Shown here: in pieces, positions 1-64,000 of the stretch
Layout of the letters: each line of letters opens with the position of its first letter
How positions within the stretch are numbered: position 1 is the first letter of the stretch
From: Haloterrigena salifodinae
Lineage (GTDB): Archaea; Halobacteriota; Halobacteria; Halobacteriales; Natrialbaceae
NCBI RefSeq assembly: GCF_003977755.1
Contig: NZ_RQWN01000007.1
Coordinates: 1-64,000 of the forward strand
DNA length: 64,000 nucleotides
Direction: 5' to 3'
Translations under genes and position numbers: made by a program
Notes under the pieces: generated by a model
The model's input: the letters and a program-made list of their open reading frames with translations, nothing else
Databases searched by the model: none
What the model was told of the DNA's origin: nothing

Positions 1-1
1 C

Positions 2-700
2 GGCGCCTACGCCTTCCCCGAACGCGCCCGCGAGTGGCTCGAGGTCCCCGAAAGCGAGCGCGGCGAACACGAGATCACCGACGTGCTCGCGAAAGTGCTC
101 GACCGGTTCGCGGTGACACCGATCGCCCTCGATCAGTGGCTCGACGTCGGCCGACCCTGGGAACTCCTCGAGGCCAACGAGTGGAAGCTCGCCAATCTCG
201 ACCGGCGGATCGACGGCCGGGTCAGCGACGACGCCCACCTCGAGGGCGATGTGGTCGTCGAACAGGGGGCGACGGTGAAACCGGGAACCGTCATCGAGGG
301 ACCGGTCCTGATCCGCTCGGGTGCGACCGTCGGACCGAACGCCTACGTCCAAGGCGCCACGCTGATCGGCGAGGGCGCGTCGGTCGGCAACGCTGTCGAG
401 ATCGAGAACAGCGTTCTCTCATGCGACACCTCGGTCAGCCACCTCTCGTACGTCGGCGACAGCGTCCTCGGGCGCAACGTCAACTTCGGCGCCGGGACGA
501 CGGTCGCGAACCGACGCCACGACGGGGCGATCGTCGAACTCTCCGTCAAGGGCGAGCGCGTCCCGACGGGGCGACGCGAGTTCGGCGTCGTCGCCGGCGA
601 CGGCGCCAAGACCGGTATCAACTCGAGTCTGACCCCCGGGCTGAAACTCGCCGCGGGAGCGACGACGCGGCCCGGCGAGGTCGTCGAACGCGACGGGTAG
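2..700 (+). CDS. Sugar-phosphate nucleotidyltransferase, GlmU-like, C-terminal part (5' end outside window)
   Basis: The frame is open from the window edge and gives 232 residues ending at TAG 698-700. The visible part is the tail of a nucleotidyltransferase domain (Leu/Val-rich segment, then 'WLDVGRPWELLEANEW', the usual linker in archaeal GlmU-type enzymes). A left-handed beta-helix of hexapeptide repeats follows ('VVVEQGATVKPGTVIEG', 'RSGATVGPNAYVQG', 'GEGASVGNAVEIEN') and then the acetyltransferase-like tail 'VVAGDGAKTGINSSLTPG'. Family knowledge: such enzymes make UDP-GlcNAc or another NDP-sugar from the sugar 1-phosphate and NTP, some adding the acetyl group with this C-terminal domain. 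The convergent glmS next door, making glucosamine-6-phosphate, supports a UDP-GlcNAc role. The nucleotidyltransferase signature lies outside the window, so the substrate cannot be fixed. Confidence 0.88.
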   Translation, partial: GAYAFPERAREWLEVPESERGEHEITDVLAKVLDRFAVTPIALDQWLDVGRPWELLEANEWKLANLDRRIDGRVSDDAHLEGDVVVEQGATVKPGTVIEGPVLIRSGATVGPNAYVQGATLIGEGASVGNAVEIENSVLSCDTSVSHLSYVGDSVLGRNVNFGAGTTVANRRHDGAIVELSVKGERVPTGRREFGVVAGDGAKTGINSSLTPGLKLAAGATTRPGEVVERDG

Positions 701-1149
701 CGCGACGCGAACCGCCGGTCCGTCGCGTCGATCCTGTCGACAGCGTCCGAACGGCGGGATGGGCACCGGAACCATCGGTAGCAAGTGGGGGCTTTATACC
801 ACGGCGAATAGCTAGATCGGATGGAGGGAGTCGATCAGATCCGATACGATCGCGGCAGTCCCCTCCAGCGCGGTTCCGACGGTTCGAGTGCGGGTCGCGG
901 GCTGGAGCCCGACGACGCCGCTCGGAGCCGAAACTATGGGGGTGGTTTCGGTTCCCGCGGCCTCGTCGACTCGTACTCGGTACTCACGCGTTCGATCCGA
1001 GAGCAGCAGGTACGACGCGGCCCGGTCGGTTTTCGATTTTCGGTTTTTGCGTATTCGGACGCGCGACGTTCAGCTACTCGAACTCGAGTCCATCGGACGG
1101 AGACGGTCCGGGACAGAAAAAACGAATGGCGGTCGGCCTCGACCGCGGG
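701..1149. other. Intergenic region between convergent genes, no gene seen
   Basis: This 449-bp stretch lies between the 3' ends of the nucleotidyltransferase and glmS. Short open frames are present but have no recognisable protein features. An AT-richer patch with T runs (about 1025-1050) could end transcription from the left. Confidence 0.5.
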
Positions 1150-2964
1150 TTATTCGACGGTGACGCTCTTCGCCAGGTTGCGTGGCTTGTCGATCGGTCG
1201 GTCGAGGAGGTCGGCCGCGTAGTAGGAGACGAGTTGCAACTGGACGTTCGCGAGCAGTCCCGCGAGGTCGGCGTCGGTCTCCGGGATCTCGAGGTGGGCA
1301 TCCGCGACGTCGACGGCCCGGTGGTCTTCGGGGCAGACGGCGACCACGGGCGCGCCGCGGGTCTGCGCTTCCTCAGCGTTTTTCAGCGTCTTCTCGTCCT
1401 CCTGACCGGTGAAAATCGCGAAGACCGGCGTGTCGGGCGTCACCAGCGCCAGCGGGCCGTGTTTGAGCTCGCCCGAGGCGAACCCCTCGGCGTGCTCGTA
1501 GGTGATCTCCTTGAACTTCAGCGCGCCCTCGAGGGCCACCGGGAAGCCGAGTCCGCGGCCGATGAAGAAGTACGACCGGCTATTGTGGTAGCGCTCGGCG
1601 ATCGCCTCGGCGTCGGTCTCCGCGAGCAGGTCGTCGAGCGCGTCGGGCATCGCGGCCAGTTCAGCCAATAGGGTATCGAGGTCGGCCGGCGGTTCGCCGT
1701 GGCGGTCGGCGGCGATGCGCTGGCCCAGCAGCGTCAGCATGACGGCCTGGGAGGAGAACGTCTTCGTCGCGGCGACGCCGATCTCGGGGCCGGCGCGGAT
1801 GAACAGCGCCTCGTCGGCCTCGCGAGCGGCGGTCGAACCGACGACGTTCGTGACCGTGACGGTCATCGCTCCCTCAGCCTTGGCGTGGCGCAGGGCGTTT
1901 AACGTGTCCGCCGTCTCGCCGCTCTGGGTGACCGCGACCACGAGCGTGTCGTCGTCGATCGGCGGCGCCGAGACGCTGTACTCGTTCGCCAGCAGGGCGG
2001 TCGACTCGACGCCGGCCTGTTTCAGCGCGAGCGAGCCGTACAGCGCGGCGTGGTAGGAGGTTCCACAGGCGATGAACTGGACGCTATCGATATCCGTGAA
2101 CGTTCCGGGCTCGACGTCCGCGAGCGCGATCCGGCCGTTCTGGGTGTCGATCCGCCCCTCCAGGGCCTGACCCAGGGCGGTCGGCTGCTCGTGGATTTCC
2201 TTCAGCATGAAGTGGTCGTACTCGCCCTTCCCGGCCTGCTCGGGGTCCCATTCGACGGTCTCGGGTTCGCGCACGATCGGGTCTCCGTCGAGGTCGGTGA
2301 ACTCGACGCCGTCGTCGTCGACGATGACGACGTCGCCGTCCTCGAGGTAGACGACGCTATCGGTGTACTCGAGGAAGGCGGGAACGTCGCTGGCGAGGAA
2401 GTACTCGCCGTCCTCCATGCCGACGACCAGCGGCGATCCCTGTCGAGCGGCGTAGAGGACGTGTTCGCCGGAGAGCATCGCCGTGACGGCGTAGCTTCCC
2501 TCGAGTTCGTCGATGGCGCGGCGGAAGGCCGCCTCGTTGTCCATCCCCTCGTCGAGATAGAACTGGATGAGATGGGGGATGACCTCGGTGTCGGTGTCGC
2601 TGGTGAACTCGTGGCCGTAGTCAGCCAGTTCGGACTTGAGCTCGGCGTAGTTCTCGATGATGCCGTTGTGGACGACGGCGACGTCTTTCGTCTCGTCGGT
2701 GTGCGGGTGGGCGTTCTCGTCGGTCGGCGGGCCGTGGGTACTCCAGCGCGTGTGTCCGATCCCGACCGAGCCCTCGAGCGGCGTGTCGTCGATCGACTCA
2801 CGCAGCTCGTCGACCTTGCCGGAGCGCTTTTCGACGTTGATACCCGATCCGTTCTGGACGGCGATGCCGGCCGAATCGTAGCCGCGGTACTCGAGGTTCT
2901 CGAGGCCGGTCAACAGCGATTCGAAGGCGTTTCCGTCGCCGACGCGGCCGATGATTCCACACAT
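1150..2964 (-). CDS. glmS: Glutamine--fructose-6-phosphate aminotransferase (isomerizing)
   Basis: Converts fructose-6-phosphate and glutamine to glucosamine-6-phosphate and glutamate in the cytosol, the first committed step to UDP-GlcNAc. The 604-residue protein has the usual family length. It starts MCGIIGRVG, giving the N-terminal nucleophile Cys2 of class II glutamine amidotransferases after Met removal. The GATase domain (about 2-220) has 'RWSTHGPPTDENAHPH' and 'HNGIIENYAEL'. Two SIS domains follow: the first has 'ACGTSYHAAL' and 'TQSGETADTLNAL', the second 'FASGELKHGPLALV'. The protein ends LAKSVTVE, the typical GlmS C-terminus. It is convergent with the GlmU-like gene on the left, so both UDP-GlcNAc steps lie together. 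Confidence 0.97.
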   Translation of the reverse strand: MCGIIGRVGDGNAFESLLTGLENLEYRGYDSAGIAVQNGSGINVEKRSGKVDELRESIDDTPLEGSVGIGHTRWSTHGPPTDENAHPHTDETKDVAVVHNGIIENYAELKSELADYGHEFTSDTDTEVIPHLIQFYLDEGMDNEAAFRRAIDELEGSYAVTAMLSGEHVLYAARQGSPLVVGMEDGEYFLASDVPAFLEYTDSVVYLEDGDVVIVDDDGVEFTDLDGDPIVREPETVEWDPEQAGKGEYDHFMLKEIHEQPTALGQALEGRIDTQNGRIALADVEPGTFTDIDSVQFIACGTSYHAALYGSLALKQAGVESTALLANEYSVSAPPIDDDTLVVAVTQSGETADTLNALRHAKAEGAMTVTVTNVVGSTAAREADEALFIRAGPEIGVAATKTFSSQAVMLTLLGQRIAADRHGEPPADLDTLLAELAAMPDALDDLLAETDAEAIAERYHNSRSYFFIGRGLGFPVALEGALKFKEITYEHAEGFASGELKHGPLALVTPDTPVFAIFTGQEDEKTLKNAEEAQTRGAPVVAVCPEDHRAVDVADAHLEIPETDADLAGLLANVQLQLVSYYAADLLDRPIDKPRNLAKSVTVE

Positions 2965-3829
2965 CGACGGTCACCCCCCGTACGGTCGTCCGGGAGCGCG
3001 GCTCCCCCGGAACGCCACAGCAGTTATCGAACGGGACGTCGCAGTTGCGGAGACGGGAGATCGAACGGCCGCTCGCGATAGCGCCATCGATCGGTGCGCT
3101 TCCGGGGCGACTGTTCGAGACGGCGGGCGGTACACGGACATATTGCATCCCTTCCCAGCAGCACTCATTACTATAGACGGGCTACTGGAAGCGGTAGTTG
3201 ACGGGTAACAGTCGACCTCGGCGCTCCCTCCCCGATATACGAATTCGGGACACTCATCGATTTGGTCATGTTTCGAACATGTCCGTGCAATTCGAGCAGA
3301 AAAACCGACGATAATTCGTCCGAAACCGAGTTCTATAACCAGTATGTCAACCAAACAACAAACAATTACTGCGTACAGAACCGCAACCGAACAGGCGAAC
3401 TGAGACCGACGAAAACTACACGGAACGCGCCGCCGGTAGCGGCTTCGGATCACGGGCTCGCGGAGACTCACGAGAGAGCACGATCGGGTCCCCTACTGAT
3501 AGCGGGGGTCGTAAAGGAAACACTATCGAGAATGAATCGATCGACCGGGACCTCCGGTTCCCGGTGTAGCCGGTCCGTTCTCCCCGTCGACACCCACCAC
3601 GCGACGAGATCCCGCGGACTCCCCAGCGCGCAACCCGAGACAGGAACCGACCGGTGAACACACCGGGGTTCCGGTCGAAATCGCCGGCAGGCGCGGCGGC
3701 GGCGGCGGTCCGGAAACGCGGTCGGGCGACCCGGGTGGCGCTGTCACGTCGGCGACCCGAAATGTGGGGATTCGCCGCGGGGACACATCGAATCGGCACA
3801 CCTTTGGTAGTCGCTGGTGAAGTGAGTGT
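2965..3829. other. 865-bp intergenic region without a supported gene
   Basis: The region lies between divergently transcribed glmS and the DUF5786 gene and must hold both promoters. A T/A-rich patch near 3325-3365 includes a TATA-like 'ttctataacc' and a 19-residue open frame from 3344 (MSTKQQTITAYRTATEQAN), too short to call. The longer open frames here are Arg/Ser/Pro-rich, as expected for non-coding high-GC DNA. Confidence 0.5.
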
Positions 3830-4021
3830 ATGGGTTTTGGTAGCTACGACGAATCCGAGCAACAGCAGCAGACGGCGGACGACGAGGACGATGTCGAGGC
3901 CGTCAACGTCCACGAAAACGATCACGACGGACAGCTGTCGTTCGAGTCCGACGCCTCGACCGACGAGCTCGTCTCGCAGCTCGGCTCGATGAAAGACGAC
4001 GACGACGAGACCGAGGAATAA
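3830..4021 (+). CDS. Small acidic DUF5786-family protein
   Basis: A 63-residue protein starting MGFGSYDESEQQ, the N-terminal signature of the haloarchaea-specific DUF5786 family. Nearly 40% of residues are Asp or Glu, and it ends in an acidic tail DDDDETEE. There is no signal peptide, membrane segment or cysteine. The function of the family is unknown. The central 'DGQLSFESDASTDELVSQL' is likely the only ordered part. The gene stands alone with no co-oriented neighbour close by. Confidence 0.8.
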   Translation: MGFGSYDESEQQQQTADDEDDVEAVNVHENDHDGQLSFESDASTDELVSQLGSMKDDDDETEE

Positions 4022-4189
4022 GACTCGAGGATCGGCGGGGAGCGACGACGAACGGGGCCGGGTCGGCGAGCGGACCCGATTCGAAGCCGAATTTTCTCAT
4101 TTCGTGCGCGCGTATCGCGACCGATCGGTTCGACAGGAGACCAGAATAGAATACGTAGCTGCCGGCTCAGTACGAGACGGAGCGACGGC

Positions 4190-4888
4190 TCAGCAGAGTT
4201 TCGACGCGCAGAGTTCGCCGATCGCACGACGGAGCCGCTGGGAGACCGCGGACTTCGAGACGCCGAGTCGGTCGGCCAGTTCGTCCTGGGAGATGCCGCG
4301 GGGAACGTCGAAGTAGCCCTCCTCGTGGGCGACGGCCAGCAGTTCCTCCTGTTTTTCCGTCAGAGCGACGACGCAGTCGTCCTCGTCGTCGGAGAGTCGC
4401 AGGTGGTCGACCGTAACCGAGATGTCGCGGTCGCGGCAGTGGTCGTTGAACGAGACGAGATCGTCCCGGTTCGGGAACTGGAGCTGGACGCGCCAGCCGT
4501 CGCGGGAACTCGAGAGGTCCAACAGTCGGCCGCCGACTTCGGCCGTCGCCGCGATGAACGTCACCGCTCGGTCGGTGAGTTCGACCCGGTAGACGCGCCG
4601 GTCGGGGTAGCGGTCCGCGAGCACCGGATCGGCGACCGTCGGGTCGAGCTCCAACGCCGACTCGAAGTCCTCGAACGACTCGCCGGAGACGCTACAGAAA
4701 ACGAGCGTCCGGCCCGTGCTGAGGGTGGTCCAGTACTCGGGCTCGACGGTGACGTCGGTCGCTCGGCGAAGGGTCGGGCGCAGGAACAGCGACGAGTGGT
4801 CGAGGCGGAGTTGGGTGACGATGCCGCCGTCGGCCTCCGACCGAATTCCCGTGTGGTCGTCCTCGTATTCGGTGACGTCGATGCTCAC
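4190..4888 (-). CDS. Bat-type helix-turn-helix regulator (HTH-10 domain)
   Basis: A 232-residue cytosolic DNA-binding protein of the bacterio-opsin-activator-like group. The C-terminal quarter carries the HTH: 'LTEKQEELLAVAHEEGYFDV', then 'GISQDELADRLGVSKSAVSQ' and an RLRRAIGEL recognition-helix continuation. The N-terminal about 150 residues are a mixed alpha/beta sensor-like region without a motif I can name. I place the start at GTG 4888 because GGAGG lies 7 bases upstream on the minus strand and MSIDVTEYEDD is a natural N-terminus; the reading frame extends further up, to 4975, without such support. The next regulator upstream (5137-8328) has the same HTH class. Target genes are not evident. 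Confidence 0.85.
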   Translation of the reverse strand: MSIDVTEYEDDHTGIRSEADGGIVTQLRLDHSSLFLRPTLRRATDVTVEPEYWTTLSTGRTLVFCSVSGESFEDFESALELDPTVADPVLADRYPDRRVYRVELTDRAVTFIAATAEVGGRLLDLSSSRDGWRVQLQFPNRDDLVSFNDHCRDRDISVTVDHLRLSDDEDDCVVALTEKQEELLAVAHEEGYFDVPRGISQDELADRLGVSKSAVSQRLRRAIGELCASKLC

Positions 4889-5136
4889 AGGTCGATCCCT
4901 CCTGCCGGATACCGGCTGTAATTCCTCGTTACCGCGAACTCGCTCATCGACTACTGAATTCGGCCGCGAGTACATGGTGGTAGACGCTATACACGGAACC
5001 GGCGCCGGCGAGACCCCCTATATCTATTCACGCGTCGTCGTTCCTGAACGTTAACCGGCGGAAGAAATAGCGCCTTACACACCGATTCGCCGATTTGAGC
5101 CGCAGTAAGCCGCTAATACCCACACGGGTTTTGATA

Positions 5137-8100
5137 CTATTCCTCGGCGGCGTCGGGTCGCTCGTCGAACAGCAACGCGAAGACCTTCCGCTGGGCCAGC
5201 CGCAGGTGGCGGCTGAACGTCGGCTGGGAGACGCCGAGCGAATCGGCGATCTCCTCGCCGGTGCTCTCGCGGGGCCACTCGAAGAAGCCGCCGTAGTAGG
5301 CGGTCTCGAGGGTTCGAAGCTGTCGCTCCGAGAGCCGCGTGCGGAGTTCGGCGTCGAATGCGCGGGCGGGCTGGACCGACCGGTCACGCTCCCGGCGGGC
5401 GACCAAGTTCGCCCCCGGCTGGCGGCGTTCGATCAGGCGGACGAACGACCGGACGTCGACCGTGCTCGAGAGGTCGACGACGAGCCGGGTGCGGTCGTCG
5501 ACCGGGACGACGGAGCGCAACACGCCGCCGTGCTCGGCGAGGGTGGTGGCGAGCGTCGACGTCGTGAGGACGAGTTCGAGCAGCGACGCGTCCGGTCGCT
5601 CGCCGACGATCCGTCCGGATTCGACGCCCGACACCGGTTCGACGGCCGCCCGGAGCGCGTCCTCGGTGACGTCGGTCGCGGTACAGAACACCGTCGAACC
5701 GGACGACGATCGCGGGACGACGGTCTCGACGTCGAGTCGGCGATCGAGTCGGTGACCGACGGCCGACAGGGGCTCGTCGGTTCCCTGCAGGACGATTTCG
5801 AGTTCGGTGACGCGCTCGGAGAGCAGCGCCCGTTTGCGCTCGACGGCGGCGATCGCGTGGCTGGCGACCGTCGCGAGGTGGGTACAGACCGCCCGCATGG
5901 CGTCGTCGAACGCCGCCGGCTGCTCGGCGTAGACGGTGAGGGTGCCGTAACAGAAGTCGTCGATCGCCAGCGGAACGCTCAGCGCGGATCGAAACTCGCG
6001 TTCGGCGGTCCGACGGTCCCACGCCTCGGTCGCGTCGGCGGCATCGACGTCCGCAGCAGCGATCGGCTCAAGCGCCGTCGCCGCTCTCGCGGTCGGATGC
6101 GTCGACTCGTCGCCGTCCATCGGGACCGACATCGACTCGATCGCGTCGCCGTTCCGCCCGGCCCAGGCGTCGGGCGAAATGTGGTCGGAACCCGCCGAGA
6201 CGTCGCCGATCCAGGCCAGGTCGATCGTGCCGGGGGCCTCGTCGAACGAGAGGGAAACGAGTGCCTCGCAGAGCGAGGACTCGATCTCGCGGCGCGTCTC
6301 GCCGGCGAGCAGCGTCCGCTCGATCTCGCGGAGCCGACGACAACGGTCGACGACGGACTCGAGGCGTTCGAGCTCCGTCCGACACGATCGCGCCGCCGCC
6401 GCGCCCTCGAGGGCCTCGAGGGCCGTCGCGGCCGCGTCGACGACGATCTCGAGCGGGAGTCGGTCGCGCTTCCCGAAGGCCATCGGCTCGGTGCTCGTCG
6501 CGAGCACCACGCCGCGGTCCCCGAATGGGACGGCGACGACCCGTTCGGCTCTGATTCCGGCGTTTTCGAGCACGGACTCGAGTTCCGAGCGATCGAAGGC
6601 GACGGCCGGTCCGCCCGCGTCGGTTCCGGTCTCGAATCCGGGCTCGTCCTCGGTCGCGGTCTCGGCCTCGGCGAGGTGCTCGAGCAGCTCGGTCTCGTCG
6701 GGATCGATCGGCGGCAGATCGACCGAACCGGCGGCCGACGCCGTTTCGACCGCCGCCGGTCTGAGACGCTCGTCCTCCCGGAGATACCACGCGGCGAGGT
6801 CGGCGCCCGCACAGGTCAGCGCCGCGTTGACGGTCGCCCGCCGAACGGCGGCCGGCGAGTCGGCGGCCCGGATCGTCGCGACCGTCTCCCCGACGGTCGA
6901 CAGCGCGGCCGCCGCCGAACGGCGCCTGTCACGGACGACGCAGAGGACTCGATCGTCCGAAAGCGGCGTCACGAAGACGTCGACCGCCCGTCCGTCGAGA
7001 GTGAGCGTCCCCGAAACCGGCTCCATCCACCTGGCGACCGTCGCCGACGCCCGTTCGCGAACCGCCGCGGCGAGCTCGGGGTCGAAGAGCGCGTCCAGTT
7101 CCCGGCCGACCAGCGGCTCCGCGTCGGGCGACGCGAAGAGGCCGGCGCTGGCGAAGCGGATCGTCGATCCCTCGAGCACGACGAGTCCGTCCTCGACGGC
7201 GTCGACGACCGACTCGAGGAGGTCGAGCCGCTCGCGGTCGACGGGAGAGGCCGCGGCGTCCGCCTCGCGCGCGTACACGGTGACGCCGTCCCCGCCGGGA
7301 TGGACGGACACCGACAGCCGGGTCTCGAGCGAGGGATACGGGGTCTCGAAGGAGACGATCCGCTCCGTCGCGGCCGCCTCCTGGAGCCGTTCGGCGAACC
7401 GGCCGCGAACAGCGTCGTCGAGGAGGTCCCAAACGACGGTTCCGGTCTCGGCCGCTCCGTCGGCGTCGAACAGTCGGTCGGCGGCCGCGTTGGCGTAGCG
7501 GAGCTCCCAGGCCGGTCCGAGGGAGAACACCGGCTCGTCGAACCGGTCGAGCGCCTGTCGAGCGGGGTCGTCCGGTTCCCGGGCCAACGCGGCCTCGAGC
7601 GTGCACACGAGCCCGTTGACGTCGGGGTCGCCGAGCCGGTTGGTACAGCGCAGATCGTAGACGTTCCAGGTTCCGTCGGCGTGACCGAGCCGGACGGTCT
7701 CGCGCTCGGTCGCCCCGAACGCGGCCGCCGCCGCGGTCTCGAGGAGGTCGGTCGCCGACTCGCGATCCTCGGGGTGGACGAGTCGCGCCAGCGGCGTCCG
7801 CTCGAGTTCGGTCGGCGCGTACCCCAGCCGCGGCTCGACCGCCGAACTGACGCGCTCGAGGTCGCCGTCCGCGTCGACCACCCAGACGAGCGCCTCGGAG
7901 CGCTCGAGCAGCGACCCGTCGCGACGGTCCGGCGTGGTCTCGAGACGGGAGCGATCGGCCAGGTTCTTGACCCGCGTCGCGACGAGCGGCGGCGGATCGT
8001 CGGCTTCGACGACGTCGGTCGCGCCCGCCTCGAGGGCTGCTTCGGCGGCCGCGCCGTCGACGACGGCGACGACGGGGACCTCGCCGTTCCGGTCGCGAAC

Positions 8101-8328
8101 GGCCGCGAGCGGCGACGGATCGGCCCCCGCCTCGAACGGACAGACGACGCAGTGGATCTCGAGTTGCGCGAGCCGCTCGACGGCGGTCGCGAGCGTCCGC
8201 TCCCTGACGATCGAAATCGACTCGAGCTGCGAGGAGAGGGCGTCCGTCGCGGCGTCGATTCGCCGCGCGTCGCCGACGACGAGCACCCGGAGGACATCGC
8301 CGGCGACGGTCGCGGTCCCGCCGCTCAT
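5137..8328 (-). CDS. PAS/GAF sensor with Bat-type C-terminal HTH (bacterio-opsin activator-like)
   Basis: A 1063-residue, probably cytosolic, one-component regulator. Domains in order: a degenerate receiver-like region (about 10-130, 'LRVLVVGDARRIDAATDAL', without the usual Asp/Lys set); a PAS domain (about 150-260, 'ALVWVVDADGDLERVSS'); a second PAS (about 280-400, 'DEPVFSLGPAWELRYANAA'); a third, weaker PAS (about 410-500); a GAF-like region (about 560-880); and the C-terminal HTH-10 ('LSERQLRTLETAYYGGFFEW', 'GEEIADSLGVSQPTFSRHLR'). Such proteins sense redox, light or small ligands and control transcription. The start at ATG 8328 puts the receiver-like beta strand right at the N-terminus. 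The long open frame on the opposite strand is a high-GC artefact. Confidence 0.88.
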   Translation of the reverse strand: MSGGTATVAGDVLRVLVVGDARRIDAATDALSSQLESISIVRERTLATAVERLAQLEIHCVVCPFEAGADPSPLAAVRDRNGEVPVVAVVDGAAAEAALEAGATDVVEADDPPPLVATRVKNLADRSRLETTPDRRDGSLLERSEALVWVVDADGDLERVSSAVEPRLGYAPTELERTPLARLVHPEDRESATDLLETAAAAAFGATERETVRLGHADGTWNVYDLRCTNRLGDPDVNGLVCTLEAALAREPDDPARQALDRFDEPVFSLGPAWELRYANAAADRLFDADGAAETGTVVWDLLDDAVRGRFAERLQEAAATERIVSFETPYPSLETRLSVSVHPGGDGVTVYAREADAAASPVDRERLDLLESVVDAVEDGLVVLEGSTIRFASAGLFASPDAEPLVGRELDALFDPELAAAVRERASATVARWMEPVSGTLTLDGRAVDVFVTPLSDDRVLCVVRDRRRSAAAALSTVGETVATIRAADSPAAVRRATVNAALTCAGADLAAWYLREDERLRPAAVETASAAGSVDLPPIDPDETELLEHLAEAETATEDEPGFETGTDAGGPAVAFDRSELESVLENAGIRAERVVAVPFGDRGVVLATSTEPMAFGKRDRLPLEIVVDAAATALEALEGAAAARSCRTELERLESVVDRCRRLREIERTLLAGETRREIESSLCEALVSLSFDEAPGTIDLAWIGDVSAGSDHISPDAWAGRNGDAIESMSVPMDGDESTHPTARAATALEPIAAADVDAADATEAWDRRTAEREFRSALSVPLAIDDFCYGTLTVYAEQPAAFDDAMRAVCTHLATVASHAIAAVERKRALLSERVTELEIVLQGTDEPLSAVGHRLDRRLDVETVVPRSSSGSTVFCTATDVTEDALRAAVEPVSGVESGRIVGERPDASLLELVLTTSTLATTLAEHGGVLRSVVPVDDRTRLVVDLSSTVDVRSFVRLIERRQPGANLVARRERDRSVQPARAFDAELRTRLSERQLRTLETAYYGGFFEWPRESTGEEIADSLGVSQPTFSRHLRLAQRKVFALLFDERPDAAEE

Positions 8329-8663
8329 CGTCCGATCGCCTCCGCTGGCGAACGCCGGGGACGCGGCTGGGCAAAACCGACCTGGAGCGGCCGGCGGCAC
8401 GGTCGATCGGCCGCCGGGCGCCCGCGACTCGTCGGAAACCGTACGGCCACGATAGCGCGGGATTCAGGGTCGCGGTGGTTAATTATCGATTCCGTACCCG
8501 GAGTATAATCCGTCATTAGCGGCGGGTCGACCGCCCAGCCCTCGGCGAACGACGGACGAAAGTCGTCCCGAGGGGAGCTACCTCGAGCGATCGGAGTAGC
8601 TGTCGGACGAGATGCCCACTGTCGAGCGGAACGCCGCGGGCGTTCTCGAACGAGGCGATACGA

Positions 8664-9080
8664 CTACTCTCGAACGGTGACGACCGGAACCGGCGCGTTC
8701 CGGACGACCTCCTCGGCGACGCTGCCAGTGACCAGGTGATCGAGTCCCGAGCGGCCGTGGGTCCCCATGACGATCAGATCGATTGCGTTCGTCTCAGCGA
8801 CGTTGACGATCTCCTCCTGTGGGACGCCGTGACGGACGACGGTAGACGTCTCGACCCCGCGAGACTCGGCGGTCCGTTCGGCCTCCTCGACGGCCTCGTT
8901 GGCCTCTGCCTGGTGGTCCGTCCGCATCTCGTCCTGTTTATCCGTCGCCTGGGGGCCGTCTTCGGACACCGAGAGGAGGTGGAGTTTGGCTCCGAGTTGG
9001 CTGGAGAGTTCGATCGCGTGTTCGGTCGCCCGACGAGCGGCGTCGCTCCCGTCGGTCGCGAGCAGAATGTTCTGATACAT
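8664..9080 (-). CDS. Universal stress protein UspA family
   Basis: A 138-residue single-domain Usp protein of normal length. It begins MYQNILLATDGSDAARRA, the conserved first strand and helix. It ends with the ATP-binding signature 'GTHGRSGLDHLVTGSVAEEV' followed by the last strand 'VPVVTV', which matches G-x2-G-x9-G-S/T. The members with this motif bind ATP and form dimers. Haloarchaea carry dozens of paralogs with roles in general stress. It is monocistronic here. Confidence 0.95.
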   Translation of the reverse strand: MYQNILLATDGSDAARRATEHAIELSSQLGAKLHLLSVSEDGPQATDKQDEMRTDHQAEANEAVEEAERTAESRGVETSTVVRHGVPQEEIVNVAETNAIDLIVMGTHGRSGLDHLVTGSVAEEVVRNAPVPVVTVRE

Positions 9081-9154
9081 CGTGTGGCTGAACAGTCAAC
9101 GGACAGGCAGTTACATATCGCACTTGCCGTTGCCGGCCAAGCGTTACGACCGCC

Positions 9155-10264
9155 TCAGTGCTGCGGCTGCTCGCGCCGTTTGGGCTGTAACGCGCCGCGG
9201 GTCGGCGAACTGAGCTGGTCGATAGCGCCGCGGGACAGGGCGACCTCGACGAGCAGATCGGAGAGGTTCACCAACTCGGCGACGTACTCCTGGCGACGGC
9301 GCTCCCAGCGTTCGCCCGCGCCGTCGTCCGTGAGGATCTCGATCGAGCGGTCGCGAACCGCGGCGTAGTCGTCGAACTGCTCGGCGAGGCCGGCGCGCTC
9401 GAGTTCCTGAAATTCGCCGTACTCGTGGTCGTCGGTGCCTCGGAAGCGGAACGCGGGCGTGCCCAGGAGCGCGGCTTCGTTGACCATCGTCCCCGTGTCC
9501 GCGACCAGCAGGTCGGCCTCGGCCATCGCGTCGTGGATCATGGCGGGGTGGAGGTCGTACGGCCGCGCGGGGAGTTCGCGGAGGTCCATCTCGTCGCCCT
9601 CGTCGGAGACGAAGACGGTCGCGTGCTCGCTCAGGCGCTCGATCAGATCGCGGCGCTGCTCGGGGCGGAATCCCTCGAGGTCGGTGTCGTGGAGAGCGTC
9701 GAGGGCATTGAACCGGACGAGGACGTACGGCTCGTCCGGATCGACGCTGAGGAACTCCCGGACGTTCGCGTCCGGCTCGAACACGTCGGGGTGGAGGTAC
9801 GAACACTCAATGAACCCCTGAAAGGTGTAGTGGTCGTCGCCGAGGTCGCGCCGCGTGACGGCGGGTGAGAGAATGCAGTCGGCGAAGGGCCGGGAGACGG
9901 TGTGGTTGAAATCGCCCGGCTCGTCGTCGAGGACGAGGACGACCGGCGTGCGGGTCAGCGTTCCCGCGTACGCGGCGTAGGGGCCGCGACCGAAGACCAC
10001 ATCCGGATCGAACCGCAGCGCCTCGCGACCGATCGTGTAGAACTGGCCGCCGAGCTCGCGGGCGAACCGCGCCGTCGAGTAGCCGTCGGTCTCGTGTTCG
10101 CCGTACACCCGATACGGCATACCGAAGAACTCGAGTAAGTCCGTCGTACAGGCGTACTCCCGAGTCAACACGAGCACGTCGTGTCCCGCGTCCTCGAGGC
10201 GGTCGACGGCGTGTCGGTACAGATGGACGTGTGCGGGCGTATTGGCAAAGACGAGGATCCGCAT
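9155..10264 (-). CDS. DUF354 family protein (UDP-GlcNAc epimerase/GT-B-like)
   Basis: A 369-residue soluble protein starting MRILVFANTPAHVHLYRH, the DUF354 N-terminal Rossmann segment. Conserved features include 'FGRGPYAAYAGTLTRTPVVL', 'LDDEPGDFNHTVSRPFADCI' and 'VADTGTMVNEAALLGTPAFR', the last being the nucleotide-sugar-binding turn of GT-B-fold proteins. DUF354 proteins are common in archaeal surface-glycan clusters and are thought to be glycosyltransferases or related to UDP-GlcNAc 2-epimerase; the reaction is not established. It is the left edge of the glycan region and faces away from the GT4 gene at 10701. The last about 25 residues are Arg/Gln/Pro-rich and probably disordered. Confidence 0.85.
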   Translation of the reverse strand: MRILVFANTPAHVHLYRHAVDRLEDAGHDVLVLTREYACTTDLLEFFGMPYRVYGEHETDGYSTARFARELGGQFYTIGREALRFDPDVVFGRGPYAAYAGTLTRTPVVLVLDDEPGDFNHTVSRPFADCILSPAVTRRDLGDDHYTFQGFIECSYLHPDVFEPDANVREFLSVDPDEPYVLVRFNALDALHDTDLEGFRPEQRRDLIERLSEHATVFVSDEGDEMDLRELPARPYDLHPAMIHDAMAEADLLVADTGTMVNEAALLGTPAFRFRGTDDHEYGEFQELERAGLAEQFDDYAAVRDRSIEILTDDGAGERWERRRQEYVAELVNLSDLLVEVALSRGAIDQLSSPTRGALQPKRREQPQH

Positions 10265-10700
10265 CGACAGAACGTAGCCCGGAGCGACGTTTTGTAATAG
10301 GACGGCTACGTCGATCGGGCCGACGATAGCGACGATCGTCGCCGTCGCGAGCCTCGGCGCGCGCTTTTCTCGGCGAAACGTGGCTCGCGGAGTGTGGGAT
10401 ACGGGGGAGGGGTGTGACGAGCGCGCGAAATCAGCGGTCGACTACCGATTCGACATCGATCCGGCTCTATCCAATGGACGGGTTCTGGCTGGGTGAACTG
10501 ACGATTCTGAGTCGCGACAGCGCCCTGGAAAATATATAAGAGTAAGTGAATATAACCCGAGCGCTAGCGATCGTTTCGTCGTCGGGGACGGAATTCTCAG
10601 TCCGATTACCGGAGGTATACGACGATTGATCGAGCCCGCAACGCGGCTGACCGCTCTATAACAAAACGCCGCCGGTCGGTAGACTCGGGGAGAGTCGGCA
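10265..10700. other. Divergent intergenic region with promoter elements
   Basis: This 436-bp region separates the divergent DUF354 and GT4 genes. It holds a strong AT-rich element 'aaaatatataagag' near 10527-10541 and a TATA-like 'ctataaca' at 10655-10662. The latter lies about 40 bases before the GT4 start and is the likeliest promoter for that gene. No coding frame is convincing. Confidence 0.5.
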
Positions 10701-11672
10701 ATGGACGTCCTCACCCTCACGGCGAACGCCGACGCACCGTTTATGAACCAGCAGATGGCGGCGCTCGAGGAGCGCGGCGTCTCCTTTACGACGCTGCCGG
10801 TCGCCGGGGAGGTCGCCGCCGACGTCGACCGCAGTCCGATCGACTACCTCCGGACCGTCCCGGACGTGATCCGCGAGGCGGGCAACGGCTACGACCTGAT
10901 CCACGCCCACTACGGGCTGACGGCGCCGATGGCCCTCGCCCAACTGCGCACGCCGGTTGTGCTATCGCTGTGGGGATCGGACGTTCACGGCCCGGTCAAA
11001 CCGGTCAGCAGCGTCTGCGCGCCGCTTTGCGACGAGGTCGTCGTCATGTCCCGGGAGATGCGCGACGAACTCGGCCGCGACTGTCGGATCATCCCCGACG
11101 GCGTCGATCTGGATCGGTTTCAGCCCGAGCCCCGAGAGCGGGCTCGCCGAAAAGTGGGGTGGGACGACGTCGGCGACGCCTACCAGGTGCTGTTCCCCTA
11201 TCCGCCCGAACGCGGGGTCAAGAACTACCCGCGGGCGAAGCGAATCACCAGCGCGGCCGACGACTTGCTCGAGCGACCGGTCGAACTCCGGACCGTCTAC
11301 GGCGTCGATCACGACGCGGTTCCCGACTACATGAACGCCGCCGACGCGCTCCTGTTGACCTCCGACAGCGAGGGATCGCCCAACTCGGTCAAGGAGGCGC
11401 TGGCCTGCAACCTCCCCGTGGTCGCCCTTGACGTCGGCGACGTCCGGGAACGGCTGGCCGGCGTCGACCCCTCCCGCGTCGCGACCGACGACGCCGAACT
11501 GGTCGAGGGGCTGGTGGACGTCCTGCGGCGCGAGGAACGCTCGAACGGCCGCGAGGCCGCCCGCGAGGTGAGCATCGAACGGACTGCCGATCGGATGCTC
11601 GACGTCTACGAGACCGTCGCCGGCGAGCCGGTGACGACCCGGCCCGCTCGAGAGGCGCCGGAACTCGAGTGA
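10701..11672 (+). CDS. Glycosyltransferase family 4 protein
   Basis: A 323-residue GT-B glycosyltransferase, shorter than the usual 350-400 because the N-terminal domain is compact. The N-terminal acceptor domain has 'YDLIHAHYGLTAPMALAQL' and 'LSLWGSDVHG'. The C-terminal donor domain has 'FPYPPERGVKNYPRA' and the signature 'EGSPNSVKEALACNLPVVAL', in which the paired glutamates (E-x7-E) bind the donor nucleotide sugar. It probably adds one sugar to a lipid- or protein-linked glycan at the cytosolic membrane face. It sits upstream of and convergent with the epimerase operon. Donor and acceptor are unknown. Confidence 0.92.
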   Translation: MDVLTLTANADAPFMNQQMAALEERGVSFTTLPVAGEVAADVDRSPIDYLRTVPDVIREAGNGYDLIHAHYGLTAPMALAQLRTPVVLSLWGSDVHGPVKPVSSVCAPLCDEVVVMSREMRDELGRDCRIIPDGVDLDRFQPEPRERARRKVGWDDVGDAYQVLFPYPPERGVKNYPRAKRITSAADDLLERPVELRTVYGVDHDAVPDYMNAADALLLTSDSEGSPNSVKEALACNLPVVALDVGDVRERLAGVDPSRVATDDAELVEGLVDVLRREERSNGREAAREVSIERTADRMLDVYETVAGEPVTTRPAREAPELE

Positions 11673-11777
11673 GTCGCCGCTCCGAGGACGTACGATGGAT
11701 CCTGGCAAAAGAAGCGGACGAAACTATTCTACCCGCCGTCAATCGCCGATAGCTGCCGGCTTCTCCGTTCGGCGCTC

Positions 11778-12752
11778 CTACGCCTCCGTCCGGTACCACT
11801 CGAGGGTCTCCGGCAGGTGGGCCTCGATCGGCCGGTACTCGTAGCCCAGTTCGGCCTGAGCCTTCCGCGAAGTGTAGAAGAGCCGCTCGGTCGCCAGCCG
11901 GGCCATCTGGCGGTCGAACGGGAACAGGCGCACGTCGGCGACGGCGCTGGCCGCCTCGGCGACCGGGCCGGCGGCGTGGATCGCCGTCGCAGGCACCTGG
12001 ATCCGGGCTGGAGAGCCGTCAGCCGCGTTGGCGATCCGCGAGACCGCCTGCCGGTAGGTGAGGTTCTCGCCGCCGAGGATGTAGTGGTCGCCGCTGGCGC
12101 CGCGCTCGGCGGCCAGCAGCAGGCCGTCGACGACGTCCGAGACGCCGACGATGCTCAGCCCGCCCGGGAGGTAGGCGGGCATCGTCGGCTCGAGGCCCAT
12201 CGACAGCAACTGGACGGTAAACTCCTCGTCGCCGGGGCCGAAGATCGACGTCGGGTGGACGGTAACGGCGTCGCCGCCGTCGGCGGCGTAGTCGTCGACC
12301 AGCCGCTCGGCCGCCGCCTTCGACTCCTGGTAGGCGCCGATCGGTTCGGTGACGTCGGTCTCGTCGGCGAACGCCGCGTCGCCCTCGGGCCGGCGGGTCC
12401 CGGACGTGCTCGTGAAGACGAGTCGCCCGCAATCGGCGTCCCAGCAGGCCGCGAGGACGTTCTCGGTGCCGTCGGCGTTGACCCGATAGACGGTCTCGGG
12501 GCCGGCGGTCCAGAGCCCGATTCCGGCCAGATGGAAGACGACGTCGGCGCCGTCGACGAGTTCGTGCAGCGTCGGAACGTCGAAGAGGTCGCCGACGTAC
12601 CAGTCGATATCGGCGTCCGCGAGGTCGCCCCGGTCCGACGAGGGGCGGCTCAGGGCACGGACGTCCCAGCCGTCAGCGAGCAGCCGCTCGCAGAGGTGCG
12701 TACCGAGAAAGCCCGTCGCGCCGGTGACGGCGGCGGTCTTGCCGCCCGTCAT
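11778..12752 (-). CDS. NAD-dependent epimerase/dehydratase (extended SDR)
   Basis: A 324-residue extended short-chain dehydrogenase/reductase. It has the N-terminal NAD-binding motif 'VTGATGFLGTHLCERLL' and the catalytic YxxxK in 'GAYQESKAAAERL'. 'VFHLAGIGLWTAG' and 'VFTSTSGTRRPEGD' supply the strand preceding the catalytic Ser/Thr. The C-terminal substrate domain contains 'YILGGENLTYRQAVSRI', common in dihydroflavonol-reductase-like epimerases. It is the last gene of an operon: its ATG overlaps the stop of the DUF362 gene by 4 bases. It probably modifies a nucleotide sugar or sugar-like substrate of the glycan pathway. The substrate cannot be told from the sequence. Confidence 0.92.
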   Translation of the reverse strand: MTGGKTAAVTGATGFLGTHLCERLLADGWDVRALSRPSSDRGDLADADIDWYVGDLFDVPTLHELVDGADVVFHLAGIGLWTAGPETVYRVNADGTENVLAACWDADCGRLVFTSTSGTRRPEGDAAFADETDVTEPIGAYQESKAAAERLVDDYAADGGDAVTVHPTSIFGPGDEEFTVQLLSMGLEPTMPAYLPGGLSIVGVSDVVDGLLLAAERGASGDHYILGGENLTYRQAVSRIANAADGSPARIQVPATAIHAAGPVAEAASAVADVRLFPFDRQMARLATERLFYTSRKAQAELGYEYRPIEAHLPETLEWYRTEA

Positions 12753-13690
12753 CGCTGCTCGAGCTGTGGCGGAACGGCGTCGCCGGCCACTGCGGCGTAC
12801 AGTCTGAAAGCGGTCGTGACGGCGGGGTGGGTATCGTCCCGCGGCGGCAGTTCGCCCTCGGGCAAGCGGCGTCTGAGCGCCGCGAGGTCGACCTCGGCGT
12901 CAGGATCGTCCGCGGCGCGTTCGAGGGAGATCGACGGCTCGTCGTCGCTGTGTATCCGCCGAAGCACGGGGTCTTCCTCGATCGATCGCTCGAGCAGCGA
13001 CGAGCCGATCGCGTCGACCTGCGCCGTCGGCCCCGCGAACAGCGCGTCGGCCGCGACGGGGTCGCCGCTGTAGACGGTCGTCGCGTCCAGTACGGAGAGG
13101 GCCGGCTCGATAGCCTGCGTCGCCGCGACAGCGGTGGGATCGGCGTCGGCGACGCTGCTCACGAGCCGACCGAGCGCGCGGCTGCCGCCGGCGACGGGGC
13201 CGGCTTCGGTCGGCCGCAGCGTGGGCACGACGACGACGGTGCTCTCGACGAGCCGGTCGGGGACCGACACCGACACCTGCTCGTCGTCGACGGTGGCGAT
13301 CATGTTGCGCCGGCCGCCGTCCGCGAGGTCGACGAGGTCGACGTCGAACTGGTCGGCAATGGCCGGATAGTCCAGGTAGGCGGCGGTCCGATCGAACGCG
13401 ATCCGCTCGTCGCTCGCGCCTGCGATAGCGACGTCGGCGTCGGTCCAGGTCCCGAGCTGTCCGGCGATCGAGCCGACGACCGCGGGGTCGGTGACCATCC
13501 CCGACGACGGATGGAACGGGTAGTGGGCGTCGGGGACGAGCGCGATCCGGTCGGTCGCCGTCAGCGAACTCACGTAGGGCTCGAGGACGGCTCGAACCGG
13601 CGACTCGAGGGTCGCCAGCCGGCGGTCGACGTCGGGCGTCCAGCCGCCGTGACGGTCGGGGTCGTCGACACCGCTCACGTGGACGCTCAC
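12749..13690 (-). CDS. DUF362-like protein
   Basis: A 313-residue soluble protein resembling DUF362: 'RIALVPDAHYPFHPSSGMVT', 'DVAIAGASDERIAFDRTAAY', then 'VVVVPTLRPTEAGPVAGGSR'. The first two segments correspond to the conserved core of the family. It has no cysteine at all, so it cannot carry the iron-sulfur clusters found in some DUF362 proteins. It is translationally coupled at both ends, with 4-base overlaps to the Gfo/Idh gene upstream and the epimerase gene downstream. That coupling argues for a shared pathway. The function of the family is not settled. Confidence 0.75.
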   Translation of the reverse strand: MSVHVSGVDDPDRHGGWTPDVDRRLATLESPVRAVLEPYVSSLTATDRIALVPDAHYPFHPSSGMVTDPAVVGSIAGQLGTWTDADVAIAGASDERIAFDRTAAYLDYPAIADQFDVDLVDLADGGRRNMIATVDDEQVSVSVPDRLVESTVVVVPTLRPTEAGPVAGGSRALGRLVSSVADADPTAVAATQAIEPALSVLDATTVYSGDPVAADALFAGPTAQVDAIGSSLLERSIEEDPVLRRIHSDDEPSISLERAADDPDAEVDLAALRRRLPEGELPPRDDTHPAVTTAFRLYAAVAGDAVPPQLEQR

Positions 13691-14790
13691 GGCATCACCT
13701 CCGGCGTCTCGATCTCGGCGTCGTCGTTCTCGGCGGCCAGTTCGTAGGCGGCCTCAGCGAGTTCCAGCGTCCGCCGGCCGTCGGCGCCGTCGACCGGGGG
13801 TGTCTCGTCGTTGCGGACGGCTTCACAGAAGTCTTCCAGCGCGTCGTAGTGGGCCTGTAGGTAGAAGGTGGGGCCGAAGACGTCGGGCTCGTCGCCGGTG
13901 AACCGGCTCGCGACATTCGACAGTGCGGACTTGGCCGCGCCCGCGTAGAAGTTGTCCCGGAGGTGGTCCCGGTTGCTGACCGTCCCCGTCACGCCCTCGA
14001 GGCGCAGTCGGGTGTTGACCTCGGGAAGCTGTTCCCACTGGTAGGTGCCGCAGTGAAGCGTGATCGTCGTCTCTGTCTCCGGCGCCCGGAGCAGGACGGT
14101 TGCGGCGTCCTCGGCGGGAATTTCGAGGGTCTGTCCCATCGTCGCGTCCCGGACCTCGAGGTCGCCGAACAGCCACTCGAGGACGTCGAAACAGTGGACG
14201 CCGAGTTCGATCAGCGAGCCGCCGCCGGCGGTGTCGGGGTCCATCGGCCACTCCGGGGGCGCCTCGTCGGCCGGCGGCTTCCCCAGCGGGTGGTCGTTGA
14301 GCCGCGTGATCGAAGCGTAAGGAACGTGGCCGACGCTGCCCTCGTCGTACTCGTCTTTCACGCCGGCCATGTCGGGCTGGTAGCGCAGCGTGTGGTCGAC
14401 GCCGACGGCGATCCCCGCCTCTCGGGCCGTCTCGAGCATCCGGTCGGCTTCCTCGGTCGACCGCGCCATCGGTTTCTCGACGAAGACGTCGACGCCCTCC
14501 TCGGCGGCGCGTTCGACCGCGTCGGCGTGGAGAAACGGCGGGAGCGCGACGATCGCCGCGTCGAGGTCTTCGTGTTCGAGCAGCGTCGTGTAGTCGTCGT
14601 ACGTCCGCGCCGCGCCGGCGCGATCGGCCCGGTCGCGGTTTTCCGGGACCGCGTCGGCCGCCGCGACGACCTCCACGCCGGGCATCGAAAGCGCCGACTT
14701 CAGGTGAACCATGCCGATGTTCCCGACACCGAGCACGCCGAGTTCGAACGCGCTCGAGTCGGTCCATCGACGCAGAACTGTCGGTGGCAT
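13687..14790 (-). CDS. Gfo/Idh/MocA family oxidoreductase
   Basis: A 367-residue NAD(P)-dependent sugar oxidoreductase. The N-terminal Rossmann domain has 'GVLGVGNIGMVHLKSAL' (GxGxxG) and the family signature 'DVFVEKPMARSTEEAD', whose Lys belongs to the conserved EKP motif. The C-terminal alpha/beta dimerisation domain contains 'GGGSLIELGVHCFDVLEWLF', with the conserved Asp/His pair region. Enzymes of this family oxidise or reduce ring hydroxyls or C3 of nucleotide sugars or inositols. It is the first gene of a tightly coupled three-gene operon with DUF362 and an SDR epimerase. The first 11 residues before ELGVLGVGNIG may be extra. Confidence 0.93.
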   Translation of the reverse strand: MPPTVLRRWTDSSAFELGVLGVGNIGMVHLKSALSMPGVEVVAAADAVPENRDRADRAGAARTYDDYTTLLEHEDLDAAIVALPPFLHADAVERAAEEGVDVFVEKPMARSTEEADRMLETAREAGIAVGVDHTLRYQPDMAGVKDEYDEGSVGHVPYASITRLNDHPLGKPPADEAPPEWPMDPDTAGGGSLIELGVHCFDVLEWLFGDLEVRDATMGQTLEIPAEDAATVLLRAPETETTITLHCGTYQWEQLPEVNTRLRLEGVTGTVSNRDHLRDNFYAGAAKSALSNVASRFTGDEPDVFGPTFYLQAHYDALEDFCEAVRNDETPPVDGADGRRTLELAEAAYELAAENDDAEIETPEVMP

Positions 14791-14913
14791 CTGCCCGAAA
14801 AGGGGCCGGGAGCAGGCTTTGTTATCGTCGGCATACCTACGGTCCGAGGCCGGTAGCAGTCCCCTTCTCGCAACGTCCTCGCGGCGGTACCGCGACGGAT
14901 CGATCGGTGTCGG

Positions 14914-15885
14914 TCAGTTCGAACTCACCGTCGCCTGGCCGTCGACGCCGGCGGCGGCGCCGTCGATTCCGGCCTCGCGCGATCGCCGGATGCGGCGCGC
15001 GACCTCGCCCATCGTTTCGACGGTGAGGTCGGTCTCCGAACGGCGGCGCTCGAGGTGCGAGAGGATCGACCGCATGCGCTGGTCGTCCCGCTCGCTCGTG
15101 AGGTTGTTCGGGTGGAGCCACATGTGGAAGACGCCGTCCGATCGAACCGCCTCGTCGATCCCGCGGCGGGCTAGTTCGAGCATGGGGTCCGTCCAGATCG
15201 ACTCCGCGACGGTCCGAGCTGGTCCCTCGAAGCCGAAGAGGAACAGCGAGGCCGGCACGTTGACCAGCCCGTGTTCGTCGGTTCGGGGGGTGGTCACCAG
15301 CGACTGATCGCGGATCGTCGAGTCGAAGACGCCGCGGACGCCGTCCCGGGTCGGCGACCGACCGCGGTACGCCGAGACGCCGTACTCGGCCAGCACGTCC
15401 CGGTGGCCCACGTCGTTGCGCGGGTAGACGAACGAGTCGATCGACTCGCCCCACTCGGCGGCGATTTCGGTGGCTCGATCGAGCTCCGCGGCGGCGAGTT
15501 CCCGGTCCGTCTTCGGATCCCCGAAGAGGACGTGTGAGAAGGTGTGACTGGCGAGTTCGTGGTCGGCGTCGGCCTCGAGAACGCCCTCGACGAGGTCGGG
15601 GCCGAACCGGAGGTCCTCCCGGTCGGCCCACGCGCCGCGTTCGCGGTCGAACCAGCCCGGCGGCGCGGGATGATCCTCGTGAACGCCGTCGCAGGACTCG
15701 AGCATGAGGTGACCGACGACGGCCCACGTCGCCGGAACGTCGAACTCGTCTAGCAACTCGAGCATCACCGACCAGCCGCGACGGCCGGACTCGACGCGGT
15801 TGGCCGGCGGCTCCGGAAGGTCGTGGAAGCCCCAGCCGAGTTCGGCGTCGAGGGAGACGACGACGCTACCCACGGCACCCACCAC
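14914..15885 (-). CDS. Polysaccharide deacetylase (carbohydrate esterase 4-like)
   Basis: A 323-residue protein of the NodB-homology superfamily. Motif 1 is 'VSLDAELGWGFHDL', with the metal and catalytic Asp. Motif 2 is 'ELASHTFSHVLFGD', with the HxxxH zinc ligands. 'IDSFVYPRNDVGHRDVLAEY' is the RxP-type motif 3 region, and 'FHMWLHPNNL' is the late His motif. There is no signal peptide, so it acts in the cytosol or on an inner-leaflet substrate, consistent with deacetylating a precursor glycan during assembly. It lies between the Gfo/Idh operon and the phosphatase-like gene. Confidence 0.9.
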   Translation of the reverse strand: MVGAVGSVVVSLDAELGWGFHDLPEPPANRVESGRRGWSVMLELLDEFDVPATWAVVGHLMLESCDGVHEDHPAPPGWFDRERGAWADREDLRFGPDLVEGVLEADADHELASHTFSHVLFGDPKTDRELAAAELDRATEIAAEWGESIDSFVYPRNDVGHRDVLAEYGVSAYRGRSPTRDGVRGVFDSTIRDQSLVTTPRTDEHGLVNVPASLFLFGFEGPARTVAESIWTDPMLELARRGIDEAVRSDGVFHMWLHPNNLTSERDDQRMRSILSHLERRRSETDLTVETMGEVARRIRRSREAGIDGAAAGVDGQATVSSN

Positions 15886-16168
15886 CAGCAGCCACTTGGA
15901 TGCGTCTCATATACGATTCCTGATGAACGAACCGTTTTGTTATGGATCACCTGTACGGGCGACGAGGGGACATAACGGTGCGTGTATGGTGCAAGTACAC
16001 AAGCGACACATGAGAAACTGGCGCCGAACGCGACGCCGGGAATTCGACAGCGAACCGACCGTATCAGCCGAGTATCAGGCCGAATACTGGTGAAATCTCC
16101 CCATAACAAAGCACTGATCCAGTCATTCCCAGGACAGCAGGCGTCTTCGACGTCACACCTATCCAATC

Positions 16169-17761
16169 ATGAGCAGGTCTTCCCCGACAGCCGAGCGCGC
16201 ATTCGTGCTCGGGTTCGACGGCGTACCGTGGAGACTGATCGACCAATGGAGCGAGGAGGGCGAGCTCCCGAACTTCGCTCGGATGCGCGAGGAGGGCGCC
16301 GCCGGGACCCTCGAGAGCACCCAGCCCGCGACGACGCCGCTGGCGTGGCCGTCGATCGCGACCGGCGTCTGGCCGGACAAACACGGCGTCTACGGCTTCC
16401 AGAATCTCTCGTCGGACTACACCCACGAGATGTACACCAGCCACGACATCGAGCAGCCGACCCTCTGGGAGCAGGTCACGCCGGCCCACGTCGGCAACGT
16501 CCCAATGACGTATCCGGCCCAGGAGATCGACGGCACGATGGTCACCGGGATGATGACGCCCTCGACCGAGAAGCAGTACGCGCACCCGCCTGACCTCCAG
16601 GACGAGATCGAGGCGCGGATCCCCGACTACGACATCAGCCTCGACTACCCCGACTACGCCGACCGCCTCGACGAGTTCGAGGTCGCCGTCGACGAAATGC
16701 TCGAGAAGCGCCGCGAGCTGATGAACCTCCAGATAGCGAAGGCGGGCGACGACTGGCGGCTGTTCTTCTTCGTCTTCACCGCGCCCGACCGCTTCCAGCA
16801 CCTCATCTGGGACATGGACCGGCTGCTGGCCCACTACAAGAAACTCGACGAGGTCCTCGGCGAAGTGATGGAGTACACCGACGAACACGACGCCGACCTC
16901 TACGTCGTCTCCGACCACGGGTTCGGGCCGATCGAGGAACTGGTCTACGTTAACACCATCTTGGAGCAGGACGGCTACCTCTTCGAACAGGAGGACGAGG
17001 GGACTCGCGGCGCGCTCGCGAGCCTGGGGATCTCTCGAGACCGCATCACCGACGCGCTCAACCGGGTCGGGATCTCCGAGGAGAAGATCGTCTCGACGCT
17101 GCCCCGGTCGCTCGTCGACACGGTCGCCGAGCAGATCCCGGGCGATCACGCCCTCTACGACGTCGACTACGACCGAACCGTCGCGTTCGTCCACGGCGCG
17201 GGCTGTCTGTACGTCAACGACACCGAGCGCTTCGAGAAGGGCGTCGTCGATCCGACCCAGATCCCCGCGCTGAAGACCGAACTGACCGACCTGCTCGAGT
17301 CCGCCACCGACGACGACGGCCAGCAGATGCTGCGGGTGCTCGACGGCGACGAACTGTTCCCGACCGACGACGAAGCGCCCGACCTGATCGTCATCGGGAA
17401 GGGCGTCTACGAGGCGCGCAACGCGCTCACCGACTCGGTGACCGGCGACACCGGCACCTACGACGCCAGTCACCGCAAGGAGGGGATCGTCCTCTGTCGC
17501 GGCCCCTCGATCGACGCCGGCGCGGAGCTGCGGGGCGCTCGCGTCGTCGACATCGCGCCGACCCTGCTCCACGGGATCGGCGAACCCGTCCCGAAAAACG
17601 CCGACGGCCGCGTCCTCTTCGACGCCTTCGACGAGGACGCGATCCCCGCGTCGACGAAAGTCGAGCGGACCGGCGTCTCGAAGGAGGATCGCGACGGCGA
17701 CGTTGACGACGACTTCGACGACGTCGAGGACCGGTTGAAGGGCCTCGGTTATATGGAATGA
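16169..17761 (+). CDS. Alkaline phosphatase superfamily protein (type I phosphodiesterase-like)
   Basis: A 530-residue enzyme of the phosphodiesterase/nucleotide pyrophosphatase fold. 'FVLGFDGVPWRLIDQW' gives the first metal Asp, 'STQPATTPLAWPSIATG' the nucleophile Thr/Ser region, 'PDKHGVYGFQ' the usual loop, and 'VVSDHGFGPIEE' the second metal DH pair. A third set is 'GTYDASHRKEGIVLCRG', with a conserved His. No signal peptide or membrane segment is visible, so it is probably cytosolic. Such proteins are regular members of archaeal glycan and glycolipid clusters and may transfer or hydrolyse phosphate or phosphodiester groups. The substrate is unknown. Confidence 0.9.
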   Translation: MSRSSPTAERAFVLGFDGVPWRLIDQWSEEGELPNFARMREEGAAGTLESTQPATTPLAWPSIATGVWPDKHGVYGFQNLSSDYTHEMYTSHDIEQPTLWEQVTPAHVGNVPMTYPAQEIDGTMVTGMMTPSTEKQYAHPPDLQDEIEARIPDYDISLDYPDYADRLDEFEVAVDEMLEKRRELMNLQIAKAGDDWRLFFFVFTAPDRFQHLIWDMDRLLAHYKKLDEVLGEVMEYTDEHDADLYVVSDHGFGPIEELVYVNTILEQDGYLFEQEDEGTRGALASLGISRDRITDALNRVGISEEKIVSTLPRSLVDTVAEQIPGDHALYDVDYDRTVAFVHGAGCLYVNDTERFEKGVVDPTQIPALKTELTDLLESATDDDGQQMLRVLDGDELFPTDDEAPDLIVIGKGVYEARNALTDSVTGDTGTYDASHRKEGIVLCRGPSIDAGAELRGARVVDIAPTLLHGIGEPVPKNADGRVLFDAFDEDAIPASTKVERTGVSKEDRDGDVDDDFDDVEDRLKGLGYME

Positions 17762-18033
17762 ACGGTCTCGACTCGAGACGGTGCCGCGATCGAATCGGCG
17801 TCGGAACCGGACGGCGGCTCGCGGCATCGTGACCGAGGAAATGCGCCACGTTTTGATCGGAGCCTTCGACACACTGTCGGGTAAGCGAACACAGTCTCGT
17901 GACTGACACCGGTCAACGCTCGTTACCGACGGCCTGTAGCGTATTCAGGCTCAATCTCTTTTGGTCCGTCTCTTGAAATAGCAGTATCGAGCGCGTCGGG
18001 ACGGCGACCGTCACCGGCGCGTCGGTTCCGTCC

Positions 18034-19257
18034 ATGAAAGATCTGACATCGAAGCCTTCGACGTCGTCGTGTCGGGTTCGCCCCTTCGAGCCGAGCGATC
18101 GGGCGCCGCTGCTGGGGCTGTACGAGCAGGTGTTCGGCCGGGAACGAAGCGTCGACTGGTTTCGCTGGAAGTTCGAGGACAACCCCTACACCGACCACGT
18201 GCCGATCGTCGTCGCCGAACGAGGCGGCGATATCGTCGGCTGTCGGGCGTTTTTCGCCCAGGAACTACGCATCGACGGGACCGAACGGATCGCGTTCCAG
18301 CCCTGCGATACGATGGTCCACCCGGACCACCGCAACGAGGGGCTGTTCAGCCGCATGAACGAGTACGCCCTCGAGCGGTACGCCGGCGCCGACGGCCCGC
18401 CGGCCTGTTGTTTCAACTTCCCGAACGAGAACTCCAAACCGGGGAACCTCAAACACGGCTGGCGGGAGATCGGGACCGTCCCGGTCTACTACCGGCCTCA
18501 GGACCCTATCGGGAGCGTCAGAGCGTTGACCGACGGCGAGGACGGCCGCGACGAGAGCGGCGGCTTCGATCGCACGCGCGACGAGGAGTGGGTCGTCACC
18601 GACGAGTTCGGTCCGGACGTCGACCGGGATCTGCCCGACGGCCGCGAGTCGTCCGAAGACGCCGAGACGAGCGTCGCGGACGCGCTCGCCGACGTGGTCA
18701 CCAGTTCCCAGCAGGCCGGCGACCGACTGGTCACCGACGCCGACGGCGAGTTCGACGTCGTCCGGTTCGAGACGCCGCCCCCGGACGTCCTCGAGTCGAT
18801 CTACCGCCGGTCGATCCCGCCGGGGATCCACACGAACCGGACCGCCAAGTTCTACCGGTGGCGGTGTTCGAATCCGGCCCACACCTATGCGGCGTACGTC
18901 GCGGTGCGGGACGGCGAGACGCCCGTCGCCGCGCTGATCTGCTCGGACGTCGACGAACACCTGCGGATCGTCGAGACCCTGCCGCGGGAGATCGAGGCCG
19001 AGGCGACGGCGATCGACCGCCTGCTGGCGGCGGTCCTCGCGGACCGGTCTGACAATCACTACGTCACCGCCTTCGGGGAGACGCTGCCGTCGCCGATCCA
19101 GTACCGGTTCTACCCCGACACGCGCTTCCCGCTGTCGACGCTGATTCGACCGAGCGCGCGGACGCTCCTGGCCCGGGACTTCGGCGGCGCCCGCGCGATC
19201 GAGGAGACGGCGGTGGACGACTGGACGCTCTCGCGGCTCGATCTGGATACCTCCTGA
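18034..19257 (+). CDS. GNAT family N-acetyltransferase
   Basis: A 407-residue protein with an N-terminal GNAT domain: 'CRVRPFEPSDRAPLLGLYEQ', 'VAERGGDIVGCRAFF', and 'VHPDHRNEGLFSRMNEYAL', the acetyl-CoA pyrophosphate loop (R/Q-x2-G-x-G/L type). The C-terminal half has no motif I can place, but includes a Tyr/Trp-rich stretch 'TNRTAKFYRWRCSNP' seen in haloarchaeal GNAT proteins of surface-glycan loci. It would N- or O-acylate a sugar or peptide substrate in the cytosol. It follows the phosphodiesterase-like gene in the same direction, with a 272-bp gap. Confidence 0.82.
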   Translation: MKDLTSKPSTSSCRVRPFEPSDRAPLLGLYEQVFGRERSVDWFRWKFEDNPYTDHVPIVVAERGGDIVGCRAFFAQELRIDGTERIAFQPCDTMVHPDHRNEGLFSRMNEYALERYAGADGPPACCFNFPNENSKPGNLKHGWREIGTVPVYYRPQDPIGSVRALTDGEDGRDESGGFDRTRDEEWVVTDEFGPDVDRDLPDGRESSEDAETSVADALADVVTSSQQAGDRLVTDADGEFDVVRFETPPPDVLESIYRRSIPPGIHTNRTAKFYRWRCSNPAHTYAAYVAVRDGETPVAALICSDVDEHLRIVETLPREIEAEATAIDRLLAAVLADRSDNHYVTAFGETLPSPIQYRFYPDTRFPLSTLIRPSARTLLARDFGGARAIEETAVDDWTLSRLDLDTS

Positions 19258-19471
19258 CCGGTCGCCCGTCGGCGCGGGCAGACGCGAGCGAGGCTCTCGT
19301 GCGCTGCGCTCGGTAGCCTCGCGACCGCCCGATTCGGTGCCGTGATACGCCGTCCCGTACCGCGGTTTGCCGACCGTTCGTATTCGTGTGATCCCGAACG
19401 AAATCTCGGTCGTTCGGTGCCCAACCGGGTATCCGTCCGACTGTATTTCTCGAAAAGCTACCATTCATTCG

Positions 19472-19490
19472 ACAAGAAAGCTTATACCGT
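19472..19490 (+). promoter_or_regulatory. TATA-type promoter of the 109-residue beta-domain gene
   Basis: The sequence 'gaaagcttatac' is centred about 28 bases before ATG 19511, the distance expected for a leaderless haloarchaeal transcript. The element 'gaaag-ttat' recurs at the same distance before the two beta-helix genes at 24232 and 25755. Confidence 0.55.
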
Positions 19491-19510
19491 GAAGGTCGGG
19501 TTATCGAAGT

Positions 19511-19840
19511 ATGGCACGTGACACTCCGGTACAGGACAAAGCTGCCAGCACAGAAGCGGAACCACTCCCGAACCTCGTGACCATCGTCGGTCGGGGCGTC
19601 CCCTCGAGTTTCGAGATCACCGTCGACGGTGAGATCGAGATGGACGCGGCCGATCCCGTCGAGGAAGCGACGGTCGTCTCCGGGAGCGTCGCGGAAGGAA
19701 CGATCGACGTCGGCGTCCAGCGGTTCCGGTTCGACGGGCAAGTGACCAACGTCCACGTCGTCGACTGGAACGGGAACACGGTGCCCGAATCGTCGAGCGT
19801 TCCGGACGTCCACGTCGATTACGGCGTTCCTCAGCGGTAA
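19511..19840 (+). CDS. Small single-domain protein related to the C-terminal repeats of the 599-residue beta-helix protein
   Basis: A 109-residue protein with no signal peptide or cysteine. From about residue 18 it reads 'LPNLVTIVGRGVPSSFEITV', 'DGEIEMD', 'VSGSVAEGTIDVGVQRFRFD', 'GQVTNVHV'. The second repeat of the protein at 25755-27554 reads 'LPHVLEVAGRGVPTSFEISV', 'EGEIELD', then a matching FRFSGAVTDVTI end, so the two share one small beta-rich domain. The function is unknown. Without a signal peptide it may bind the same partner inside the cell, or be exported by another route. Its promoter resembles those of the beta-helix genes, so it probably belongs to the same regulon. Confidence 0.72.
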   Translation: MARDTPVQDKAASTEAEPLPNLVTIVGRGVPSSFEITVDGEIEMDAADPVEEATVVSGSVAEGTIDVGVQRFRFDGQVTNVHVVDWNGNTVPESSSVPDVHVDYGVPQR

Positions 19841-19964
19841 TTTGCCGAACCCGGGTAGGGGTGCGGTTTCTGCAGTCGTCGATACGATCGCCCAGCGGTC
19901 GCTGCGGCGCGAGTTAGTACTCAGCGATTCGGAGCGACGGCGCGCTCGGAAAACGGAGGTCCCG

Positions 19965-21272
19965 CTAGCGGCCGGGTCGAACGCGGCGCAGGCCGGACTT
20001 CGCGGTCGCCCAGGCGGGGTAGACGGCGTTGTAGACGCTGGCCGGAGCGTTTCGGGCGCCCGCGCGAAGGAGCCGATGGGACAGCGGCGGTTCGGACTCG
20101 GAGACGAGTTCGTCGAGGTCGACCTCGTCGAGCCACGCGAAGAAGGCCGCCTCGGCCGGCGAGGAGGGGGCCGTCTCACGCGCACGCTCGCGGATATCTT
20201 CCCACATGTACTTCTCGTCCTGACCGAGCACCCACCGCCCCTCCTCGAGGGCGGTCCGGATCTCGCGGTAGTCCTCGTCGTCGAACGGGTAGCCGTGGTC
20301 GGTCGGCTCGAGCCCCGAGAGTCGCAGGCCGACAGCCGTCCGGTAACACTTCTCGCACTCGCCGCAGTTGCCGTCCATCCGGTCGTTGCAGGTCTGCAAC
20401 TGGAGGTTCGGCTCCTCCTCGCGGATGTAGTCGGCGATCGCGTCGACCCGCTCCTGACGGGTCAGTTCGTAGCCGTCGTGGTGACACTGCGTCCCCGCCC
20501 ACCGGACGTGGTCGTCGATGTCGGGACGCGACCCCCACTCGAGGTCGATCCCCTCCCAGTGGGTCGCGGCGACGTAGAGGTCATCCATGCCCCGCGCGTA
20601 GGCCATCGGGGCGCAGAGCCCGAGCAGACCCAGCCCGTGGCCGACGGAGCTGTACCAGGCGCCGTCGACGTAGCGCTTGTAGTGGGCCAACAGCATCGGG
20701 TGGGCGAGGAAGGAGAGCATGTTCGACTCGACGAAGGCCGTCTCGAGGCCGTGCTCGTCGGCGAAGCCGGTGACGCGCTCGCGGAGCGCGTCCCACTTCT
20801 CGTCGTCGGCGGCGTCGGGCGTGATCGTCCAGCCGCGGATGCTGACCAGCGTCGGCTTCTCCTCGCGGTGGCGGACGTACGAACACGTCGAGTCGACGCC
20901 ACCGGTGAAGAGCAGGCCGCTCTCGCCGCCGGCCTCGGGGTCGGCGTCGATCGTCTCCTTTGCGTAGAGGGTCCCCCCCTCGAGGAAGTCGTGCATCTTG
21001 CGGAGCGACGCCTCGACGTCCTGCAACGCCGCGGCGAAGGTGGCGTCGACCTCGTCGACGTAGACGTCCGCCCCGTTGGCCCACGCCACGGGACAGACCT
21101 GCGCGAGGACGGGGATCGCGAGCACCCCCTCCGGGACGTCCGCGATCGGGACGTCGTACTCGGTTCGGAACGATTCGGTGGTGAAGAACCGCTCGAGGTC
21201 GCCGGACGTTCGAACGTCCGCCTCGAGGGTCGTACCGTCGGCCTGAACGTGATCGATGACAATGGATGACAT
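19965..21272 (-). CDS. PP-loop ATPase with QueC/asparagine-synthetase-like core
   Basis: A 435-residue cytosolic protein. The PP-loop 'GLLFTGGVDSTCSYVRHRE' (SGGxDS type) binds and adenylates with ATP. A C-terminal cluster 'CNDRMDGNCGECEKCYRTAV' resembles the zinc site of 7-cyano-7-deazaguanine synthase (QueC/ExsB). The N-terminal about 130 residues lack a recognisable domain and the whole is nearly twice QueC length, so it is not a queuosine/archaeosine enzyme by simple assignment. Its place inside a glycan region suggests amidation or similar ATP-dependent modification of a sugar acid. The start at ATG 21272 gives the natural MSSIVIDHVQ N-terminus; the long upstream extension is Arg/Ser-rich and unlikely to be translated. 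Confidence 0.8.
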   Translation of the reverse strand: MSSIVIDHVQADGTTLEADVRTSGDLERFFTTESFRTEYDVPIADVPEGVLAIPVLAQVCPVAWANGADVYVDEVDATFAAALQDVEASLRKMHDFLEGGTLYAKETIDADPEAGGESGLLFTGGVDSTCSYVRHREEKPTLVSIRGWTITPDAADDEKWDALRERVTGFADEHGLETAFVESNMLSFLAHPMLLAHYKRYVDGAWYSSVGHGLGLLGLCAPMAYARGMDDLYVAATHWEGIDLEWGSRPDIDDHVRWAGTQCHHDGYELTRQERVDAIADYIREEEPNLQLQTCNDRMDGNCGECEKCYRTAVGLRLSGLEPTDHGYPFDDEDYREIRTALEEGRWVLGQDEKYMWEDIRERARETAPSSPAEAAFFAWLDEVDLDELVSESEPPLSHRLLRAGARNAPASVYNAVYPAWATAKSGLRRVRPGR

Positions 21273-21727
21273 AGCGTATCGAAGTCGGATCGGCGGCCAC
21301 TGCGCGCACTGTTCGTTCGGTTCGACCGAGCACGAACGGGTACAAAAACCATCAGAACCGTTGATCGTTCGGAAATCGGGAACGCAACACGTATCGACGG
21401 GTCGCGATCGATAGGCACTGCCTACAGCCGGACGGCCGGGGGCGGGCCGGCCGAGACGACCGTCAATCGACGCGTACGCGCACTCGATGGCGGCGGCTCG
21501 ACTCGGGGACGACTTGAACGTCGCTGCGGGGTTCACAGCCCGCTGTGAACGGATCAGATACCGGTCACGACCGCCACGGAGCGACGGCAGTGAGTTGAGC
21601 GCTGACGAACGCTCTCGAGGAATGGCCGGGCTGGATAGGAGCCGTATAACAAACGTCGCTATCGATGACCCTCCGGTCAATACATGCGTATCGACATTGG
21701 ACCGGACCGTCTCCGTCTCGAGCGAGC

Positions 21728-23527
21728 ATGAAGCGGGCAACGTTCAACGGCCTCGTTGCCGGCGGATTCCTCGCGGTCGCGATCGGGATCCTCGTCGCGA
21801 GATCGAACCCGGCGACGAGCTACGAACCGTCGATATACGCGGCAACGCCGACACTCACGTGGATCGGTTTCGGAATCGCCCTCGCTGTCGCCGTCAGCAC
21901 GGCGCTGGTCTGTCGCGGCCGCGAGCAGGCCCTCGGAATCGCGCTCGGCGGAACGACGGTCACGGCGATCGTCAGCCTGCCGGTGATCAGGAACTATCGG
22001 TTTCTGGGGATGGGCGACGGACTCTCCCACCTCGGCTGGACGCGGGACATCGTCGCGGGGCAGATGGCGCCCCACGAACTGTTCTACCCCGCCGTCCACA
22101 CGATCGCGGCGACCTTCCACTACGTCGGTGGCATCCCGATCGAGCGCGGACTCCTGTTTAGCGTCGTCATCCTGTTCGTCCCGTTCCTGATCTTCATCCC
22201 GCTGATCGTCCGGGAGATCGACGGCGACGGGCTGGCGATCGGGATCGCGGCGATCGTCTCGTGGATGGTGTTACCGATAAACAACGTTGCGACGCACATG
22301 GGCGTGCACACGAACTCGAACGCCCTCTTCCTGGTACCGGTCGTCGTCTTCGCGTTCGTCACGTACCTCCGGCGCCGGGCGACGATCGAGCGCCTCCCGC
22401 TGGGACTGTCGCCGTTCAGCCTCCTGATCTACCTCACGGGACTCGGACTCCTGCTGGTCCACCCCCAGCACATGATCGGCGTCATCGTGTTGATCGGCTC
22501 GATCGCCAGCATCCAGTATCTCGCCCGGCGGCGGTACGACGATCATCCCATACTCGATCACCCCACGATGTACGCTCACACGGTCGTGCTCGGTGCCATC
22601 TTCACCCTCTGGGCCGCGAGTAACGAGCGGTTCCGCGACGCGTTCGCCGGCCTCATCATCGGCGTCTTCGAGGAGGACATCGGCGGCGGCGCCGAGGTCG
22701 GACAGCGCGAGTCCTCCCTCCAGGAGATTGGCGGCAGCATCGCCGAGCTGTTCGTCACGATGTTCCTCGAGTTGGCGATCGTCGCGCTCGTCGTCGGCGT
22801 CTTCGTGTTGCTCGTCTGGCTCGGGCGGACCGCGCTCGATCCGGAGACGAAGTCCCAGGTCAACTACCTCTCACTCTCGCTGTTCCCGCTGACCGGGCTG
22901 TTCGTCGTCTACTTCGTCGGGACGCCAACGATGGCGTTCCGACAGGTCGGCTTCATCGCCGTCCTGCTGACGGTGCTGGGGGGCATCGCGCTGGCCCGCG
23001 GCGTCGACGCGCTTTCGGGAGTCATCACGCGCCCGGGCGCCAGCGCCGTCGCGGCGCTCCTCCTCGGCGGCTGTCTCGTCCTCGGGCTGATGACGGTGTT
23101 CGCCTCGCCGATCATCTACAACCCCGGCCAACACGTGACCGACGAGACGTTCAGCGGCTACGACTCCGCGCTGGACCACTCGAGCGAGGACACGCCCCTC
23201 GTCGGGATGGGACACAATCCGTACCGGTACGATCACGGGCTCAACGGTCTCGAGGGCGACGGCACCCTCTCGGCCGGCTCCGCCTCGACCGGGACCGTCG
23301 ATCCGGAGACGTTCGAAGCGGGCGACTACGGGGAGGCGTATCGCGGCATCGACTACAACTTCATCGTCACCGAGTACGACCTCACGCGCGAACTCGAGGT
23401 CTACCAGGAGCTCCACTACAGCGACGAGTCCCTCGAGGACTTCGAGACCGACTCGAGCGCCAACAAGGTGATCTCGAACGACGAGTTCCAGATGTACACC
23501 GTCGACGGTTCGGGAGATCCCGAATAA
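21728..23527 (+). CDS. Polytopic membrane protein, GT-C-like (putative glycosyltransferase)
   Basis: A 599-residue protein with about 11-12 hydrophobic segments, starting with 'FNGLVAGGFLAVAIGILVA'. A conserved-looking acidic loop after helix 3 or 4, 'FLGMGDGLSHLGWTRDIV', resembles the Asp-containing first external loop of GT-C transferases, and 'FYPAVHTIAATFHYVGG' follows. A soluble C-terminal tail (about 490-599) faces outside. It may transfer a sugar from a lipid carrier at the outer membrane face. I start it at ATG 21728, directly before the first membrane helix; an in-frame ATG at 21665 would add a charged, unlikely leader. It lies between the PP-loop gene and the beta-helix genes. GT-C membership is inference. 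Confidence 0.75.
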   Translation: MKRATFNGLVAGGFLAVAIGILVARSNPATSYEPSIYAATPTLTWIGFGIALAVAVSTALVCRGREQALGIALGGTTVTAIVSLPVIRNYRFLGMGDGLSHLGWTRDIVAGQMAPHELFYPAVHTIAATFHYVGGIPIERGLLFSVVILFVPFLIFIPLIVREIDGDGLAIGIAAIVSWMVLPINNVATHMGVHTNSNALFLVPVVVFAFVTYLRRRATIERLPLGLSPFSLLIYLTGLGLLLVHPQHMIGVIVLIGSIASIQYLARRRYDDHPILDHPTMYAHTVVLGAIFTLWAASNERFRDAFAGLIIGVFEEDIGGGAEVGQRESSLQEIGGSIAELFVTMFLELAIVALVVGVFVLLVWLGRTALDPETKSQVNYLSLSLFPLTGLFVVYFVGTPTMAFRQVGFIAVLLTVLGGIALARGVDALSGVITRPGASAVAALLLGGCLVLGLMTVFASPIIYNPGQHVTDETFSGYDSALDHSSEDTPLVGMGHNPYRYDHGLNGLEGDGTLSAGSASTGTVDPETFEAGDYGEAYRGIDYNFIVTEYDLTRELEVYQELHYSDESLEDFETDSSANKVISNDEFQMYTVDGSGDPE

Positions 23528-24231
23528 CCGCACCGGTAGACGGCCGTTCCGTCGAACTAGTCGCGACTTCTCCCGCGCGCGTTAGTCTCTTGATGGAGTT
23601 ATCGGCCCGGCCGCTCCGGCTCGTCACTCGCTTGACCGCGTCCGGATACGGTTACGCACACGGGTACGGCCGACGGGCCGACGGCTCGAGAGAACGCCGG
23701 TCCGAACGGGTTCGGATCGCGCGCGAGTGGCGGCCACCGAGACAGCGGTCGGCTACTGTCTCATCGGTTCGTCGCGCCGGTGCCCGACAAACCGTCGCGC
23801 ACGCTCACCGCCGGGACAGTCACTTGCGCGACTGTCGCCGTGTGGACCGTCGATCGAAGCGCCTCGCTACCGACGCTCGATCGAGTGGCGTCGACCCGCG
23901 GTCGCTACCGGGAGACTGTGTGGCGGCCAGTTGTCATGAATGCGCGAATAATTGGCGAACAGTCGCGGCGGTTCGTTTTCACCGTCGCGAGTACCCGGTC
24001 AGACCTCGTGTCTCGAATCAGCCGCTACAAGACCTCACGCGTGAGGTAATCCCGTATTTCCGCGCTAAAACTCGGTTACTGACCGGTCTGTTGCCCTTCC
24101 TTCGTTCATAATTTCTTGATGGAATAGCCATATATTCTGTCTTTTTCGTCAGAGTTAGAAATATATTCTGTAAATTTAATCCATATCCCCAAGGAAAAGT
24201 TTATGAGTGCAAGGCCAGGTTACGCAAGTGT
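23528..24231. other. 704-bp intergenic region without a supported gene
   Basis: The left part is GC-rich with short, Arg-rich frames that do not look coding. From about 24050 the composition turns AT-rich and leads into the promoter of the beta-helix gene. No repeat or RNA gene was recognised. Confidence 0.5.
24190..24206 (+). promoter_or_regulatory. Promoter of the first beta-helix gene
   Basis: 'gaaaagtttatg' lies 27-38 bases before ATG 24232, fitting a TATA box for a leaderless transcript. The preceding 'ctgtaaattta' (about 24168-24178) also recurs in the promoter of the 25755 gene. Confidence 0.55.
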
Positions 24232-25173
24232 ATGGCGCAGAACCCCCGTACGTCCGAGACGGACACCACGCCGACTACAGGCCGTAACGACGGATTAAGC
24301 CGCCGCAGCTACGTGCGCTCGGTCGCCGCGGCCGCCGCCGCGGTGACGTCGTTCGGCGCCGCCGGCACGGCGTCCGCCCAAGGCGACTACGAGGTTATTG
24401 AAGCCAGCGGCCAGACGATCACCGTCGGCGACGGTGAGACCTGGGAGAACAAACTCCTCGATCTGACGAACGGCCAGGACGTCGTCGTCGTCACCGAGGG
24501 AAGCGACTGGACGATCCGAAACATCGGCGTCAAGGGCCGCAACACCTCCGGCACCGGCTCCTCGATGTTCGGCATCTCCGACGCCGGCGGCTCGAGCACC
24601 ATCGAGAACGTCTACCTCGGCGACGGCTCCGACGAGCGAAACGCCAGCTCGAGCGGTCACGGGCAGACGGCCTTCTGGGCCAACCCCGAGCACTCCGGCC
24701 ACATCGACATGAAGAACGTCAACATCCAGAACTTCGCGGACAACGCGGTCTACGGCTCCGCGCCGGGCAGCGGCGCCGGCGGCACGATCCACATCGACCG
24801 CTGTTTCGCCGCGAACTGTTACGTCTCCCACTTCCGTCTCGCGACGGCGGGCAGCAAGGTGACGAACTCCAGCGTCCTCGTCGACGAAGAGGGCTACGCT
24901 GGCCGCGGTATCTGGGCGTGGGCCCCCGGTCCGATCGAGGTCAAGAACTGCCAGATCTCGATGAACGGGCAGAACACCGCGATCGACGCCGGCGCCAACG
25001 GCAAGGGCACCGAGGTCGTCCTCCAGGACACCGACTACGACGAGCAGGCCGGCATCGCCGAACACGCCGGCTCGAACGTCCGACTCGAGGGCGACTCGGG
25101 CACCAACCCCGAGGCGTTCATGCCGAAGGGGACCCCGACCAGCGCCGAGGAAGCCGCCTCCGGTTCCAACTAA
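24232..25173 (+). CDS. Tat-exported right-handed beta-helix protein
   Basis: A 313-residue exported protein. The signal 'SRRSYVRSVAAAAAAV' (about residues 24-39) is a twin-arginine motif with an Ala-rich h-region, followed by 'GTASAQG', a likely cleavage site. The mature part is rich in Asn, Gly and Ser with repeating 'IENVYLGDGS', 'DMKNVNIQNFADNAVYG', 'HIDRCFAANCYVSHFRLA' and 'VKNCQISMNGQNTAIDAG', the pattern of parallel beta-helix turns of pectate-lyase-like proteins. These fold around or cut polysaccharides. No catalytic set can be assigned. It has a paralog 580 bases downstream with the same N-terminal plan ('DYEVI', 'GETFENKLIDLT'), so the pair arose by duplication. Confidence 0.85.
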   Translation: MAQNPRTSETDTTPTTGRNDGLSRRSYVRSVAAAAAAVTSFGAAGTASAQGDYEVIEASGQTITVGDGETWENKLLDLTNGQDVVVVTEGSDWTIRNIGVKGRNTSGTGSSMFGISDAGGSSTIENVYLGDGSDERNASSSGHGQTAFWANPEHSGHIDMKNVNIQNFADNAVYGSAPGSGAGGTIHIDRCFAANCYVSHFRLATAGSKVTNSSVLVDEEGYAGRGIWAWAPGPIEVKNCQISMNGQNTAIDAGANGKGTEVVLQDTDYDEQAGIAEHAGSNVRLEGDSGTNPEAFMPKGTPTSAEEAASGSN

Positions 25174-25754
25174 CGCCCCGCTGACGCGACGCGACAGCCC
25201 CCTTCCCCTCCCCGATCGCCTCCGCGATCGGTTCGCCGCCCCCCGCTGACGCCCCCTCCCTCCGCCGACGCAGCCACCCCCTCCCCCGCTGACGCGTTCC
25301 CTCCGCTCACCCCCGTTCCGTTTTCCTCGCTGATTCGGCGTTTCGTTTTCTGCGTTCGTCAACTACTTCATCCCGCTCGACTCGAGACGATCCGGATCGG
25401 AACTCTATTCGTGCTGAGCGATAGCACTCGACAAACTTTCCTTCGCACTCGAGCCGCCGAACACACCGGTGTCTCGGGGAAGAGCCGCTCGCCGAACGCT
25501 CGAAAGAGGCCGGTAATACGGTATTACTCGCTTCCGAGCAGTCATCGAAACCCGATCGAGATCGTTCAGAACCGCTACAGTGGCGGGTAATTCGCTCTTA
25601 CCGCCGTCCGGGAACAAATATTCGATAATACAATATCGCACGTATTTATTCGAATAGTTTTGTTTGATCACAGTCACGAAATAACTATCGTCTGTAAATT
25701 TTAAGTATAATAGAAGAGAAAGTTTATGGTGGTAGTGTCTGATTACCTGATTGC
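25174..25754. other. 581-bp intergenic region with a polypyrimidine tract
   Basis: 25177-25320 is a C/T-rich tract containing three copies of 'cccgctgacgc' (about 25177, 25242 and 25284). No coding frame is convincing. From 25560 the DNA becomes AT-rich and carries the promoter of the next gene. Confidence 0.5.
25716..25732 (+). promoter_or_regulatory. Promoter of the second beta-helix gene
   Basis: 'gaaagtttatgg' lies 26-37 bases before ATG 25755, close in sequence and spacing to the element before the gene at 24232. 'ctgtaaatttta' about 20 bases further up is also shared. Confidence 0.55.
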
Positions 25755-27554
25755 ATGGCACGCGACTCTTCGGTAGCGGACGACGATCGGTGCGTCGGCG
25801 AGGAAGCGCCGACGACCGACGACGGATCGGACGGATTGCTCCACCGGCGATCGTACATGAAACTCGCCGGTGCAACGACGGCGGCGGCAGCGACGTTCGG
25901 GACAAGCGCCAGCGCCGCCGAGGACTACGAGGTCATCCCCGCGAACGGGCAGGTCGTCCGGGTCGGCCGCGGTGAGACGTTCGAGAACAAACTGATCGAT
26001 CTCACGACCGGGAAGAGCTTTCTGCTGCTCGTCGAGGGAGCAAACTCCGTCATCCGAAATATCGGATTCGAGGGGCTCTACCGCGGCGACCAGTTCCTGA
26101 TCTCGATCAGAGCCGACCGGGGCGACGTCCTCTTCGAGAACATCTACATGGGCGACGGCGCGACCAAGGAAGGCGCGGACTTCGTCCACGGACCCGGCGC
26201 GGTCTTCATGCACAAGCAAAGCCAGGCGAACCTGACGTTCCGCCGGTGTAACGTGCAAGGGTTCCCGAACAACGGCTTCTACTGTTCGAACACCGCCTCC
26301 GGACCGAGCAGCGTCCACTTCGACACCTGTTTCGGCAAGAACAACGGCGTCACGACGTTCCGCTGTGCGAGCGGCGACGACGTGATCGAGAACTGCGTCG
26401 CGTACAACGACAACACCGACTACGGACAGGGCTACGGCGGCTACACCGAGACCAGCGGCCGCCCCGTCTGGGTCTGGTCAGGCGGCAACGTCACGATTCG
26501 CGACTCCCACTTCGCCGACGGTCCCTACCCCTACGCGATGGTTGCCGGCGCCAACGGCTCGGCCGGTCGCGCCACCTTCGAGAGCGGCGGCTACCGTGGC
26601 ACGATCCAGCGGGCGAACGGGTCGACCGTCACCGTCGCCGACGCCGTCTCGAGCGATCCCGATCTCTCCGTTCCCGACGGCGTCCCAACGTCGGCCAAAG
26701 CGGCCGCCTCGGGCGACTCGAGCGCTGCCTCGAGCGCCGAGGTGAACGCCGAAAGCGCCGCCGACGAGGAGCAACGTTCCCACGTCGTGCTCGTCGACGG
26801 CGACGCCTCGGACGTGACGCGCTACGAGTTCGCCGTCGACGGCGCGGTCGAGTCCGCGAACCACGAGGGCGCGTCGATCGACGTCAGCGACGAGATTACG
26901 GACGGGCGCGTCAGCGGCGCCGTCGCCGACTGGAAGGACGCCTTCCGGTTCGACGGCGACCTCGAAGCGCTCACCGTCGACGGGCCGGGAACGGTCCTGG
27001 TCGACGGCGAAGCGGTCGATCCGGCCGACTACGGTGCGGAACTCCCGCACGTCCTCGAGGTCGCGGGTCGGGGCGTGCCGACGAGTTTCGAGATTTCGGT
27101 CGAGGGCGAGATCGAACTCGACGGGGAAGACGACACGACGACGATCGCGGGGTCGACCGTCCAGAGTTCGGTCACCGACGGCAGCCGGACGTTCCGGTTC
27201 TCGGGCGCAGTGACCGATGTGACGATCATCAACGGCGCCGCTGACGCCAGCGTCGACGGCGAGGAGATCGATCCGGCCGACTACGGCGACCACGAACTGC
27301 TCCCCCACGCGGTGGTCATCGACGGGACGACGGCCGACGAGCCGAGCGCCTACTCCTTCGAGACCAGCGGCGCGGTCGTCAAGTCCACCCACAGCGAGGC
27401 AACGATCGACGAGGACGACGTGATCGAAGACCGAACCGTCCGCGGCGTCGCCGACAACTGGGCCGACGCCTACTGGTTCGACGGCGACATCGAGGACTTC
27501 ACCCTGCGCGGTCACGCGACCGTCGACGTACAGTACAACGTTCGCGAGCAGTAA
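25755..27554 (+). CDS. Tat-exported beta-helix protein with three C-terminal beta-domain repeats
   Basis: A 599-residue exported protein. The Tat signal is 'HRRSYMKLAGATTAAAATFG' (about 32-51), then 'SASAAEDYEV'. Residues about 55-310 are a beta-helix like that of the gene upstream ('FENIYMGDGA', 'RRCNVQGFPNNGFYCS'). A Ser/Ala linker (about 315-335) leads to three related domains of about 85 residues: 'VVLVDGDASDVTRYEFAVDG', 'LEVAGRGVPTSFEISVEGE' and 'AVVIDGTTADEPSAYSFETS'. The first two close with DGEAVDPADYG / DGEEIDPADYG; the third ends in a divergent tail. The repeat also forms the 109-residue protein at 19511. The beta-helix suggests polysaccharide binding or cleavage outside the cell; the repeats look like attachment or binding modules. 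Confidence 0.85.
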   Translation: MARDSSVADDDRCVGEEAPTTDDGSDGLLHRRSYMKLAGATTAAAATFGTSASAAEDYEVIPANGQVVRVGRGETFENKLIDLTTGKSFLLLVEGANSVIRNIGFEGLYRGDQFLISIRADRGDVLFENIYMGDGATKEGADFVHGPGAVFMHKQSQANLTFRRCNVQGFPNNGFYCSNTASGPSSVHFDTCFGKNNGVTTFRCASGDDVIENCVAYNDNTDYGQGYGGYTETSGRPVWVWSGGNVTIRDSHFADGPYPYAMVAGANGSAGRATFESGGYRGTIQRANGSTVTVADAVSSDPDLSVPDGVPTSAKAAASGDSSAASSAEVNAESAADEEQRSHVVLVDGDASDVTRYEFAVDGAVESANHEGASIDVSDEITDGRVSGAVADWKDAFRFDGDLEALTVDGPGTVLVDGEAVDPADYGAELPHVLEVAGRGVPTSFEISVEGEIELDGEDDTTTIAGSTVQSSVTDGSRTFRFSGAVTDVTIINGAADASVDGEEIDPADYGDHELLPHAVVIDGTTADEPSAYSFETSGAVVKSTHSEATIDEDDVIEDRTVRGVADNWADAYWFDGDIEDFTLRGHATVDVQYNVREQ

Positions 27555-27759
27555 TTCGCAGCGTCCGAAGATCGTTCCGTTCCGATCGGTCGCGCGGGCG
27601 GCGGGACGAGATCGGTCGCCCGCTCGCAGCGCATCGACGGCGGACGGTTGACGATCGAAGTTCATTTTCGCTGTTGCATTTCGCACTACTGACCGGTACG
27701 TATCGAGTACGTTCGGTACGAACAGTATAACAATCCATCTGATAGACCACCGTCGCGGT

Positions 27760-28920
27760 ATGAACATCGGTTTCTATCACGACGCCGCCGGAACCCGCCA
27801 CGCCGGCGGAATCGCCGTCTACACGCAGCAGATGGCGGCCGCACTCAGTCAGTCGAACGACGTCTATCTCTATACGCAGCGCGGAGAGCCCGCGCCGATC
27901 GTCCGCGAGTCGGACGTAACCGTCGTCGAGACCCCGTCCTTCGACAGCGACTGGCCGGCCTCGCTCGAGGAGTCGCTCCCGGTCGGCTCCCAGGACTGGA
28001 CGAAAGCCCGAATGACGCTGTGGGCCGAGCGAAACGGCGTCATCGATCACATCGACGACACTCTGGACGTGCTGTTTACCGCCCACTATCTCGACGATCT
28101 CCTCCTCTCGAATCTGGTCGACGTGCCGACGGTCTACACGTACCACCGGCTCTCGGATATCGGGATCGGCGCGAAACTGCAACAGGCGTTCTCCGCGACG
28201 GAGCTGATTCTGGCCAACTCGATGGAGACCGCGGACCGCGTGGAATCGGCGTTCGACATCGACGTCGAGGAGATCGTCTATCCAGGCGTCGATACGGACC
28301 GGTTTCAGCCCGACGCCGATCCCGTCATCTCGAGTCACGATCCGATCATCCTCTTCGTCGGCCGACTGGTCGAAGCGAAGGGGATCGACGAACTGCTCGA
28401 GGCGGTCGCCCGACTCGAGGGCGACCAGGAACTTCACGTGGTCGGGCGCGGCGACCGAGAGCGGATCCGCCGGCGGGCCCGCGACCTCGGAATCGCGGAG
28501 TCAGTGGAACTCCACGGCGAAGTCCCCCACCCCGAACTGCCGGGCTACCACGCCGGCGCCGACGTGTTCTGCCTGCCGAGTCACGACGAGAGCTTCGCGA
28601 TGGCCAACGTCGAGGCGATGGCCTGCGGGCTGCCGGTCGTGACGACCGACCTCGAGGCGATCCGGACGTACCTCGCCAACGGCGACAACGGACTCCTGTC
28701 CCGCGTCGGGGACCCGCAAGATCTAGCCGACAAACTGAATCTCGTCCTCGAATCGCCTGAGTTGCGGGCGCGACTCGGCGAGCAGGCCCGGACTGACGCG
28801 CAGGCGTTTGCGTGGCGGACGCAGGCCCGTCGGCTCGAGGCGTTCTGTTCCGACGTCCTCGACGTCCCGGAGTCGGTCGAGGAGGTTCGGCCCGACCAGC
28901 CGCACCCGAACATGGTTTGA
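27760..28920 (+). CDS. Glycosyltransferase family 4 protein
   Basis: A 386-residue GT-B enzyme of typical length. The N-terminal domain starts MNIGFYHDAAGTRHAGGIAV, with the Gly-rich acceptor loop. The donor domain has 'ILFVGRLVEAKGIDELLEAV' and 'PSHDESFAMANVEAMACGLP', holding the paired glutamates of the family. A TATA-like 'cagtataacaa' sits about 30 bases before the ATG, so the transcript may be leaderless and separate from the upstream gene. It closes the glycan region. The sugar donor is unknown. Confidence 0.94.
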   Translation: MNIGFYHDAAGTRHAGGIAVYTQQMAAALSQSNDVYLYTQRGEPAPIVRESDVTVVETPSFDSDWPASLEESLPVGSQDWTKARMTLWAERNGVIDHIDDTLDVLFTAHYLDDLLLSNLVDVPTVYTYHRLSDIGIGAKLQQAFSATELILANSMETADRVESAFDIDVEEIVYPGVDTDRFQPDADPVISSHDPIILFVGRLVEAKGIDELLEAVARLEGDQELHVVGRGDRERIRRRARDLGIAESVELHGEVPHPELPGYHAGADVFCLPSHDESFAMANVEAMACGLPVVTTDLEAIRTYLANGDNGLLSRVGDPQDLADKLNLVLESPELRARLGEQARTDAQAFAWRTQARRLEAFCSDVLDVPESVEEVRPDQPHPNMV

Positions 28921-29233
28921 ACGGCGACGGCGCGACTCGTCGGGTACGACGGACAGCGATAGTACGACGGGTGGTCCCCTCGAGCGGCGGCGGGTCGCGC
29001 GGAGCGGTCGTCGAGATGAGTGTAAAGGTGGCTCCCGCGCCTGAATCGGAAACAGATGCTGGCACGCGAACTGCTCCGGTACGGATGACGGTCGTCGGGA
29101 GCCGTTCGTCCGTTCGAGTGCCGTGAATAAAAGTCCTTCTTACCTGCTACCGCAAGAAATCTTCTCAATCGCTGTGAGAACCCGCGATCGTCGACGGCTC
29201 GCACGGGCCGTCGACCCACTCCCGACCGAACAG
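28921..29233. other. Intergenic region between convergent genes
   Basis: This 313-bp stretch lies between the 3' ends of the GT4 gene and the winged-helix membrane protein. I see no gene or repeat in it. Confidence 0.45.
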
Positions 29234-29830
29234 TCACTCGATCCGCGATAGCTTGCCGTCGACGTTCCGTTCGCGCCGTCGGTTCGACACGGCGTGTGCC
29301 ACCGAGAGGGCGAAGAAGGCGACGACGACGACACCAGCGAGCCCGAGCGTCGGGACGGCCGACAGCGGCGGAACGCTAAGGAATGCACCGGTGACGAGTG
29401 CCGCACCGACGACGCTCAGGGCCGCGTACCACCGATCCCACCGATCCTGCTGGTGGGTATCCGTGTCCAGATACATCATCAGCAGGTCGGCGTTATCCGC
29501 CAGCGAGATCAGTCCCCGGTCCTGATCGTACTCGACGATACCGGCGTCGTCCATCTTCGGCAGATGAGTCTGGTAAAGGGCGACGTACACGCGCTTGCGT
29601 TGATCGGAGCTGAGCGCGCTGACTTCGGTATCGTTCTCCCAGGCCGCGATCTGTTCGGCGAGTTCGCCGAGGGTGACCGTATCGTCGGCCTCGAGTAAGT
29701 ACGCGAGGACTTCGCGTCGACGTCGGTTCTTCAGGAGCTCGAAAATGACGTCTTTCGACAGTCGTTGCTCCTCGTCCGAATCGGCGACCGATGCGATCTC
29801 GTCGGGCAGAGACGTATCGATCGACGACAT
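29234..29830 (-). CDS. Winged-helix membrane protein (DUF7344-like)
   Basis: A 198-residue protein. Residues about 20-120 form a winged helix typical of haloarchaeal DUF7344 proteins: 'LSKDVIFELLKNRRRREVLA', 'VTLGELAEQIAAWEN', 'RKRVYVALYQTHLPKMDDAG'. Two hydrophobic segments follow (about 140-160 and 164-184), so the DNA-binding part is membrane-anchored with both termini inside. It ends in a basic tail RRRERNVDGKLSRIE. Such proteins are numerous in haloarchaea and presumed regulators; the target is unknown. Convergent with the GT4 gene and divergent from tfb. Confidence 0.8.
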   Translation of the reverse strand: MSSIDTSLPDEIASVADSDEEQRLSKDVIFELLKNRRRREVLAYLLEADDTVTLGELAEQIAAWENDTEVSALSSDQRKRVYVALYQTHLPKMDDAGIVEYDQDRGLISLADNADLLMMYLDTDTHQQDRWDRWYAALSVVGAALVTGAFLSVPPLSAVPTLGLAGVVVVAFFALSVAHAVSNRRRERNVDGKLSRIE

Positions 29831-30580
29831 TACGATCGACCCCCTGTAGCCGGGATTACGCTCCGGTTCGATTCACACTGGCTACCGTACACGAAACGGC
29901 TACCAAACTGTCGAATCGACGGAAGCCGCTGTCTGCTCGGTCGGCAAGTCGCAGTCACGATTGACACACCAAGTTGTACACCAATACTGAAACTCTTAAG
30001 GACGGCCACGTTTCGCACCGGCTGCAAAGCAGGTATGGAACGGCTTCGATCGGTCATCGACGGTGTAGGGTCTCGAGACGGCGTCGGACGGTTTCGAGAA
30101 TCGCTCGGCGAGAACAGTATTGGACGATTGTTCGACTGTACCGAGCGCGTACACGCACAACCGTTCCGGTAGCAGGGGCGTGAGCGGGGTCGAGGGACTG
30201 AACTGGGACACGACACTGGGTCGAAACGTTTGGTGCCGGCGACATAAAGGCGAACGACAGTTCGCCGGCGAAAGCCATATTTACGCGATGAACATGCGAT
30301 TTACGTCCCGTTCATGAGGGAACGATGACCACATTTCATGTAGTATGTTCACTATAGACACGGTAGGGCGACGGCGCTACGCGATAGCGCTACGCCCGAA
30401 CGCGACCGATGGGACACGGTCTCAGCACAGTTCGATCAACGCCACACAGCAGCGTCGGCGGCGATCTGTCGCTTCTCTCATCTTCTCTCTTTCGTGCGAG
30501 GACGGCCGACTCGTAAGTCTGCGTTTCCCGCGAAACCATGTTAACCCCTTACAGTGCCTGCACCGATTCTTCCACTACTG
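29831..30580. other. 750-bp intergenic region upstream of tfb
   Basis: The region separates divergent genes and must contain the tfb promoter. A 45-codon frame 30035-30172 (MERLRSVIDGVGSRDGV..., ending HAQPFR) has a TATA-like 'ctcttaagg' about 40 bases upstream but no family resemblance I can support. I leave it uncalled. Confidence 0.45.
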
Positions 30581-31537
30581 ATGACGCGGTCCATTATCGA
30601 TCACACCACGAGCGAATCAACCGAGACAGAGACCGGTCTATGTCCGGACTGCGAAACCGATACGATCGTCCACGACCCGGACCGCGGCGAGCGAGTCTGC
30701 GAGGAGTGCGGGCTCGTTCTGACCGAAGATCCGATCGATTACGGCCCCGAATGGCGAGCCTTCAACGCCCAGGAACACGACGAGCTCTCCCGCGTCGGCG
30801 CGCCGCTGACCCAATCGATGCACGATCGGGGGCTGACGACGACCATCGACTGGCGCAACAAGGACGCCAACGGCCACTCAATGTCGGCCGACAAACAGGG
30901 CCAGCTCCACCGACTCCGCGTCTGGCAGGAACGCATCCGCACGAAAAACGCCGGCGAACGCAACCTGAAGTACGCGCTCTCGGAAATCGACCGCATGGTC
31001 AGCGCGTTAGGCGTTCCAAAGCCCGTCAAAGAGACCGCAAGCGTCATTTACCGACGCGCGCTCGAGCAGGACCTCATCCGCGGCCGGTCGATCGAGGGCG
31101 TCGCCACCAGTGCGCTGTACACGGCCTGTCGTAAGGAGGACATTCCGCGGAGCCTCGAGGAAGTAACCTCCGTCTCCCGGGTCGACCAACGGGAGATCGG
31201 CCGGACGTATCGGTATATCGCCGACGAACTCGATATCAACCTGGAGCCGACGAATCCGCGCCAGTTCGTTCCCCGCTTCTGTTCTGAACTCGACGTCGGC
31301 AAGGACGTCGAGACGAAGGCCGTCGAAATCATCGACCAAACGACCGAGCAGGGTCTGCACTCGGGAAAGTCGCCGACCGGTTTCGCCGCCGCCGCCATCT
31401 ACGCGGCCGGGTTGTTGTGCGACGAGACGATCCCCCAGCGGGCCGTCGCCGACACCGCTCAGACGACCGTGGTCACGGTTCGGAACCGGTACCGCGAGCA
31501 ACTCGAGGCGATCGACCAACAGCCGGCGACGACGTGA
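30581..31537 (+). CDS. tfb: Transcription initiation factor IIB (TFB)
   Basis: A 318-residue general transcription factor that bridges TBP and RNA polymerase. The N-terminal zinc ribbon has 'CPDCETDTIVHDPDRGERVC' and 'CEECGLVL', giving the two CxxC pairs. A linker with the B-finger/reader region ('DYGPEWRAFNAQEHDELSRV') follows. Two cyclin folds (about 125-215 and 220-310) contain 'GRSIEGVATSALYTACRKED' and 'SPTGFAAAAIYAAGLL', the conserved repeat cores. I start at ATG 30581 (MTRSIIDHTT), not the in-frame ATG 27 bases up, because the zinc ribbon then sits at the usual distance. Haloarchaea have several TFB paralogs with partly specialised promoters; which one this is cannot be told. Confidence 0.95.
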   Translation: MTRSIIDHTTSESTETETGLCPDCETDTIVHDPDRGERVCEECGLVLTEDPIDYGPEWRAFNAQEHDELSRVGAPLTQSMHDRGLTTTIDWRNKDANGHSMSADKQGQLHRLRVWQERIRTKNAGERNLKYALSEIDRMVSALGVPKPVKETASVIYRRALEQDLIRGRSIEGVATSALYTACRKEDIPRSLEEVTSVSRVDQREIGRTYRYIADELDINLEPTNPRQFVPRFCSELDVGKDVETKAVEIIDQTTEQGLHSGKSPTGFAAAAIYAAGLLCDETIPQRAVADTAQTTVVTVRNRYREQLEAIDQQPATT

Positions 31538-31553
31538 TCGGCCGCGGCCGCGA

Positions 31554-31724
31554 TCACATGATCGAACGCTCTTCTTCTGGATGGAAGTCCTCCAGCGCGT
31601 GGAGGTTCGCGTACGGCACGAACGCGACGAACTCGTCGTCCTCGTCGTAGAGTTCCACGCCGTTCTCGGTGTGCTCGTACTGCTCGCACTGGATCTGTCC
31701 TTCGGGAAGGATTGCGCGATACAT
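31554..31724 (-). CDS. Small conserved haloarchaeal protein
   Basis: A 56-residue acidic protein, MYRAILPEGQIQCEQYEHTE and on, with the core 'ELYDEDDEFVAFVPYANLHA'. The alternating hydrophobic pattern suggests a small beta-sheet protein. It has one cysteine and no membrane segment. The ATG at 31724 is preferred because the reading frame upstream of it is Pro/Ser-rich. It is convergent with tfb, 16 bases apart. Its function is unknown. Confidence 0.7.
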   Translation of the reverse strand: MYRAILPEGQIQCEQYEHTENGVELYDEDDEFVAFVPYANLHALEDFHPEEERSIM

Positions 31725-31884
31725 ACTCCCTAGGATGCCGTCCACCCAAATATAGCTGGGCGGTGGTTTCGATTCGGGGAGTGGGTTTCGTGTGTTCTCG
31801 CATCCGCCCGCAACCACGGCGACGAGCCGCTACCGTGAGGTAATCGTTACAGTGATGACACTTCGATGTCGAACAGAATTCAGA

Positions 31885-32898
31885 ATGAGTGAGGATACCG
31901 AGGTCGACGTCGAAGTCCACGAGGGCGTCACGTACGCGACGCGCGAAGCCGACGAGCTGGGGCTCGATCTGTTCGTCCCCGCGGTCGACGATCCGCCGCT
32001 GGTCGTCTACGTCCACGGCGGCGGCTGGGTCGCCGAGACCCGCGACAACGTTCCGGAGCCGGAACGGTACGCGGCCGAGTGGGAGTGTGCGATCGCCAGC
32101 GTGAGCTACCGATTGGCCGCGATTCCCGACGCCCTCGAGGACGGCGTCGAGTTCGCGATCGACCCGGCAAACGACACGCCACGGGGCGTCTTCCCCGACC
32201 AGTTCGTCGACGTGAAGGCGGCGATCAGGTGGCTGCGGGCAAACGCCGACGAGTACGGCTACGACGCGACGGATGTCGCGGCGTGGGGCGCATCGGCCGG
32301 CGGTCACTTGGCCCTCCTCGCGGGAGTCATCGACGACGTCGACGCGCTCGCGGGGGACGCCTTCTCGGAAGCGGACCTCGAGAAGGCGGTTGCTCCCGAC
32401 GAGTCGGGGGCCGTCCAGGCGGTTGTCGACTGGTACGGCGTCGCGGATCTCACACTGGTCCCGGACGACCCGACCAATCCCGCCTCGCTGCTCATCGGCG
32501 GCCCGAAATCGGAGCACGAGGCCGCGTTCGTGCAGGCGAGTCCGGTGACCCACGTCTCCGCGGAGACGCCACCGGTCCTCTGTATGCACGGTCGCGAAGA
32601 CACGATGGTTCCGATCGAACACAGCCGCGTCCTATTCGACGCGCTGGACGAGGCCGGCGTCGACGCGGCGCTGTACGAACTGCACGACCGCAACCACGTC
32701 TGGGTGACCGGCGGCGTCGAGGAGATCGAGTCGGAACGGGTAGCGATGGAGTTGCTGACCGCGGATCCGACGCCCGCACAGTCGATCACCGAGACCGTCC
32801 ACCTCGAGGAAGGCGGCTCCGCGACCTCGCTCATCGACGGGACGCCCCCGGCGGGACCGGACGCGATCGAGCGATTCCTCGAGCGTACGATCACGTAA
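31885..32898 (+). CDS. Alpha/beta hydrolase (esterase/lipase-like, HGGGW type)
   Basis: A 337-residue alpha/beta-hydrolase. 'LVVYVHGGGWVAETRD' forms the oxyanion hole, 'VAAWGASAGGHLALLAGV' holds the nucleophile Ser in GxSxG, 'LCMHGREDTMVPIEHS' the acid Asp, and 'HDRNHVW' the catalytic His. The acyl-ester or carboxylester substrate is unknown. There is no signal peptide, so it is cytosolic. The start at ATG 31885 (MSEDTEVDVEVHEG) is acidic and natural; upstream in-frame ATGs at 31855 and 31792 add basic, unlikely sequence. Confidence 0.9.
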   Translation: MSEDTEVDVEVHEGVTYATREADELGLDLFVPAVDDPPLVVYVHGGGWVAETRDNVPEPERYAAEWECAIASVSYRLAAIPDALEDGVEFAIDPANDTPRGVFPDQFVDVKAAIRWLRANADEYGYDATDVAAWGASAGGHLALLAGVIDDVDALAGDAFSEADLEKAVAPDESGAVQAVVDWYGVADLTLVPDDPTNPASLLIGGPKSEHEAAFVQASPVTHVSAETPPVLCMHGREDTMVPIEHSRVLFDALDEAGVDAALYELHDRNHVWVTGGVEEIESERVAMELLTADPTPAQSITETVHLEEGGSATSLIDGTPPAGPDAIERFLERTIT

Positions 32899-33621
32899 TC
32901 CAGAATCGGCGTACTATCGTCTGAATCGAGAGCAGCGGACGCCGGTCGTCTGCGCGACGTTACGTTCTATCCCTGGCGTCCGCATTCTTCTGGAAGCGCG
33001 GCCCCATGAATCAGCGACGAGTCGGACCTCCGCTATCGATGTGTACGATCTTCTCCCTCGAGGCGGAGAGAGTGGATTTCGTGTGTTCTCGTTCTCGAGC
33101 GCTGGGTTCAGTGATATCAGTTTGGTGCGGCACTATGGTTCACTGGAAACACTACGAAAGCCCCGATGCTCTCGAGGCGGGCGACTCGCTGCGCGTGGTT
33201 CGAGAGAGCGTCGCTCGCCGTAGTGCTTGCCTCGTCGGCCGTCCCTGATAGCAGCAGTCCCATTCACACCTGTTCCGGTCGGCCGGTCGAGCCACCGCGG
33301 GTGGGAATGAAAGGGGCTGCTCCGTTCGGCGGGTCTGACGAAGTAAGCACGCGAGCGAAGCGAGCGAGCGCACCGCGTCAGACCCGCCGAACGGAGCAGG
33401 GGCTTTCCCAGTGGGCTCGAGCGGGTCGCCACGCTACCCGCGTATCGGGATCGTCGTCCGTGGACAGCCGTCGTCCCCGGCGAGCACCGACTCGAGCGTC
33501 CGCGGAGTCGACCGCCGACGACCGCTCGAGGGACGGCCGCAGGGCTACCGCAGTGAAGCGAACGTCCGCGTCTCGGGAGCGGTGGTCGTATCGGTGGCCG
33601 GTGAAGCCCGTTTTAGCCGAG
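32899..33621. other. Non-coding region at the left edge of the accessory segment
   Basis: About 720 bases without a supported gene. It contains a 22-bp perfect inverted repeat (33319-33340/33376-33397). Its 33071-33090 segment resembles 31781-31800 upstream ('tttcgtgtgttctcg'). It probably consists of decayed sequence next to an old integration site. Confidence 0.45.
33319..33397. repeat. 22-bp perfect inverted repeat forming a long hairpin
   Basis: The arm 'gctccgttcggcgggtctga' plus cg (33319-33340) is exactly complementary to 33376-33397. The 35-base loop contains the haloarchaeal 'gcgagcgaagcgag' motif. It may be a terminator-like hairpin or the remnant of a small mobile element. No downstream T run supports simple termination. 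Confidence 0.75.
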
Positions 33622-33660
33622 TGATCTTTCAGTCGAGTGCTCTCCCGGACTAAGCTACGG
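33622..33660 (-). pseudogene. 5' fragment of a tRNA-Phe gene
   Basis: On the minus strand 'tagcttagtccgggagagc' (D arm) and 'actcgactgaa' (anticodon stem and the GAA anticodon) match haloarchaeal tRNA-Phe. One extra A follows the anticodon, the 3' half of the stem is broken, and no T arm or 3' acceptor is found. It is therefore a truncated copy, not a working tRNA. It lies 14 bases past the stop of the coiled-coil gene and marks a likely integration or recombination scar. Confidence 0.65.
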
Positions 33661-33673
33661 TCCGTAGACGGGG

Positions 33674-34627
33674 CTACCCGTGGACGTCGGCTGTCTCCGG
33701 ATCCGACGGGGCAGCCGTCTCGTCCCGGCACCCCGCGCCGGGGATCGAGGCGTCCGCGGGGAGGAGCAGCCGTCGTTCAGTGTACTCGAGGCCGTTCTTG
33801 CGTTCGGTTTTCCGGCGCACCGCGAGCCGGTTCTTCGAGAGGTCCAGGACGGCGTCGATCGTCCGCGAGACGAGCTTCTTCGCGTAGCTCTCGGAGATGC
33901 CCGGCTCCCGGCGGCGGATCCAATGTCGGAGGTCGCTGGCTTTCACGTACTCGGCGACGTCCTTGCAGCCCCGTTCCCACGGATCGTCGCCGACGCTGGG
34001 ATCGGTCCGGGCCTGCCAGAGTTTCGCGGCCAGTCTGGTGGGCAGCGAGTTCGCCGCGGCGCGGCGGCGATCGTCGTCCATCCGCGCGAGCTGCTGGATC
34101 GGGAGCAAGTCGCCGAAGGCGAGCGAGACGTCGCCGCCGCGCTCGAGCGGATCGGCGTGCTCGGGAAGGCGGTAGTAGGCGGTCCCGTCGTCCTTCTCGA
34201 TGCGCTCGAGGCGACCGTCGGCGACGGTGACCGCGCACTCGTCGACGTTGTCGGTCTCGAGGTGGGCGCCCTTCTCGAGTTCGCGGGACTGGAGCTCCGT
34301 CACGCGCTCCTTGTTGGCAGTGGCCTTGTTGCACGCGGCTTCGGCGAGGCTCTCGAGTTCGCTGGTCTCGGTAGCGAGGTCGTCGGCTCGCGTTTCGACC
34401 GCGTCGGTCCGCGCCTCGCAGTCTTCGAGCTGGTCCTCGAGTTCGGCAACGGCGTCGGCGAGTCGGTCGCGGTCCCGTTCCAGGTCCTCGATGCGGTCGT
34501 CCTTGCGCTCGAGTTCGGTCTCGAGGGACTCGAGGCGCTCGCGGAGGTGTTCGAACTCGCTACTGTGGGCGATCTGGTCAGGGTTGTTCGACGGCGATGC
34601 GTCCGTGTCGGGTGCTGACGATGGCAT
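33674..34627 (-). CDS. Coiled-coil protein of the accessory region
   Basis: A 317-residue soluble protein. Residues about 20-105 form a long coiled coil of Glu/Leu/Arg heptads ('HLRERLESLETELERKDDRI'). The C-terminal part is basic, 'SDLRHWIRRREPGISESYAK', then 'RLAVRRKTERKNGLEYTERR', and could contact DNA. I do not recognise a named family. Proteins of this kind occur in haloarchaeal integrated elements, but no integrase or replication protein was found beside it. The small Glu/Arg-rich protein upstream (34703-34963) is co-oriented and may be its partner. Confidence 0.7.
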   Translation of the reverse strand: MPSSAPDTDASPSNNPDQIAHSSEFEHLRERLESLETELERKDDRIEDLERDRDRLADAVAELEDQLEDCEARTDAVETRADDLATETSELESLAEAACNKATANKERVTELQSRELEKGAHLETDNVDECAVTVADGRLERIEKDDGTAYYRLPEHADPLERGGDVSLAFGDLLPIQQLARMDDDRRRAAANSLPTRLAAKLWQARTDPSVGDDPWERGCKDVAEYVKASDLRHWIRRREPGISESYAKKLVSRTIDAVLDLSKNRLAVRRKTERKNGLEYTERRLLLPADASIPGAGCRDETAAPSDPETADVHG

Positions 34628-34702
34628 TGAACTGTCTGGTGTGGGGCGAAATGGTCGGACGGCGATACGACGGCTCGAGCGACGCTGCGGGCGGCGTCGC
34701 TC

Positions 34703-34963
34703 TCAGGACGAGTCCCGCAGCTCGTCGTCGGCGTGGGGGTGATCCCGAAGCGCGAGCGTCAGCGGATGGAGCTGGGCCCGAATCTCGCGCAAGTGACGCC
34801 GCGCCCGTGCGCGCGTCGGTTCGTCGAAGGGCTCGGTCTCCGCGATCGACTCGAGCAGCCGTTCGGTCTCCCGATCGAGTGACTCGAGGCGCTCTATATA
34901 CTGGCGGACGAGCATGGTCTCGAGGCGCTCGCGGTCGGTCGCGACCCGCGGCTCGTCGGTCAT
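34703..34963 (-). CDS. Small helical protein, unknown function
   Basis: An 86-residue, almost wholly helical protein (MTDEPRVATDRERLETMLVR onward) with heptad-like Leu/Arg spacing. There are no cysteines and no membrane segment. It precedes the coiled-coil gene in the same direction with a 75-base gap, so the two may form a unit. No family was recognised. Confidence 0.6.
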   Translation of the reverse strand: MTDEPRVATDRERLETMLVRQYIERLESLDRETERLLESIAETEPFDEPTRARARRHLREIRAQLHPLTLALRDHPHADDELRDSS

Positions 34964-35380
34964 CGGCGGTCACCTCGTGGTGCGTGGGTGGTCGGGTCTC
35001 GAGTCGGTGCTCGAGAAGCAGTCCGATCGCTCGCGCGTGCGTAGTACTGTAGTAAGAACGCAGCGGCTCGCGTCTCGTCGTGGCCGTCCGAACGGCCAGC
35101 TGTTCCGTCGTCTATGGGGTAATCTCTTTGACCCCTCGAGCGTTCGTTTCGCATGGTCGGAAATCCTTGTAGCGAGGTTGACCCGACCCCCGACGTGTTC
35201 CAGCACGTCGGACCTTTCAGTCCGAAAGGGGCGGATCAATTATATATAGAGACTCCCATTACAAATACTTTTCCTACAATTTGCAGCCAGAATAATACAG
35301 TTTGCTACTAGATCAGTCGAATACGCTATCATATCGTATATATCGGTAAATCTATGCTCACGAATCCTGCCTGTAGAAAC
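34964..35380. other. Divergent intergenic region, start of the AT-rich island
   Basis: GC content falls sharply at about 35230. A short hairpin 'cctttcagtccgaaagg' (35206-35222) is followed by an AT run 'aattatatatagag' near 35237-35250. A second TATA-like 'gtatatatcgg' is at 35336-35346. These could be the operator and promoter region for the PhiH1-repressor-like gene and its divergent neighbour. Confidence 0.5.
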
Positions 35381-35650
35381 GTGGTACGACAACGAGCCGA
35401 CTGGATGCGCCCAGTCGACGAACGCATCCTAGAGACGATGCGTGACGAAGGAAATCTCACTCCACAGGCAGTGGAGAACTTCGATGTCTGCTCCCGTGGC
35501 CACGCCAGTATTCGGCTCTCTGAACTCGAAGAATACGGGCTCGTTGAGCGGATCGCACAGGGGCTCTATCGACTCACTGATGCCGGCCGTGCGTTTCTCG
35601 ACGAAGAACTCGATGCTAGTGAACTCGAGGCCTCAAACGGCGGTTCGTAG
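35381..35650 (+). CDS. PhiH1-repressor-like winged-helix protein
   Basis: An 89-residue DNA-binding protein. 'RQRADWMRPVDERILETMRD' and the 'SIRLSELEEYGLVERIAQGL' wing match the repressor of halovirus phiH1 and its chromosomal relatives ('LYRLTDAGRAFLDEEL' end). I choose GTG 35381: the family N-terminus 'VRQRADWM' begins there, and the TATA box at 35337-35345 lies about 40 bases upstream. An ATG at 35354 would sit only 10 bases from it. It is the only clear regulator at the edge of the AT-rich island, so it may control the halocin-like genes. That is inference. Confidence 0.8.
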   Translation: MVRQRADWMRPVDERILETMRDEGNLTPQAVENFDVCSRGHASIRLSELEEYGLVERIAQGLYRLTDAGRAFLDEELDASELEASNGGS

Positions 35651-36077
35651 CTACTCCCACATTTGATTGTCGCTCTTTTTAGAGTCTCGAAGTAGGAGAA
35701 AGAACTGGGTCAATACGACGGCGGTCAGCAAGCCGTCCCGGCGCTGTTCCGCGGATATCAAGGCATCTAGTTGCGGTTTCAGTTATGTTAGCGAAGTTCC
35801 ACAGCCTCTCCAAACAGGCTTGGAACAGGTCACTCGGACCTACGGTTTCCTCCGAATACCGAACCTGACGGCGAATTGATCCACGGACTCATCAACTGCA
35901 TCGCTGTCAATGTCCTCTGCTAAATTACCGGAGAGTGAACCCGGCAGTTAGCGGTTTTCCAGCGAATAGGCGACTCCATACAGTTCTGTTAAAAGGAAAC
36001 GAGTATTATATTTCGTGGTGTTTATGGCACGAGATCAAAACGCCCTTCATGCATAAGTGCCGTAGTAGGAAGAAACA
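35651..36077. other. 427-bp region without a supported gene
   Basis: Moderately AT-rich. It carries short frames that do not resemble any family I know and may be decayed coding DNA. A 'gagtattatatttcg' element near 36001-36015 could be the promoter of the small membrane protein. Confidence 0.45.
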
Positions 36078-36260
36078 ATGGAAAAGAAGAGAATACGATA
36101 CGCCTTGATACAAGGCGTACTACTAATGACTTGTCTATTTGTTTTGGCAGGTATACTTACAATCATTGGATTTCCTACACCAGACTGGCCAGTTCTAGTT
36201 GTCGCACCTATAATTATAGGTATTATACACACCTACTTTGTTTATACTAAAACCGATTGA
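36078..36260 (+). CDS. Small two-helix membrane protein in the halocin-like island
   Basis: A 60-residue protein with two hydrophobic segments, about 10-30 ('LIQGVLLMTCLFVLAGILTI') and about 38-55 ('VLVVAPIIIGIIHTYFVY'), separated by GFPTPDWP. The basic N-terminus MEKKRIRY suggests both ends are inside. 'aggaaga' lies just before the ATG as a possible ribosome-binding site. Codon use is AT-rich like the rest of the island. The function is unknown; next to a bacteriocin-like precursor, a small membrane immunity peptide is one possibility. Confidence 0.6.
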   Translation: MEKKRIRYALIQGVLLMTCLFVLAGILTIIGFPTPDWPVLVVAPIIIGIIHTYFVYTKTD

Positions 36261-36319
36261 ACAGAATTCGTCTCGGTGGAAACCAATTCATCAGAACACC
36301 ATCATAAGTTAATATCATT

Positions 36320-37768
36320 TTACTTGCTAGTTTGAGTTTCTCTTGGTGCCGTTCCGCTTATATTTCTAATTTCGTGTTGAATTGATTCAGCAGTCTGGAT
36401 ATCAAAATCGGCTGCGTGTATACCGATTGAAAGCACTGGAGACGCCGTCTTGATAGAGATTGTTGCTAGATTGGCTCGGCGTTGAAACACCGATTGTGTC
36501 ACAGAGACTTCTTGAATTCGATTCAACGGGACAATGTATGTGTGCTGACGGACTACACCCCGCTTAAGAACAAGTTGATCACCATATATTTCAATCCCAC
36601 GACTCTTCCAATTTAGGTGAGCGAGTACCGGACCAGCTAGGGCAAATAGTAGTGGCCACGCTCCCAGTGGCCGAATAGTGCCGATCAGCTGATACGATCC
36701 TGCGATCGAAATCACCGTAAGTATCCCAATCCCGATTAAATAATGAAGCAGATATCGTCGACGCATTCGTTTCGGAGGCCCTTGAAGTGATTCATCGCGA
36801 TACGGAAGAATCTGTTGCGCAACGGTCTCAATTGTGTTCGATTTTTCGAGGGGAATTAGTGGTTTTCGGAACGGAAATGGGTTATCTTCTGTCATTCCTG
36901 CTGATGAAACAGTTAACACTGCATAGTCGAGAATCCGTTGGAGACAATTAGACGAAATCCGAACTACTTGTATATTCTCCATCGGAATTGTGGTCGAATG
37001 GTCATATATAAATCCGGCTCTGCTCCGCAGGTTGTCTCCTTCGAGTGTAACTGACAAATCATAGAATTTGATGACGGTCTTGATTGCACCGAAAAGCCAT
37101 ACAAGCAGGAGAAGACCACCGAGGACAACCGGCAGCGGCAGATACACCAGTTTGCTTAGAATCGGAATTCGATTACCGGGAGTTGAGATGAGATCCGTAA
37201 GAATTGTAGCAATACCGAGAATGCCTATAAAGATATATTTTAGATGGAGCGAAGTTAGTCCTCGTAAGATGAGTGCTTGTAAAGATGCATCATAGAGTGT
37301 TGTTTGCTCTGCAGTAGCCTCAACTGACCATTCCGTTTGATTTTCTAATCGCTTCTGTATTCTTTCAGCGTCATTTTTAGTGACATACTGTAATTCGATC
37401 CCGCTCTTCTCTCTGGTTCCAGCGGTTTCGAAAGTCACCGCTGTCAATCCTAACAGGCTGTTGAACCAGTCCTGAACGACATCTACCTGTTGAACCCTTT
37501 CAAGTGGGACAGATCTTCGTTTTAAATTTAGCACACCCCGACGCATCGTAATTTGCCCGTCCTCGATAGAATACGATGACCGCTGCCAGTAGAGGAACTG
37601 GGCAATAACCCGACTGCCGTAATACATGAGCAAAGAAAGAATATACGTAAGAATGAAACTAGCTTCTCCGATTCCGATGAATGCTAATACAAATACTGGG
37701 AGAGTAATGAATGACCACGTGATGTCGTCGATTACGCGACGGATTATTGATCTTTTTGCAAGCTCCAT
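36320..37768 (-). CDS. Bacterial PH-domain (bPH2) membrane protein, YdbT-like
   Basis: A 482-residue membrane protein with three bPH2 modules and about six hydrophobic segments, matching YdbT in length and plan. Module 1 (about 60-140) has 'YSIEDGQITMRRGVLNLKRR' and 'SVPLERVQQVDVVQ'; module 2 (about 235-315) 'STTIPMENIQVVRISSNCLQ'; module 3 (about 390-470) 'GVVRQHTYIVPLNRIQEVSV'. Hydrophobic pairs precede modules 1, 2 and 3. It follows the YdbS-like gene by 5 bases, so they are co-translated. In Bacillus the ydbS-ydbT pair contributes to resistance against bacteriocins. Here the pair lies straight after a halocin-like precursor gene, making self-immunity the best guess. Confidence 0.85.
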   Translation of the reverse strand: MELAKRSIIRRVIDDITWSFITLPVFVLAFIGIGEASFILTYILSLLMYYGSRVIAQFLYWQRSSYSIEDGQITMRRGVLNLKRRSVPLERVQQVDVVQDWFNSLLGLTAVTFETAGTREKSGIELQYVTKNDAERIQKRLENQTEWSVEATAEQTTLYDASLQALILRGLTSLHLKYIFIGILGIATILTDLISTPGNRIPILSKLVYLPLPVVLGGLLLLVWLFGAIKTVIKFYDLSVTLEGDNLRSRAGFIYDHSTTIPMENIQVVRISSNCLQRILDYAVLTVSSAGMTEDNPFPFRKPLIPLEKSNTIETVAQQILPYRDESLQGPPKRMRRRYLLHYLIGIGILTVISIAGSYQLIGTIRPLGAWPLLFALAGPVLAHLNWKSRGIEIYGDQLVLKRGVVRQHTYIVPLNRIQEVSVTQSVFQRRANLATISIKTASPVLSIGIHAADFDIQTAESIQHEIRNISGTAPRETQTSK

Positions 37769-37773
37769 AATGA

Positions 37774-38220
37774 TTATGAATCTTCTTGCTTTTTATTGAA
37801 TATTTCTTCTTCAATCATTTTACTTTTATCCGGCCGAAGCCCAGAAATTCTTACTGTAGAATCCGCTTCGCCTGCAGTGTGGATCACGAGTCGTGATAAC
37901 CCGAATAAACGGTCAATAATTGGCTGATTTATATCGACATGCTGAATATTATGGTGAGGGACGAACGTCCTTTTCCTCCAGAGAAATCCGCACTCTATGA
38001 AAATCCCATTACTCTCGATCTGGAAATTCCAAGAACGGTAATGGAAGGAAATTACTGCTATACCTGAAAGAACAAGTAAAAATAAACCAATTATCGAAAT
38101 CCAGGTTGGTACAAATTCGAATCTCTGTGATACAGCCCGAGTTATCATAGAAAATATTATAGAAATAAGAATTAGCTTCAAACCCCATTGATACTTCACG
38201 CGGCCATTTAGTCCGTTCAT
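37774..38220 (-). CDS. Bacterial PH-domain (bPH2) membrane protein, YdbS-like
   Basis: A 148-residue protein with two N-terminal membrane helices ('GLKLILISIIFSMITRAV' and 'WISIIGLFLLVLSGIAVISF') and one bPH2 module ('SNGIFIECGFLWRKRTFVPH', 'HNIQHVDINQPIIDRLFGLS'). Length and order match YdbS. A TATA-like 'agtataaata' (38247-38256) lies 27-36 bases upstream of the ATG, so this gene and the YdbT-like gene have their own promoter besides possible read-through from the halocin-like gene 96 bases upstream. Confidence 0.85.
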   Translation of the reverse strand: MNGLNGRVKYQWGLKLILISIIFSMITRAVSQRFEFVPTWISIIGLFLLVLSGIAVISFHYRSWNFQIESNGIFIECGFLWRKRTFVPHHNIQHVDINQPIIDRLFGLSRLVIHTAGEADSTVRISGLRPDKSKMIEEEIFNKKQEDS

Positions 38221-38316
38221 TCGTTATAGAAGGATTTCTATCCAATAGTATAAATATCTGTCTTAACTATAAGGGATGCGAAATAAATAGTCGAACTGGA
38301 ATTAATCTCTATACAC

Positions 38317-39237
38317 TTACGAGCCGATCCCGGCTGCCGCACAGAGGGCAGCAGAACCACTTGCACATCCGTACGTTTTGATGATCTGTGTGGCCATAAT
38401 ACAAACGATATCACAGCCAACGATAGCGATCGGGATTCCAGCAGCTGTACAGGTGGTGACACACTGTGCAATGCCGACGCTACCGCCGTAGGCATTACAG
38501 AGCGCCCCCATAAGTGTCAGACAAGCACCGGTCCCAAGCACGTCGTCCCAATCAACACCGAAAGGCAAGGGGTCAGCAGGTGATACACCCTCGTAATTGG
38601 TCAAATCCTCCGTGTGAGTGAGTTCATCCATCGTCGCCACAGACGAGGACGAGGCACTGCTTGCGGGGGAAATACCGGTATTACTCTCAACTGATTCGAC
38701 ACCCAGCACTTCCATCTCGATATCTAACGCCTGATTTTCTCTATCGATCTCGGGGATGAATTCAGTCGCCCACGTATTGGCAGCCTTTCGCCCTCCACTA
38801 TCAGGGTCATCGAGAACAATTGCATTAAGTAGTCCTCGTTTTTCACTGGAGTCGTTATTGAAGAAAGCGAACACGCTAACGGGATTTAGTCCTTTTAGCT
38901 CCGAGGTGTAATCGCGACTCATATCGCTTTGGTCGAACGACTCCGAAATAATCTCGGTGTCGACCTCAATCGCCGCGACGTTCTCTTGATCGAAACTGTG
39001 CCCTCTATCCTTCAGCGAATCGTGGAGCGCTTGCACCTCTTTGGTTCCCATCGCATGCTCAAACTCGGCCTGAGCCGCCTCAGGGTCAAGCGCGGCCGAT
39101 TCCATAGAATATTCGCTTTGAGAACCTGCTGCGGACGCAGTTCCCATTCCGATTGCTGCAGTACCAGTCACACCAACTGTTTTGAGTACTTTTCGCCTGT
39201 TGACGGTTCTCTCCGAGTCATGGATATTATCTTCCAT
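38317..39237 (-). CDS. Halocin C8-like precursor (Tat signal, pro-region, eight-cysteine peptide)
   Basis: A 306-residue exported precursor. The Tat signal 'NRRKVLKTVGVTGTAAIG' has Arg14-Arg15, and a likely cleavage site follows 'TASAAG' near residue 38. Residues about 40-230 are an acidic, Ser-rich pro-region without cysteine. The last 72 residues (235-306) are hydrophobic and Gly/Ala-rich and hold all eight cysteines of the protein, at 239, 247, 259, 263, 275, 279, 291 and 299. Halocin C8 is known to be made the same way: a Tat-exported proprotein whose N-terminal part is the immunity protein and whose Cys-rich, very stable C-terminus is the antibiotic. Ours differs in having eight rather than ten cysteines and little visible sequence identity. 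Neighbours (subtilase upstream, YdbS/YdbT downstream, same strand) fit a bacteriocin locus. Codon use is AT-rich, a sign of transfer. Confidence 0.8.
   Translation of the reverse strand: MEDNIHDSERTVNRRKVLKTVGVTGTAAIGMGTASAAGSQSEYSMESAALDPEAAQAEFEHAMGTKEVQALHDSLKDRGHSFDQENVAAIEVDTEIISESFDQSDMSRDYTSELKGLNPVSVFAFFNNDSSEKRGLLNAIVLDDPDSGGRKAANTWATEFIPEIDRENQALDIEMEVLGVESVESNTGISPASSASSSSVATMDELTHTEDLTNYEGVSPADPLPFGVDWDDVLGTGACLTLMGALCNAYGGSVGIAQCVTTCTAAGIPIAIVGCDIVCIMATQIIKTYGCASGSAALCAAAGIGS
38320..38535 (-). other. Predicted mature microhalocin region of the precursor
   Basis: This encodes residues 235-306, from 'GTGACLTLMGALC' to 'LCAAAGIGS'. Cysteine spacing is C-x7-C-x11-C-x3-C-x11-C-x3-C-x11-C-x7-C, a mirror-symmetric pattern. 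The exact N-terminal cleavage point is not known; 'DWDDVLGTG' just before it may be included. Confidence 0.6.
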
Positions 39238-39559
39238 AATCCATCTGAAAACATTACATTCTTCTATTAAAGCTTTTATACATTATCATTTCATATTTCT
39301 TTCTGAATTCTTCAATAATATAAATTGTTATCTGATGTGACTAATATAAAGTGAATAAACAAAGGAGAGAATACAATAATTCAGGAAAAGGTATCTTTCA
39401 ATAAAATCCATACTGTAGCAACTGAGGCACAGGTAGTAGTATTACAGAGCAATGGCTCCGCTTTCGGCAGAACGAAAGACCATATACCTCCTTAACAGTA
39501 GAAAGCAACGCAACCGAGTAGCGCAATAAGACGGAAAAACGGCCGATATGAGGTTTTCG
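39238..39559. other. AT-rich region with the halocin-like gene promoter
   Basis: A TATA-like 'tgtataaaagc' on the minus strand (39272-39282) lies 35-45 bases before the halocin-like ATG, so its transcript would have a leader of about 10-15 bases. No coding frame is seen in the remaining 250 bases. Confidence 0.55.
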
Positions 39560-40969
39560 TCACCTTACAACACGCTCAAGCGTGTCAGATGCGTTAATGC
39601 GACCGGCCCCGAGACCCGATGTATATTCGCCGGATAATTCAACTGCGCCTTTCTCAATGGCCTGCTGGACGCGCCGTGGATGGATATTCGGATCGAGTTC
39701 ACGAATGAGACACGCGAGTCCGGCTACTTGTGGTGCCGCTATCGAAGTCCCGTTTACGTAGTCGTACTGTGAGCCATAGATGTCTTGTGAAACAGTAGAC
39801 AACACATTGTTTGTCGGATACGGAAACTCAACTATCTCCGGATCACTAATTGCGGTCTTTTCGGTGGTCTCGTAGCCACCACCGGGCGCGGCGACATCAA
39901 CTGTTCCATTTCCGTAATTCGAGTAGTGACTCCGTCTATCGGATGGTCCAGTCGCGGCAACGGTAATTGCTCCAGGGATATCGGCAGGCAACACATAGTC
40001 AGTTTCTTGATCTAGATCAACGCCATAGTTCTCAGCAGCGGCCACAACGACAGTGTCCTGCTCTATTGCGTGCTGGATTACGCGACGATACGCAGTAAAT
40101 ATCCGACTGTCAGAGGGTTGCTTCTGTCCAAGGCTAAGATTAATCACGTCAACACCAAGTTCGACTGCGTAATCGATCGCAAGAAGAGTATCGGTAATTG
40201 TCCCTACGAGTGTATTACGATATTCATTAAGTTGTTCCCAAAACATTGATCGAAGTGAGATAATCTCTGCATCGGGAGCTATTCCGACGATACCAGTATC
40301 ATTGCGCGCTGAAGCGGTGATTCCAGCGACCGAGGTTCCGTGTCCAGAAACATCACCAGCGACAGGCTGAGTGATTGTCGTTACTTCTGGGAAGAATCCT
40401 GGGGGTTCTTTAGCAACGAGAACGTCGTCAACTCCGGAGTACATACGTCCATACCGGAAAAGCCGACTATGGTCGGTGTTAATTTGAGAGGCGAGCGCTG
40501 AGTGTGTGTGACTGATACCGGTGTCGATAATTGCGACTGTCGTTCCATTACCAGTCGCGTGATTGTGGGCAGTTGCCGTCTCCATAAGCTGTTTATCCCA
40601 CTGTGTTTCGTACGAAGGTTTCTCGGTGATTGTCGAGTTATCTGCTACCTTCTCCATATCATTAACAGCGTACGTTGTATCCGGAATCACATCGTTTACA
40701 ACCGCCATTGTCCGGAGCTTATCACGTCTGTCTTCAGGGCCCTGAACAATGAAGAGCGATTCATTAGCGAGTTCGTGTAACACGTCGAATCCAGATCGTT
40801 GGATCCGGTCGCGAAGCCCGGAACCTCCGGCCAAGACGATATATAGATGTTCGTCCTCAGGAACTGCACCTTTGTTTGCGCTTCTCGAACCGGTTGCACC
40901 AACTGCCACGCTGGTCCCTGCAATACTTTTGAGTATCATTCTTCTCGATAATCCAATATTTTTATCCAT
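39560..40969 (-). CDS. Tat-exported subtilisin-like serine protease (halolysin-like)
   Basis: A 469-residue S8 peptidase. The Tat signal is 'LSRRMILKSIAGTSVAVG', with Arg9-Arg10. Residues about 38-100 are an inhibitor-like propeptide ('DEHLYIVLAGGSGLRDRIQR'). The triad is Asp149 in 'VAIIDTGISH', His210 in 'VSGHGTSVAGI' and Ser409 in 'VNGTSIAAPQVAG', with oxyanion Asn314 in 'AAAENYG'. All catalytic residues are present. There is no C-terminal extension of the kind found in several halolysins. The start at ATG 40969 is supported by a TATA box 'ttttataaat' 22-31 bases upstream, implying a leaderless transcript; an ATG at 41032 would add an unlikely hydrophobic leader. Being next to the halocin-like gene, it may process the precursor outside the cell. 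Confidence 0.88.
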   Translation of the reverse strand: MDKNIGLSRRMILKSIAGTSVAVGATGSRSANKGAVPEDEHLYIVLAGGSGLRDRIQRSGFDVLHELANESLFIVQGPEDRRDKLRTMAVVNDVIPDTTYAVNDMEKVADNSTITEKPSYETQWDKQLMETATAHNHATGNGTTVAIIDTGISHTHSALASQINTDHSRLFRYGRMYSGVDDVLVAKEPPGFFPEVTTITQPVAGDVSGHGTSVAGITASARNDTGIVGIAPDAEIISLRSMFWEQLNEYRNTLVGTITDTLLAIDYAVELGVDVINLSLGQKQPSDSRIFTAYRRVIQHAIEQDTVVVAAAENYGVDLDQETDYVLPADIPGAITVAATGPSDRRSHYSNYGNGTVDVAAPGGGYETTEKTAISDPEIVEFPYPTNNVLSTVSQDIYGSQYDYVNGTSIAAPQVAGLACLIRELDPNIHPRRVQQAIEKGAVELSGEYTSGLGAGRINASDTLERVVR

Positions 40970-41302
40970 AGATAAATTATAGAGATGTAATTTTATAAAT
41001 GTAGTGGCGTTAATGGTATTTATTACATACAAATATATAGTAATTATTTAATCTAGATAGTTTAGTAATCTATATTTTGTTCACCTAATCGAAACAGACT
41101 GGTAGCCGCGCTCGAATTGGGATGAAACGGATGCGGCACATTGATCCCGCACATGTTTTCTTTCAGGGCGCTGTTGGCTTGGCGACACTCATCAAGTGAG
41201 CGTTGCACGTGCATCGAGAAACTAACCTGCAGACGCTTCGGCGCGACCGTGAATCACCTCACTTCGAGGTGCTCGACTGCTCTCCACGGGTCGGAAGCAT
41301 GT
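40970..41302. other. AT-rich flank with decayed sequence, no intact gene
   Basis: Contains the promoter of the protease gene (TATA 40991-41000). From about 41100 GC content rises again. No intact reading frame was recognised. Confidence 0.4.
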
Positions 41303-41512
41303 TCATTCGCCGGACGCTTCCTCCATATCCTGTTCGAGATTTTCGACATCGACGAGCGAGCGCACTTCGTGACCAGTCAGTGTATCCAGCCAGCCAAGAC
41401 ACTAGTACTCGCCAGAGTGATCGGTGTTGATGTGCTCCGTGAGCTCCGAGAGCTCGTCTGTCTCAAAGTTACAATCGTCGGGTAAAAGACACAGGAAAGT
41501 TCGACCAGTCAT
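41303..41512 (-). pseudogene. Small zinc-finger-like gene interrupted by TAG
   Basis: Reading from ATG 41512: MTGRTFLCLLPDDCNFETDE, then 'LSELTEHINTDHSGEY', an in-frame TAG at 41402-41404, and the same frame continues 'CLGWLDTLTGHEVRSLVDVE', 'NLEQDMEEASGE' to TGA 41303. The frame is coding-like on both sides of the TAG. The C-x5-C ... H-x4-H arrangement before it resembles a small zinc finger. A CAG-to-TAG change would explain it. It could instead be a genuine 36-residue protein followed by an unrelated frame. Confidence 0.5.
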
Positions 41513-41779
41513 TTCGACCGCCTAGCTGCTGCCTCCAAGGTCATGGACTACTAGGGCAACGTACCTTGGGACTCGATTAGCACGTCGCCGTGGACACCGG
41601 TTTTCGGTTCAGGACCATATCCAGTACATCTGCTGGATGGTTATTCAGTAGAATATCACATACTGTCATAGCTACTCACTGGAACACCGCAACTCCTGTA
41701 TTCTAATCCTATGCTAGTAGAGATGTTAGCGTCGGTTCCTGATTCTGTTCTGAGCGATATCTGTATCAATGAGCAGATG

Positions 41780-42045
41780 AAGAAGAGCTATGTAGGCGAC
41801 TCGTCGCACCCTCGTCCTCGAGTCCACTCCTAATATCGGACTTAGCACCGAAATCGATCTCGCCACTGGCCGTCGGCTCATACTCGAGCACCACCGTCTC
41901 ACCGGCGATCATCGAGTCGCCCTTCGCCACCGAAATATCCTCGAGGGCCACCTCCGGCGGGAACAGCACGTCGACCCAACTCCCGAACACGATGTGACCG
42001 ATTCGCTCGCCGGGGTCGACTTCATCGCTGGGTTCGACGTAGGGG
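41780..42045 (-). pseudogene. Truncated 3' copy of phosphatidylserine decarboxylase gene
   Basis: Translation 'FPYVEPSDEVDPGERIGHIV', 'FGSWVDVLFPPEVALEDISV', 'AKGDSMIAGETVVLEYE' matches the C-terminus of the intact psd (44127-44897) in the same orientation. Homology starts abruptly at 42045, after 'cgacgtaggggaa', and includes the end of the gene, where a lost base shifts the last residues. About a third of the family length is present, with no start, so it cannot function. Divergence from the intact copy shows the duplication is not recent. Confidence 0.85.
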
Positions 42046-42147
42046 AACGACACCGCGTACGAGAGACGACGATTCTGTTCTTAGCCACTGGCCCCGGAAC
42101 CGGAGCGCTGGCGGGGATGTACCACCCGCTCGAGCCCCACCGTCAAC

Positions 42148-42370
42148 ATGAACAAGACCACCTGGACAATCGGTCCCAATACCGACGGCCTGACCGACGC
42201 CGAGCGCGAGCAGTACGTCGACCGGATGGCCGAGCGCTACGGGCGTGAACGGCCGATGAGATCGTCTCCGAGCGACGCACTGGCGAACGGAGGTGGGGGA
42301 GGAGTTGGCGAAGTACGTCACGTACTACCAGTCCGTGCGGATCCGCGATCTCGGCAGCAAGGCCCAGTCT
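42148..42370 (+). pseudogene. Frameshifted small gene remnant
   Basis: Starts MNKTTWTIGPNTDGLTDAER, 'EQYVDRMAERYGRER' (frame 1), then coding-like 'DEIVSERRTGER' in a second frame, and 'EELAKYVTYYQSVRIRDLGS' in a third. Acidic, helix-like sequence in three successive frames suggests one gene with two frameshifts. No family was identified. Confidence 0.4.
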
Positions 42371-42746
42371 TCTTTCTCCGTCCTGGTCTGCTCCCGAGCG
42401 AGCAATGACAGTGCGGAGACTATCAGTAGATCCCTCGTAGATGTCGCATACCGATCACGACTCGGCTCCACTGAAACCCTCGAGGCGTATTCGGCAACTA
42501 CAAATATAGGGTTCCTGCCACGTCCGACGAGCAGGACTCGCTCGGAGAACGGGACGCCAAAACAGCGTTCCCGCAGTCCATTCCGGCCGCTACTCCCCGA
42601 AGACGGCGGTAACAACGGGCGTTACAGCAGCTCTAAGAATACTTGTGAGACAGGAAAGCGAGAAACTCAGCTAAATTTGGATGGAGCCCGCAAACGCAAC
42701 TGAACCGAGATACCCCCTTTTTGCCGTCTGGCCCGAACCCGGTGAC
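42371..42746. other. 376-bp region without a supported gene
   Basis: Short frames on both strands show no conserved features. It is probably decayed DNA between the remnant at 42148 and the response-regulator gene. Confidence 0.4.
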
Positions 42747-43148
42747 ATGGGTGAAGGGGCTGCGGAGAGCGCGGAGATCCTCTTAGTCGAGGATAATCCC
42801 GGAGACGTGCGGCTGGTCGAAGAAGCAGTTCAGGGGACCGACAGTACCCTTCACATCACGAGAGACGGAACGGAGGCGCTCGACTTCCTGCACCGACGGG
42901 ACGAATTCACGGACGTTCCGCGCCCGGACATCGTGCTGCTCGACCTGAACCTGCCGCAAGTAGACGGCACGCAGATCCTCAATGAAATCCGGAGTGATCC
43001 CGAACTGGAGCAGCTTCGAGTGACCGTCTTAACCAGCGTCCCCGAGGAATACGCCGCTCCCGAACTGGACGAACTCGGCGCGAACGACTTTTTCACCAAA
43101 CCGGCTGATCCTGACGAATTCATGGCCCTCGTGCGTCGAGTGATCTAG
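42747..43148 (+). CDS. Single-domain response regulator (receiver)
   Basis: A 133-residue CheY-like receiver without output domain, of the Rcp1-like type common in haloarchaea. 'EILLVEDNPGDVRLVEEAV' gives the acidic pair (E-D), 'PDIVLLDLNLPQVDGTQIL' the phosphoacceptor Asp, 'VTVLTSVPEEYAAPEL' the conserved Thr/Ser, and 'NDFFTKPADPDEFMAL' the conserved Lys-Pro. The start at ATG 42747 (MGEGAAESAE) is preferred to an ATG 66 bases upstream, whose extension is not receiver-like. Its TAG overlaps the TAG of the opposite-strand antitoxin-like remnant in the palindrome CTAG. The histidine kinase at 45056 could be a partner, but there is no operon link. Confidence 0.9.
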   Translation: MGEGAAESAEILLVEDNPGDVRLVEEAVQGTDSTLHITRDGTEALDFLHRRDEFTDVPRPDIVLLDLNLPQVDGTQILNEIRSDPELEQLRVTVLTSVPEEYAAPELDELGANDFFTKPADPDEFMALVRRVI

Positions 43149-43333
43149 TACTGGAGCCCCTCACGGAGGCGATCGACCTGTTCGTCCGAGAGTACCCCGA
43201 ACCCGTCGTCGAAACCGACCTCGGAATTTCCAAGACTCGGTCGAGGATATCGGTGTCCCTCTCGTTCGCTTGGTTGCGCCGCTCGAGGTCGCGTTTCACT
43301 CGGTCACTGATCCAGATCCGTTCGTCCAGCGAA
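43145..43333 (-). pseudogene. Antitoxin-like (DUF7557/VapB-type) gene remnant
   Basis: On the minus strand 'RIWISDRVKRDLERRNQANE' and 'RDTDILDRVLE' match the N-terminal half of haloarchaeal DUF7557-type antitoxins. The expected C-terminal half appears one frame away: 'SEVGFDDGFGVLSDEQVDRL', 'REGLQY', stop 43145. No ATG or GTG stands at the right place. A frameshift near 43225 and the missing start mark it as decayed. No toxin gene is beside it. Confidence 0.55.
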
Positions 43334-43567
43334 CCCGTGTATCGACCCAGTGGTGGCACCACTTCGCGTTTCGGCTCCAGTATACCGCTTCGGGGACCCA
43401 TCGAGCGCAGTCGTACGCAGCCTCGAGAGCCAGCCACGTAACAGGAGCTAGTAGCGCGATTGCGCGATTCAGAATCTGGAGTGAAACCGTGGCGGATGAT
43501 TCGGTACGGACAGCTGCGAACGCAACACCGGACAGTGATTAAATACGGTCGGTGCGAAATCTCACCT

Positions 43568-43924
43568 ATGAACGACGCTCCGGACACACCGACTCCTCCG
43601 GAAGGGTTACCCGAACAACTCGTCTCGGACCTGAATGCGCTCACGACCGAGGAACTCCGCAAGACGATTATTCACGCACAGGAACTGCTCAACGTCCAAG
43701 ACGAGGCACCGTCCCCGATCGATCCCCAGCCCGGTGATGACATCATTCGAGTCACCGAACATGACACGTATACCGAAGTAGTAAAACGAGTGTACTGTAA
43801 TGAGGGGTGCGATAACTGCCCGCACGGAACGTACCTCTACCATGTTACTCAGGAACGCCACCCCGACGGCACGGAAACGGCATACTGGAGGTTCATTCGG
43901 GACGTGGAACTTGACGACGAGTAA
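43568..43924 (+). CDS. Conserved haloarchaeal protein with a Cys cluster
   Basis: A 118-residue acidic protein. The N-terminal half is helical ('LVSDLNALTTEELRKTIIHA'). The C-terminal half has 'VVKRVYCNEGCDNCPHGTYL', a C-x3-C-x2-C-P-H cluster likely to bind zinc or another metal, followed by 'YHVTQERHPDGTETAYWRFI'. The ATG at 43568 is chosen because the sequence turns acidic there. The function is unknown. It is the only intact gene besides the response regulator in the DNA bracketed by the two psd copies. Confidence 0.78.
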   Translation: MNDAPDTPTPPEGLPEQLVSDLNALTTEELRKTIIHAQELLNVQDEAPSPIDPQPGDDIIRVTEHDTYTEVVKRVYCNEGCDNCPHGTYLYHVTQERHPDGTETAYWRFIRDVELDDE

Positions 43925-44126
43925 CGTAGGGGCGCTCGACAACCGACAGTTGGTGAATCGACCACCCGACTGAACACGAGTTTCACGTCGCACTCTGAAC
44001 GAAGGACCCGTATTACCGCTACTGTTCGTTACCGGAGAGCCACTATCCGTTGCGTAGACGCAGAATCCACTCGCGGATAAGCCATCGCCCGCAACCGGTA
44101 ATCGAATTCTGGCCGCCCAAAACGGA

Positions 44127-44897
44127 CTAGGCGGGCGACTCGTCGCCACCCTCGTCCTCGAGGTCCCCGAAATCAACGTCTGAACCGGCCCCGAGATCGA
44201 TCTCCCCGTCAGCTGGCGCGCCGCTCTCGAGCACTACCGTCTCACCAGCCGTCATCGAATCGCCCTTCGCCACCGAAATGTCCTCGAGGTCCACCTCGGG
44301 CGGAAAGAGCACATCCACCCGGCTGCCGAAGGCGATGTGCCCCAACCGCTCGCCGCGATCCATCTCGTCCCCGGGCTCGACGTAGGGGAAGATCCGGCGG
44401 GCGAAGGCGCCGGCGATCAGCGTCACTTCGGCGTCGAAGGCCGGTTCGTCGGGCCTCGAGTGGGGGTCCTCGTCGTCGCTCGAGTCGTCCCCATCGTCGG
44501 CGTCGGGCAGGTTCGACGACTCGGTTTCACAGCGGACGTGGACCCGCTCGTTGCGGTCGGATTCCTTCGAGAACGCCGGTCGGTTCGCGCCGGAGACGTG
44601 CTCGAGGTCCGTCACCGACGCCGCGAAGGGCGAGCGGACGACGTGGACGTGCCAGACGTTCATGAAGACGCCCAGCCGAACGCGGTCGCCTTCCTCGCGG
44701 AGCACCGAGACGGTGCCGTCGGCCGGCGAGACGACGCCCGTCGGCGGCGGGGTGCGGTCGGGATCGCGGAAGAACGCAAGGGTGCCGGCCCCCACTGCGA
44801 GGGCGATGAGACTCACCGTCGCGCTGAACAGCAACGCGAACGGCGCGGCGAGCAAGGCCGGGATCGCGTACTTCCAGGCCCCGGGAGCGAAGTTCAT
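44127..44897 (-). CDS. psd: Phosphatidylserine (archaetidylserine) decarboxylase proenzyme
   Basis: A 256-residue membrane-associated enzyme that converts phosphatidyl- or archaetidylserine to the ethanolamine lipid. Two hydrophobic segments lie near the N-terminus ('WKYAIPALLAAPFALLFS' and 'SLIALAVGAGTLAFF'). 'PADGTVSVLREEGDRVRLGV' and 'NVWHVHVVRSPFAASV' carry the conserved Asp and His. 'GHIAFGSRVDVLFPP' holds the Gly-Ser site where the chain self-cleaves to form the pyruvoyl group. An acidic insertion (about 145-170, 'DADDGDDSSDDEDPHSRPDE') is unusual. A diverged 3' copy lies 2.1 kb downstream (41780-42045). Confidence 0.92.
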   Translation of the reverse strand: MNFAPGAWKYAIPALLAAPFALLFSATVSLIALAVGAGTLAFFRDPDRTPPPTGVVSPADGTVSVLREEGDRVRLGVFMNVWHVHVVRSPFAASVTDLEHVSGANRPAFSKESDRNERVHVRCETESSNLPDADDGDDSSDDEDPHSRPDEPAFDAEVTLIAGAFARRIFPYVEPGDEMDRGERLGHIAFGSRVDVLFPPEVDLEDISVAKGDSMTAGETVVLESGAPADGEIDLGAGSDVDFGDLEDEGGDESPA

Positions 44898-45055
44898 ACG
44901 GGCATACACGTGGTCGATTCGTATGGCCGTTACGGTGCCCCGCGGCCGCTCCGGGACGCTACCGCCCGCGTCACCGCCGAGACCCGCCAGTCCGCACACC
45001 GCCAAAACAGTACCGACGCTCTCCCCGAGACGCTCCCGACACCGTCCCCGAGCCG

Positions 45056-47122
45056 CTACACGTCCGCCTCGGCTCGAGACAGGGTAAACGAGAACGTCGC
45101 CCCCTCGCCGGACTCCGACTCCACCCAAATCTCGCCGCCGTGGCGTTCGACGATACGCCGGCAGAGCGCGAGCCCGATGCCGGTGCCGTCGTACTCCTCG
45201 CGGCTGTGCAGGCGCTGGAACACGCGGAAGATCCGGTCGGCGTCGTCGGGATCGATCCCGATCCCCTCGTCTTCGACCGAGAACCGCCACATCCGGCCGC
45301 ACCGTTGGGCCGTGACCTCCACCCGCGGCGGCTCGTCGCCGCTGTACTCGATCGCGTTCGACAGCAGGTTCTGGAGCAACTGCCGGAGCTGGCTCTCGTC
45401 GCCCCGAACGCGGGGCAGCGAGTCGACGGTGATCTCGGCATCGGACTCCTCGATCATCATCTGCAGATCCGTCAGGACGTCCTCGAGGACCGCCTCGAGA
45501 TCGACGGGTTCGAACGGCTCGCCCTGAGTGTCGATCCGGGAGTACTCGAGCAGGCCGTCGATCATCTGGCGCATGCGGTCGGCACCGTCGACCGCGTAGG
45601 CGATGAACTCCTCGGCCTCCGAATCGAGGTCGGCGGCGTACCGGTTCTCGACGAGCGAGAGGTAACTCGAGACCATCCGCAGCGGCTCCTGGAGGTCGTG
45701 GCTCGCCGCGTAGGCGAACTGCTCTAAGCGCTCGTTCGAGGCCTCGAGTTCGTCGACCGTCTCGCCGAGCTGGCGTTCGTAGCGCTGGCGCTCGAGCGCG
45801 GTCGCGATGATCGTCGCGGCGCTCTCGAGGAAGTCGACGTCGTGGTCGGCGAACTCCCGGGACTCGCCGTCGTAGACGACGAGGACGCCCCACGGCTCGG
45901 CGATCGAACCGACGGTCGCGCCCATGCCGCTCCGAACGTCGTTGTCGGTCAGATGGGCGTCGAAGTGCTCGTCGGCCGCGACGTCTTCGACGACGATCGG
46001 ATCGTCCGACTTGAGGGTCGCGCCGGCCAGCGACTCGGTGAGCGTCGATCGAGCGCACTCGCTGTCGAGCAGGGCCTCGCTGCAGCCGACGGCCTCGCGA
46101 ACCCGAAAGACGTCGTCGGACTGCGCGGATCCGCCGGCGTCGGCCACACTGCCGCCGCGACCGACCGCGTCGTACTCGAAGGCGACGCAGCAGTCGACCT
46201 CGAGGGCCGCGCTGATCAGTTCGGTCGCCTTCTCGAGGAGGTCGTCGGCGTCGCCCTCCTCGAGCGCGTGGCGGCCGAGGTAGGCGATCGACTCGAGCTG
46301 GGCGACCTTGGATTTGAGCGTCCGTTCGGCCTCCTTGCGCGGCGAGATATCCCGAAACAACCCGACGAAGTATCGGTTGCCCTCGTAGGTGAAATCGTTG
46401 AGCGAGACCCCCAGCGGGATCTCGTGGCCAGCCTTGTGCTGGCCCGGCAGCTCGACGTACGTCCAGTTCAGATTCCGCTCGCCGGTCTCGAGGTAGTTCT
46501 GCAGGGCGTCGAGGTGGGCCTGTCGCAGCCGCGGCGGGATGATGTTGACCTTGCTCGAGCCGACGAGTTCGTCCGGGTCGTGGCCGAGAATCCGTTCGAC
46601 CGCGGGGTTGGCGTACTGGACGTCGCTGTTCGTATCGAGGATGATGATACCGTCGGGGAGCGCGTTAGCCAGCGCCTGAAACGTCCGGCCGTAGGTGAGA
46701 TCCGAGTCGGAAACCGACTCCGTGGCGGTCGGCCGTCGGGTGACGACGCCCGCGAGTTGGGGTCCGTCGTCGGTCTCGCGGACCTCGAGGTGGGCGTCGA
46801 CGGCGATCGTCGTCCCCTCATTCGTCCGAATCGAGAACTGCTCCGAGAACGGGCCCGCGTCGGCCGCGTCGTCGACCAGCGACTCGAGCGTCGGATCGTC
46901 GGCCGCCGTAAGCTCTGAAAACGGCGTGCCGATCAGTTCCGAGCAGTCGAAGCCAGTCAGCGACGCGAAGGCGTCGGTGGCCGCGGCGATCGTTCCGTCC
47001 GCTCTGACGCGAACGGCGGCAACGTCCGCCGCATCGAGCAGGGCACCGGTACCGAATACGCTCGAGGACGCCTGGGAGTCCGTATTTCCGGCGGAAGGCG
47101 CCGACGGAGGGCCCGATTCCAT
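45056..47122 (-). CDS. PAS/PAS/GAF sensor histidine kinase
   Basis: A 688-residue cytosolic sensor kinase. Domains: PAS 1 (about 30-140, 'RVRADGTIAAATDAFASLTG'), PAS 2 with PAC (about 150-275, 'DGIIILDTNSDVQYANPAVE'), a GAF domain (about 285-440) with several cysteines, then HisKA with the phosphoacceptor His in 'YAASHDLQEPLRMVSSYL'. The HATPase has the N-box 'LLQNLLSNAIEYSGDE', 'VEDEGIGIDPDD' and 'GTGIGLALCRRIVERHGG'. There is no membrane helix. The nearest receiver is at 42747 and is not co-transcribed. The signal is unknown. Confidence 0.93.
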   Translation of the reverse strand: MESGPPSAPSAGNTDSQASSSVFGTGALLDAADVAAVRVRADGTIAAATDAFASLTGFDCSELIGTPFSELTAADDPTLESLVDDAADAGPFSEQFSIRTNEGTTIAVDAHLEVRETDDGPQLAGVVTRRPTATESVSDSDLTYGRTFQALANALPDGIIILDTNSDVQYANPAVERILGHDPDELVGSSKVNIIPPRLRQAHLDALQNYLETGERNLNWTYVELPGQHKAGHEIPLGVSLNDFTYEGNRYFVGLFRDISPRKEAERTLKSKVAQLESIAYLGRHALEEGDADDLLEKATELISAALEVDCCVAFEYDAVGRGGSVADAGGSAQSDDVFRVREAVGCSEALLDSECARSTLTESLAGATLKSDDPIVVEDVAADEHFDAHLTDNDVRSGMGATVGSIAEPWGVLVVYDGESREFADHDVDFLESAATIIATALERQRYERQLGETVDELEASNERLEQFAYAASHDLQEPLRMVSSYLSLVENRYAADLDSEAEEFIAYAVDGADRMRQMIDGLLEYSRIDTQGEPFEPVDLEAVLEDVLTDLQMMIEESDAEITVDSLPRVRGDESQLRQLLQNLLSNAIEYSGDEPPRVEVTAQRCGRMWRFSVEDEGIGIDPDDADRIFRVFQRLHSREEYDGTGIGLALCRRIVERHGGEIWVESESGEGATFSFTLSRAEADV

Positions 47123-47280
47123 TGCCCGTCATTGGCCGGTCCCGATAATAAGGGCTGGGTTCGCGAGCCGGCCGAACCCTTGGAAATCTAATCACTTCGC
47201 GTTCGGAACGGCCGATGAGTCGATATCGATTCGATCAGGATCGGTCGCACCGGCGCCAGCGAGCGGCGGTCGGCATCGGC

Positions 47281-50121
47281 TCAATCCCAGAACGACTGGG
47301 TGCGCGCGTACTCGCGTTCCTTCGAGAGGATGTCGCGGTAGAACTCGTCCTCGTCCTCCCGGAGCTTGTTGATGATCTGGGCGGCGTTGTGCGGACCGAC
47401 GCCGCGGGCCGCCATCGCGACGACGGCCTGCTTGCCGTGGCTCTGGACCAGACTCGCCGACCGATAGGCGCGCTCGGTCATCTTCTCCTGTTCTTCGTCC
47501 TTCTCCGCGGCGCGGACCGCATCGACGACCTCGTCGGCCCACGGGTTCAGCGCCGCGATCCGGGTCGAGCCGCAGTTCCCGCACTCGGGCTGGTCGGCCA
47601 CACGGCGGACCTTCGTCTTCACCTTCCACTCCTTGCAGTGGGTACACAGCAGGATGATCCGATCGTTCTGCAGGCGCTCGCGGACCGTGTTGATGACGCT
47701 CGCGTCGGCGTTCTCCGGCGCCAGCAGCTCCTTCCCGCCCGACGAGCGGCCGCCCTGCCCAACCGGCGTCCGACCGCGGTGGGTCACCAGTTCGATCTCG
47801 CCCGACTGGATCCCCTCAAGGACCGCGCTCGCCCGCTCGACGTCCAGATCCTCGTGGAACACCTCGCGGATCGACTCCTGGTACATCGGCGTGTTCTCCA
47901 GGGCCGCGAGCAGCCGTTCGTTCGAGAGCCGGCCGGAGCCGTCGCCCTGCCAGCGCTTGAGCGCGCCGAACTTCGCCGAGACCTGCGCCAGCCGGAAGGC
48001 CAGCGCGTCGGAGTTCTTCAGCCCGAGTTCGACGAGCGCCTCGACGTGGCCGGGATCGGTCTCCTCGAGCACGCCCACGATGTCGCTGGTCGCGACCGAG
48101 TTCGGCACCTCGAGTTCGATCCGGTAGGGGTCGGTCTCCAGCCCCACGGAAGAGCCCGCCTGCTGGCCGAGCAGCGAGGAGAGCACGCGACCGAGCGTCT
48201 CGTTGGCCGTGTGGCCGAAGGGTGCGTTCAGCACGACGGTCCGGCCCTGGCGCTCTAAGACGAGCCGACCCGCCGTCGGCATCGGCGACTCGGCGTCGAC
48301 CTGGCGCTCGAGTTGCTCGCAGGCCTCGGTCAGCGTGTACTCGTCGGCCGGATACCGACCCACCAGTTCGCGGCCGACCGCAGCGGCGTCCGCACCAGCC
48401 GATAACTGCGGCTCCGCGACGGCCCGAATTTCCCCCACTTCGCCCGCCACCGCAGCGGGGACGGGGATCTCCTGGCCGATCCACGACGGCACCTCGCCCG
48501 CGGGATCCTCGATCGGACTGACCTTGACGCGGGCCTCCTCGTCGTCGATCTCGGCGATCCGCCACATCTCGCCGCGCTGGATGAACACCTCGCCGGGCTG
48601 GGCGAAGTTGACGACGAACCGCTCGTCCAAGGTCCCGATCTGTTGGCCCGAGGCGATGTCGTGGACCTCGTAGGTCTCCTCGTCGGGGATCATGGAGAGG
48701 TTCGAGTAGACGTACTGCCAGGTGCCGCCGGTGGTCTCGAGGCAGTCCTCGCCCTCGTCGAACCAGATGATTCGGTTGCGGTGGAGCTCCGAGGCGACCT
48801 CGCGGAACGTCTCCTCTGGCACGTCGCGGAACGGGTACGCGCGCGTAATCGTCTCGTAGGCCTCCCGCACGCGGGTGTCGCCGCGGCTCTGGACGAACCC
48901 CGGGATCTGGTTGGCCACGACGTCGAGGCTCCCTTCGTGGATCGCGGCCGGTTCGACCTCGCCGTCCCGGGCCCGGCGGGCGATCGCCAGCGCCTCGAAC
49001 GTGTCGTCCGGCCGGGTCGTGACGATCGTGCCGCTCGAGACCTCGTCCTGTCGGTGCCCCGCCCGTCCAATTCGCTGCAGTAATCGCGTCACCTGCCGCG
49101 GACTCTTGTACTGGACGACGTGGTCGACCCGGCCGACGTCGATCCCCAGTTCCATCGAGGACGTACAGAGCAGCCCGTCCAACTCGCCCGCTTTGAACCG
49201 GTCCTCGACCTCGATGCGGGCCTCCTTCGAGAGCGACCCGTGGTGGACGCCGATCGGCAGGTCGAGTTCGTTGAAGCGCGAGCCCAGCGCCTCCGCAGTC
49301 TGTCGCGTGTTGACGAATATCAAAGACGACTCGTTCTCGGCGACGATGTCGCGGATCAGCCGGACGTGGCTGGCCGTATCCGGTTCGGTCATCAGTTCGC
49401 CCGCGAGCCGCTCGTCCTCGTCGGTGATCTCCGGATTGCGGACGGCGACGTCGACGTTGCTCCCGACGTCGATCTCTCGAATCTCGCAGGGACGGCCGCC
49501 GGTCAGGAACTGGCCGACCTCCCCCGGATCGCCCACCGTCGCAGAGAGACCGATCCGCTGCATGTCGCCCGCGAGGTCGTGCAGCCGCTCGAGGCCGATC
49601 GCCAACTGAGCCCCTCGCTTGGATGCTGCGAGCTCGTGAACCTCGTCGATTACGACGTGGGAAACGTCCTGCAACGCCTCGCGAAGGCGCTCGCCGGTAA
49701 GCATCGCCTGGACGGTTTCGGGAGTCGTAACCAGCACGTCCGGCGGGTTCTCGGCCTGTTTGCCTCGCTGATACTGGGTCGTGTCGCCGTGGCGGACGTC
49801 CACCTCGAGATCCAAGTACTCGCCCCACCACTCGAGGCGCTCGCGCATGTCGCGGTTGAGCGCCCGCAGCGGAGTGATGTAGAGCGCGCCGAACCCCTCC
49901 GGCGGACCGTCGTCGGCGACGAGGTGGTCGAAAACGGGCAACATCGCCGTCTCGGTCTTGCCGCTCCCGGTCGGCGCGATCACGAGCGTGTGCTGGCCGG
50001 CCGACAGCGGCGGAATCGCCAGTCGCTGCGGTGCCGTCGGCGCCGAGAAACCGCGTTCGGACAGCGCCCCGCGAACGGTCGATCCGAGGTGCGTAAACGC
50101 CGCGACGTCACCCTCACTCAT
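47281..50121 (-). CDS. Lhr-type ATP-dependent helicase
   Basis: A 946-residue superfamily 2 DNA helicase of the Lhr (large helicase-related) group, involved in DNA repair and fork processing. Motif I is 'VIAPTGSGKTETAMLPVF', motif II 'VVIDEVHELAASKRGAQL', motif III 'GLSATVGDPGEVG', motif V/VI 'TSSMELGIDVGRVDHVVQ' and 'LLQRIGRAGHRQDEVSSG'. The C-terminal part has a Cys4 set, 'CTHCKEWK' and 'CGNCGSTRI' (about 865-890), as in archaeal Lhr2-like proteins. GTG ATG stands at the start; I use the ATG at 50121. Confidence 0.93.
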   Translation of the reverse strand: MSEGDVAAFTHLGSTVRGALSERGFSAPTAPQRLAIPPLSAGQHTLVIAPTGSGKTETAMLPVFDHLVADDGPPEGFGALYITPLRALNRDMRERLEWWGEYLDLEVDVRHGDTTQYQRGKQAENPPDVLVTTPETVQAMLTGERLREALQDVSHVVIDEVHELAASKRGAQLAIGLERLHDLAGDMQRIGLSATVGDPGEVGQFLTGGRPCEIREIDVGSNVDVAVRNPEITDEDERLAGELMTEPDTASHVRLIRDIVAENESSLIFVNTRQTAEALGSRFNELDLPIGVHHGSLSKEARIEVEDRFKAGELDGLLCTSSMELGIDVGRVDHVVQYKSPRQVTRLLQRIGRAGHRQDEVSSGTIVTTRPDDTFEALAIARRARDGEVEPAAIHEGSLDVVANQIPGFVQSRGDTRVREAYETITRAYPFRDVPEETFREVASELHRNRIIWFDEGEDCLETTGGTWQYVYSNLSMIPDEETYEVHDIASGQQIGTLDERFVVNFAQPGEVFIQRGEMWRIAEIDDEEARVKVSPIEDPAGEVPSWIGQEIPVPAAVAGEVGEIRAVAEPQLSAGADAAAVGRELVGRYPADEYTLTEACEQLERQVDAESPMPTAGRLVLERQGRTVVLNAPFGHTANETLGRVLSSLLGQQAGSSVGLETDPYRIELEVPNSVATSDIVGVLEETDPGHVEALVELGLKNSDALAFRLAQVSAKFGALKRWQGDGSGRLSNERLLAALENTPMYQESIREVFHEDLDVERASAVLEGIQSGEIELVTHRGRTPVGQGGRSSGGKELLAPENADASVINTVRERLQNDRIILLCTHCKEWKVKTKVRRVADQPECGNCGSTRIAALNPWADEVVDAVRAAEKDEEQEKMTERAYRSASLVQSHGKQAVVAMAARGVGPHNAAQIINKLREDEDEFYRDILSKEREYARTQSFWD

Positions 50122-50271
50122 CACTGCGCGCTAGGGGCGAGACCCGGATAAGCACCACGTTCCCGGTAGGACCGGCTGGCGTTTCGACGGCCGGTCGAGG
50201 GACTCGAGCAGCTCGCACAAATTCGACCGCGGGGACGACGCGCTCTGCGTTCGGTACACCGGCGAACACCG

Positions 50272-50913
50272 CTACTCCTCGTCGGCGTCCGACTCGTCCG
50301 TTGCTGACATCTCCGACTCATCTGCGCCCGACTCCTCCGTCTCCGATTCGTCACCGTCCGCTCCGTCGCCGTCCACGTCGTCGACCAGTTCCTCGACGTC
50401 CTCGTCGACCGCCATCTCGCCTGGTTCGGCCGGTTCGTCCTGAATCTCCTCGCTGGTCCCCGAGGAGACCTTGGTGGGCGACGGCTCGTCGGCGAGGTCG
50501 GCGTTGACGTCCGATTCGTCGATCGGTGCGGCGTCGCCGGTATCGGCGGACTCCGCGCCGCTGCCGACATCCTGCGTATCCTCGGCGGCACTCGAGCCCT
50601 CGCGTTCGTCGGACCCGCGGCCGCCGATCGGAATCGGCTGCGACTCCGTGGGCACGGCCGCCGCGACTCGCTCCTCGACCGCGTCCGGGACGGTGGCCAC
50701 GGTCCGATCGCGAACCGTCTCGAGCGACGCGTCGACGCCTCCATCGTCGCCCGACGAGCGAAGTCGGGAGACGGCGTACGCGACGGCGGCAGTCCCGGCG
50801 GCGACGAACAGGAATGTTCGGACGGGCGACTCGCTCGAGGAGGGGCCGGTCGCGTCCGGTGGCGATTCACGCGTCGATGGGTCGGTCTCGCCGGCGGCGG
50901 ATCGAAAGCGCAT
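50272..50913 (-). CDS. Acidic single-helix membrane protein
   Basis: A 213-residue protein with one hydrophobic segment near the N-terminus ('TFLFVAAGTAAVAYAVSRL', about 33-51) and a very acidic, Ser/Asp/Glu-rich tail ending DESDADEE. The middle ('VRDRTVATVPDAVEERVAAA') is a helix. The ATG at 50913 (MRFRSAAGETD) is preferred; a longer frame to 50979 is basic and unlikely. No family can be named. The tail is probably disordered, in contact with the salty cytosol or exterior. Confidence 0.65.
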   Translation of the reverse strand: MRFRSAAGETDPSTRESPPDATGPSSSESPVRTFLFVAAGTAAVAYAVSRLRSSGDDGGVDASLETVRDRTVATVPDAVEERVAAAVPTESQPIPIGGRGSDEREGSSAAEDTQDVGSGAESADTGDAAPIDESDVNADLADEPSPTKVSSGTSEEIQDEPAEPGEMAVDEDVEELVDDVDGDGADGDESETEESGADESEMSATDESDADEE

Positions 50914-51245
50914 CGGACGGCGTACGGACTCGATCCCGAAGTCGGTTCGGCCCGCGGACGCAAGCGGACGCGGAATCACCGGTAGCCGTATCGCCCGTCA
51001 CGACGGCTGTAACGGCGCGTAAATCACCAGCTACCGATCGGTAGCCGACACGTATCCATTCCTAACGTTCAGGTACGGAATTCATATAAAAACCAATGAC
51101 TGTAGAAGTCGGGATCGATGACACGGTCCCGTTCACACATATCACGGCGGTCCCGTTCGAGGCCTCGAGCGGGCGAATCGTCGGCGTTCGGAGACGCAAC
51201 TGATAAACGAGCGATAACGATCGCGACTCGCGCGGAGGGCGGCGC

Positions 51246-52247
51246 ATGATCCCGTCGCGAACCGCCGTCGCTGCCGGACTGATGGCGCTCCTGCTGGTCG
51301 GCTCGCTCGGCGTGGCCGGGATGACCGCTGCGGCGAGCAGCGCTCCCGCGGCGGACGCGACGGCCGGCGCGAGCGCACAGGAAAACGAGACGGCGCAAAA
51401 CGTCTCGGAAGAGGCATACGTCGAGCCGGCGCCCGAGGAAGGCGAACTGTACTACGAGGCCAGCAACGGAGACTGGGTCAGCTACGTCAACCCGCGAGAC
51501 GAGTACCGATCGCCGTATCTCGGCGACGGCTCCGGGAAAATCGGCGTGACGCTGCTCAACGAGGCGGGCGAGCCGATCGTCGGCAAAACCGTTCCCAACA
51601 CGACCGTCACGATTCCGACCGGCGAGACGACGTCGTGGCACTCACACGCCGACCCGCTGACCGTGCAGTTGCCGCTGACGGAACACTACGACCGGCCCCT
51701 CGACGCCGATCAGTTCGGCACGACCGACGATCTCCCGCAGGGCGACGGCTACATGGACTCCCACACCATCGAGATGCACGGCCACCCCGAGGACGCGACG
51801 ATCGAGTACGGCGAGGCGCAAGTCAGCGGCGAGCACGCCGACAAGATCGAGGTCGTCGGCTACATCCAGAAGGCCCACGACACGTGGGAGACGGACATCG
51901 ACCCGCTCGAAGCCGCTGAGCCCTACGAGGAAGCCGGGGGCGGCTGGACCTACGAACCCAACGGCTCGCACGGCCAGGTCATCGTCGTCCTCCAGCTCGA
52001 TAGCGACGTGACGGGTGCCGACGGCGGCTCCGCCGTGGACGACGGCACGAACGACAGTACCAATTCGACCGACGGTGAGAATACCAGCGATCCCGACAAC
52101 GAGACCGAAACGTCGCCCTCGGACGAAACGAACGGCGACGACGGGAACGATGACGACGGAAGCAGCGAGATGCCCGGGTTCGGCGTCCCCGCGGTCGTCA
52201 TCGCGCTGACGGTCGCGGCGCTCGTCGCCGCCCGGCGGGCGGGCTGA
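51246..52247 (+). CDS. Secreted surface protein with PGF-CTERM anchor
   Basis: A 333-residue exported protein. Residues 1-30 are a Sec-type signal peptide ('AAGLMALLLVGSLGVAGM'). The body has a beta-rich domain ('PIVGKTVPNTTVTIPTGETT', 'HSHADPLTVQLPL') and a Thr/Asn/Asp-rich stalk (about 255-305). It ends 'EMPGFGVPAVVIALTVAALV' plus AARRAG, the PGF-CTERM motif cut and lipid-linked by archaeosortase A. So it is anchored on the cell surface and probably glycosylated in the stalk. The function of the body is not known. Confidence 0.88.
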   Translation: MIPSRTAVAAGLMALLLVGSLGVAGMTAAASSAPAADATAGASAQENETAQNVSEEAYVEPAPEEGELYYEASNGDWVSYVNPRDEYRSPYLGDGSGKIGVTLLNEAGEPIVGKTVPNTTVTIPTGETTSWHSHADPLTVQLPLTEHYDRPLDADQFGTTDDLPQGDGYMDSHTIEMHGHPEDATIEYGEAQVSGEHADKIEVVGYIQKAHDTWETDIDPLEAAEPYEEAGGGWTYEPNGSHGQVIVVLQLDSDVTGADGGSAVDDGTNDSTNSTDGENTSDPDNETETSPSDETNGDDGNDDDGSSEMPGFGVPAVVIALTVAALVAARRAG

Positions 52248-52312
52248 CGCCGTCCGTTCCGTTCGACACCCAACCAGTGCGATTTTTGACGGTGCGCTCG
52301 AGAGTAGGGGAC

Positions 52313-52531
52313 ATGACAGCTCCGAACGACTCGGACGAACCGCAGGTACCGATCGTCTGCCCCGAGTGCGAGACGACCTCCCGCGTGTCGCTGCCGAACG
52401 TCGCCGACGCGGTCGAGCGACACAACGCGCAACTCCACGGCGGCGAGGACGTGGCGACCGTCGATCCCGACATCGCCGACCGTATCGCCGATCTGGCCGC
52501 CGACGATCTCGGATTGCTCGAGGAGTCGTAA
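52313..52531 (+). CDS. Small zinc-finger-like protein
   Basis: A 72-residue protein, MTAPNDSDEPQVPIVCPECE and on, with C-P-E-C and a later H-x5-H ('VERHNAQLHGGEDV'), a possible C2H2-type zinc site. The remainder is acidic and helical ('IADRIADLAADDLGLLEES'). The ATG at 52313 is chosen since the acidic sequence begins there. It follows the PGF-CTERM gene by 65 bases. The function is unknown. Confidence 0.75.
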   Translation: MTAPNDSDEPQVPIVCPECETTSRVSLPNVADAVERHNAQLHGGEDVATVDPDIADRIADLAADDLGLLEES

Positions 52532-52539
52532 TCCAACGG

Positions 52540-52677
52540 CTACCGTCCCAAAAGACTGCGCAGGCGCTCAAGCAGCGAGTCGGACTGCGACGTCGCGGAC
52601 GAGTCGTCCCGTTTCGTCACGATTCCTTCTTCGTCAGGCGAGTCGTCCAATCGAACGTCGGGTCGTTTGGAGTCCAT
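52540..52677 (-). CDS. Possible small acidic protein
   Basis: A 45-residue frame, MDSKRPDVRLDDSPDEEGIV onward, ending 'SLLERLRSLLGR'. Acidic content and the amphipathic end look haloarchaeal, and 'aggaagg' stands directly before the ATG. It lies behind ccdA on the same strand with 90 bases between. No relatives are known to me. Confidence 0.4.
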   Translation of the reverse strand: MDSKRPDVRLDDSPDEEGIVTKRDDSSATSQSDSLLERLRSLLGR

Positions 52678-52767
52678 CCTTCCTAGGGAGGGGCACGAGC
52701 GCAACGACAGCTGGCCTTGCGTGTGAATGGGGACGACTAAGACGAACACTGGCGGTCCCGTCGGCCG

Positions 52768-53466
52768 CTACCACGGCACAGCCGGCAACGAAATGACGTC
52801 GAGGACGACGACGGCGAGGTACAGCTGGCCGACTCCGGCGACGACCATGACGACGCCCGCGAGTCGCTCGAGGAGTCTGCTGTACGCGGCCAGTCGACCG
52901 GCGCCGGCGACCAGTCCCATCCCCGTCGCGACGGTCAGCGAGACCATCAACACGACGATGCTGCCGACGTAGGTACCGACGACCAGCGCCGCCGAGACCG
53001 GCGAGAGCGAGACCGCCTGTGCGACGACGCCGATAAACAGCGGCGCCACACAGCCCGCCGCCGCCAGCGCGTAGCCCGCGCCGAAGACCGCGAACCCGAG
53101 CACGCTCGAGCGGCGTTTCGGTAGCGCCATCGAGAGCGAGGGCGCTCGGTCGAAGAGGATCAACGCCCCGAACGCGATCAGGAGTCCGCCGACGATCGGT
53201 TCGAAGAGGACGATCCCCGAGAGCCGCGAGTGGCCGACCCAGTAGGCGGCGACCAGAAGCGCGGCGAACGTTCCGAGGACGCCGAGCCCGGCCACGAGAC
53301 CGCGACCGAGCGCGCCGGACAGGGACGCTTCATCTCCCTCCGTCTGACTCACGTAAAAGCCGACGTACCCCGGTAAGAGGGGGTACGAACACGGCGAGAA
53401 GAACGTCGCGATCCCCGCGGTCAGCGCGAAGGCGAGCGGCGTGAGCAGCGACGCGTCGGAGATCAT
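52768..53466 (-). CDS. Cytochrome c biogenesis/thiol-disulfide transporter CcdA-like
   Basis: A 232-residue membrane protein with six hydrophobic segments, which carries electrons across the membrane to extracellular thiol proteins. The two redox cysteines are in 'FFSPCSYPLLPGYVGF' (helix 1) and 'AAAGCVAPLFIGVVAQA' (helix 4). The start at ATG 53466 overlaps the TlpA-like gene stop by 4 bases, so they are co-translated. It is the reductant supplier for the TlpA- and Sco-like proteins encoded upstream. Confidence 0.92.
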   Translation of the reverse strand: MISDASLLTPLAFALTAGIATFFSPCSYPLLPGYVGFYVSQTEGDEASLSGALGRGLVAGLGVLGTFAALLVAAYWVGHSRLSGIVLFEPIVGGLLIAFGALILFDRAPSLSMALPKRRSSVLGFAVFGAGYALAAAGCVAPLFIGVVAQAVSLSPVSAALVVGTYVGSIVVLMVSLTVATGMGLVAGAGRLAAYSRLLERLAGVVMVVAGVGQLYLAVVVLDVISLPAVPW

Positions 53467-54017
53467 GCCGATTCGACGTCGCTTTCCGCGATCGCCTGTT
53501 CGATCCCGTCGACGAGTTTGTCGGCGCTCTTGGTCCCAGTACTGGACCACTGAACGACGCCCCCGTCGTCAAGGGCGACGGCACGGGGCACGCCGCCGGG
53601 GTATTCCGAGGTGAGTTCGGCTGAGGGATCGATCCCCACTGTCCAGCTTCCGCCGTGTTCGTCCCACCAGTCGGCCAGTTCCGACTCGGAGATCGACTCG
53701 TTGGTGACCGAACAGAACAGGACCTCGTCGCCGAACTGCGCGGCGGCCTCGCCGAGCGCCGGCATCTGTTCGATACAGGGACCGCACCAGGTGCCGAAGA
53801 AATCGACGAACGTCACGCGACCCAGATCGGGGATCGAAACCGTTCCGGCGTCGCTCCCGGGCGCGTCGATCGTCTCGATCTCGATCGGTTCGCGCGAGTC
53901 GTCCTCGTTCTTGTCGAGGAGGCGATCGACCGACGGGAACCCGTACACCGCCGCGGCGCCGCCACCGACGACTACGCCCGCGCTACCCAGTCCAGCGAGG
54001 AGTTCTCGCCGGCGCAT
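53463..54017 (-). CDS. TlpA/ResA-like thiol-disulfide oxidoreductase
   Basis: A thioredoxin-fold protein of about 184 residues, membrane-anchored or exported: the N-terminus 'MRRRELLAGLGSAGVVVGGG' is a Tat-like signal. The active site is 'FFGTWCGPCIEQMPALGE' (WCGPC). It should keep extracellular cysteines reduced for Sco or cytochrome maturation, using electrons from CcdA. I use ATG 54017; a GTG at 54023 overlapping the upstream stop is possible. Second gene of the sco-tlpA-ccdA operon. Confidence 0.92.
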   Translation of the reverse strand: MRRRELLAGLGSAGVVVGGGAAAVYGFPSVDRLLDKNEDDSREPIEIETIDAPGSDAGTVSIPDLGRVTFVDFFGTWCGPCIEQMPALGEAAAQFGDEVLFCSVTNESISESELADWWDEHGGSWTVGIDPSAELTSEYPGGVPRAVALDDGGVVQWSSTGTKSADKLVDGIEQAIAESDVESA

Positions 54018-54019
54018 CC

Positions 54020-54826
54020 TCACTCCACCCCGGCGACCGTGCCGACGTCCTCGAGGAGCTGTTCCTTGGTCACGGCCATTTCGGACTGGACCGCTTTCGG
54101 ATAGGCGCGCTCGACGTAGCCGTCCTCGTTGACGAGCGTGATCCGTTTGCTGTGGACGATTTGGGTGTGGCCGGCATGGGCGCCGTCGTCGTGGCTCTCG
54201 TTACCGTTGTGGCTCTCGTTGCCGCTATGGCCGCCATCATCGTGACTCTCGTTGCCGCCGTGACCGTCGTCCTCGGAGCTTTCGTTGCCGTCGTCCGATT
54301 CGTCGACGGTCGTGATCGGCATGCCGAACTTCTCTTCCATGATCTGTTTTGCCTCCTCGTTGGTTTCGGGCCGGAGGAAGTGGAAGTTGTCGGCCTCGTA
54401 GTCGAGGTGCTGTCCCTCGGCGTGGTCCTTCAACGCCTCGGCGGTGTCGTTTTTGGGATCGAACGTGAACGCGAGCAGGGCGATATCGTCCGCGTAGTCG
54501 CGCTCGGCGGCGTCTTCCTGGACCCACTGCAGCCGCGTCAACAGCGCCGGACAGACGCCGTCCGGACACGAGGTGTAGAAGTACGTCAGCAGGAAGGGTC
54601 GTTCGCCGACGAAGTCCTCGAGCGAGACGGTCGTTCCGGCAATCGGGTCGGGAATCGAAAACGACGGGAACTCGTTGCCGTGGCTCGGATAGCTGGGATC
54701 GGACGGATGATCGTCGGCCGGCGGGAGGGCCGTGTTGCTGTTTCCGAGACCCAAACTGTTGAGACAGCCGGCGATACCCGCGAAACCTGCGACTCCGAGT
54801 GACCCGAGATACGTCCGCCGTTCCAT
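54020..54826 (-). CDS. SCO family lipoprotein (copper delivery/CuA assembly)
   Basis: A 268-residue lipoprotein: the signal has the lipobox 'GFAGIAGCLNS'. The Sco/thioredoxin-fold domain (about 50-265) has the metal site 'YTSCPDGVCPALLTRL', here C-x4-C, one residue longer than the usual CPxxCP spacing, and a partner His in 'IVHSKRITLVNEDGY'. Between them is a Gly/Asn/His/Asp insertion (about 190-235) with repeats of 'GNESHDDG' and similar, which probably binds copper or nickel. It heads the operon with tlpA and ccdA and likely serves terminal-oxidase assembly. The family assignment is firm; the metal is inference. Confidence 0.88.
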   Translation of the reverse strand: MERRTYLGSLGVAGFAGIAGCLNSLGLGNSNTALPPADDHPSDPSYPSHGNEFPSFSIPDPIAGTTVSLEDFVGERPFLLTYFYTSCPDGVCPALLTRLQWVQEDAAERDYADDIALLAFTFDPKNDTAEALKDHAEGQHLDYEADNFHFLRPETNEEAKQIMEEKFGMPITTVDESDDGNESSEDDGHGGNESHDDGGHSGNESHNGNESHDDGAHAGHTQIVHSKRITLVNEDGYVERAYPKAVQSEMAVTKEQLLEDVGTVAGVE

Positions 54827-55095
54827 ACGAGGGACGTAGCAGCGCGCAATCAAAGGTTCGTTGGTTCACTCACCGAATACGGCGCGCAACGATACGGATC
54901 GACACGGATCAACGCGGCACGCCGGCGGCGACTCGACCGACGCCGACGGGCTGATCGACAGCGGCGGACGACAGTAACGAGCCGACCGTTACGCGCGTAT
55001 CAAAACTAAATAAAGCACCATCGAAGAATCTCGAGTCCGCGATTCGAGGGGTGAACCAACAGGGGTTTTGCGGCTGCCGCTCCAAGACGCGGACG

Positions 55096-56202
55096 ATGAA
55101 CCGTCGGGCCTTTCTCCGTGGTACGGCCGTCGCCGGTGCCGCTGCGGTCGCCGGCTGTCTCGAGCGTCTGGGTTTCGAAGAGGAGTCGGCGTGGGACAAC
55201 CCACCGCTCGTGGAGGATCGCCCCGACGCGGTCTACCTGCCCTCCAGCAAGGAGGAGATGGACCACTACGGTCGCGCGAGCGACGGCGAGTACGCGGTCG
55301 AACTCTCCTATACGATCCCCCATCGGTTCTGGACCGTCTCCGGCGACACGCAGCGGATCGACGTGGACACCGACGACAGCATGCACCTCATGCTAACCGT
55401 CTGGGACGAGGAGACGGACACCATCCTTCCGGTGAATACCGACCTCGAGCTCCGGCGCGACGACGGCTCGGTCGTCGAACAGCTGACGCCGTGGTCGATG
55501 CTCTCCCAACGGATGGGGACCCACTACGGCGACAACATCACGCTACCCGAGGAGGGAACCTACACCGCCCGCGTGCGGGTCGGTCCGGTCACGACCGAGC
55601 GAACCGGCGCGTTCGAGGGTCGGTTCGAGGAAACGAGCACGCTCGAGATCGAGTTCGAGTTCGAGCGCTCGGACATTCATAACCTCGAGTTCAATATGGT
55701 CGACGAGGAGCGGCGGGGCGCCCGCAAGGCCCACGAACTGATGGATCCCAGCGGACACGACCACGGCGGGCACGACGAGCACGGCCCCGGACACGCCCCG
55801 ACCTCCGACGGACCGCCGGTCGCGGACCTGCCCGGCAACCGGCTCGGGACCGAACACAGCGCGGACGCGAAGATCACCGCGATCCGAGCGAACGCCGATC
55901 GAGTGGCCGACGACGGCGACTATCTCGTCGTCTGTCCACGAACGCCGTACAACGACGTGAGCCTCCCGTCCGCGACGCTGAGCGTTACGGTCGAGCGCGA
56001 CGGAACGACCGTCCTCGAGGGCGAGTCGCTTGCAGAGACGATTGATCCAGCGTTCGGCCACCACTACGGACTGGGTCTCGAGCGCCTCGAGAGTGGCGAC
56101 AAACTCACCGTTGCCGTCGACCGTCCGCCACAGATAGCGCGCCACGACGGCTACGAAACCGCGTTTTTCGACTTCGAAGACGTGCAGTATACCGTGTCCT
56201 GA
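55096..56202 (+). CDS. Exported lipoprotein, Tp34/iron-transporter-like, His-rich
   Basis: A 368-residue lipoprotein. The N-terminus 'MNRRAFLRGTAVAGAAAVAG' plus CLERL combines a Tat motif and a lipobox Cys. The first half (about 40-205) resembles the periplasmic P19/Tp34 metal-binding family: 'YAVELSYTIPHRFWTVSGD', 'MHLMLTVWDEET'. A His-rich linker 'GHDHGGHDEHGPGH' precedes a second beta domain (about 250-368). Divergent from the sco-tlpA-ccdA operon, so both may share regulation by copper or iron. The start at ATG 55096 places the Arg pair at residues 3-4. Confidence 0.8.
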   Translation: MNRRAFLRGTAVAGAAAVAGCLERLGFEEESAWDNPPLVEDRPDAVYLPSSKEEMDHYGRASDGEYAVELSYTIPHRFWTVSGDTQRIDVDTDDSMHLMLTVWDEETDTILPVNTDLELRRDDGSVVEQLTPWSMLSQRMGTHYGDNITLPEEGTYTARVRVGPVTTERTGAFEGRFEETSTLEIEFEFERSDIHNLEFNMVDEERRGARKAHELMDPSGHDHGGHDEHGPGHAPTSDGPPVADLPGNRLGTEHSADAKITAIRANADRVADDGDYLVVCPRTPYNDVSLPSATLSVTVERDGTTVLEGESLAETIDPAFGHHYGLGLERLESGDKLTVAVDRPPQIARHDGYETAFFDFEDVQYTVS

Positions 56203-56350
56203 CGCGATCAGTGGACGAAGCGACTGCGGCCCGTTCCGGACCGTTCAGTTCGTGTAAACTCGATCCTACAGTAGTGAAACGATTCAAATCCGACGCTGAG
56301 TGAACGTACGGTTGGTATAACTATGCGGAATTCTCCCTAATCTCGAATGC

Positions 56351-56527
56351 ATGTCCCAGTCAAACCGCTCAGAGATGCGTATCGGTTGTCCCGAGTGCGA
56401 GGCAACGGTCAACGCATCCGTTCCCCCTGGGCCGGGAATTCACGACGATCGCACCACGAACCGACTGCAAGGTCGGGAGACGGCCTGTCGGAACTGCGGT
56501 CACGAACTCGAACTCTACTACTACTGA
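56351..56527 (+). CDS. Small two-CxxC zinc-ribbon protein
   Basis: A 58-residue frame: MSQSNRSEMRIGCPECEATV, 'NASVPPGPGIHDDRTTNRLQ', then 'GRETACRNCGHELELYYY', stop 56525-56527. C13-P-E-C16 and C46-R-N-C49 form a classic zinc ribbon. Haloarchaea encode many such small CPxCG-type proteins, some shown to affect regulation. It lies just left of the origin repeats. A TATA-like 'ggtataacta' (56312-56321) is 30-39 bases upstream of the ATG, suggesting a leaderless transcript. Confidence 0.72.
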   Translation: MSQSNRSEMRIGCPECEATVNASVPPGPGIHDDRTTNRLQGRETACRNCGHELELYYY

Positions 56528-56593
56528 ACGGCGGCGATGTCGATCGGCGTCCCCACACCGGTAGCCGTCCCTCGGTATTCTCGAGAACTCACA

Positions 56594-56613
56594 CACCACG
56601 TTTCCGGTGAAAT
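56594..56613 (-). repeat. ORB repeat 1
   Basis: Exact copy of 'cacaccacgtttccggtgaa', the reverse complement of the orc-proximal orientation. Presumed Orc1/Cdc6 binding site. Confidence 0.9.
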
Positions 56614-56674
56614 AATACACTTCTGAACGATCGGTTCTCGAGGCGGTGCCGCGCCGCGGGCAGCCTCGCACTGA

Positions 56675-56694
56675 CACACCACGTTTCCGGTGAA
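56675..56694 (-). repeat. ORB repeat 2
   Basis: Exact 20-base copy, 81 bases from repeat 1 and in the same orientation. Confidence 0.9.
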
Positions 56695-56766
56695 GGTGGG
56701 ACGGCGGGGCGCGAGAATGGTACTGAGGAGATGGATAGACGGGAGATCGTAACACCCCCTCACGGA

Positions 56767-56786
56767 CACACCACGTTTCCGGTGAA
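56767..56786 (-). repeat. ORB repeat 3
   Basis: Exact 20-base copy, 92 bases from repeat 2 and in the same orientation. Confidence 0.9.
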
Positions 56787-56952
56787 CGCACGCTCAGTGA
56801 ATAATCGAGTAGCAAATCTCGATGTCAATATCCGCTCGGACAGTACGGTTTCGAGCCAACTCGAATCGATTGGTTAGTTCAAGAATGGGTATTCCATTTT
56901 ATTGTGTATTGGAACCATATATCGTGATAACAGAACATACTGCCAGCGCGCG

Positions 56953-56972
56953 CACACCACGTTTCCGGTGAA
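56953..56972 (-). repeat. ORB repeat 4
   Basis: Exact 20-base copy after an AT-rich spacer of 166 bases. Confidence 0.9.
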
Positions 56973-57013
56973 ACGGCATGAGAAGGAGCGGGGGAAGAAA
57001 GGGACGACACACA

Positions 57014-57033
57014 CACACCACGTTTCCGGTGAA
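57014..57033 (-). repeat. ORB repeat 5
   Basis: Exact 20-base copy, 61 bases from repeat 4 and the last before the AT-rich region. Confidence 0.9.
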
Positions 57034-57129
57034 AGAGGGTTCGAAGGAGGGGGAAGAACGCAATGTTTCGGAGAGTGGGAGAATAGAACGGATAGTCTAA
57101 GTGACGGGGGAAGAGAGTCCATTTGGGTG

Positions 57130-57310
57130 GGGTTTCTGACGATCCGCAGATTGATCCTCACTTAAGAGAGGATACAGACAACATTTGCAAGTTATTTCAA
57201 GGAGCTCTATTGTCACAGCTTTCCCTTCTCCTCTACCAACAAATATAATACACTGGACAGTAAAAAGTCCATTGAGTATAAAGTAAACAAAAGAAGTCGA
57301 CAGTAGTCGA
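57130..57310. other. AT-rich duplex-unwinding element
   Basis: Local GC content is far below the surroundings, with 'acaaatataatacactgg' and 'taaagtaaacaaaagaag'. It contains two small hairpins, 'ggacagtaaaaagtcc' and 'gtcgacagtagtcgac'. It lies between the two oppositely oriented ORB groups, as expected for the unwinding site. Confidence 0.7.
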
Positions 57311-57320
57311 CGACGGCTCT

Positions 57321-57331
57321 TTCACCGGAAA
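57321..57331 (+). repeat. Half ORB
   Basis: 'ttcaccggaaa' matches the first 11 bases of the inverted ORB; the second half is missing. It stands at the right border of the AT-rich element. Confidence 0.6.
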
Positions 57332-57624
57332 TCCTTTTATTCCCTTCTCCATCGTTCAGAAGATATCTCTGAAACGTCGATAGGGCCCTTCGTACGGTCC
57401 ACTTCGGCTGCTTTCTCGGTGCAGTCCTTCTCTAGTCCTTTCTCGAGTTGTGTTGCGATCCTCCGATCTCACTTGAGCAAACGTTCCGATCGGAAAGCGA
57501 TACGAACTCGAGGCTAGCGGGAGTGGCGAACGTCCTATTGTCCCGGTATAACAGACGTACTACCGTTGAAACGCCGATATTCCGATCGCTCTACTCTGCT
57601 CCTCTCCGTCGCAAGTTCGACACC

Positions 57625-57643
57625 ACACCGGGTTTCCGATGAA
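57625..57643 (-). repeat. Degenerate ORB
   Basis: 'acaccgggtttccgatgaa' matches the ORB with changes in the centre and one near the end. It is oriented like repeats 1-5. Confidence 0.55.
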
Positions 57644-57689
57644 TCTCAACCCCTGTTTCAACTGGAACCCCATCCCCCGATTTTCGCCG

Positions 57690-57709
57690 TTCACCGGAAA
57701 CGTGGTGTG
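57690..57709 (+). repeat. ORB repeat 6 (inverted)
   Basis: 'ttcaccggaaacgtggtgtg' is an exact inverted copy of repeats 1-5, on the orc1 side of the AT-rich element. Confidence 0.9.
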
Positions 57710-57831
57710 TGTGTCTTCGCCCGACGATTCCGCTACCCCAACTATTATATAATCGCTTGAAACACTCTCTTCCCCCCATAATTCACCGTCCTGAGCGATG
57801 AACCCACCTCGAGTCCAAACAATAAAGACGT

Positions 57832-57851
57832 TTCACCGGAAACGTGGTGTC
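57832..57851 (+). repeat. ORB repeat 7 (inverted), overlapping the orc1 leader
   Basis: 'ttcaccggaaacgtggtgtc' ends 7 bases before the orc1 ATG. Binding of Orc1 here would block its own promoter or start region. Confidence 0.9.
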
Positions 57852-57858
57852 TACGATC

Positions 57859-59064
57859 ATGTCGAGTTCCGGCGACGACCTGTTTACCCGTGACGACCCT
57901 ATCTTCGAGAACAAGGAGCTACTCGAGATCAACCACCTCCCGGAGGAGGGGCGGATCGTCGGTCGGGACGATGAGATCGCCGATCTCGCCAACGCCGTTA
58001 ACCCGGCGATCTTCGGACAGAGTCCGAGCAACCTGCTCATCTACGGGAAGACGGGTACCGGCAAATCCCTCTGTGCGAAACACATCTCCGAACGGCTGGT
58101 CCGCGTCGCGACGGAGGAAGGCGTCACCGCGGAGTTCGCCTACGTCGACTGCGCCCAGGACAGCACGGAGACGCAGGCGGTCCAGACGATCGCCTACTCG
58201 CTGAACGATTCCGAACGGACCGACATCAAGATCCCCGACAAGGGACTCAGCACGTCGACCTACTACAAGCGCCTCTGGACGGTGCTGGACTCCCAGTACG
58301 AGGTCGTCCTCATCATCTTAGACGAGGTCGACAAGCTCGACGACGACGACATCCTCATGCAACTCTCGCGCGCGGGCGAAGCCGGCAAACTCGATAACTG
58401 CAAGATCGGCGTTATCGGGATCAGCAACAAGATCAAGTACAAGGACCGGATGGACGAGCGGGTCAAGTCCAGCCTCTGCGAGCGGGAGTTCGTCTTCCCG
58501 CCCTACGACGCCAACCAACTCCGGGACATCATGCAGGCTCGCAGCGACGCGTTCAAGGACGGCGTCCTCGAGCCCTCGGTTATCCCCCGGGCTGCGGCGC
58601 TGGCGGCCCGGGAACACGGCGACGCGCGGAAGGCGATCGACATCCTCCGCTACGCCGGCGAGATCGCCCAATCGAACGGCAGCGAAACGGTTCGCGAGGA
58701 GTACGTCGTTCAGGCCCGCGAACGGGCCGAGACCGACCGATTCCGGGAACTCATCCGAGGGTCGACCCCCCACTCCCGGTACGTCCTGCAAGCCCTCGCA
58801 GTTCTCGCGCTCAACACGCCCGACGAGGACGGCTTTCGGACGACCAGGATCTTCGACGTCTACGAGGAGATCTGTCGTCAGGAGGGGTCGGACACGCTCT
58901 CCCTGCGTCGCGTCCGCGACCTCCTGAAGGAACACGCGTTCCTCGACATCATCGAGCAGTCTCGCCAGAGCGGCGGCAGCGCCGAGGGAAGCTACACCGA
59001 ACACCAACTGCTCGAGGATCCGGACGTCGTCCGGAAGGTACTCGTCGAGACCGACGACGCGTAA
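57859..59064 (+). CDS. orc1: Orc1/Cdc6 family replication initiator
   Basis: A 401-residue AAA+ initiator that binds ORBs, opens the origin and recruits MCM. Walker A is 'IYGKTGTGKSLCAKHI' (about residue 60) and Walker B 'VVLIILDEVDKLDDDD'. Sensor 1 is 'IGVIGISNKIKYKDR', and the Arg of sensor 2 is in 'HGDARKAIDILRYAGEIAQ'. The C-terminal winged helix (about 310-401, 'SLRRVRDLLKEHAFLDIIEQ') reads the ORB. 'GRIVGRDDEIADLANAVNP' and 'FGQSPSNLLIYG' are typical of the conserved haloarchaeal chromosomal initiator. The start at ATG 57859 (MSSSGDDLFTRDDPIF) is clear. It is flanked by ORBs on both sides, so it most likely serves this origin. Confidence 0.96.
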   Translation: MSSSGDDLFTRDDPIFENKELLEINHLPEEGRIVGRDDEIADLANAVNPAIFGQSPSNLLIYGKTGTGKSLCAKHISERLVRVATEEGVTAEFAYVDCAQDSTETQAVQTIAYSLNDSERTDIKIPDKGLSTSTYYKRLWTVLDSQYEVVLIILDEVDKLDDDDILMQLSRAGEAGKLDNCKIGVIGISNKIKYKDRMDERVKSSLCEREFVFPPYDANQLRDIMQARSDAFKDGVLEPSVIPRAAALAAREHGDARKAIDILRYAGEIAQSNGSETVREEYVVQARERAETDRFRELIRGSTPHSRYVLQALAVLALNTPDEDGFRTTRIFDVYEEICRQEGSDTLSLRRVRDLLKEHAFLDIIEQSRQSGGSAEGSYTEHQLLEDPDVVRKVLVETDDA

Positions 59065-59120
59065 TCGTCCCCTCGCGCCGCTCCGACGTCCGCCGGCAGT
59101 CAGACCGGCTTCCTGGCCGT

Positions 59121-59140
59121 TTCAGTGGAAACCCGGTGTC
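59121..59140 (+). repeat. Variant ORB behind orc1, copy 1
   Basis: 'ttcagtggaaacccggtgtc' differs from the upstream ORB at two places in the first half ('agt' for 'acc') and two in the second ('cccg' for 'cgtg'). Confidence 0.8.
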
Positions 59141-59165
59141 GGTCCCGATGGCCAACTGCGTCGGA

Positions 59166-59185
59166 TTCAGTGGAAACGCGGTGTG
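59166..59185 (+). repeat. Variant ORB behind orc1, copy 2
   Basis: 'ttcagtggaaacgcggtgtg', in the same orientation and 45 bases after copy 1. Confidence 0.8.
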
Positions 59186-59187
59186 TT

Positions 59188-59207
59188 TTCAACGGAAACC
59201 CGGTGTC
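59188..59207 (+). repeat. Variant ORB behind orc1, copy 3
   Basis: 'ttcaacggaaacccggtgtc', two bases after copy 2 and 8 bases before the stop of the convergent peptidase gene. Confidence 0.8.
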
Positions 59208-59214
59208 TCCGCGC

Positions 59215-60411
59215 TCACTGAACGTTGTCCCTGGTCTCCCAGCCGCGCGGCGACTCGTTCAGTCGCTCGGCGCCGTCTTCGGTGACGACGACCAGGTCCT
59301 CGATCCGGACGCCGAACTCGCCCTCGAGGTAGATCCCCGGTTCGACGGAGAAGACCATTCCGGGCTCGAGTTCCCGGTCGTTGTCCGCGACGATGTAGGG
59401 CGATTCGTGGACCTCGAGGCCGACGCCGTGACCGGTTCGATGGACGAATTCGTCGCCGTAGCCCGCGTCCTCGATGACCGATCGCGCCGCCCGATCGACC
59501 GCGCCGGCGGTCACGCCGGGCTCGACGACCTCGACGGCGGCTCGTTGTGCCTCGCGGACGACTTCGTGCACCCGCTCGTACCGATCGTACTTGTTCGCGG
59601 GCTCATCGCCGACGACGATCGTTCGCGTCTGGTCGCCGGGGTAGCGGCCGGTTCCGTCCTCGAGGTCGGCGTCGACGAACGCGCCGAAGTCCAGCACGAT
59701 CGGATCGCCGCGTTCGATCTCCCGGTCGCCGCTGTGGTGGTGGGGTCGTGCGCCGTTCGATCCCGATGCGACGATCGTCTCGAACGCCGGATCGCCGCCG
59801 CCGTACTCGGCGAGCAGCCGCTCGATCTCGCTCGCCAGCGCCGCCTCCGTCCGCCCGACCAGGTCGGTCCCGCGCGAACGGATCTCCCGCGAGACGCGAT
59901 CCGCGATTTCTCCGGCCCGCCGGAGCGCCTCGAGTTCGACGTCGCCCTTCCGGATCCGGAGGTCCTCGAGCACGCGACTGGCGAGGTCGAACGTCGCCGC
60001 CGGCGCACATTCCCGCAGATCCTGCGTGAACGTCGCCCACATGCGGTCGTCGACGAGGATCGTCGGCGCGTCGTTGCCCCGCGACGAGCCGGGGTCTACG
60101 TCGGCAGCCGGCAGCAGTTCCGCCAGCACTGCCTCGATCTCCTCGAGAGGGTCGTCATCGTCGTCCCACAGCCGTACCGCGAGCGTTTCGATCGGCAGCG
60201 TCCGGAGCTGGGCGTCGTACATCGCCGGCGCGACGACGACCGGATCGCCGACCCGCGGGACGAACAGCAGCAGGTGTCGCTCCGACGGCGATTCCTCGAA
60301 GTCGGTCAGGTAGGTGAGATTCGGACCCGGAACGAGGACGGCCAGCGCGGCGTCGGTGCGCTCGAGTCGGCGTTGACACGCCTCGAGACGGCGTTCGAAC
60401 GGGGATCGCAT
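59215..60411 (-). CDS. M24 family metallopeptidase (Xaa-Pro aminopeptidase-like)
   Basis: A 398-residue cytosolic peptidase of the creatinase/prolidase fold. The N-terminal domain (about 1-140) has 'LVPGPNLTYLTDFEESPSER'. The dinuclear metal site: 'VLDFGAFVDADLEDGTGR' (Asp), the late Asp in 'GRYPGDQTRTIVVGD', 'VHRTGHGVGLEVHESPYIV' (His), 'GMVFSVEPGIYLEGEFGV' (Glu) and 'RIEDLVVVTEDGAE' (Glu), so all five ligands are present. The ATG at 60411 (MRSPFERRLEACQRRLE) is preferred to a longer basic extension. It faces the origin and lies divergent from otsA. Confidence 0.92.
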   Translation of the reverse strand: MRSPFERRLEACQRRLERTDAALAVLVPGPNLTYLTDFEESPSERHLLLFVPRVGDPVVVAPAMYDAQLRTLPIETLAVRLWDDDDDPLEEIEAVLAELLPAADVDPGSSRGNDAPTILVDDRMWATFTQDLRECAPAATFDLASRVLEDLRIRKGDVELEALRRAGEIADRVSREIRSRGTDLVGRTEAALASEIERLLAEYGGGDPAFETIVASGSNGARPHHHSGDREIERGDPIVLDFGAFVDADLEDGTGRYPGDQTRTIVVGDEPANKYDRYERVHEVVREAQRAAVEVVEPGVTAGAVDRAARSVIEDAGYGDEFVHRTGHGVGLEVHESPYIVADNDRELEPGMVFSVEPGIYLEGEFGVRIEDLVVVTEDGAERLNESPRGWETRDNVQ

Positions 60412-60641
60412 ACGCGAGGATTCGGTCGGCCGGGGAAAGAACGTTCGGTCGGAACGGCGACCCCGGTCTCGAATCGGCGCTCTCGAGATGGGGGAGCGAC
60501 GCAAATCGATACCGGCCGCGACCGGCCCGAAATCGCCGTGCGGCGCCCGTCAACGGATATCGATAGGTAGTAGCTCGTATATGGCTTCCATGCGGTTGCA
60601 GGCCGCGGACCGACCCGCGACGAGGTTGTCAATAGCAGCGA

Positions 60642-62399
60642 ATGCGATTTACCGATGCGCGGTTGCCGTCGACGCATCCGAGCAATCGTCAGTTACGGGC
60701 CGACGGATACGGCCGTTCGACTGCGGATTCGCGGTCTGACGGGTCCGTCTGTCCCGGTTCTCTAATCGTCGTTTCGAACCGCCAGCCGTACCGCCACGAG
60801 TACGATTCGGAGGCCGAAGACTCCGGTGGCGGCGGCGACCGATCGACCGGTACATCGTCGATTACGGTCGACGAGCCGACGGGCGGCCTGACGGCCGGTC
60901 TCGATCCCGTTGTCCAGGCCTCCGAGGGGACCTGGATCGCCTGGGGGGACGGCGAGGCCGACTTCGACGTCGCCGACGACGACGGCTGTATCGGGGTGCC
61001 GCCGGGCGACGAGTCGTACACCCTCCAGCGGATCGATCTCTCGGAGGAGGCCGTCGACTCATATTACTACGGGTTCAGCAATCGCGTGCTCTGGCCGCTC
61101 TGTCACGGCTTCGTCGATCTCGTCGAGAACCGATCGAACGATTTCGAGTGGTATCGGACGGTCAACGAGCGCTTCGCCGATGCGGTGGCCGAACACGCCG
61201 AGGCCGACTCCATCGTCTGGGTCCAGGACTATCACTTTGGCCTCGCGCCGCGGATGATCCGGGAGTCGGTTCCCCGATCGACGACCGTCGCCCAGTTCTG
61301 GCACATTCCGTGGCCGACGCCGGCCTCGTTCCAGCACTGCCCGGGCGGGCGGGCGATCCTCCAGGGCCTGCTCGGCAACGACCTGCTCGGCTTTCACATC
61401 GACCGCTATGTCGAACGGTTCCTCGACTGCGTCGAGCGATACCTACCCGGGGCCGACGTCGATCGGACCCAGCGAACCGTCGCCTACGGCGGGGGGACGA
61501 CGCGGATCGTCGCGACGCCCATGGGCGTCGACGCGCCGACTCACGACGGGAACGCGCGGGCGGTCGACTCAGACCAGCTCTCGTCGCTGTTCGACCGCTA
61601 CGACATCTCCCGCGAGAACGTCATCGGGCTCGGCGTCGACCGCCTCGATTACTCGAAGGGGATCCCCGAACGGCTGGCCGCGATCGAACGGCTCCTCGAG
61701 CGCAATCCGGGGTGGCACGGCGAGTTTACGTTCCTCCAGACGGCGACGCCGTCCCGGACCGACATCGACGCCTACCAGCGCCACGGCGACCTCGTCAGGA
61801 GCGAAGTGATGCGGATCAACCGGCGGTTCGGAACCGACGACTGGGAGCCGATCGTCTACACCGAAGACTACCTCTCGAACGAGGAACTGTCCGGGCTCTA
61901 CCGCCGCGCTGACTTGATGGTCGTGAGCCCCTTGGTCGACGGGATGAACCTGGTCGCCCAGGAGTACGTCGCCGCGAGCGTCGACGGCGACGGGAGTCTC
62001 GTCCTGAGCGAGGGAACCGGGGCCCACGAGCGGCTCGGGTCCCACGCGCTGACGATCGATCCGACCGACGTCGACGGCTTCGCGTCGCAACTCGAGGCGG
62101 CGGTCACGATGGCGCCCCGCGAGCGACAGCGCCGGATGAACACGCTCCGAAACCGCGTCTTCGACGGCGACCTCGAGTGGTGGATGGAGACCCAGTTCGA
62201 CTGGATTCGCCGGGTCCACGCCGACAAGCGACGCGAGGGCGGAGATCGCGGCTCCGATTCTGATCTCGATCGCGGTCCCGGTTCCGACGCCGGTTCGGAT
62301 ACCGACGCGGGCCGGAGCACCGACCGCGCCGGCGACTCTCGATCGGAGTCCCGGTCGAGCTCGGACGGGGACACGAACGAACCGCCTTCGACAGTGTGA
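60642..62399 (+). CDS. otsA: Trehalose-6-phosphate synthase (GT20)
   Basis: A 585-residue cytosolic enzyme joining UDP- or other NDP-glucose and glucose-6-phosphate to trehalose-6-phosphate, a compatible solute precursor. Motifs: 'LIVVSNRQPYRHEY', 'GGLTAGLDPVVQASEGTWI', 'VQDYHFGLAPRMIRE', 'GVDRLDYSKGIPERLAAIE', 'VSPLVDGMNLVAQEYVAAS'. The N-terminal about 40 residues before SLIVVSN are extra and may be mis-started, although no better start codon follows. The C-terminal about 60 residues are Asp/Ser/Arg-rich and disordered. Three bases separate it from otsB. Confidence 0.93.
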   Translation: MRFTDARLPSTHPSNRQLRADGYGRSTADSRSDGSVCPGSLIVVSNRQPYRHEYDSEAEDSGGGGDRSTGTSSITVDEPTGGLTAGLDPVVQASEGTWIAWGDGEADFDVADDDGCIGVPPGDESYTLQRIDLSEEAVDSYYYGFSNRVLWPLCHGFVDLVENRSNDFEWYRTVNERFADAVAEHAEADSIVWVQDYHFGLAPRMIRESVPRSTTVAQFWHIPWPTPASFQHCPGGRAILQGLLGNDLLGFHIDRYVERFLDCVERYLPGADVDRTQRTVAYGGGTTRIVATPMGVDAPTHDGNARAVDSDQLSSLFDRYDISRENVIGLGVDRLDYSKGIPERLAAIERLLERNPGWHGEFTFLQTATPSRTDIDAYQRHGDLVRSEVMRINRRFGTDDWEPIVYTEDYLSNEELSGLYRRADLMVVSPLVDGMNLVAQEYVAASVDGDGSLVLSEGTGAHERLGSHALTIDPTDVDGFASQLEAAVTMAPRERQRRMNTLRNRVFDGDLEWWMETQFDWIRRVHADKRREGGDRGSDSDLDRGPGSDAGSDTDAGRSTDRAGDSRSESRSSSDGDTNEPPSTV

Positions 62400-62402
62400 T
62401 CG

Positions 62403-63287
62403 ATGTCGGACGAAACCCCTCCCCGTCCGGTTGACGAGGCACGGGAACGGATCCGGTCGCGGCTCGCCGCCGGCTCGAGGCTGTGTTGCTGTCTGGACTT
62501 CGACGGCACGCTCGCACCGATCGTCGAGGACCCCGACGCGGCGGCGCCGACGGCAGAAAACGAAGCGGCGGTCGCGTCGCTGTCGGCCGATCCGGCGGTC
62601 TCGACGGCGATCGTCAGCGGCCGTGCGCTGGCCGACGTTCGCGAGCGAATCGACGGCCCGTCGATCTACGCCGGAAACCACGGGCTCGAACTCGAGCGAA
62701 ACGACTCGCTCGCCGTCCACCCGGTCGCGCGCAAACGCGCCGCGCGCATCGACGAGGTGTGCGGGATCCTCGGGTCGGTGCTCGAGCCGATCCCGAACGC
62801 CCGAATCGAAAACAAGCGATTGACCGGGACGGTCCACTACCGATCCGTGCCGCCGGCGATGCGGCCGATCGTCCAGCGGCGGACGCACGCGGTCGTCGAC
62901 CGGTTCGGCGGCGACGCCCTCGAGGTGTCCTCCGGGAAGCGCATCCTCGAGATCGGACCGTCGATCCCGTGGGGAAAGGGGAACGCGGTTGCGTTGATCG
63001 CGGCTGATATGCCGCCGGGAGCCGTTCCGATCTATATCGGCGACGACGTGACCGACGAATCGGCGTTCCGGACCGTCGAATCCGACGGAATCGGGATTCG
63101 CGTCGGCGGCGACGAACCGTCGGCCGCCTCCTATCGGCTCGACTCGCCCGACGCCGTCGCTCGGTTCCTAGAGTGGCTCGAATCGATCGCGACCGAAACG
63201 CTCGAACGGACCGGGTCGCAAGCGAGTGCGTCGGCCGGAGCCGCGATTGCGGCCGACGGGTCGACGAATGATTACTCCGGGTCTTAA
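62403..63287 (+). CDS. otsB: Trehalose-6-phosphate phosphatase
   Basis: A 294-residue HAD-superfamily phosphatase completing trehalose synthesis. Motif I 'CCLDFDGTLAPIVEDPDAA' holds the nucleophile Asp and acid Asp. Motif II is 'STAIVSGRALADVRERI', and motif IV 'IYIGDDVTDESAFRTVE' the metal Asp pair. 'YAGNHGLELERNDS' and 'KRILEIGPSIPWGKGNAVAL' belong to the cap and substrate region. It is co-transcribed with otsA, with 3 bases between. The C-terminal about 35 residues are low-complexity Ala/Ser. Confidence 0.94.
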   Translation: MSDETPPRPVDEARERIRSRLAAGSRLCCCLDFDGTLAPIVEDPDAAAPTAENEAAVASLSADPAVSTAIVSGRALADVRERIDGPSIYAGNHGLELERNDSLAVHPVARKRAARIDEVCGILGSVLEPIPNARIENKRLTGTVHYRSVPPAMRPIVQRRTHAVVDRFGGDALEVSSGKRILEIGPSIPWGKGNAVALIAADMPPGAVPIYIGDDVTDESAFRTVESDGIGIRVGGDEPSAASYRLDSPDAVARFLEWLESIATETLERTGSQASASAGAAIAADGSTNDYSGS

Positions 63288-63564
63288 GTGATATCGAGAA
63301 CACATCCGTCCGCGTTGGCTGCCACGGCGACACCGGCCAGCGTCCTCCGGTTACACCGGCCGATTACCGCCGGCCGATCTCGAGATCGCCGGCGGTCGCG
63401 ACGCCGATACGAAAACCGTTTAGCCGGTCACTACTGAGTGACTCCGATCGATTATTCGAGGCTATCTCTCGTTTTCAATACCTTTCCTGACGTATAACCC
63501 AATCGATCAAGCCGAAAGTATTAGTTACCACTGGAAATATAGTTCCTACCGAGAGTGAACGATA

Positions 63565-63918
63565 GTGAAACTGCGTCAACCTACTGATTTCCTGATCCTT
63601 GAGGCGCTCGAGGAGAAAGGCCGGAACGTCGCAACGAATCTCGCCGAACACACGGGGAAGAGCCGCAAAAACATCAATACTCGGCTACCGGTACTCGAAG
63701 ATTACGGGCTGGTTCGCAAGATCGGCCCGGCCGAGCGGTCTGGACTGTACGAGGTTACGTCGGCGGGCAAGGCGGCGCTCGTCTATCGCGACCAGTACGA
63801 CGAGGTTGACGACTTCGAGTCGCTCATCGAAGGGCCCAGCGCCGGCGGAGTCGACGACAACGGCGACCTACAGGCGAGTTTCGTCCGCGGCGAGGACGAG
63901 AGCGACGACGACGAGTAA
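63565..63918 (+). CDS. PhiH1-repressor-like winged-helix regulator
   Basis: A 117-residue DNA-binding protein starting with GTG 63565: 'MKLRQPTDFLILEALEEKGR', 'NVATNLAEHTGKSRKNINTR', 'LPVLEDYGLVRKIGPAERSG', 'LYEVTSAGKAALVYRDQYDE'. The order helix-turn-helix, wing and 'LYEVT..G..AL' matches the phiH1-repressor-like family, as at 35381. An acidic tail ends GEDESDDDE. It stands alone 277 bases behind otsB. Its target is unknown. Confidence 0.88.
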   Translation: MKLRQPTDFLILEALEEKGRNVATNLAEHTGKSRKNINTRLPVLEDYGLVRKIGPAERSGLYEVTSAGKAALVYRDQYDEVDDFESLIEGPSAGGVDDNGDLQASFVRGEDESDDDE

Positions 63919-64000
63919 TCCGTTTCTGCCTCGGTCCGTTCGGACGATCCGCCGCAAAGCTGCGAGTAGCGTGACGTTGTGTCGCCGGCCGGCCACCGAT

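Follow-up and report, generated by a model that had tools for sequence, protein, structure and literature searches.

The DNA analysed here, referred to as the window, is a stretch of 64,000 nt of Haloterrigena salifodinae (GCF_003977755.1, contig NZ_RQWN01000007.1, positions 1 to 64,000). A gene for a halocin C8-like precursor was identified on its minus strand, together with two membrane protein genes and a protease gene on the same strand:

35300..42000, no strand: low-GC island (GC profile; 0.43-0.53 against 0.60-0.70 around it) containing the whole locus
36320..37768, minus: YdbT-like membrane protein, 482 aa, with three bPH_2 domains (PF03703, E=9.1e-44, 3 stretches)
37774..38220, minus: YdbS-like membrane protein, 148 aa, with one bPH_2 domain and about two TM segments (PF03703, E=2.6e-17)
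38317..39237, minus: halocin C8-like precursor, 306 aa, comprising a Tat signal, an acidic cysteine-free pro-region and an eight-cysteine core
38320..38559, minus: putative mature peptide, residues 227-306, with four predicted helices and eight cysteines
38560..39129, minus: acidic pro-region without cysteine, about residues 37-226 (profile comparison)
39130..39237, minus: Tat signal peptide, residues 1-36 (NRRKVLKTVG ... ASA), with a cleavage site predicted from sequence
39273..39280, minus: TATAAAAG, an archaeal TATA-box-like element approximately 36 bp upstream of the precursor ATG and a putative promoter (from sequence)
39560..41032, minus: Tat-type secreted S8 subtilase, a possible maturation protease (PF00082, E=1.9e-45)

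The precursor gene is a genuine open frame, consisting of one ORF of 306 residues on the minus strand. An earlier sequence-only reading of this DNA had described a Tat signal, a long cysteine-free pro-region and eight C-terminal cysteines, and all of these were confirmed in the 306-aa product. Its N-terminus (MEDNIHDSERTVNRRKVLKTVGVTGTAAIGMGTASA) carries a twin-arginine signal whose A-S-A site spans residues 34-36 and whose NRR occurs in all seven eight-cysteine relatives. Residues 1-238 are free of cysteine. The acidic pro-region is approximately 190 residues long with a net charge of -29, while the core, with a mean Kyte-Doolittle value of 1.07 and a net charge of -3, is hydrophobic. Cysteines occur at positions 239, 247, 259, 263, 275, 279, 291 and 299, giving the gaps 7-11-3-11-3-11-7 exactly as that reading had listed them. 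Random placement of cysteines was computed to yield palindromic gaps in about 5 of 100,000 cases. The spacing was found again in L057 and L062 (27-32% identity to the window protein), and because it recurs in two relatives of only ~30% identity, the mirror-like arrangement is conserved and not due to chance. A sigma-70 promoter scan returned matches at chance level only, this model being inapplicable to archaea.

The sequence-only reading had also proposed that the C-terminus is halocin C8-like, and profile searches place it in the corresponding NCBIfam family (TIGR04449, halocin C8-like domain). The whole window protein scores 21.7 bits (cut-off 24), the stretch scores 25.8 bits in a genome search and an orthologue in genome G240 scores 29.5 bits. 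In addition, the core shares cysteine columns b, c, e, g, i and j with classes A and B of the family. Assignment of the window protein to TIGR04449 as a divergent member near the cut-off is well supported by these comparisons. Its nearest relative (32-34% identity over the full length) is encoded on plasmid pHTUR02 of Haloterrigena turkmenica DSM 5511, and this H. turkmenica protein (WP_012945653) is already annotated as 'halocin C8-like domain-containing protein'. The suggestion of a separate subfamily is also borne out: the eight-cysteine proteins form one clade inside a branch with a frame unlike that of halocin C8, although the broad halocin C8-like family is already named by NCBI. No description of the eight-cysteine branch was found in the open-licence literature searched.

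Homologues were sampled as 74 family ORFs with approximately 12 kb of context from 392 genomes of the order, with further family ORFs added from the taxonomic family of the window's genome. The layout of Tat signal, pro-region and core is common to the homologous ORFs (74 ORFs, 392 genomes). Orthologues without the cysteine-rich end, which the sequence-only reading had named as evidence against itself, were looked for among the homologues and none was found. Viral contigs searched with the window protein and three relatives gave no match, and neither did genome contigs searched with a peptide pattern derived from the eight-cysteine pair. Halocin C8 (ProC8/HalC8; TIGR04449, NF040679) is, like the window protein, a Tat-exported precursor with a cysteine-free pro-region and a C-terminal, hydrophobic, cysteine-rich core with alignable cysteine columns. 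The window protein differs from it in possessing eight cysteines in place of ten (the outermost pair being lost), in its branch-B frame (f, h') instead of the A frame (d, h), in the bPH_2 pair that adjoins it and in a pro-region that has no direct match to HalI.

Several other members of the family were observed. The window's genome encodes an intact canonical halocin C8 precursor (L001, G000:C3:536335-536544, 60 bits) and a class A halocin copy reduced to a pseudogene by in-frame stops or frameshifts (L056, G000:C2:554500-554703). At L123 and L127, the halocin C8-like domain ends proteins of ~680 aa, both without cysteines c and i. Class B cores from a Halorubrum trapanicum plasmid, Halobacterium sp. 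DL1 and archaeon DL31 (L088, L089 and L090) are 99-100% identical, and this near-identity across genera on plasmids points to recent transfer.

Two ten-cysteine arrangements were distinguished. Class A, to which halocin C8 itself belongs, has the gaps 2-7-3-7-13-7-8-8-5, a spacing not possessed by the window protein, and class B has the gaps 2-7-11-3-12-3-11-7-5. The eight-cysteine proteins correspond to class B minus its first and last cysteine. They comprise seven loci (L079, encoding the window protein, L057, L062, L058, L060, L064/L154 and L145) and form a single clade nested in class B in the halocin tree, a FastTree of short divergent proteins of which only well-supported forks were used. 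Branch B proteins such as those of the H. trapanicum plasmid (L088) and G389 (L067) belong to the same clade as the window protein, with a homologous pro-region and the inner frame 7-11-3-12-3-11-7, but they retain the outermost cysteine pair (ten cysteines); two branch B proteins are encoded in the same hal-YdbS-YdbT order as at the window locus. The class B protein of L061 is a perfect ten-cysteine palindrome (3-7-11-3-12-3-11-7-3).

Joint loss of cysteines was analysed over 60 aligned non-redundant cores. The third and eighth columns (c and i) are never lost singly (phi 1.00), and the tree places their joint loss on at least three separate branches (L131; L071; L123/L127). Columns d and h also have a correlation of 1.00, while that of a (first) and k (last) is 0.84, with the exceptions, L061 and L130, holding both cysteines at positions shifted in the alignment. 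Within class B, f and g are lost jointly in L107, L134 and L146. One cysteine is lost alone in L129, and L070 is degenerate. The nested pairs a-k, b-j and c-i, followed by d-h and e-g in class A and by e-h' and f-g in class B, are well supported by this pattern of loss, and for the window peptide we infer the nested pairs 1-8, 2-7, 3-6 and 4-5. As cysteines disappear in nested pairs across the 60 cores, the mirror symmetry is best read, on evolutionary evidence, as a ladder of nested disulfides; roughly mirror-like spacing would be natural for such a ladder since nested disulfides stack across a folded-back helical chain. The pairwise losses provide a concrete, testable disulfide connectivity for the whole halocin C8-like family. 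A plain alpha-hairpinin (CX3C...CX3C) was also considered for the central four cysteines and rejected, as class A departs from this pattern and the outer pairs agree with those of saposins.

The YdbS-like gene is located 97 bp downstream of the precursor on the same strand, with the YdbT-like gene next to it. These co-oriented neighbours encode one-domain and three-domain bPH_2 membrane proteins, which is the architecture of YdbS and YdbT (PMC8657885), and their hydrophobic segments fit two TM helices for the YdbS-like protein and several for the YdbT-like protein. Genes for bPH_2 proteins are present in every genome, in a handful of clusters each. The 125 genomes of the family contain 17 places with a class B or eight-cysteine halocin, and at six of these a bPH_2 pair is found no more than 1 kb from the halocin gene, with the order hal-YdbS-YdbT co-oriented in G000, G240, G389 and G401 and divergent in G154 and G401. 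Approximately 0.1 chance adjacencies would be expected among the 17 places, an estimate to be read in the light of related loci not being independent. The pair accompanies four of the seven eight-cysteine loci; L060 and L062 are without it, and the remaining locus is truncated where its contig ends. Two ten-cysteine loci also have the pair, while most ten-cysteine loci do not. At L060 and L062, another small multi-pass membrane protein directly adjoins the precursor (L060:5677-5979, minus; L062:4536-5147, plus), possibly as an alternative immunity or regulatory protein.

In a maximum-likelihood tree of YdbT, the proteins associated with class B and eight-cysteine halocins form their own clade (100/100) on long branches, the YdbT-like protein of the window among them. 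The housekeeping pairs of these genomes fall outside it, and the subgroups of this clade match the halocin subgroups. A search with a profile of the clade gave 13 matches at 580-733 bits, with all others at 311 bits or less. Six of the 13 are linked to a halocin and seven are orphans with no halocin within several kb. The orphan YdbS/YdbT pairs of this clade (L076, G000:C3:583732-585488; L162; L168-L172) look like orphan immunity or resistance genes. Two class A loci beside a YdbT gene (L093 and L101) were not counted, as their YdbT falls in the housekeeping clade; at these loci, from two genera, the housekeeping-type YdbT (L093:5698-7293, minus; L101:6378-8204, minus) is convergent with the class A halocin at a distance of ~100 bp.

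Protection of the producer, at least in part, is the most likely role of the bPH_2 pair by analogy, since the Tat signal makes help with export unnecessary and the orphan pairs fit resistance. The main rival for this role is the pro-region, which may confer self-immunity as HalI does for halocin C8, leaving the bPH_2 pair incidental or auxiliary. The two-part layout of the precursor is the same as that of halocin C8, and loci L060 and L062 are intact without bPH_2 genes. The sequence-only reading had likewise drawn a parallel to halocin C8 with its N-terminal immunity part, but such a part, of the HalI type, could not be demonstrated by direct profile comparison of the window pro-region with that of HalC8 (no match, probability 0.2%). 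Indirectly, profile comparison connects the pro-regions of three groups, namely the eight-cysteine clade, class B and a single class A group (97.8% and 84.9%), and the pro-region of this class A group is in turn linked to that of HalC8 (97.8%), so that a chain of links leads from the window protein to HalI. That the halocin-associated bPH_2 clade tracks the halocin subgroups is unexpected for incidental neighbours, and we regard immunity through the pro-region as somewhat unlikely.

Nested pairs with a CX2C start and a CX5C end are the signature of saposins. A saposin-like fold was set down as a hypothesis ahead of the fold tests. The six-cysteine saposin pattern (CX2C...CX5C; pairs 1-6, 2-5 and 3-4) is matched by the cysteine arrangement of classes A and B; the window peptide lacks it, its outermost pair being lost. 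AlphaFold2, given the window core and eight class A relatives (a shallow nine-sequence alignment), predicted four helices (9-24, 30-40, 48-63 and 69-75) with a pLDDT of 79.8 and a pTM of 0.64 in the best model and pLDDT values of 47-72 in the remaining four. The best PDB match of the window core model was residues 82-162 of murine acid sphingomyelinase (Foldseek E 1.9, probability 0.47; VIA Z 6.8, 2.8 A over 73 residues), middling VIA Z values being common for helical models. These residues correspond to the N-terminal saposin domain, with which the mature enzyme begins and which is seen in its closed form in PDB entry 5FI9 (PMC4961792). For an AlphaFold model of halocin C8 (pLDDT 74), two entries of saposin B and one of surfactant protein B occupied the top three VIA rows (Z 4.0 to 2.6); fold families absent from the VIA lists were not counted as excluded.

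Profile searches against 177,635 PDB sequences gave eight matches at E up to 10 with a profile of 46 cores, six of them saposins, and five matches with the class A profile, all of them saposins (E 0.05-0.14). The class B profile, from which the eight-cysteine rows (outer pair absent) had been removed and which included a few more class B rows, gave a single match, saposin-like protein 1, over its full length (E 0.022). In this alignment, columns a, b, f, g, j and k lie on the six saposin cysteines, and the co-loss pairs therefore fall on saposin pairs. No match to PDB sequences was obtained with cysteine-preserving shuffles of the cores or with the mixed profile of class B and eight-cysteine proteins, and the window protein alone gave no meaningful match by sequence. 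A Pfam scan of the 46 cores detected DSL in three and SapB_1 in one (E 0.49), little better than shuffles.

Each of the saposin scores is weak (E 0.02-0.4 for single matches), yet they are in agreement. The nested topology, the CX2C...CX5C ends, two AlphaFold models and the PDB profile searches point to a saposin-like fold, which is probable for the halocin C8-like family. The window peptide, as the outermost saposin pair is absent, does not have the full saposin frame but probably works like a saposin-fold peptide. In the open-licence literature, no link between halocins and saposins was found, nor any solved or predicted fold or disulfide pairing of halocin C8. Saposins (saposin A/B, the acid sphingomyelinase domain and hookworm saposin-like protein 1) resemble the halocin family in having ~80 residues and, as predicted for the halocins, four helices, and share CX2C...CX5C ends and the proposed nested pairs with the family as a whole; the halocin family differs in being archaeal and Tat-exported and in two extra internal rungs, the window protein lacks the outermost pair, and sequence similarity is marginal. 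An unlikely alternative is that the core has no relationship to saposins and folds as a compact helical hairpin with a ladder of disulfides, the matches reflecting only a shared cysteine pattern and helices. Such an origin would be in keeping with the low significance of single matches, with Z values of a size usual for helical models and with the shallow alignment behind the AlphaFold models. It does not account well for the disjoint class A and class B sets each matching saposins only among the 177,635 PDB sequences, for cysteine-preserving shuffles matching nothing or for the coincidence of co-loss pairs with saposin pairs.

Pairs of YdbS and YdbT adjoin the leaderless bacteriocins EntDD14, aureocin A53, lacticin Q and geobacillin 6 (PMC8657885, PMC10311245), and several leaderless bacteriocins adopt a cysteine-free saposin-like fold (PMC6072434, PMC7559574). 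The window locus resembles these systems in a one- plus three-domain bPH_2 pair beside the peptide gene and in the saposin-like fold, predicted here, whereas leaderless bacteriocins are bacterial, lack a leader and cysteines and are accompanied by ABC transporters. The window protein itself is not of the leaderless type (aureocin A53/EntDD14-type), as it has a Tat signal, a 190-residue pro-region and eight cysteines. Deletion of DdE or DdF blocks the export of enterocin DD14, the pair acting there in export and not in immunity (PMC8657885), and by analogy the bPH_2 pair of the window could serve release or maturation. This is quite unlikely, as a precursor equipped with a Tat signal of its own does not require a dedicated exporter, and the halocin-free orphan pairs in seven genomes fit resistance better than export. 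In Bacillus, moreover, YdbST has been linked to resistance (Butcher and Helmann 2006, as cited in PMC10311245).

The explanation of the locus that we favour, with moderate confidence, is that the gene product is the precursor of a secreted, saposin-like microhalocin of the halocin C8-like family, with the bPH_2 pair protecting the producer at least partly. The precursor would be exported folded via the Tat pathway, after which the acidic pro-region would be removed outside the cell by a protease, for which the neighbouring S8 subtilase is one candidate. The released peptide of ~75-80 residues would form a four-helix saposin-like domain with the disulfides nested as above and would act on the membranes of competing haloarchaea, while the YdbS/YdbT-type bPH_2 pair encoded just downstream would protect the producer, wholly or partly. 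The antimicrobial activity of the released peptide is putative. It is very unlikely that the secreted protein has the halocin C8 domain but serves instead in the envelope or in signalling. Although this domain also occurs in a few far longer proteins (680 aa, L123 and L127), the patchy, plasmid- and island-borne distribution, the single gene per locus with a fast-evolving membrane pair alongside and the homology to an experimentally proven halocin argue against a role other than antimicrobial.

A wider proposal is put forward tentatively, with the balance slightly against it: that the halocin C8 family represents archaeal, secreted and disulfide-bonded saposin-type antimicrobials, the first prokaryotic bacteriocins with a saposin disulfide topology, and that the YdbS/YdbT pair is an immunity module against membrane-active peptides of saposin fold, common to archaea and Gram-positive bacteria. 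The bPH_2 pair is a candidate immunity mechanism for archaea. Whether YdbS/YdbT act in export or protection becomes testable in a second domain of life, in which the halocin peptide leaves by the Tat pathway and needs no such exporter.

The S8 subtilase gene is located upstream of the precursor and its product possesses the catalytic motifs. Protease-precursor systems have been reported for haloarchaea (PMC12893001). Like the protease-activated halocins HalH4/HapP with halolysin HlyR4, the window locus combines a predicted secreted haloarchaeal precursor with a predicted extracellular S8 protease, but it differs in that the adjoining S8 gene is not conserved at other loci, and it is not known to be related to them in sequence. 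The subtilase has no counterpart at the other halocin loci examined, and the same genome has a 62% paralogue that is not near any halocin; the subtilase was on these grounds ruled out as a conserved partner protease.

The GC content of the island, 43-53% inside DNA of 60-70% GC, makes it probable that the locus was acquired as one unit. The island has at its right edge a C-terminal fragment of phosphatidylserine decarboxylase (41766-42053, minus), which duplicates the end of an intact copy about 2 kb further on (44127-46058, minus) and is possibly an insertion scar. A small hydrophobic ORF of 60 aa without a family match (36078-36260, plus) is convergent with the YdbT-like gene, and a second low-GC dip (0.51) occurs within the window at 57001-58000.
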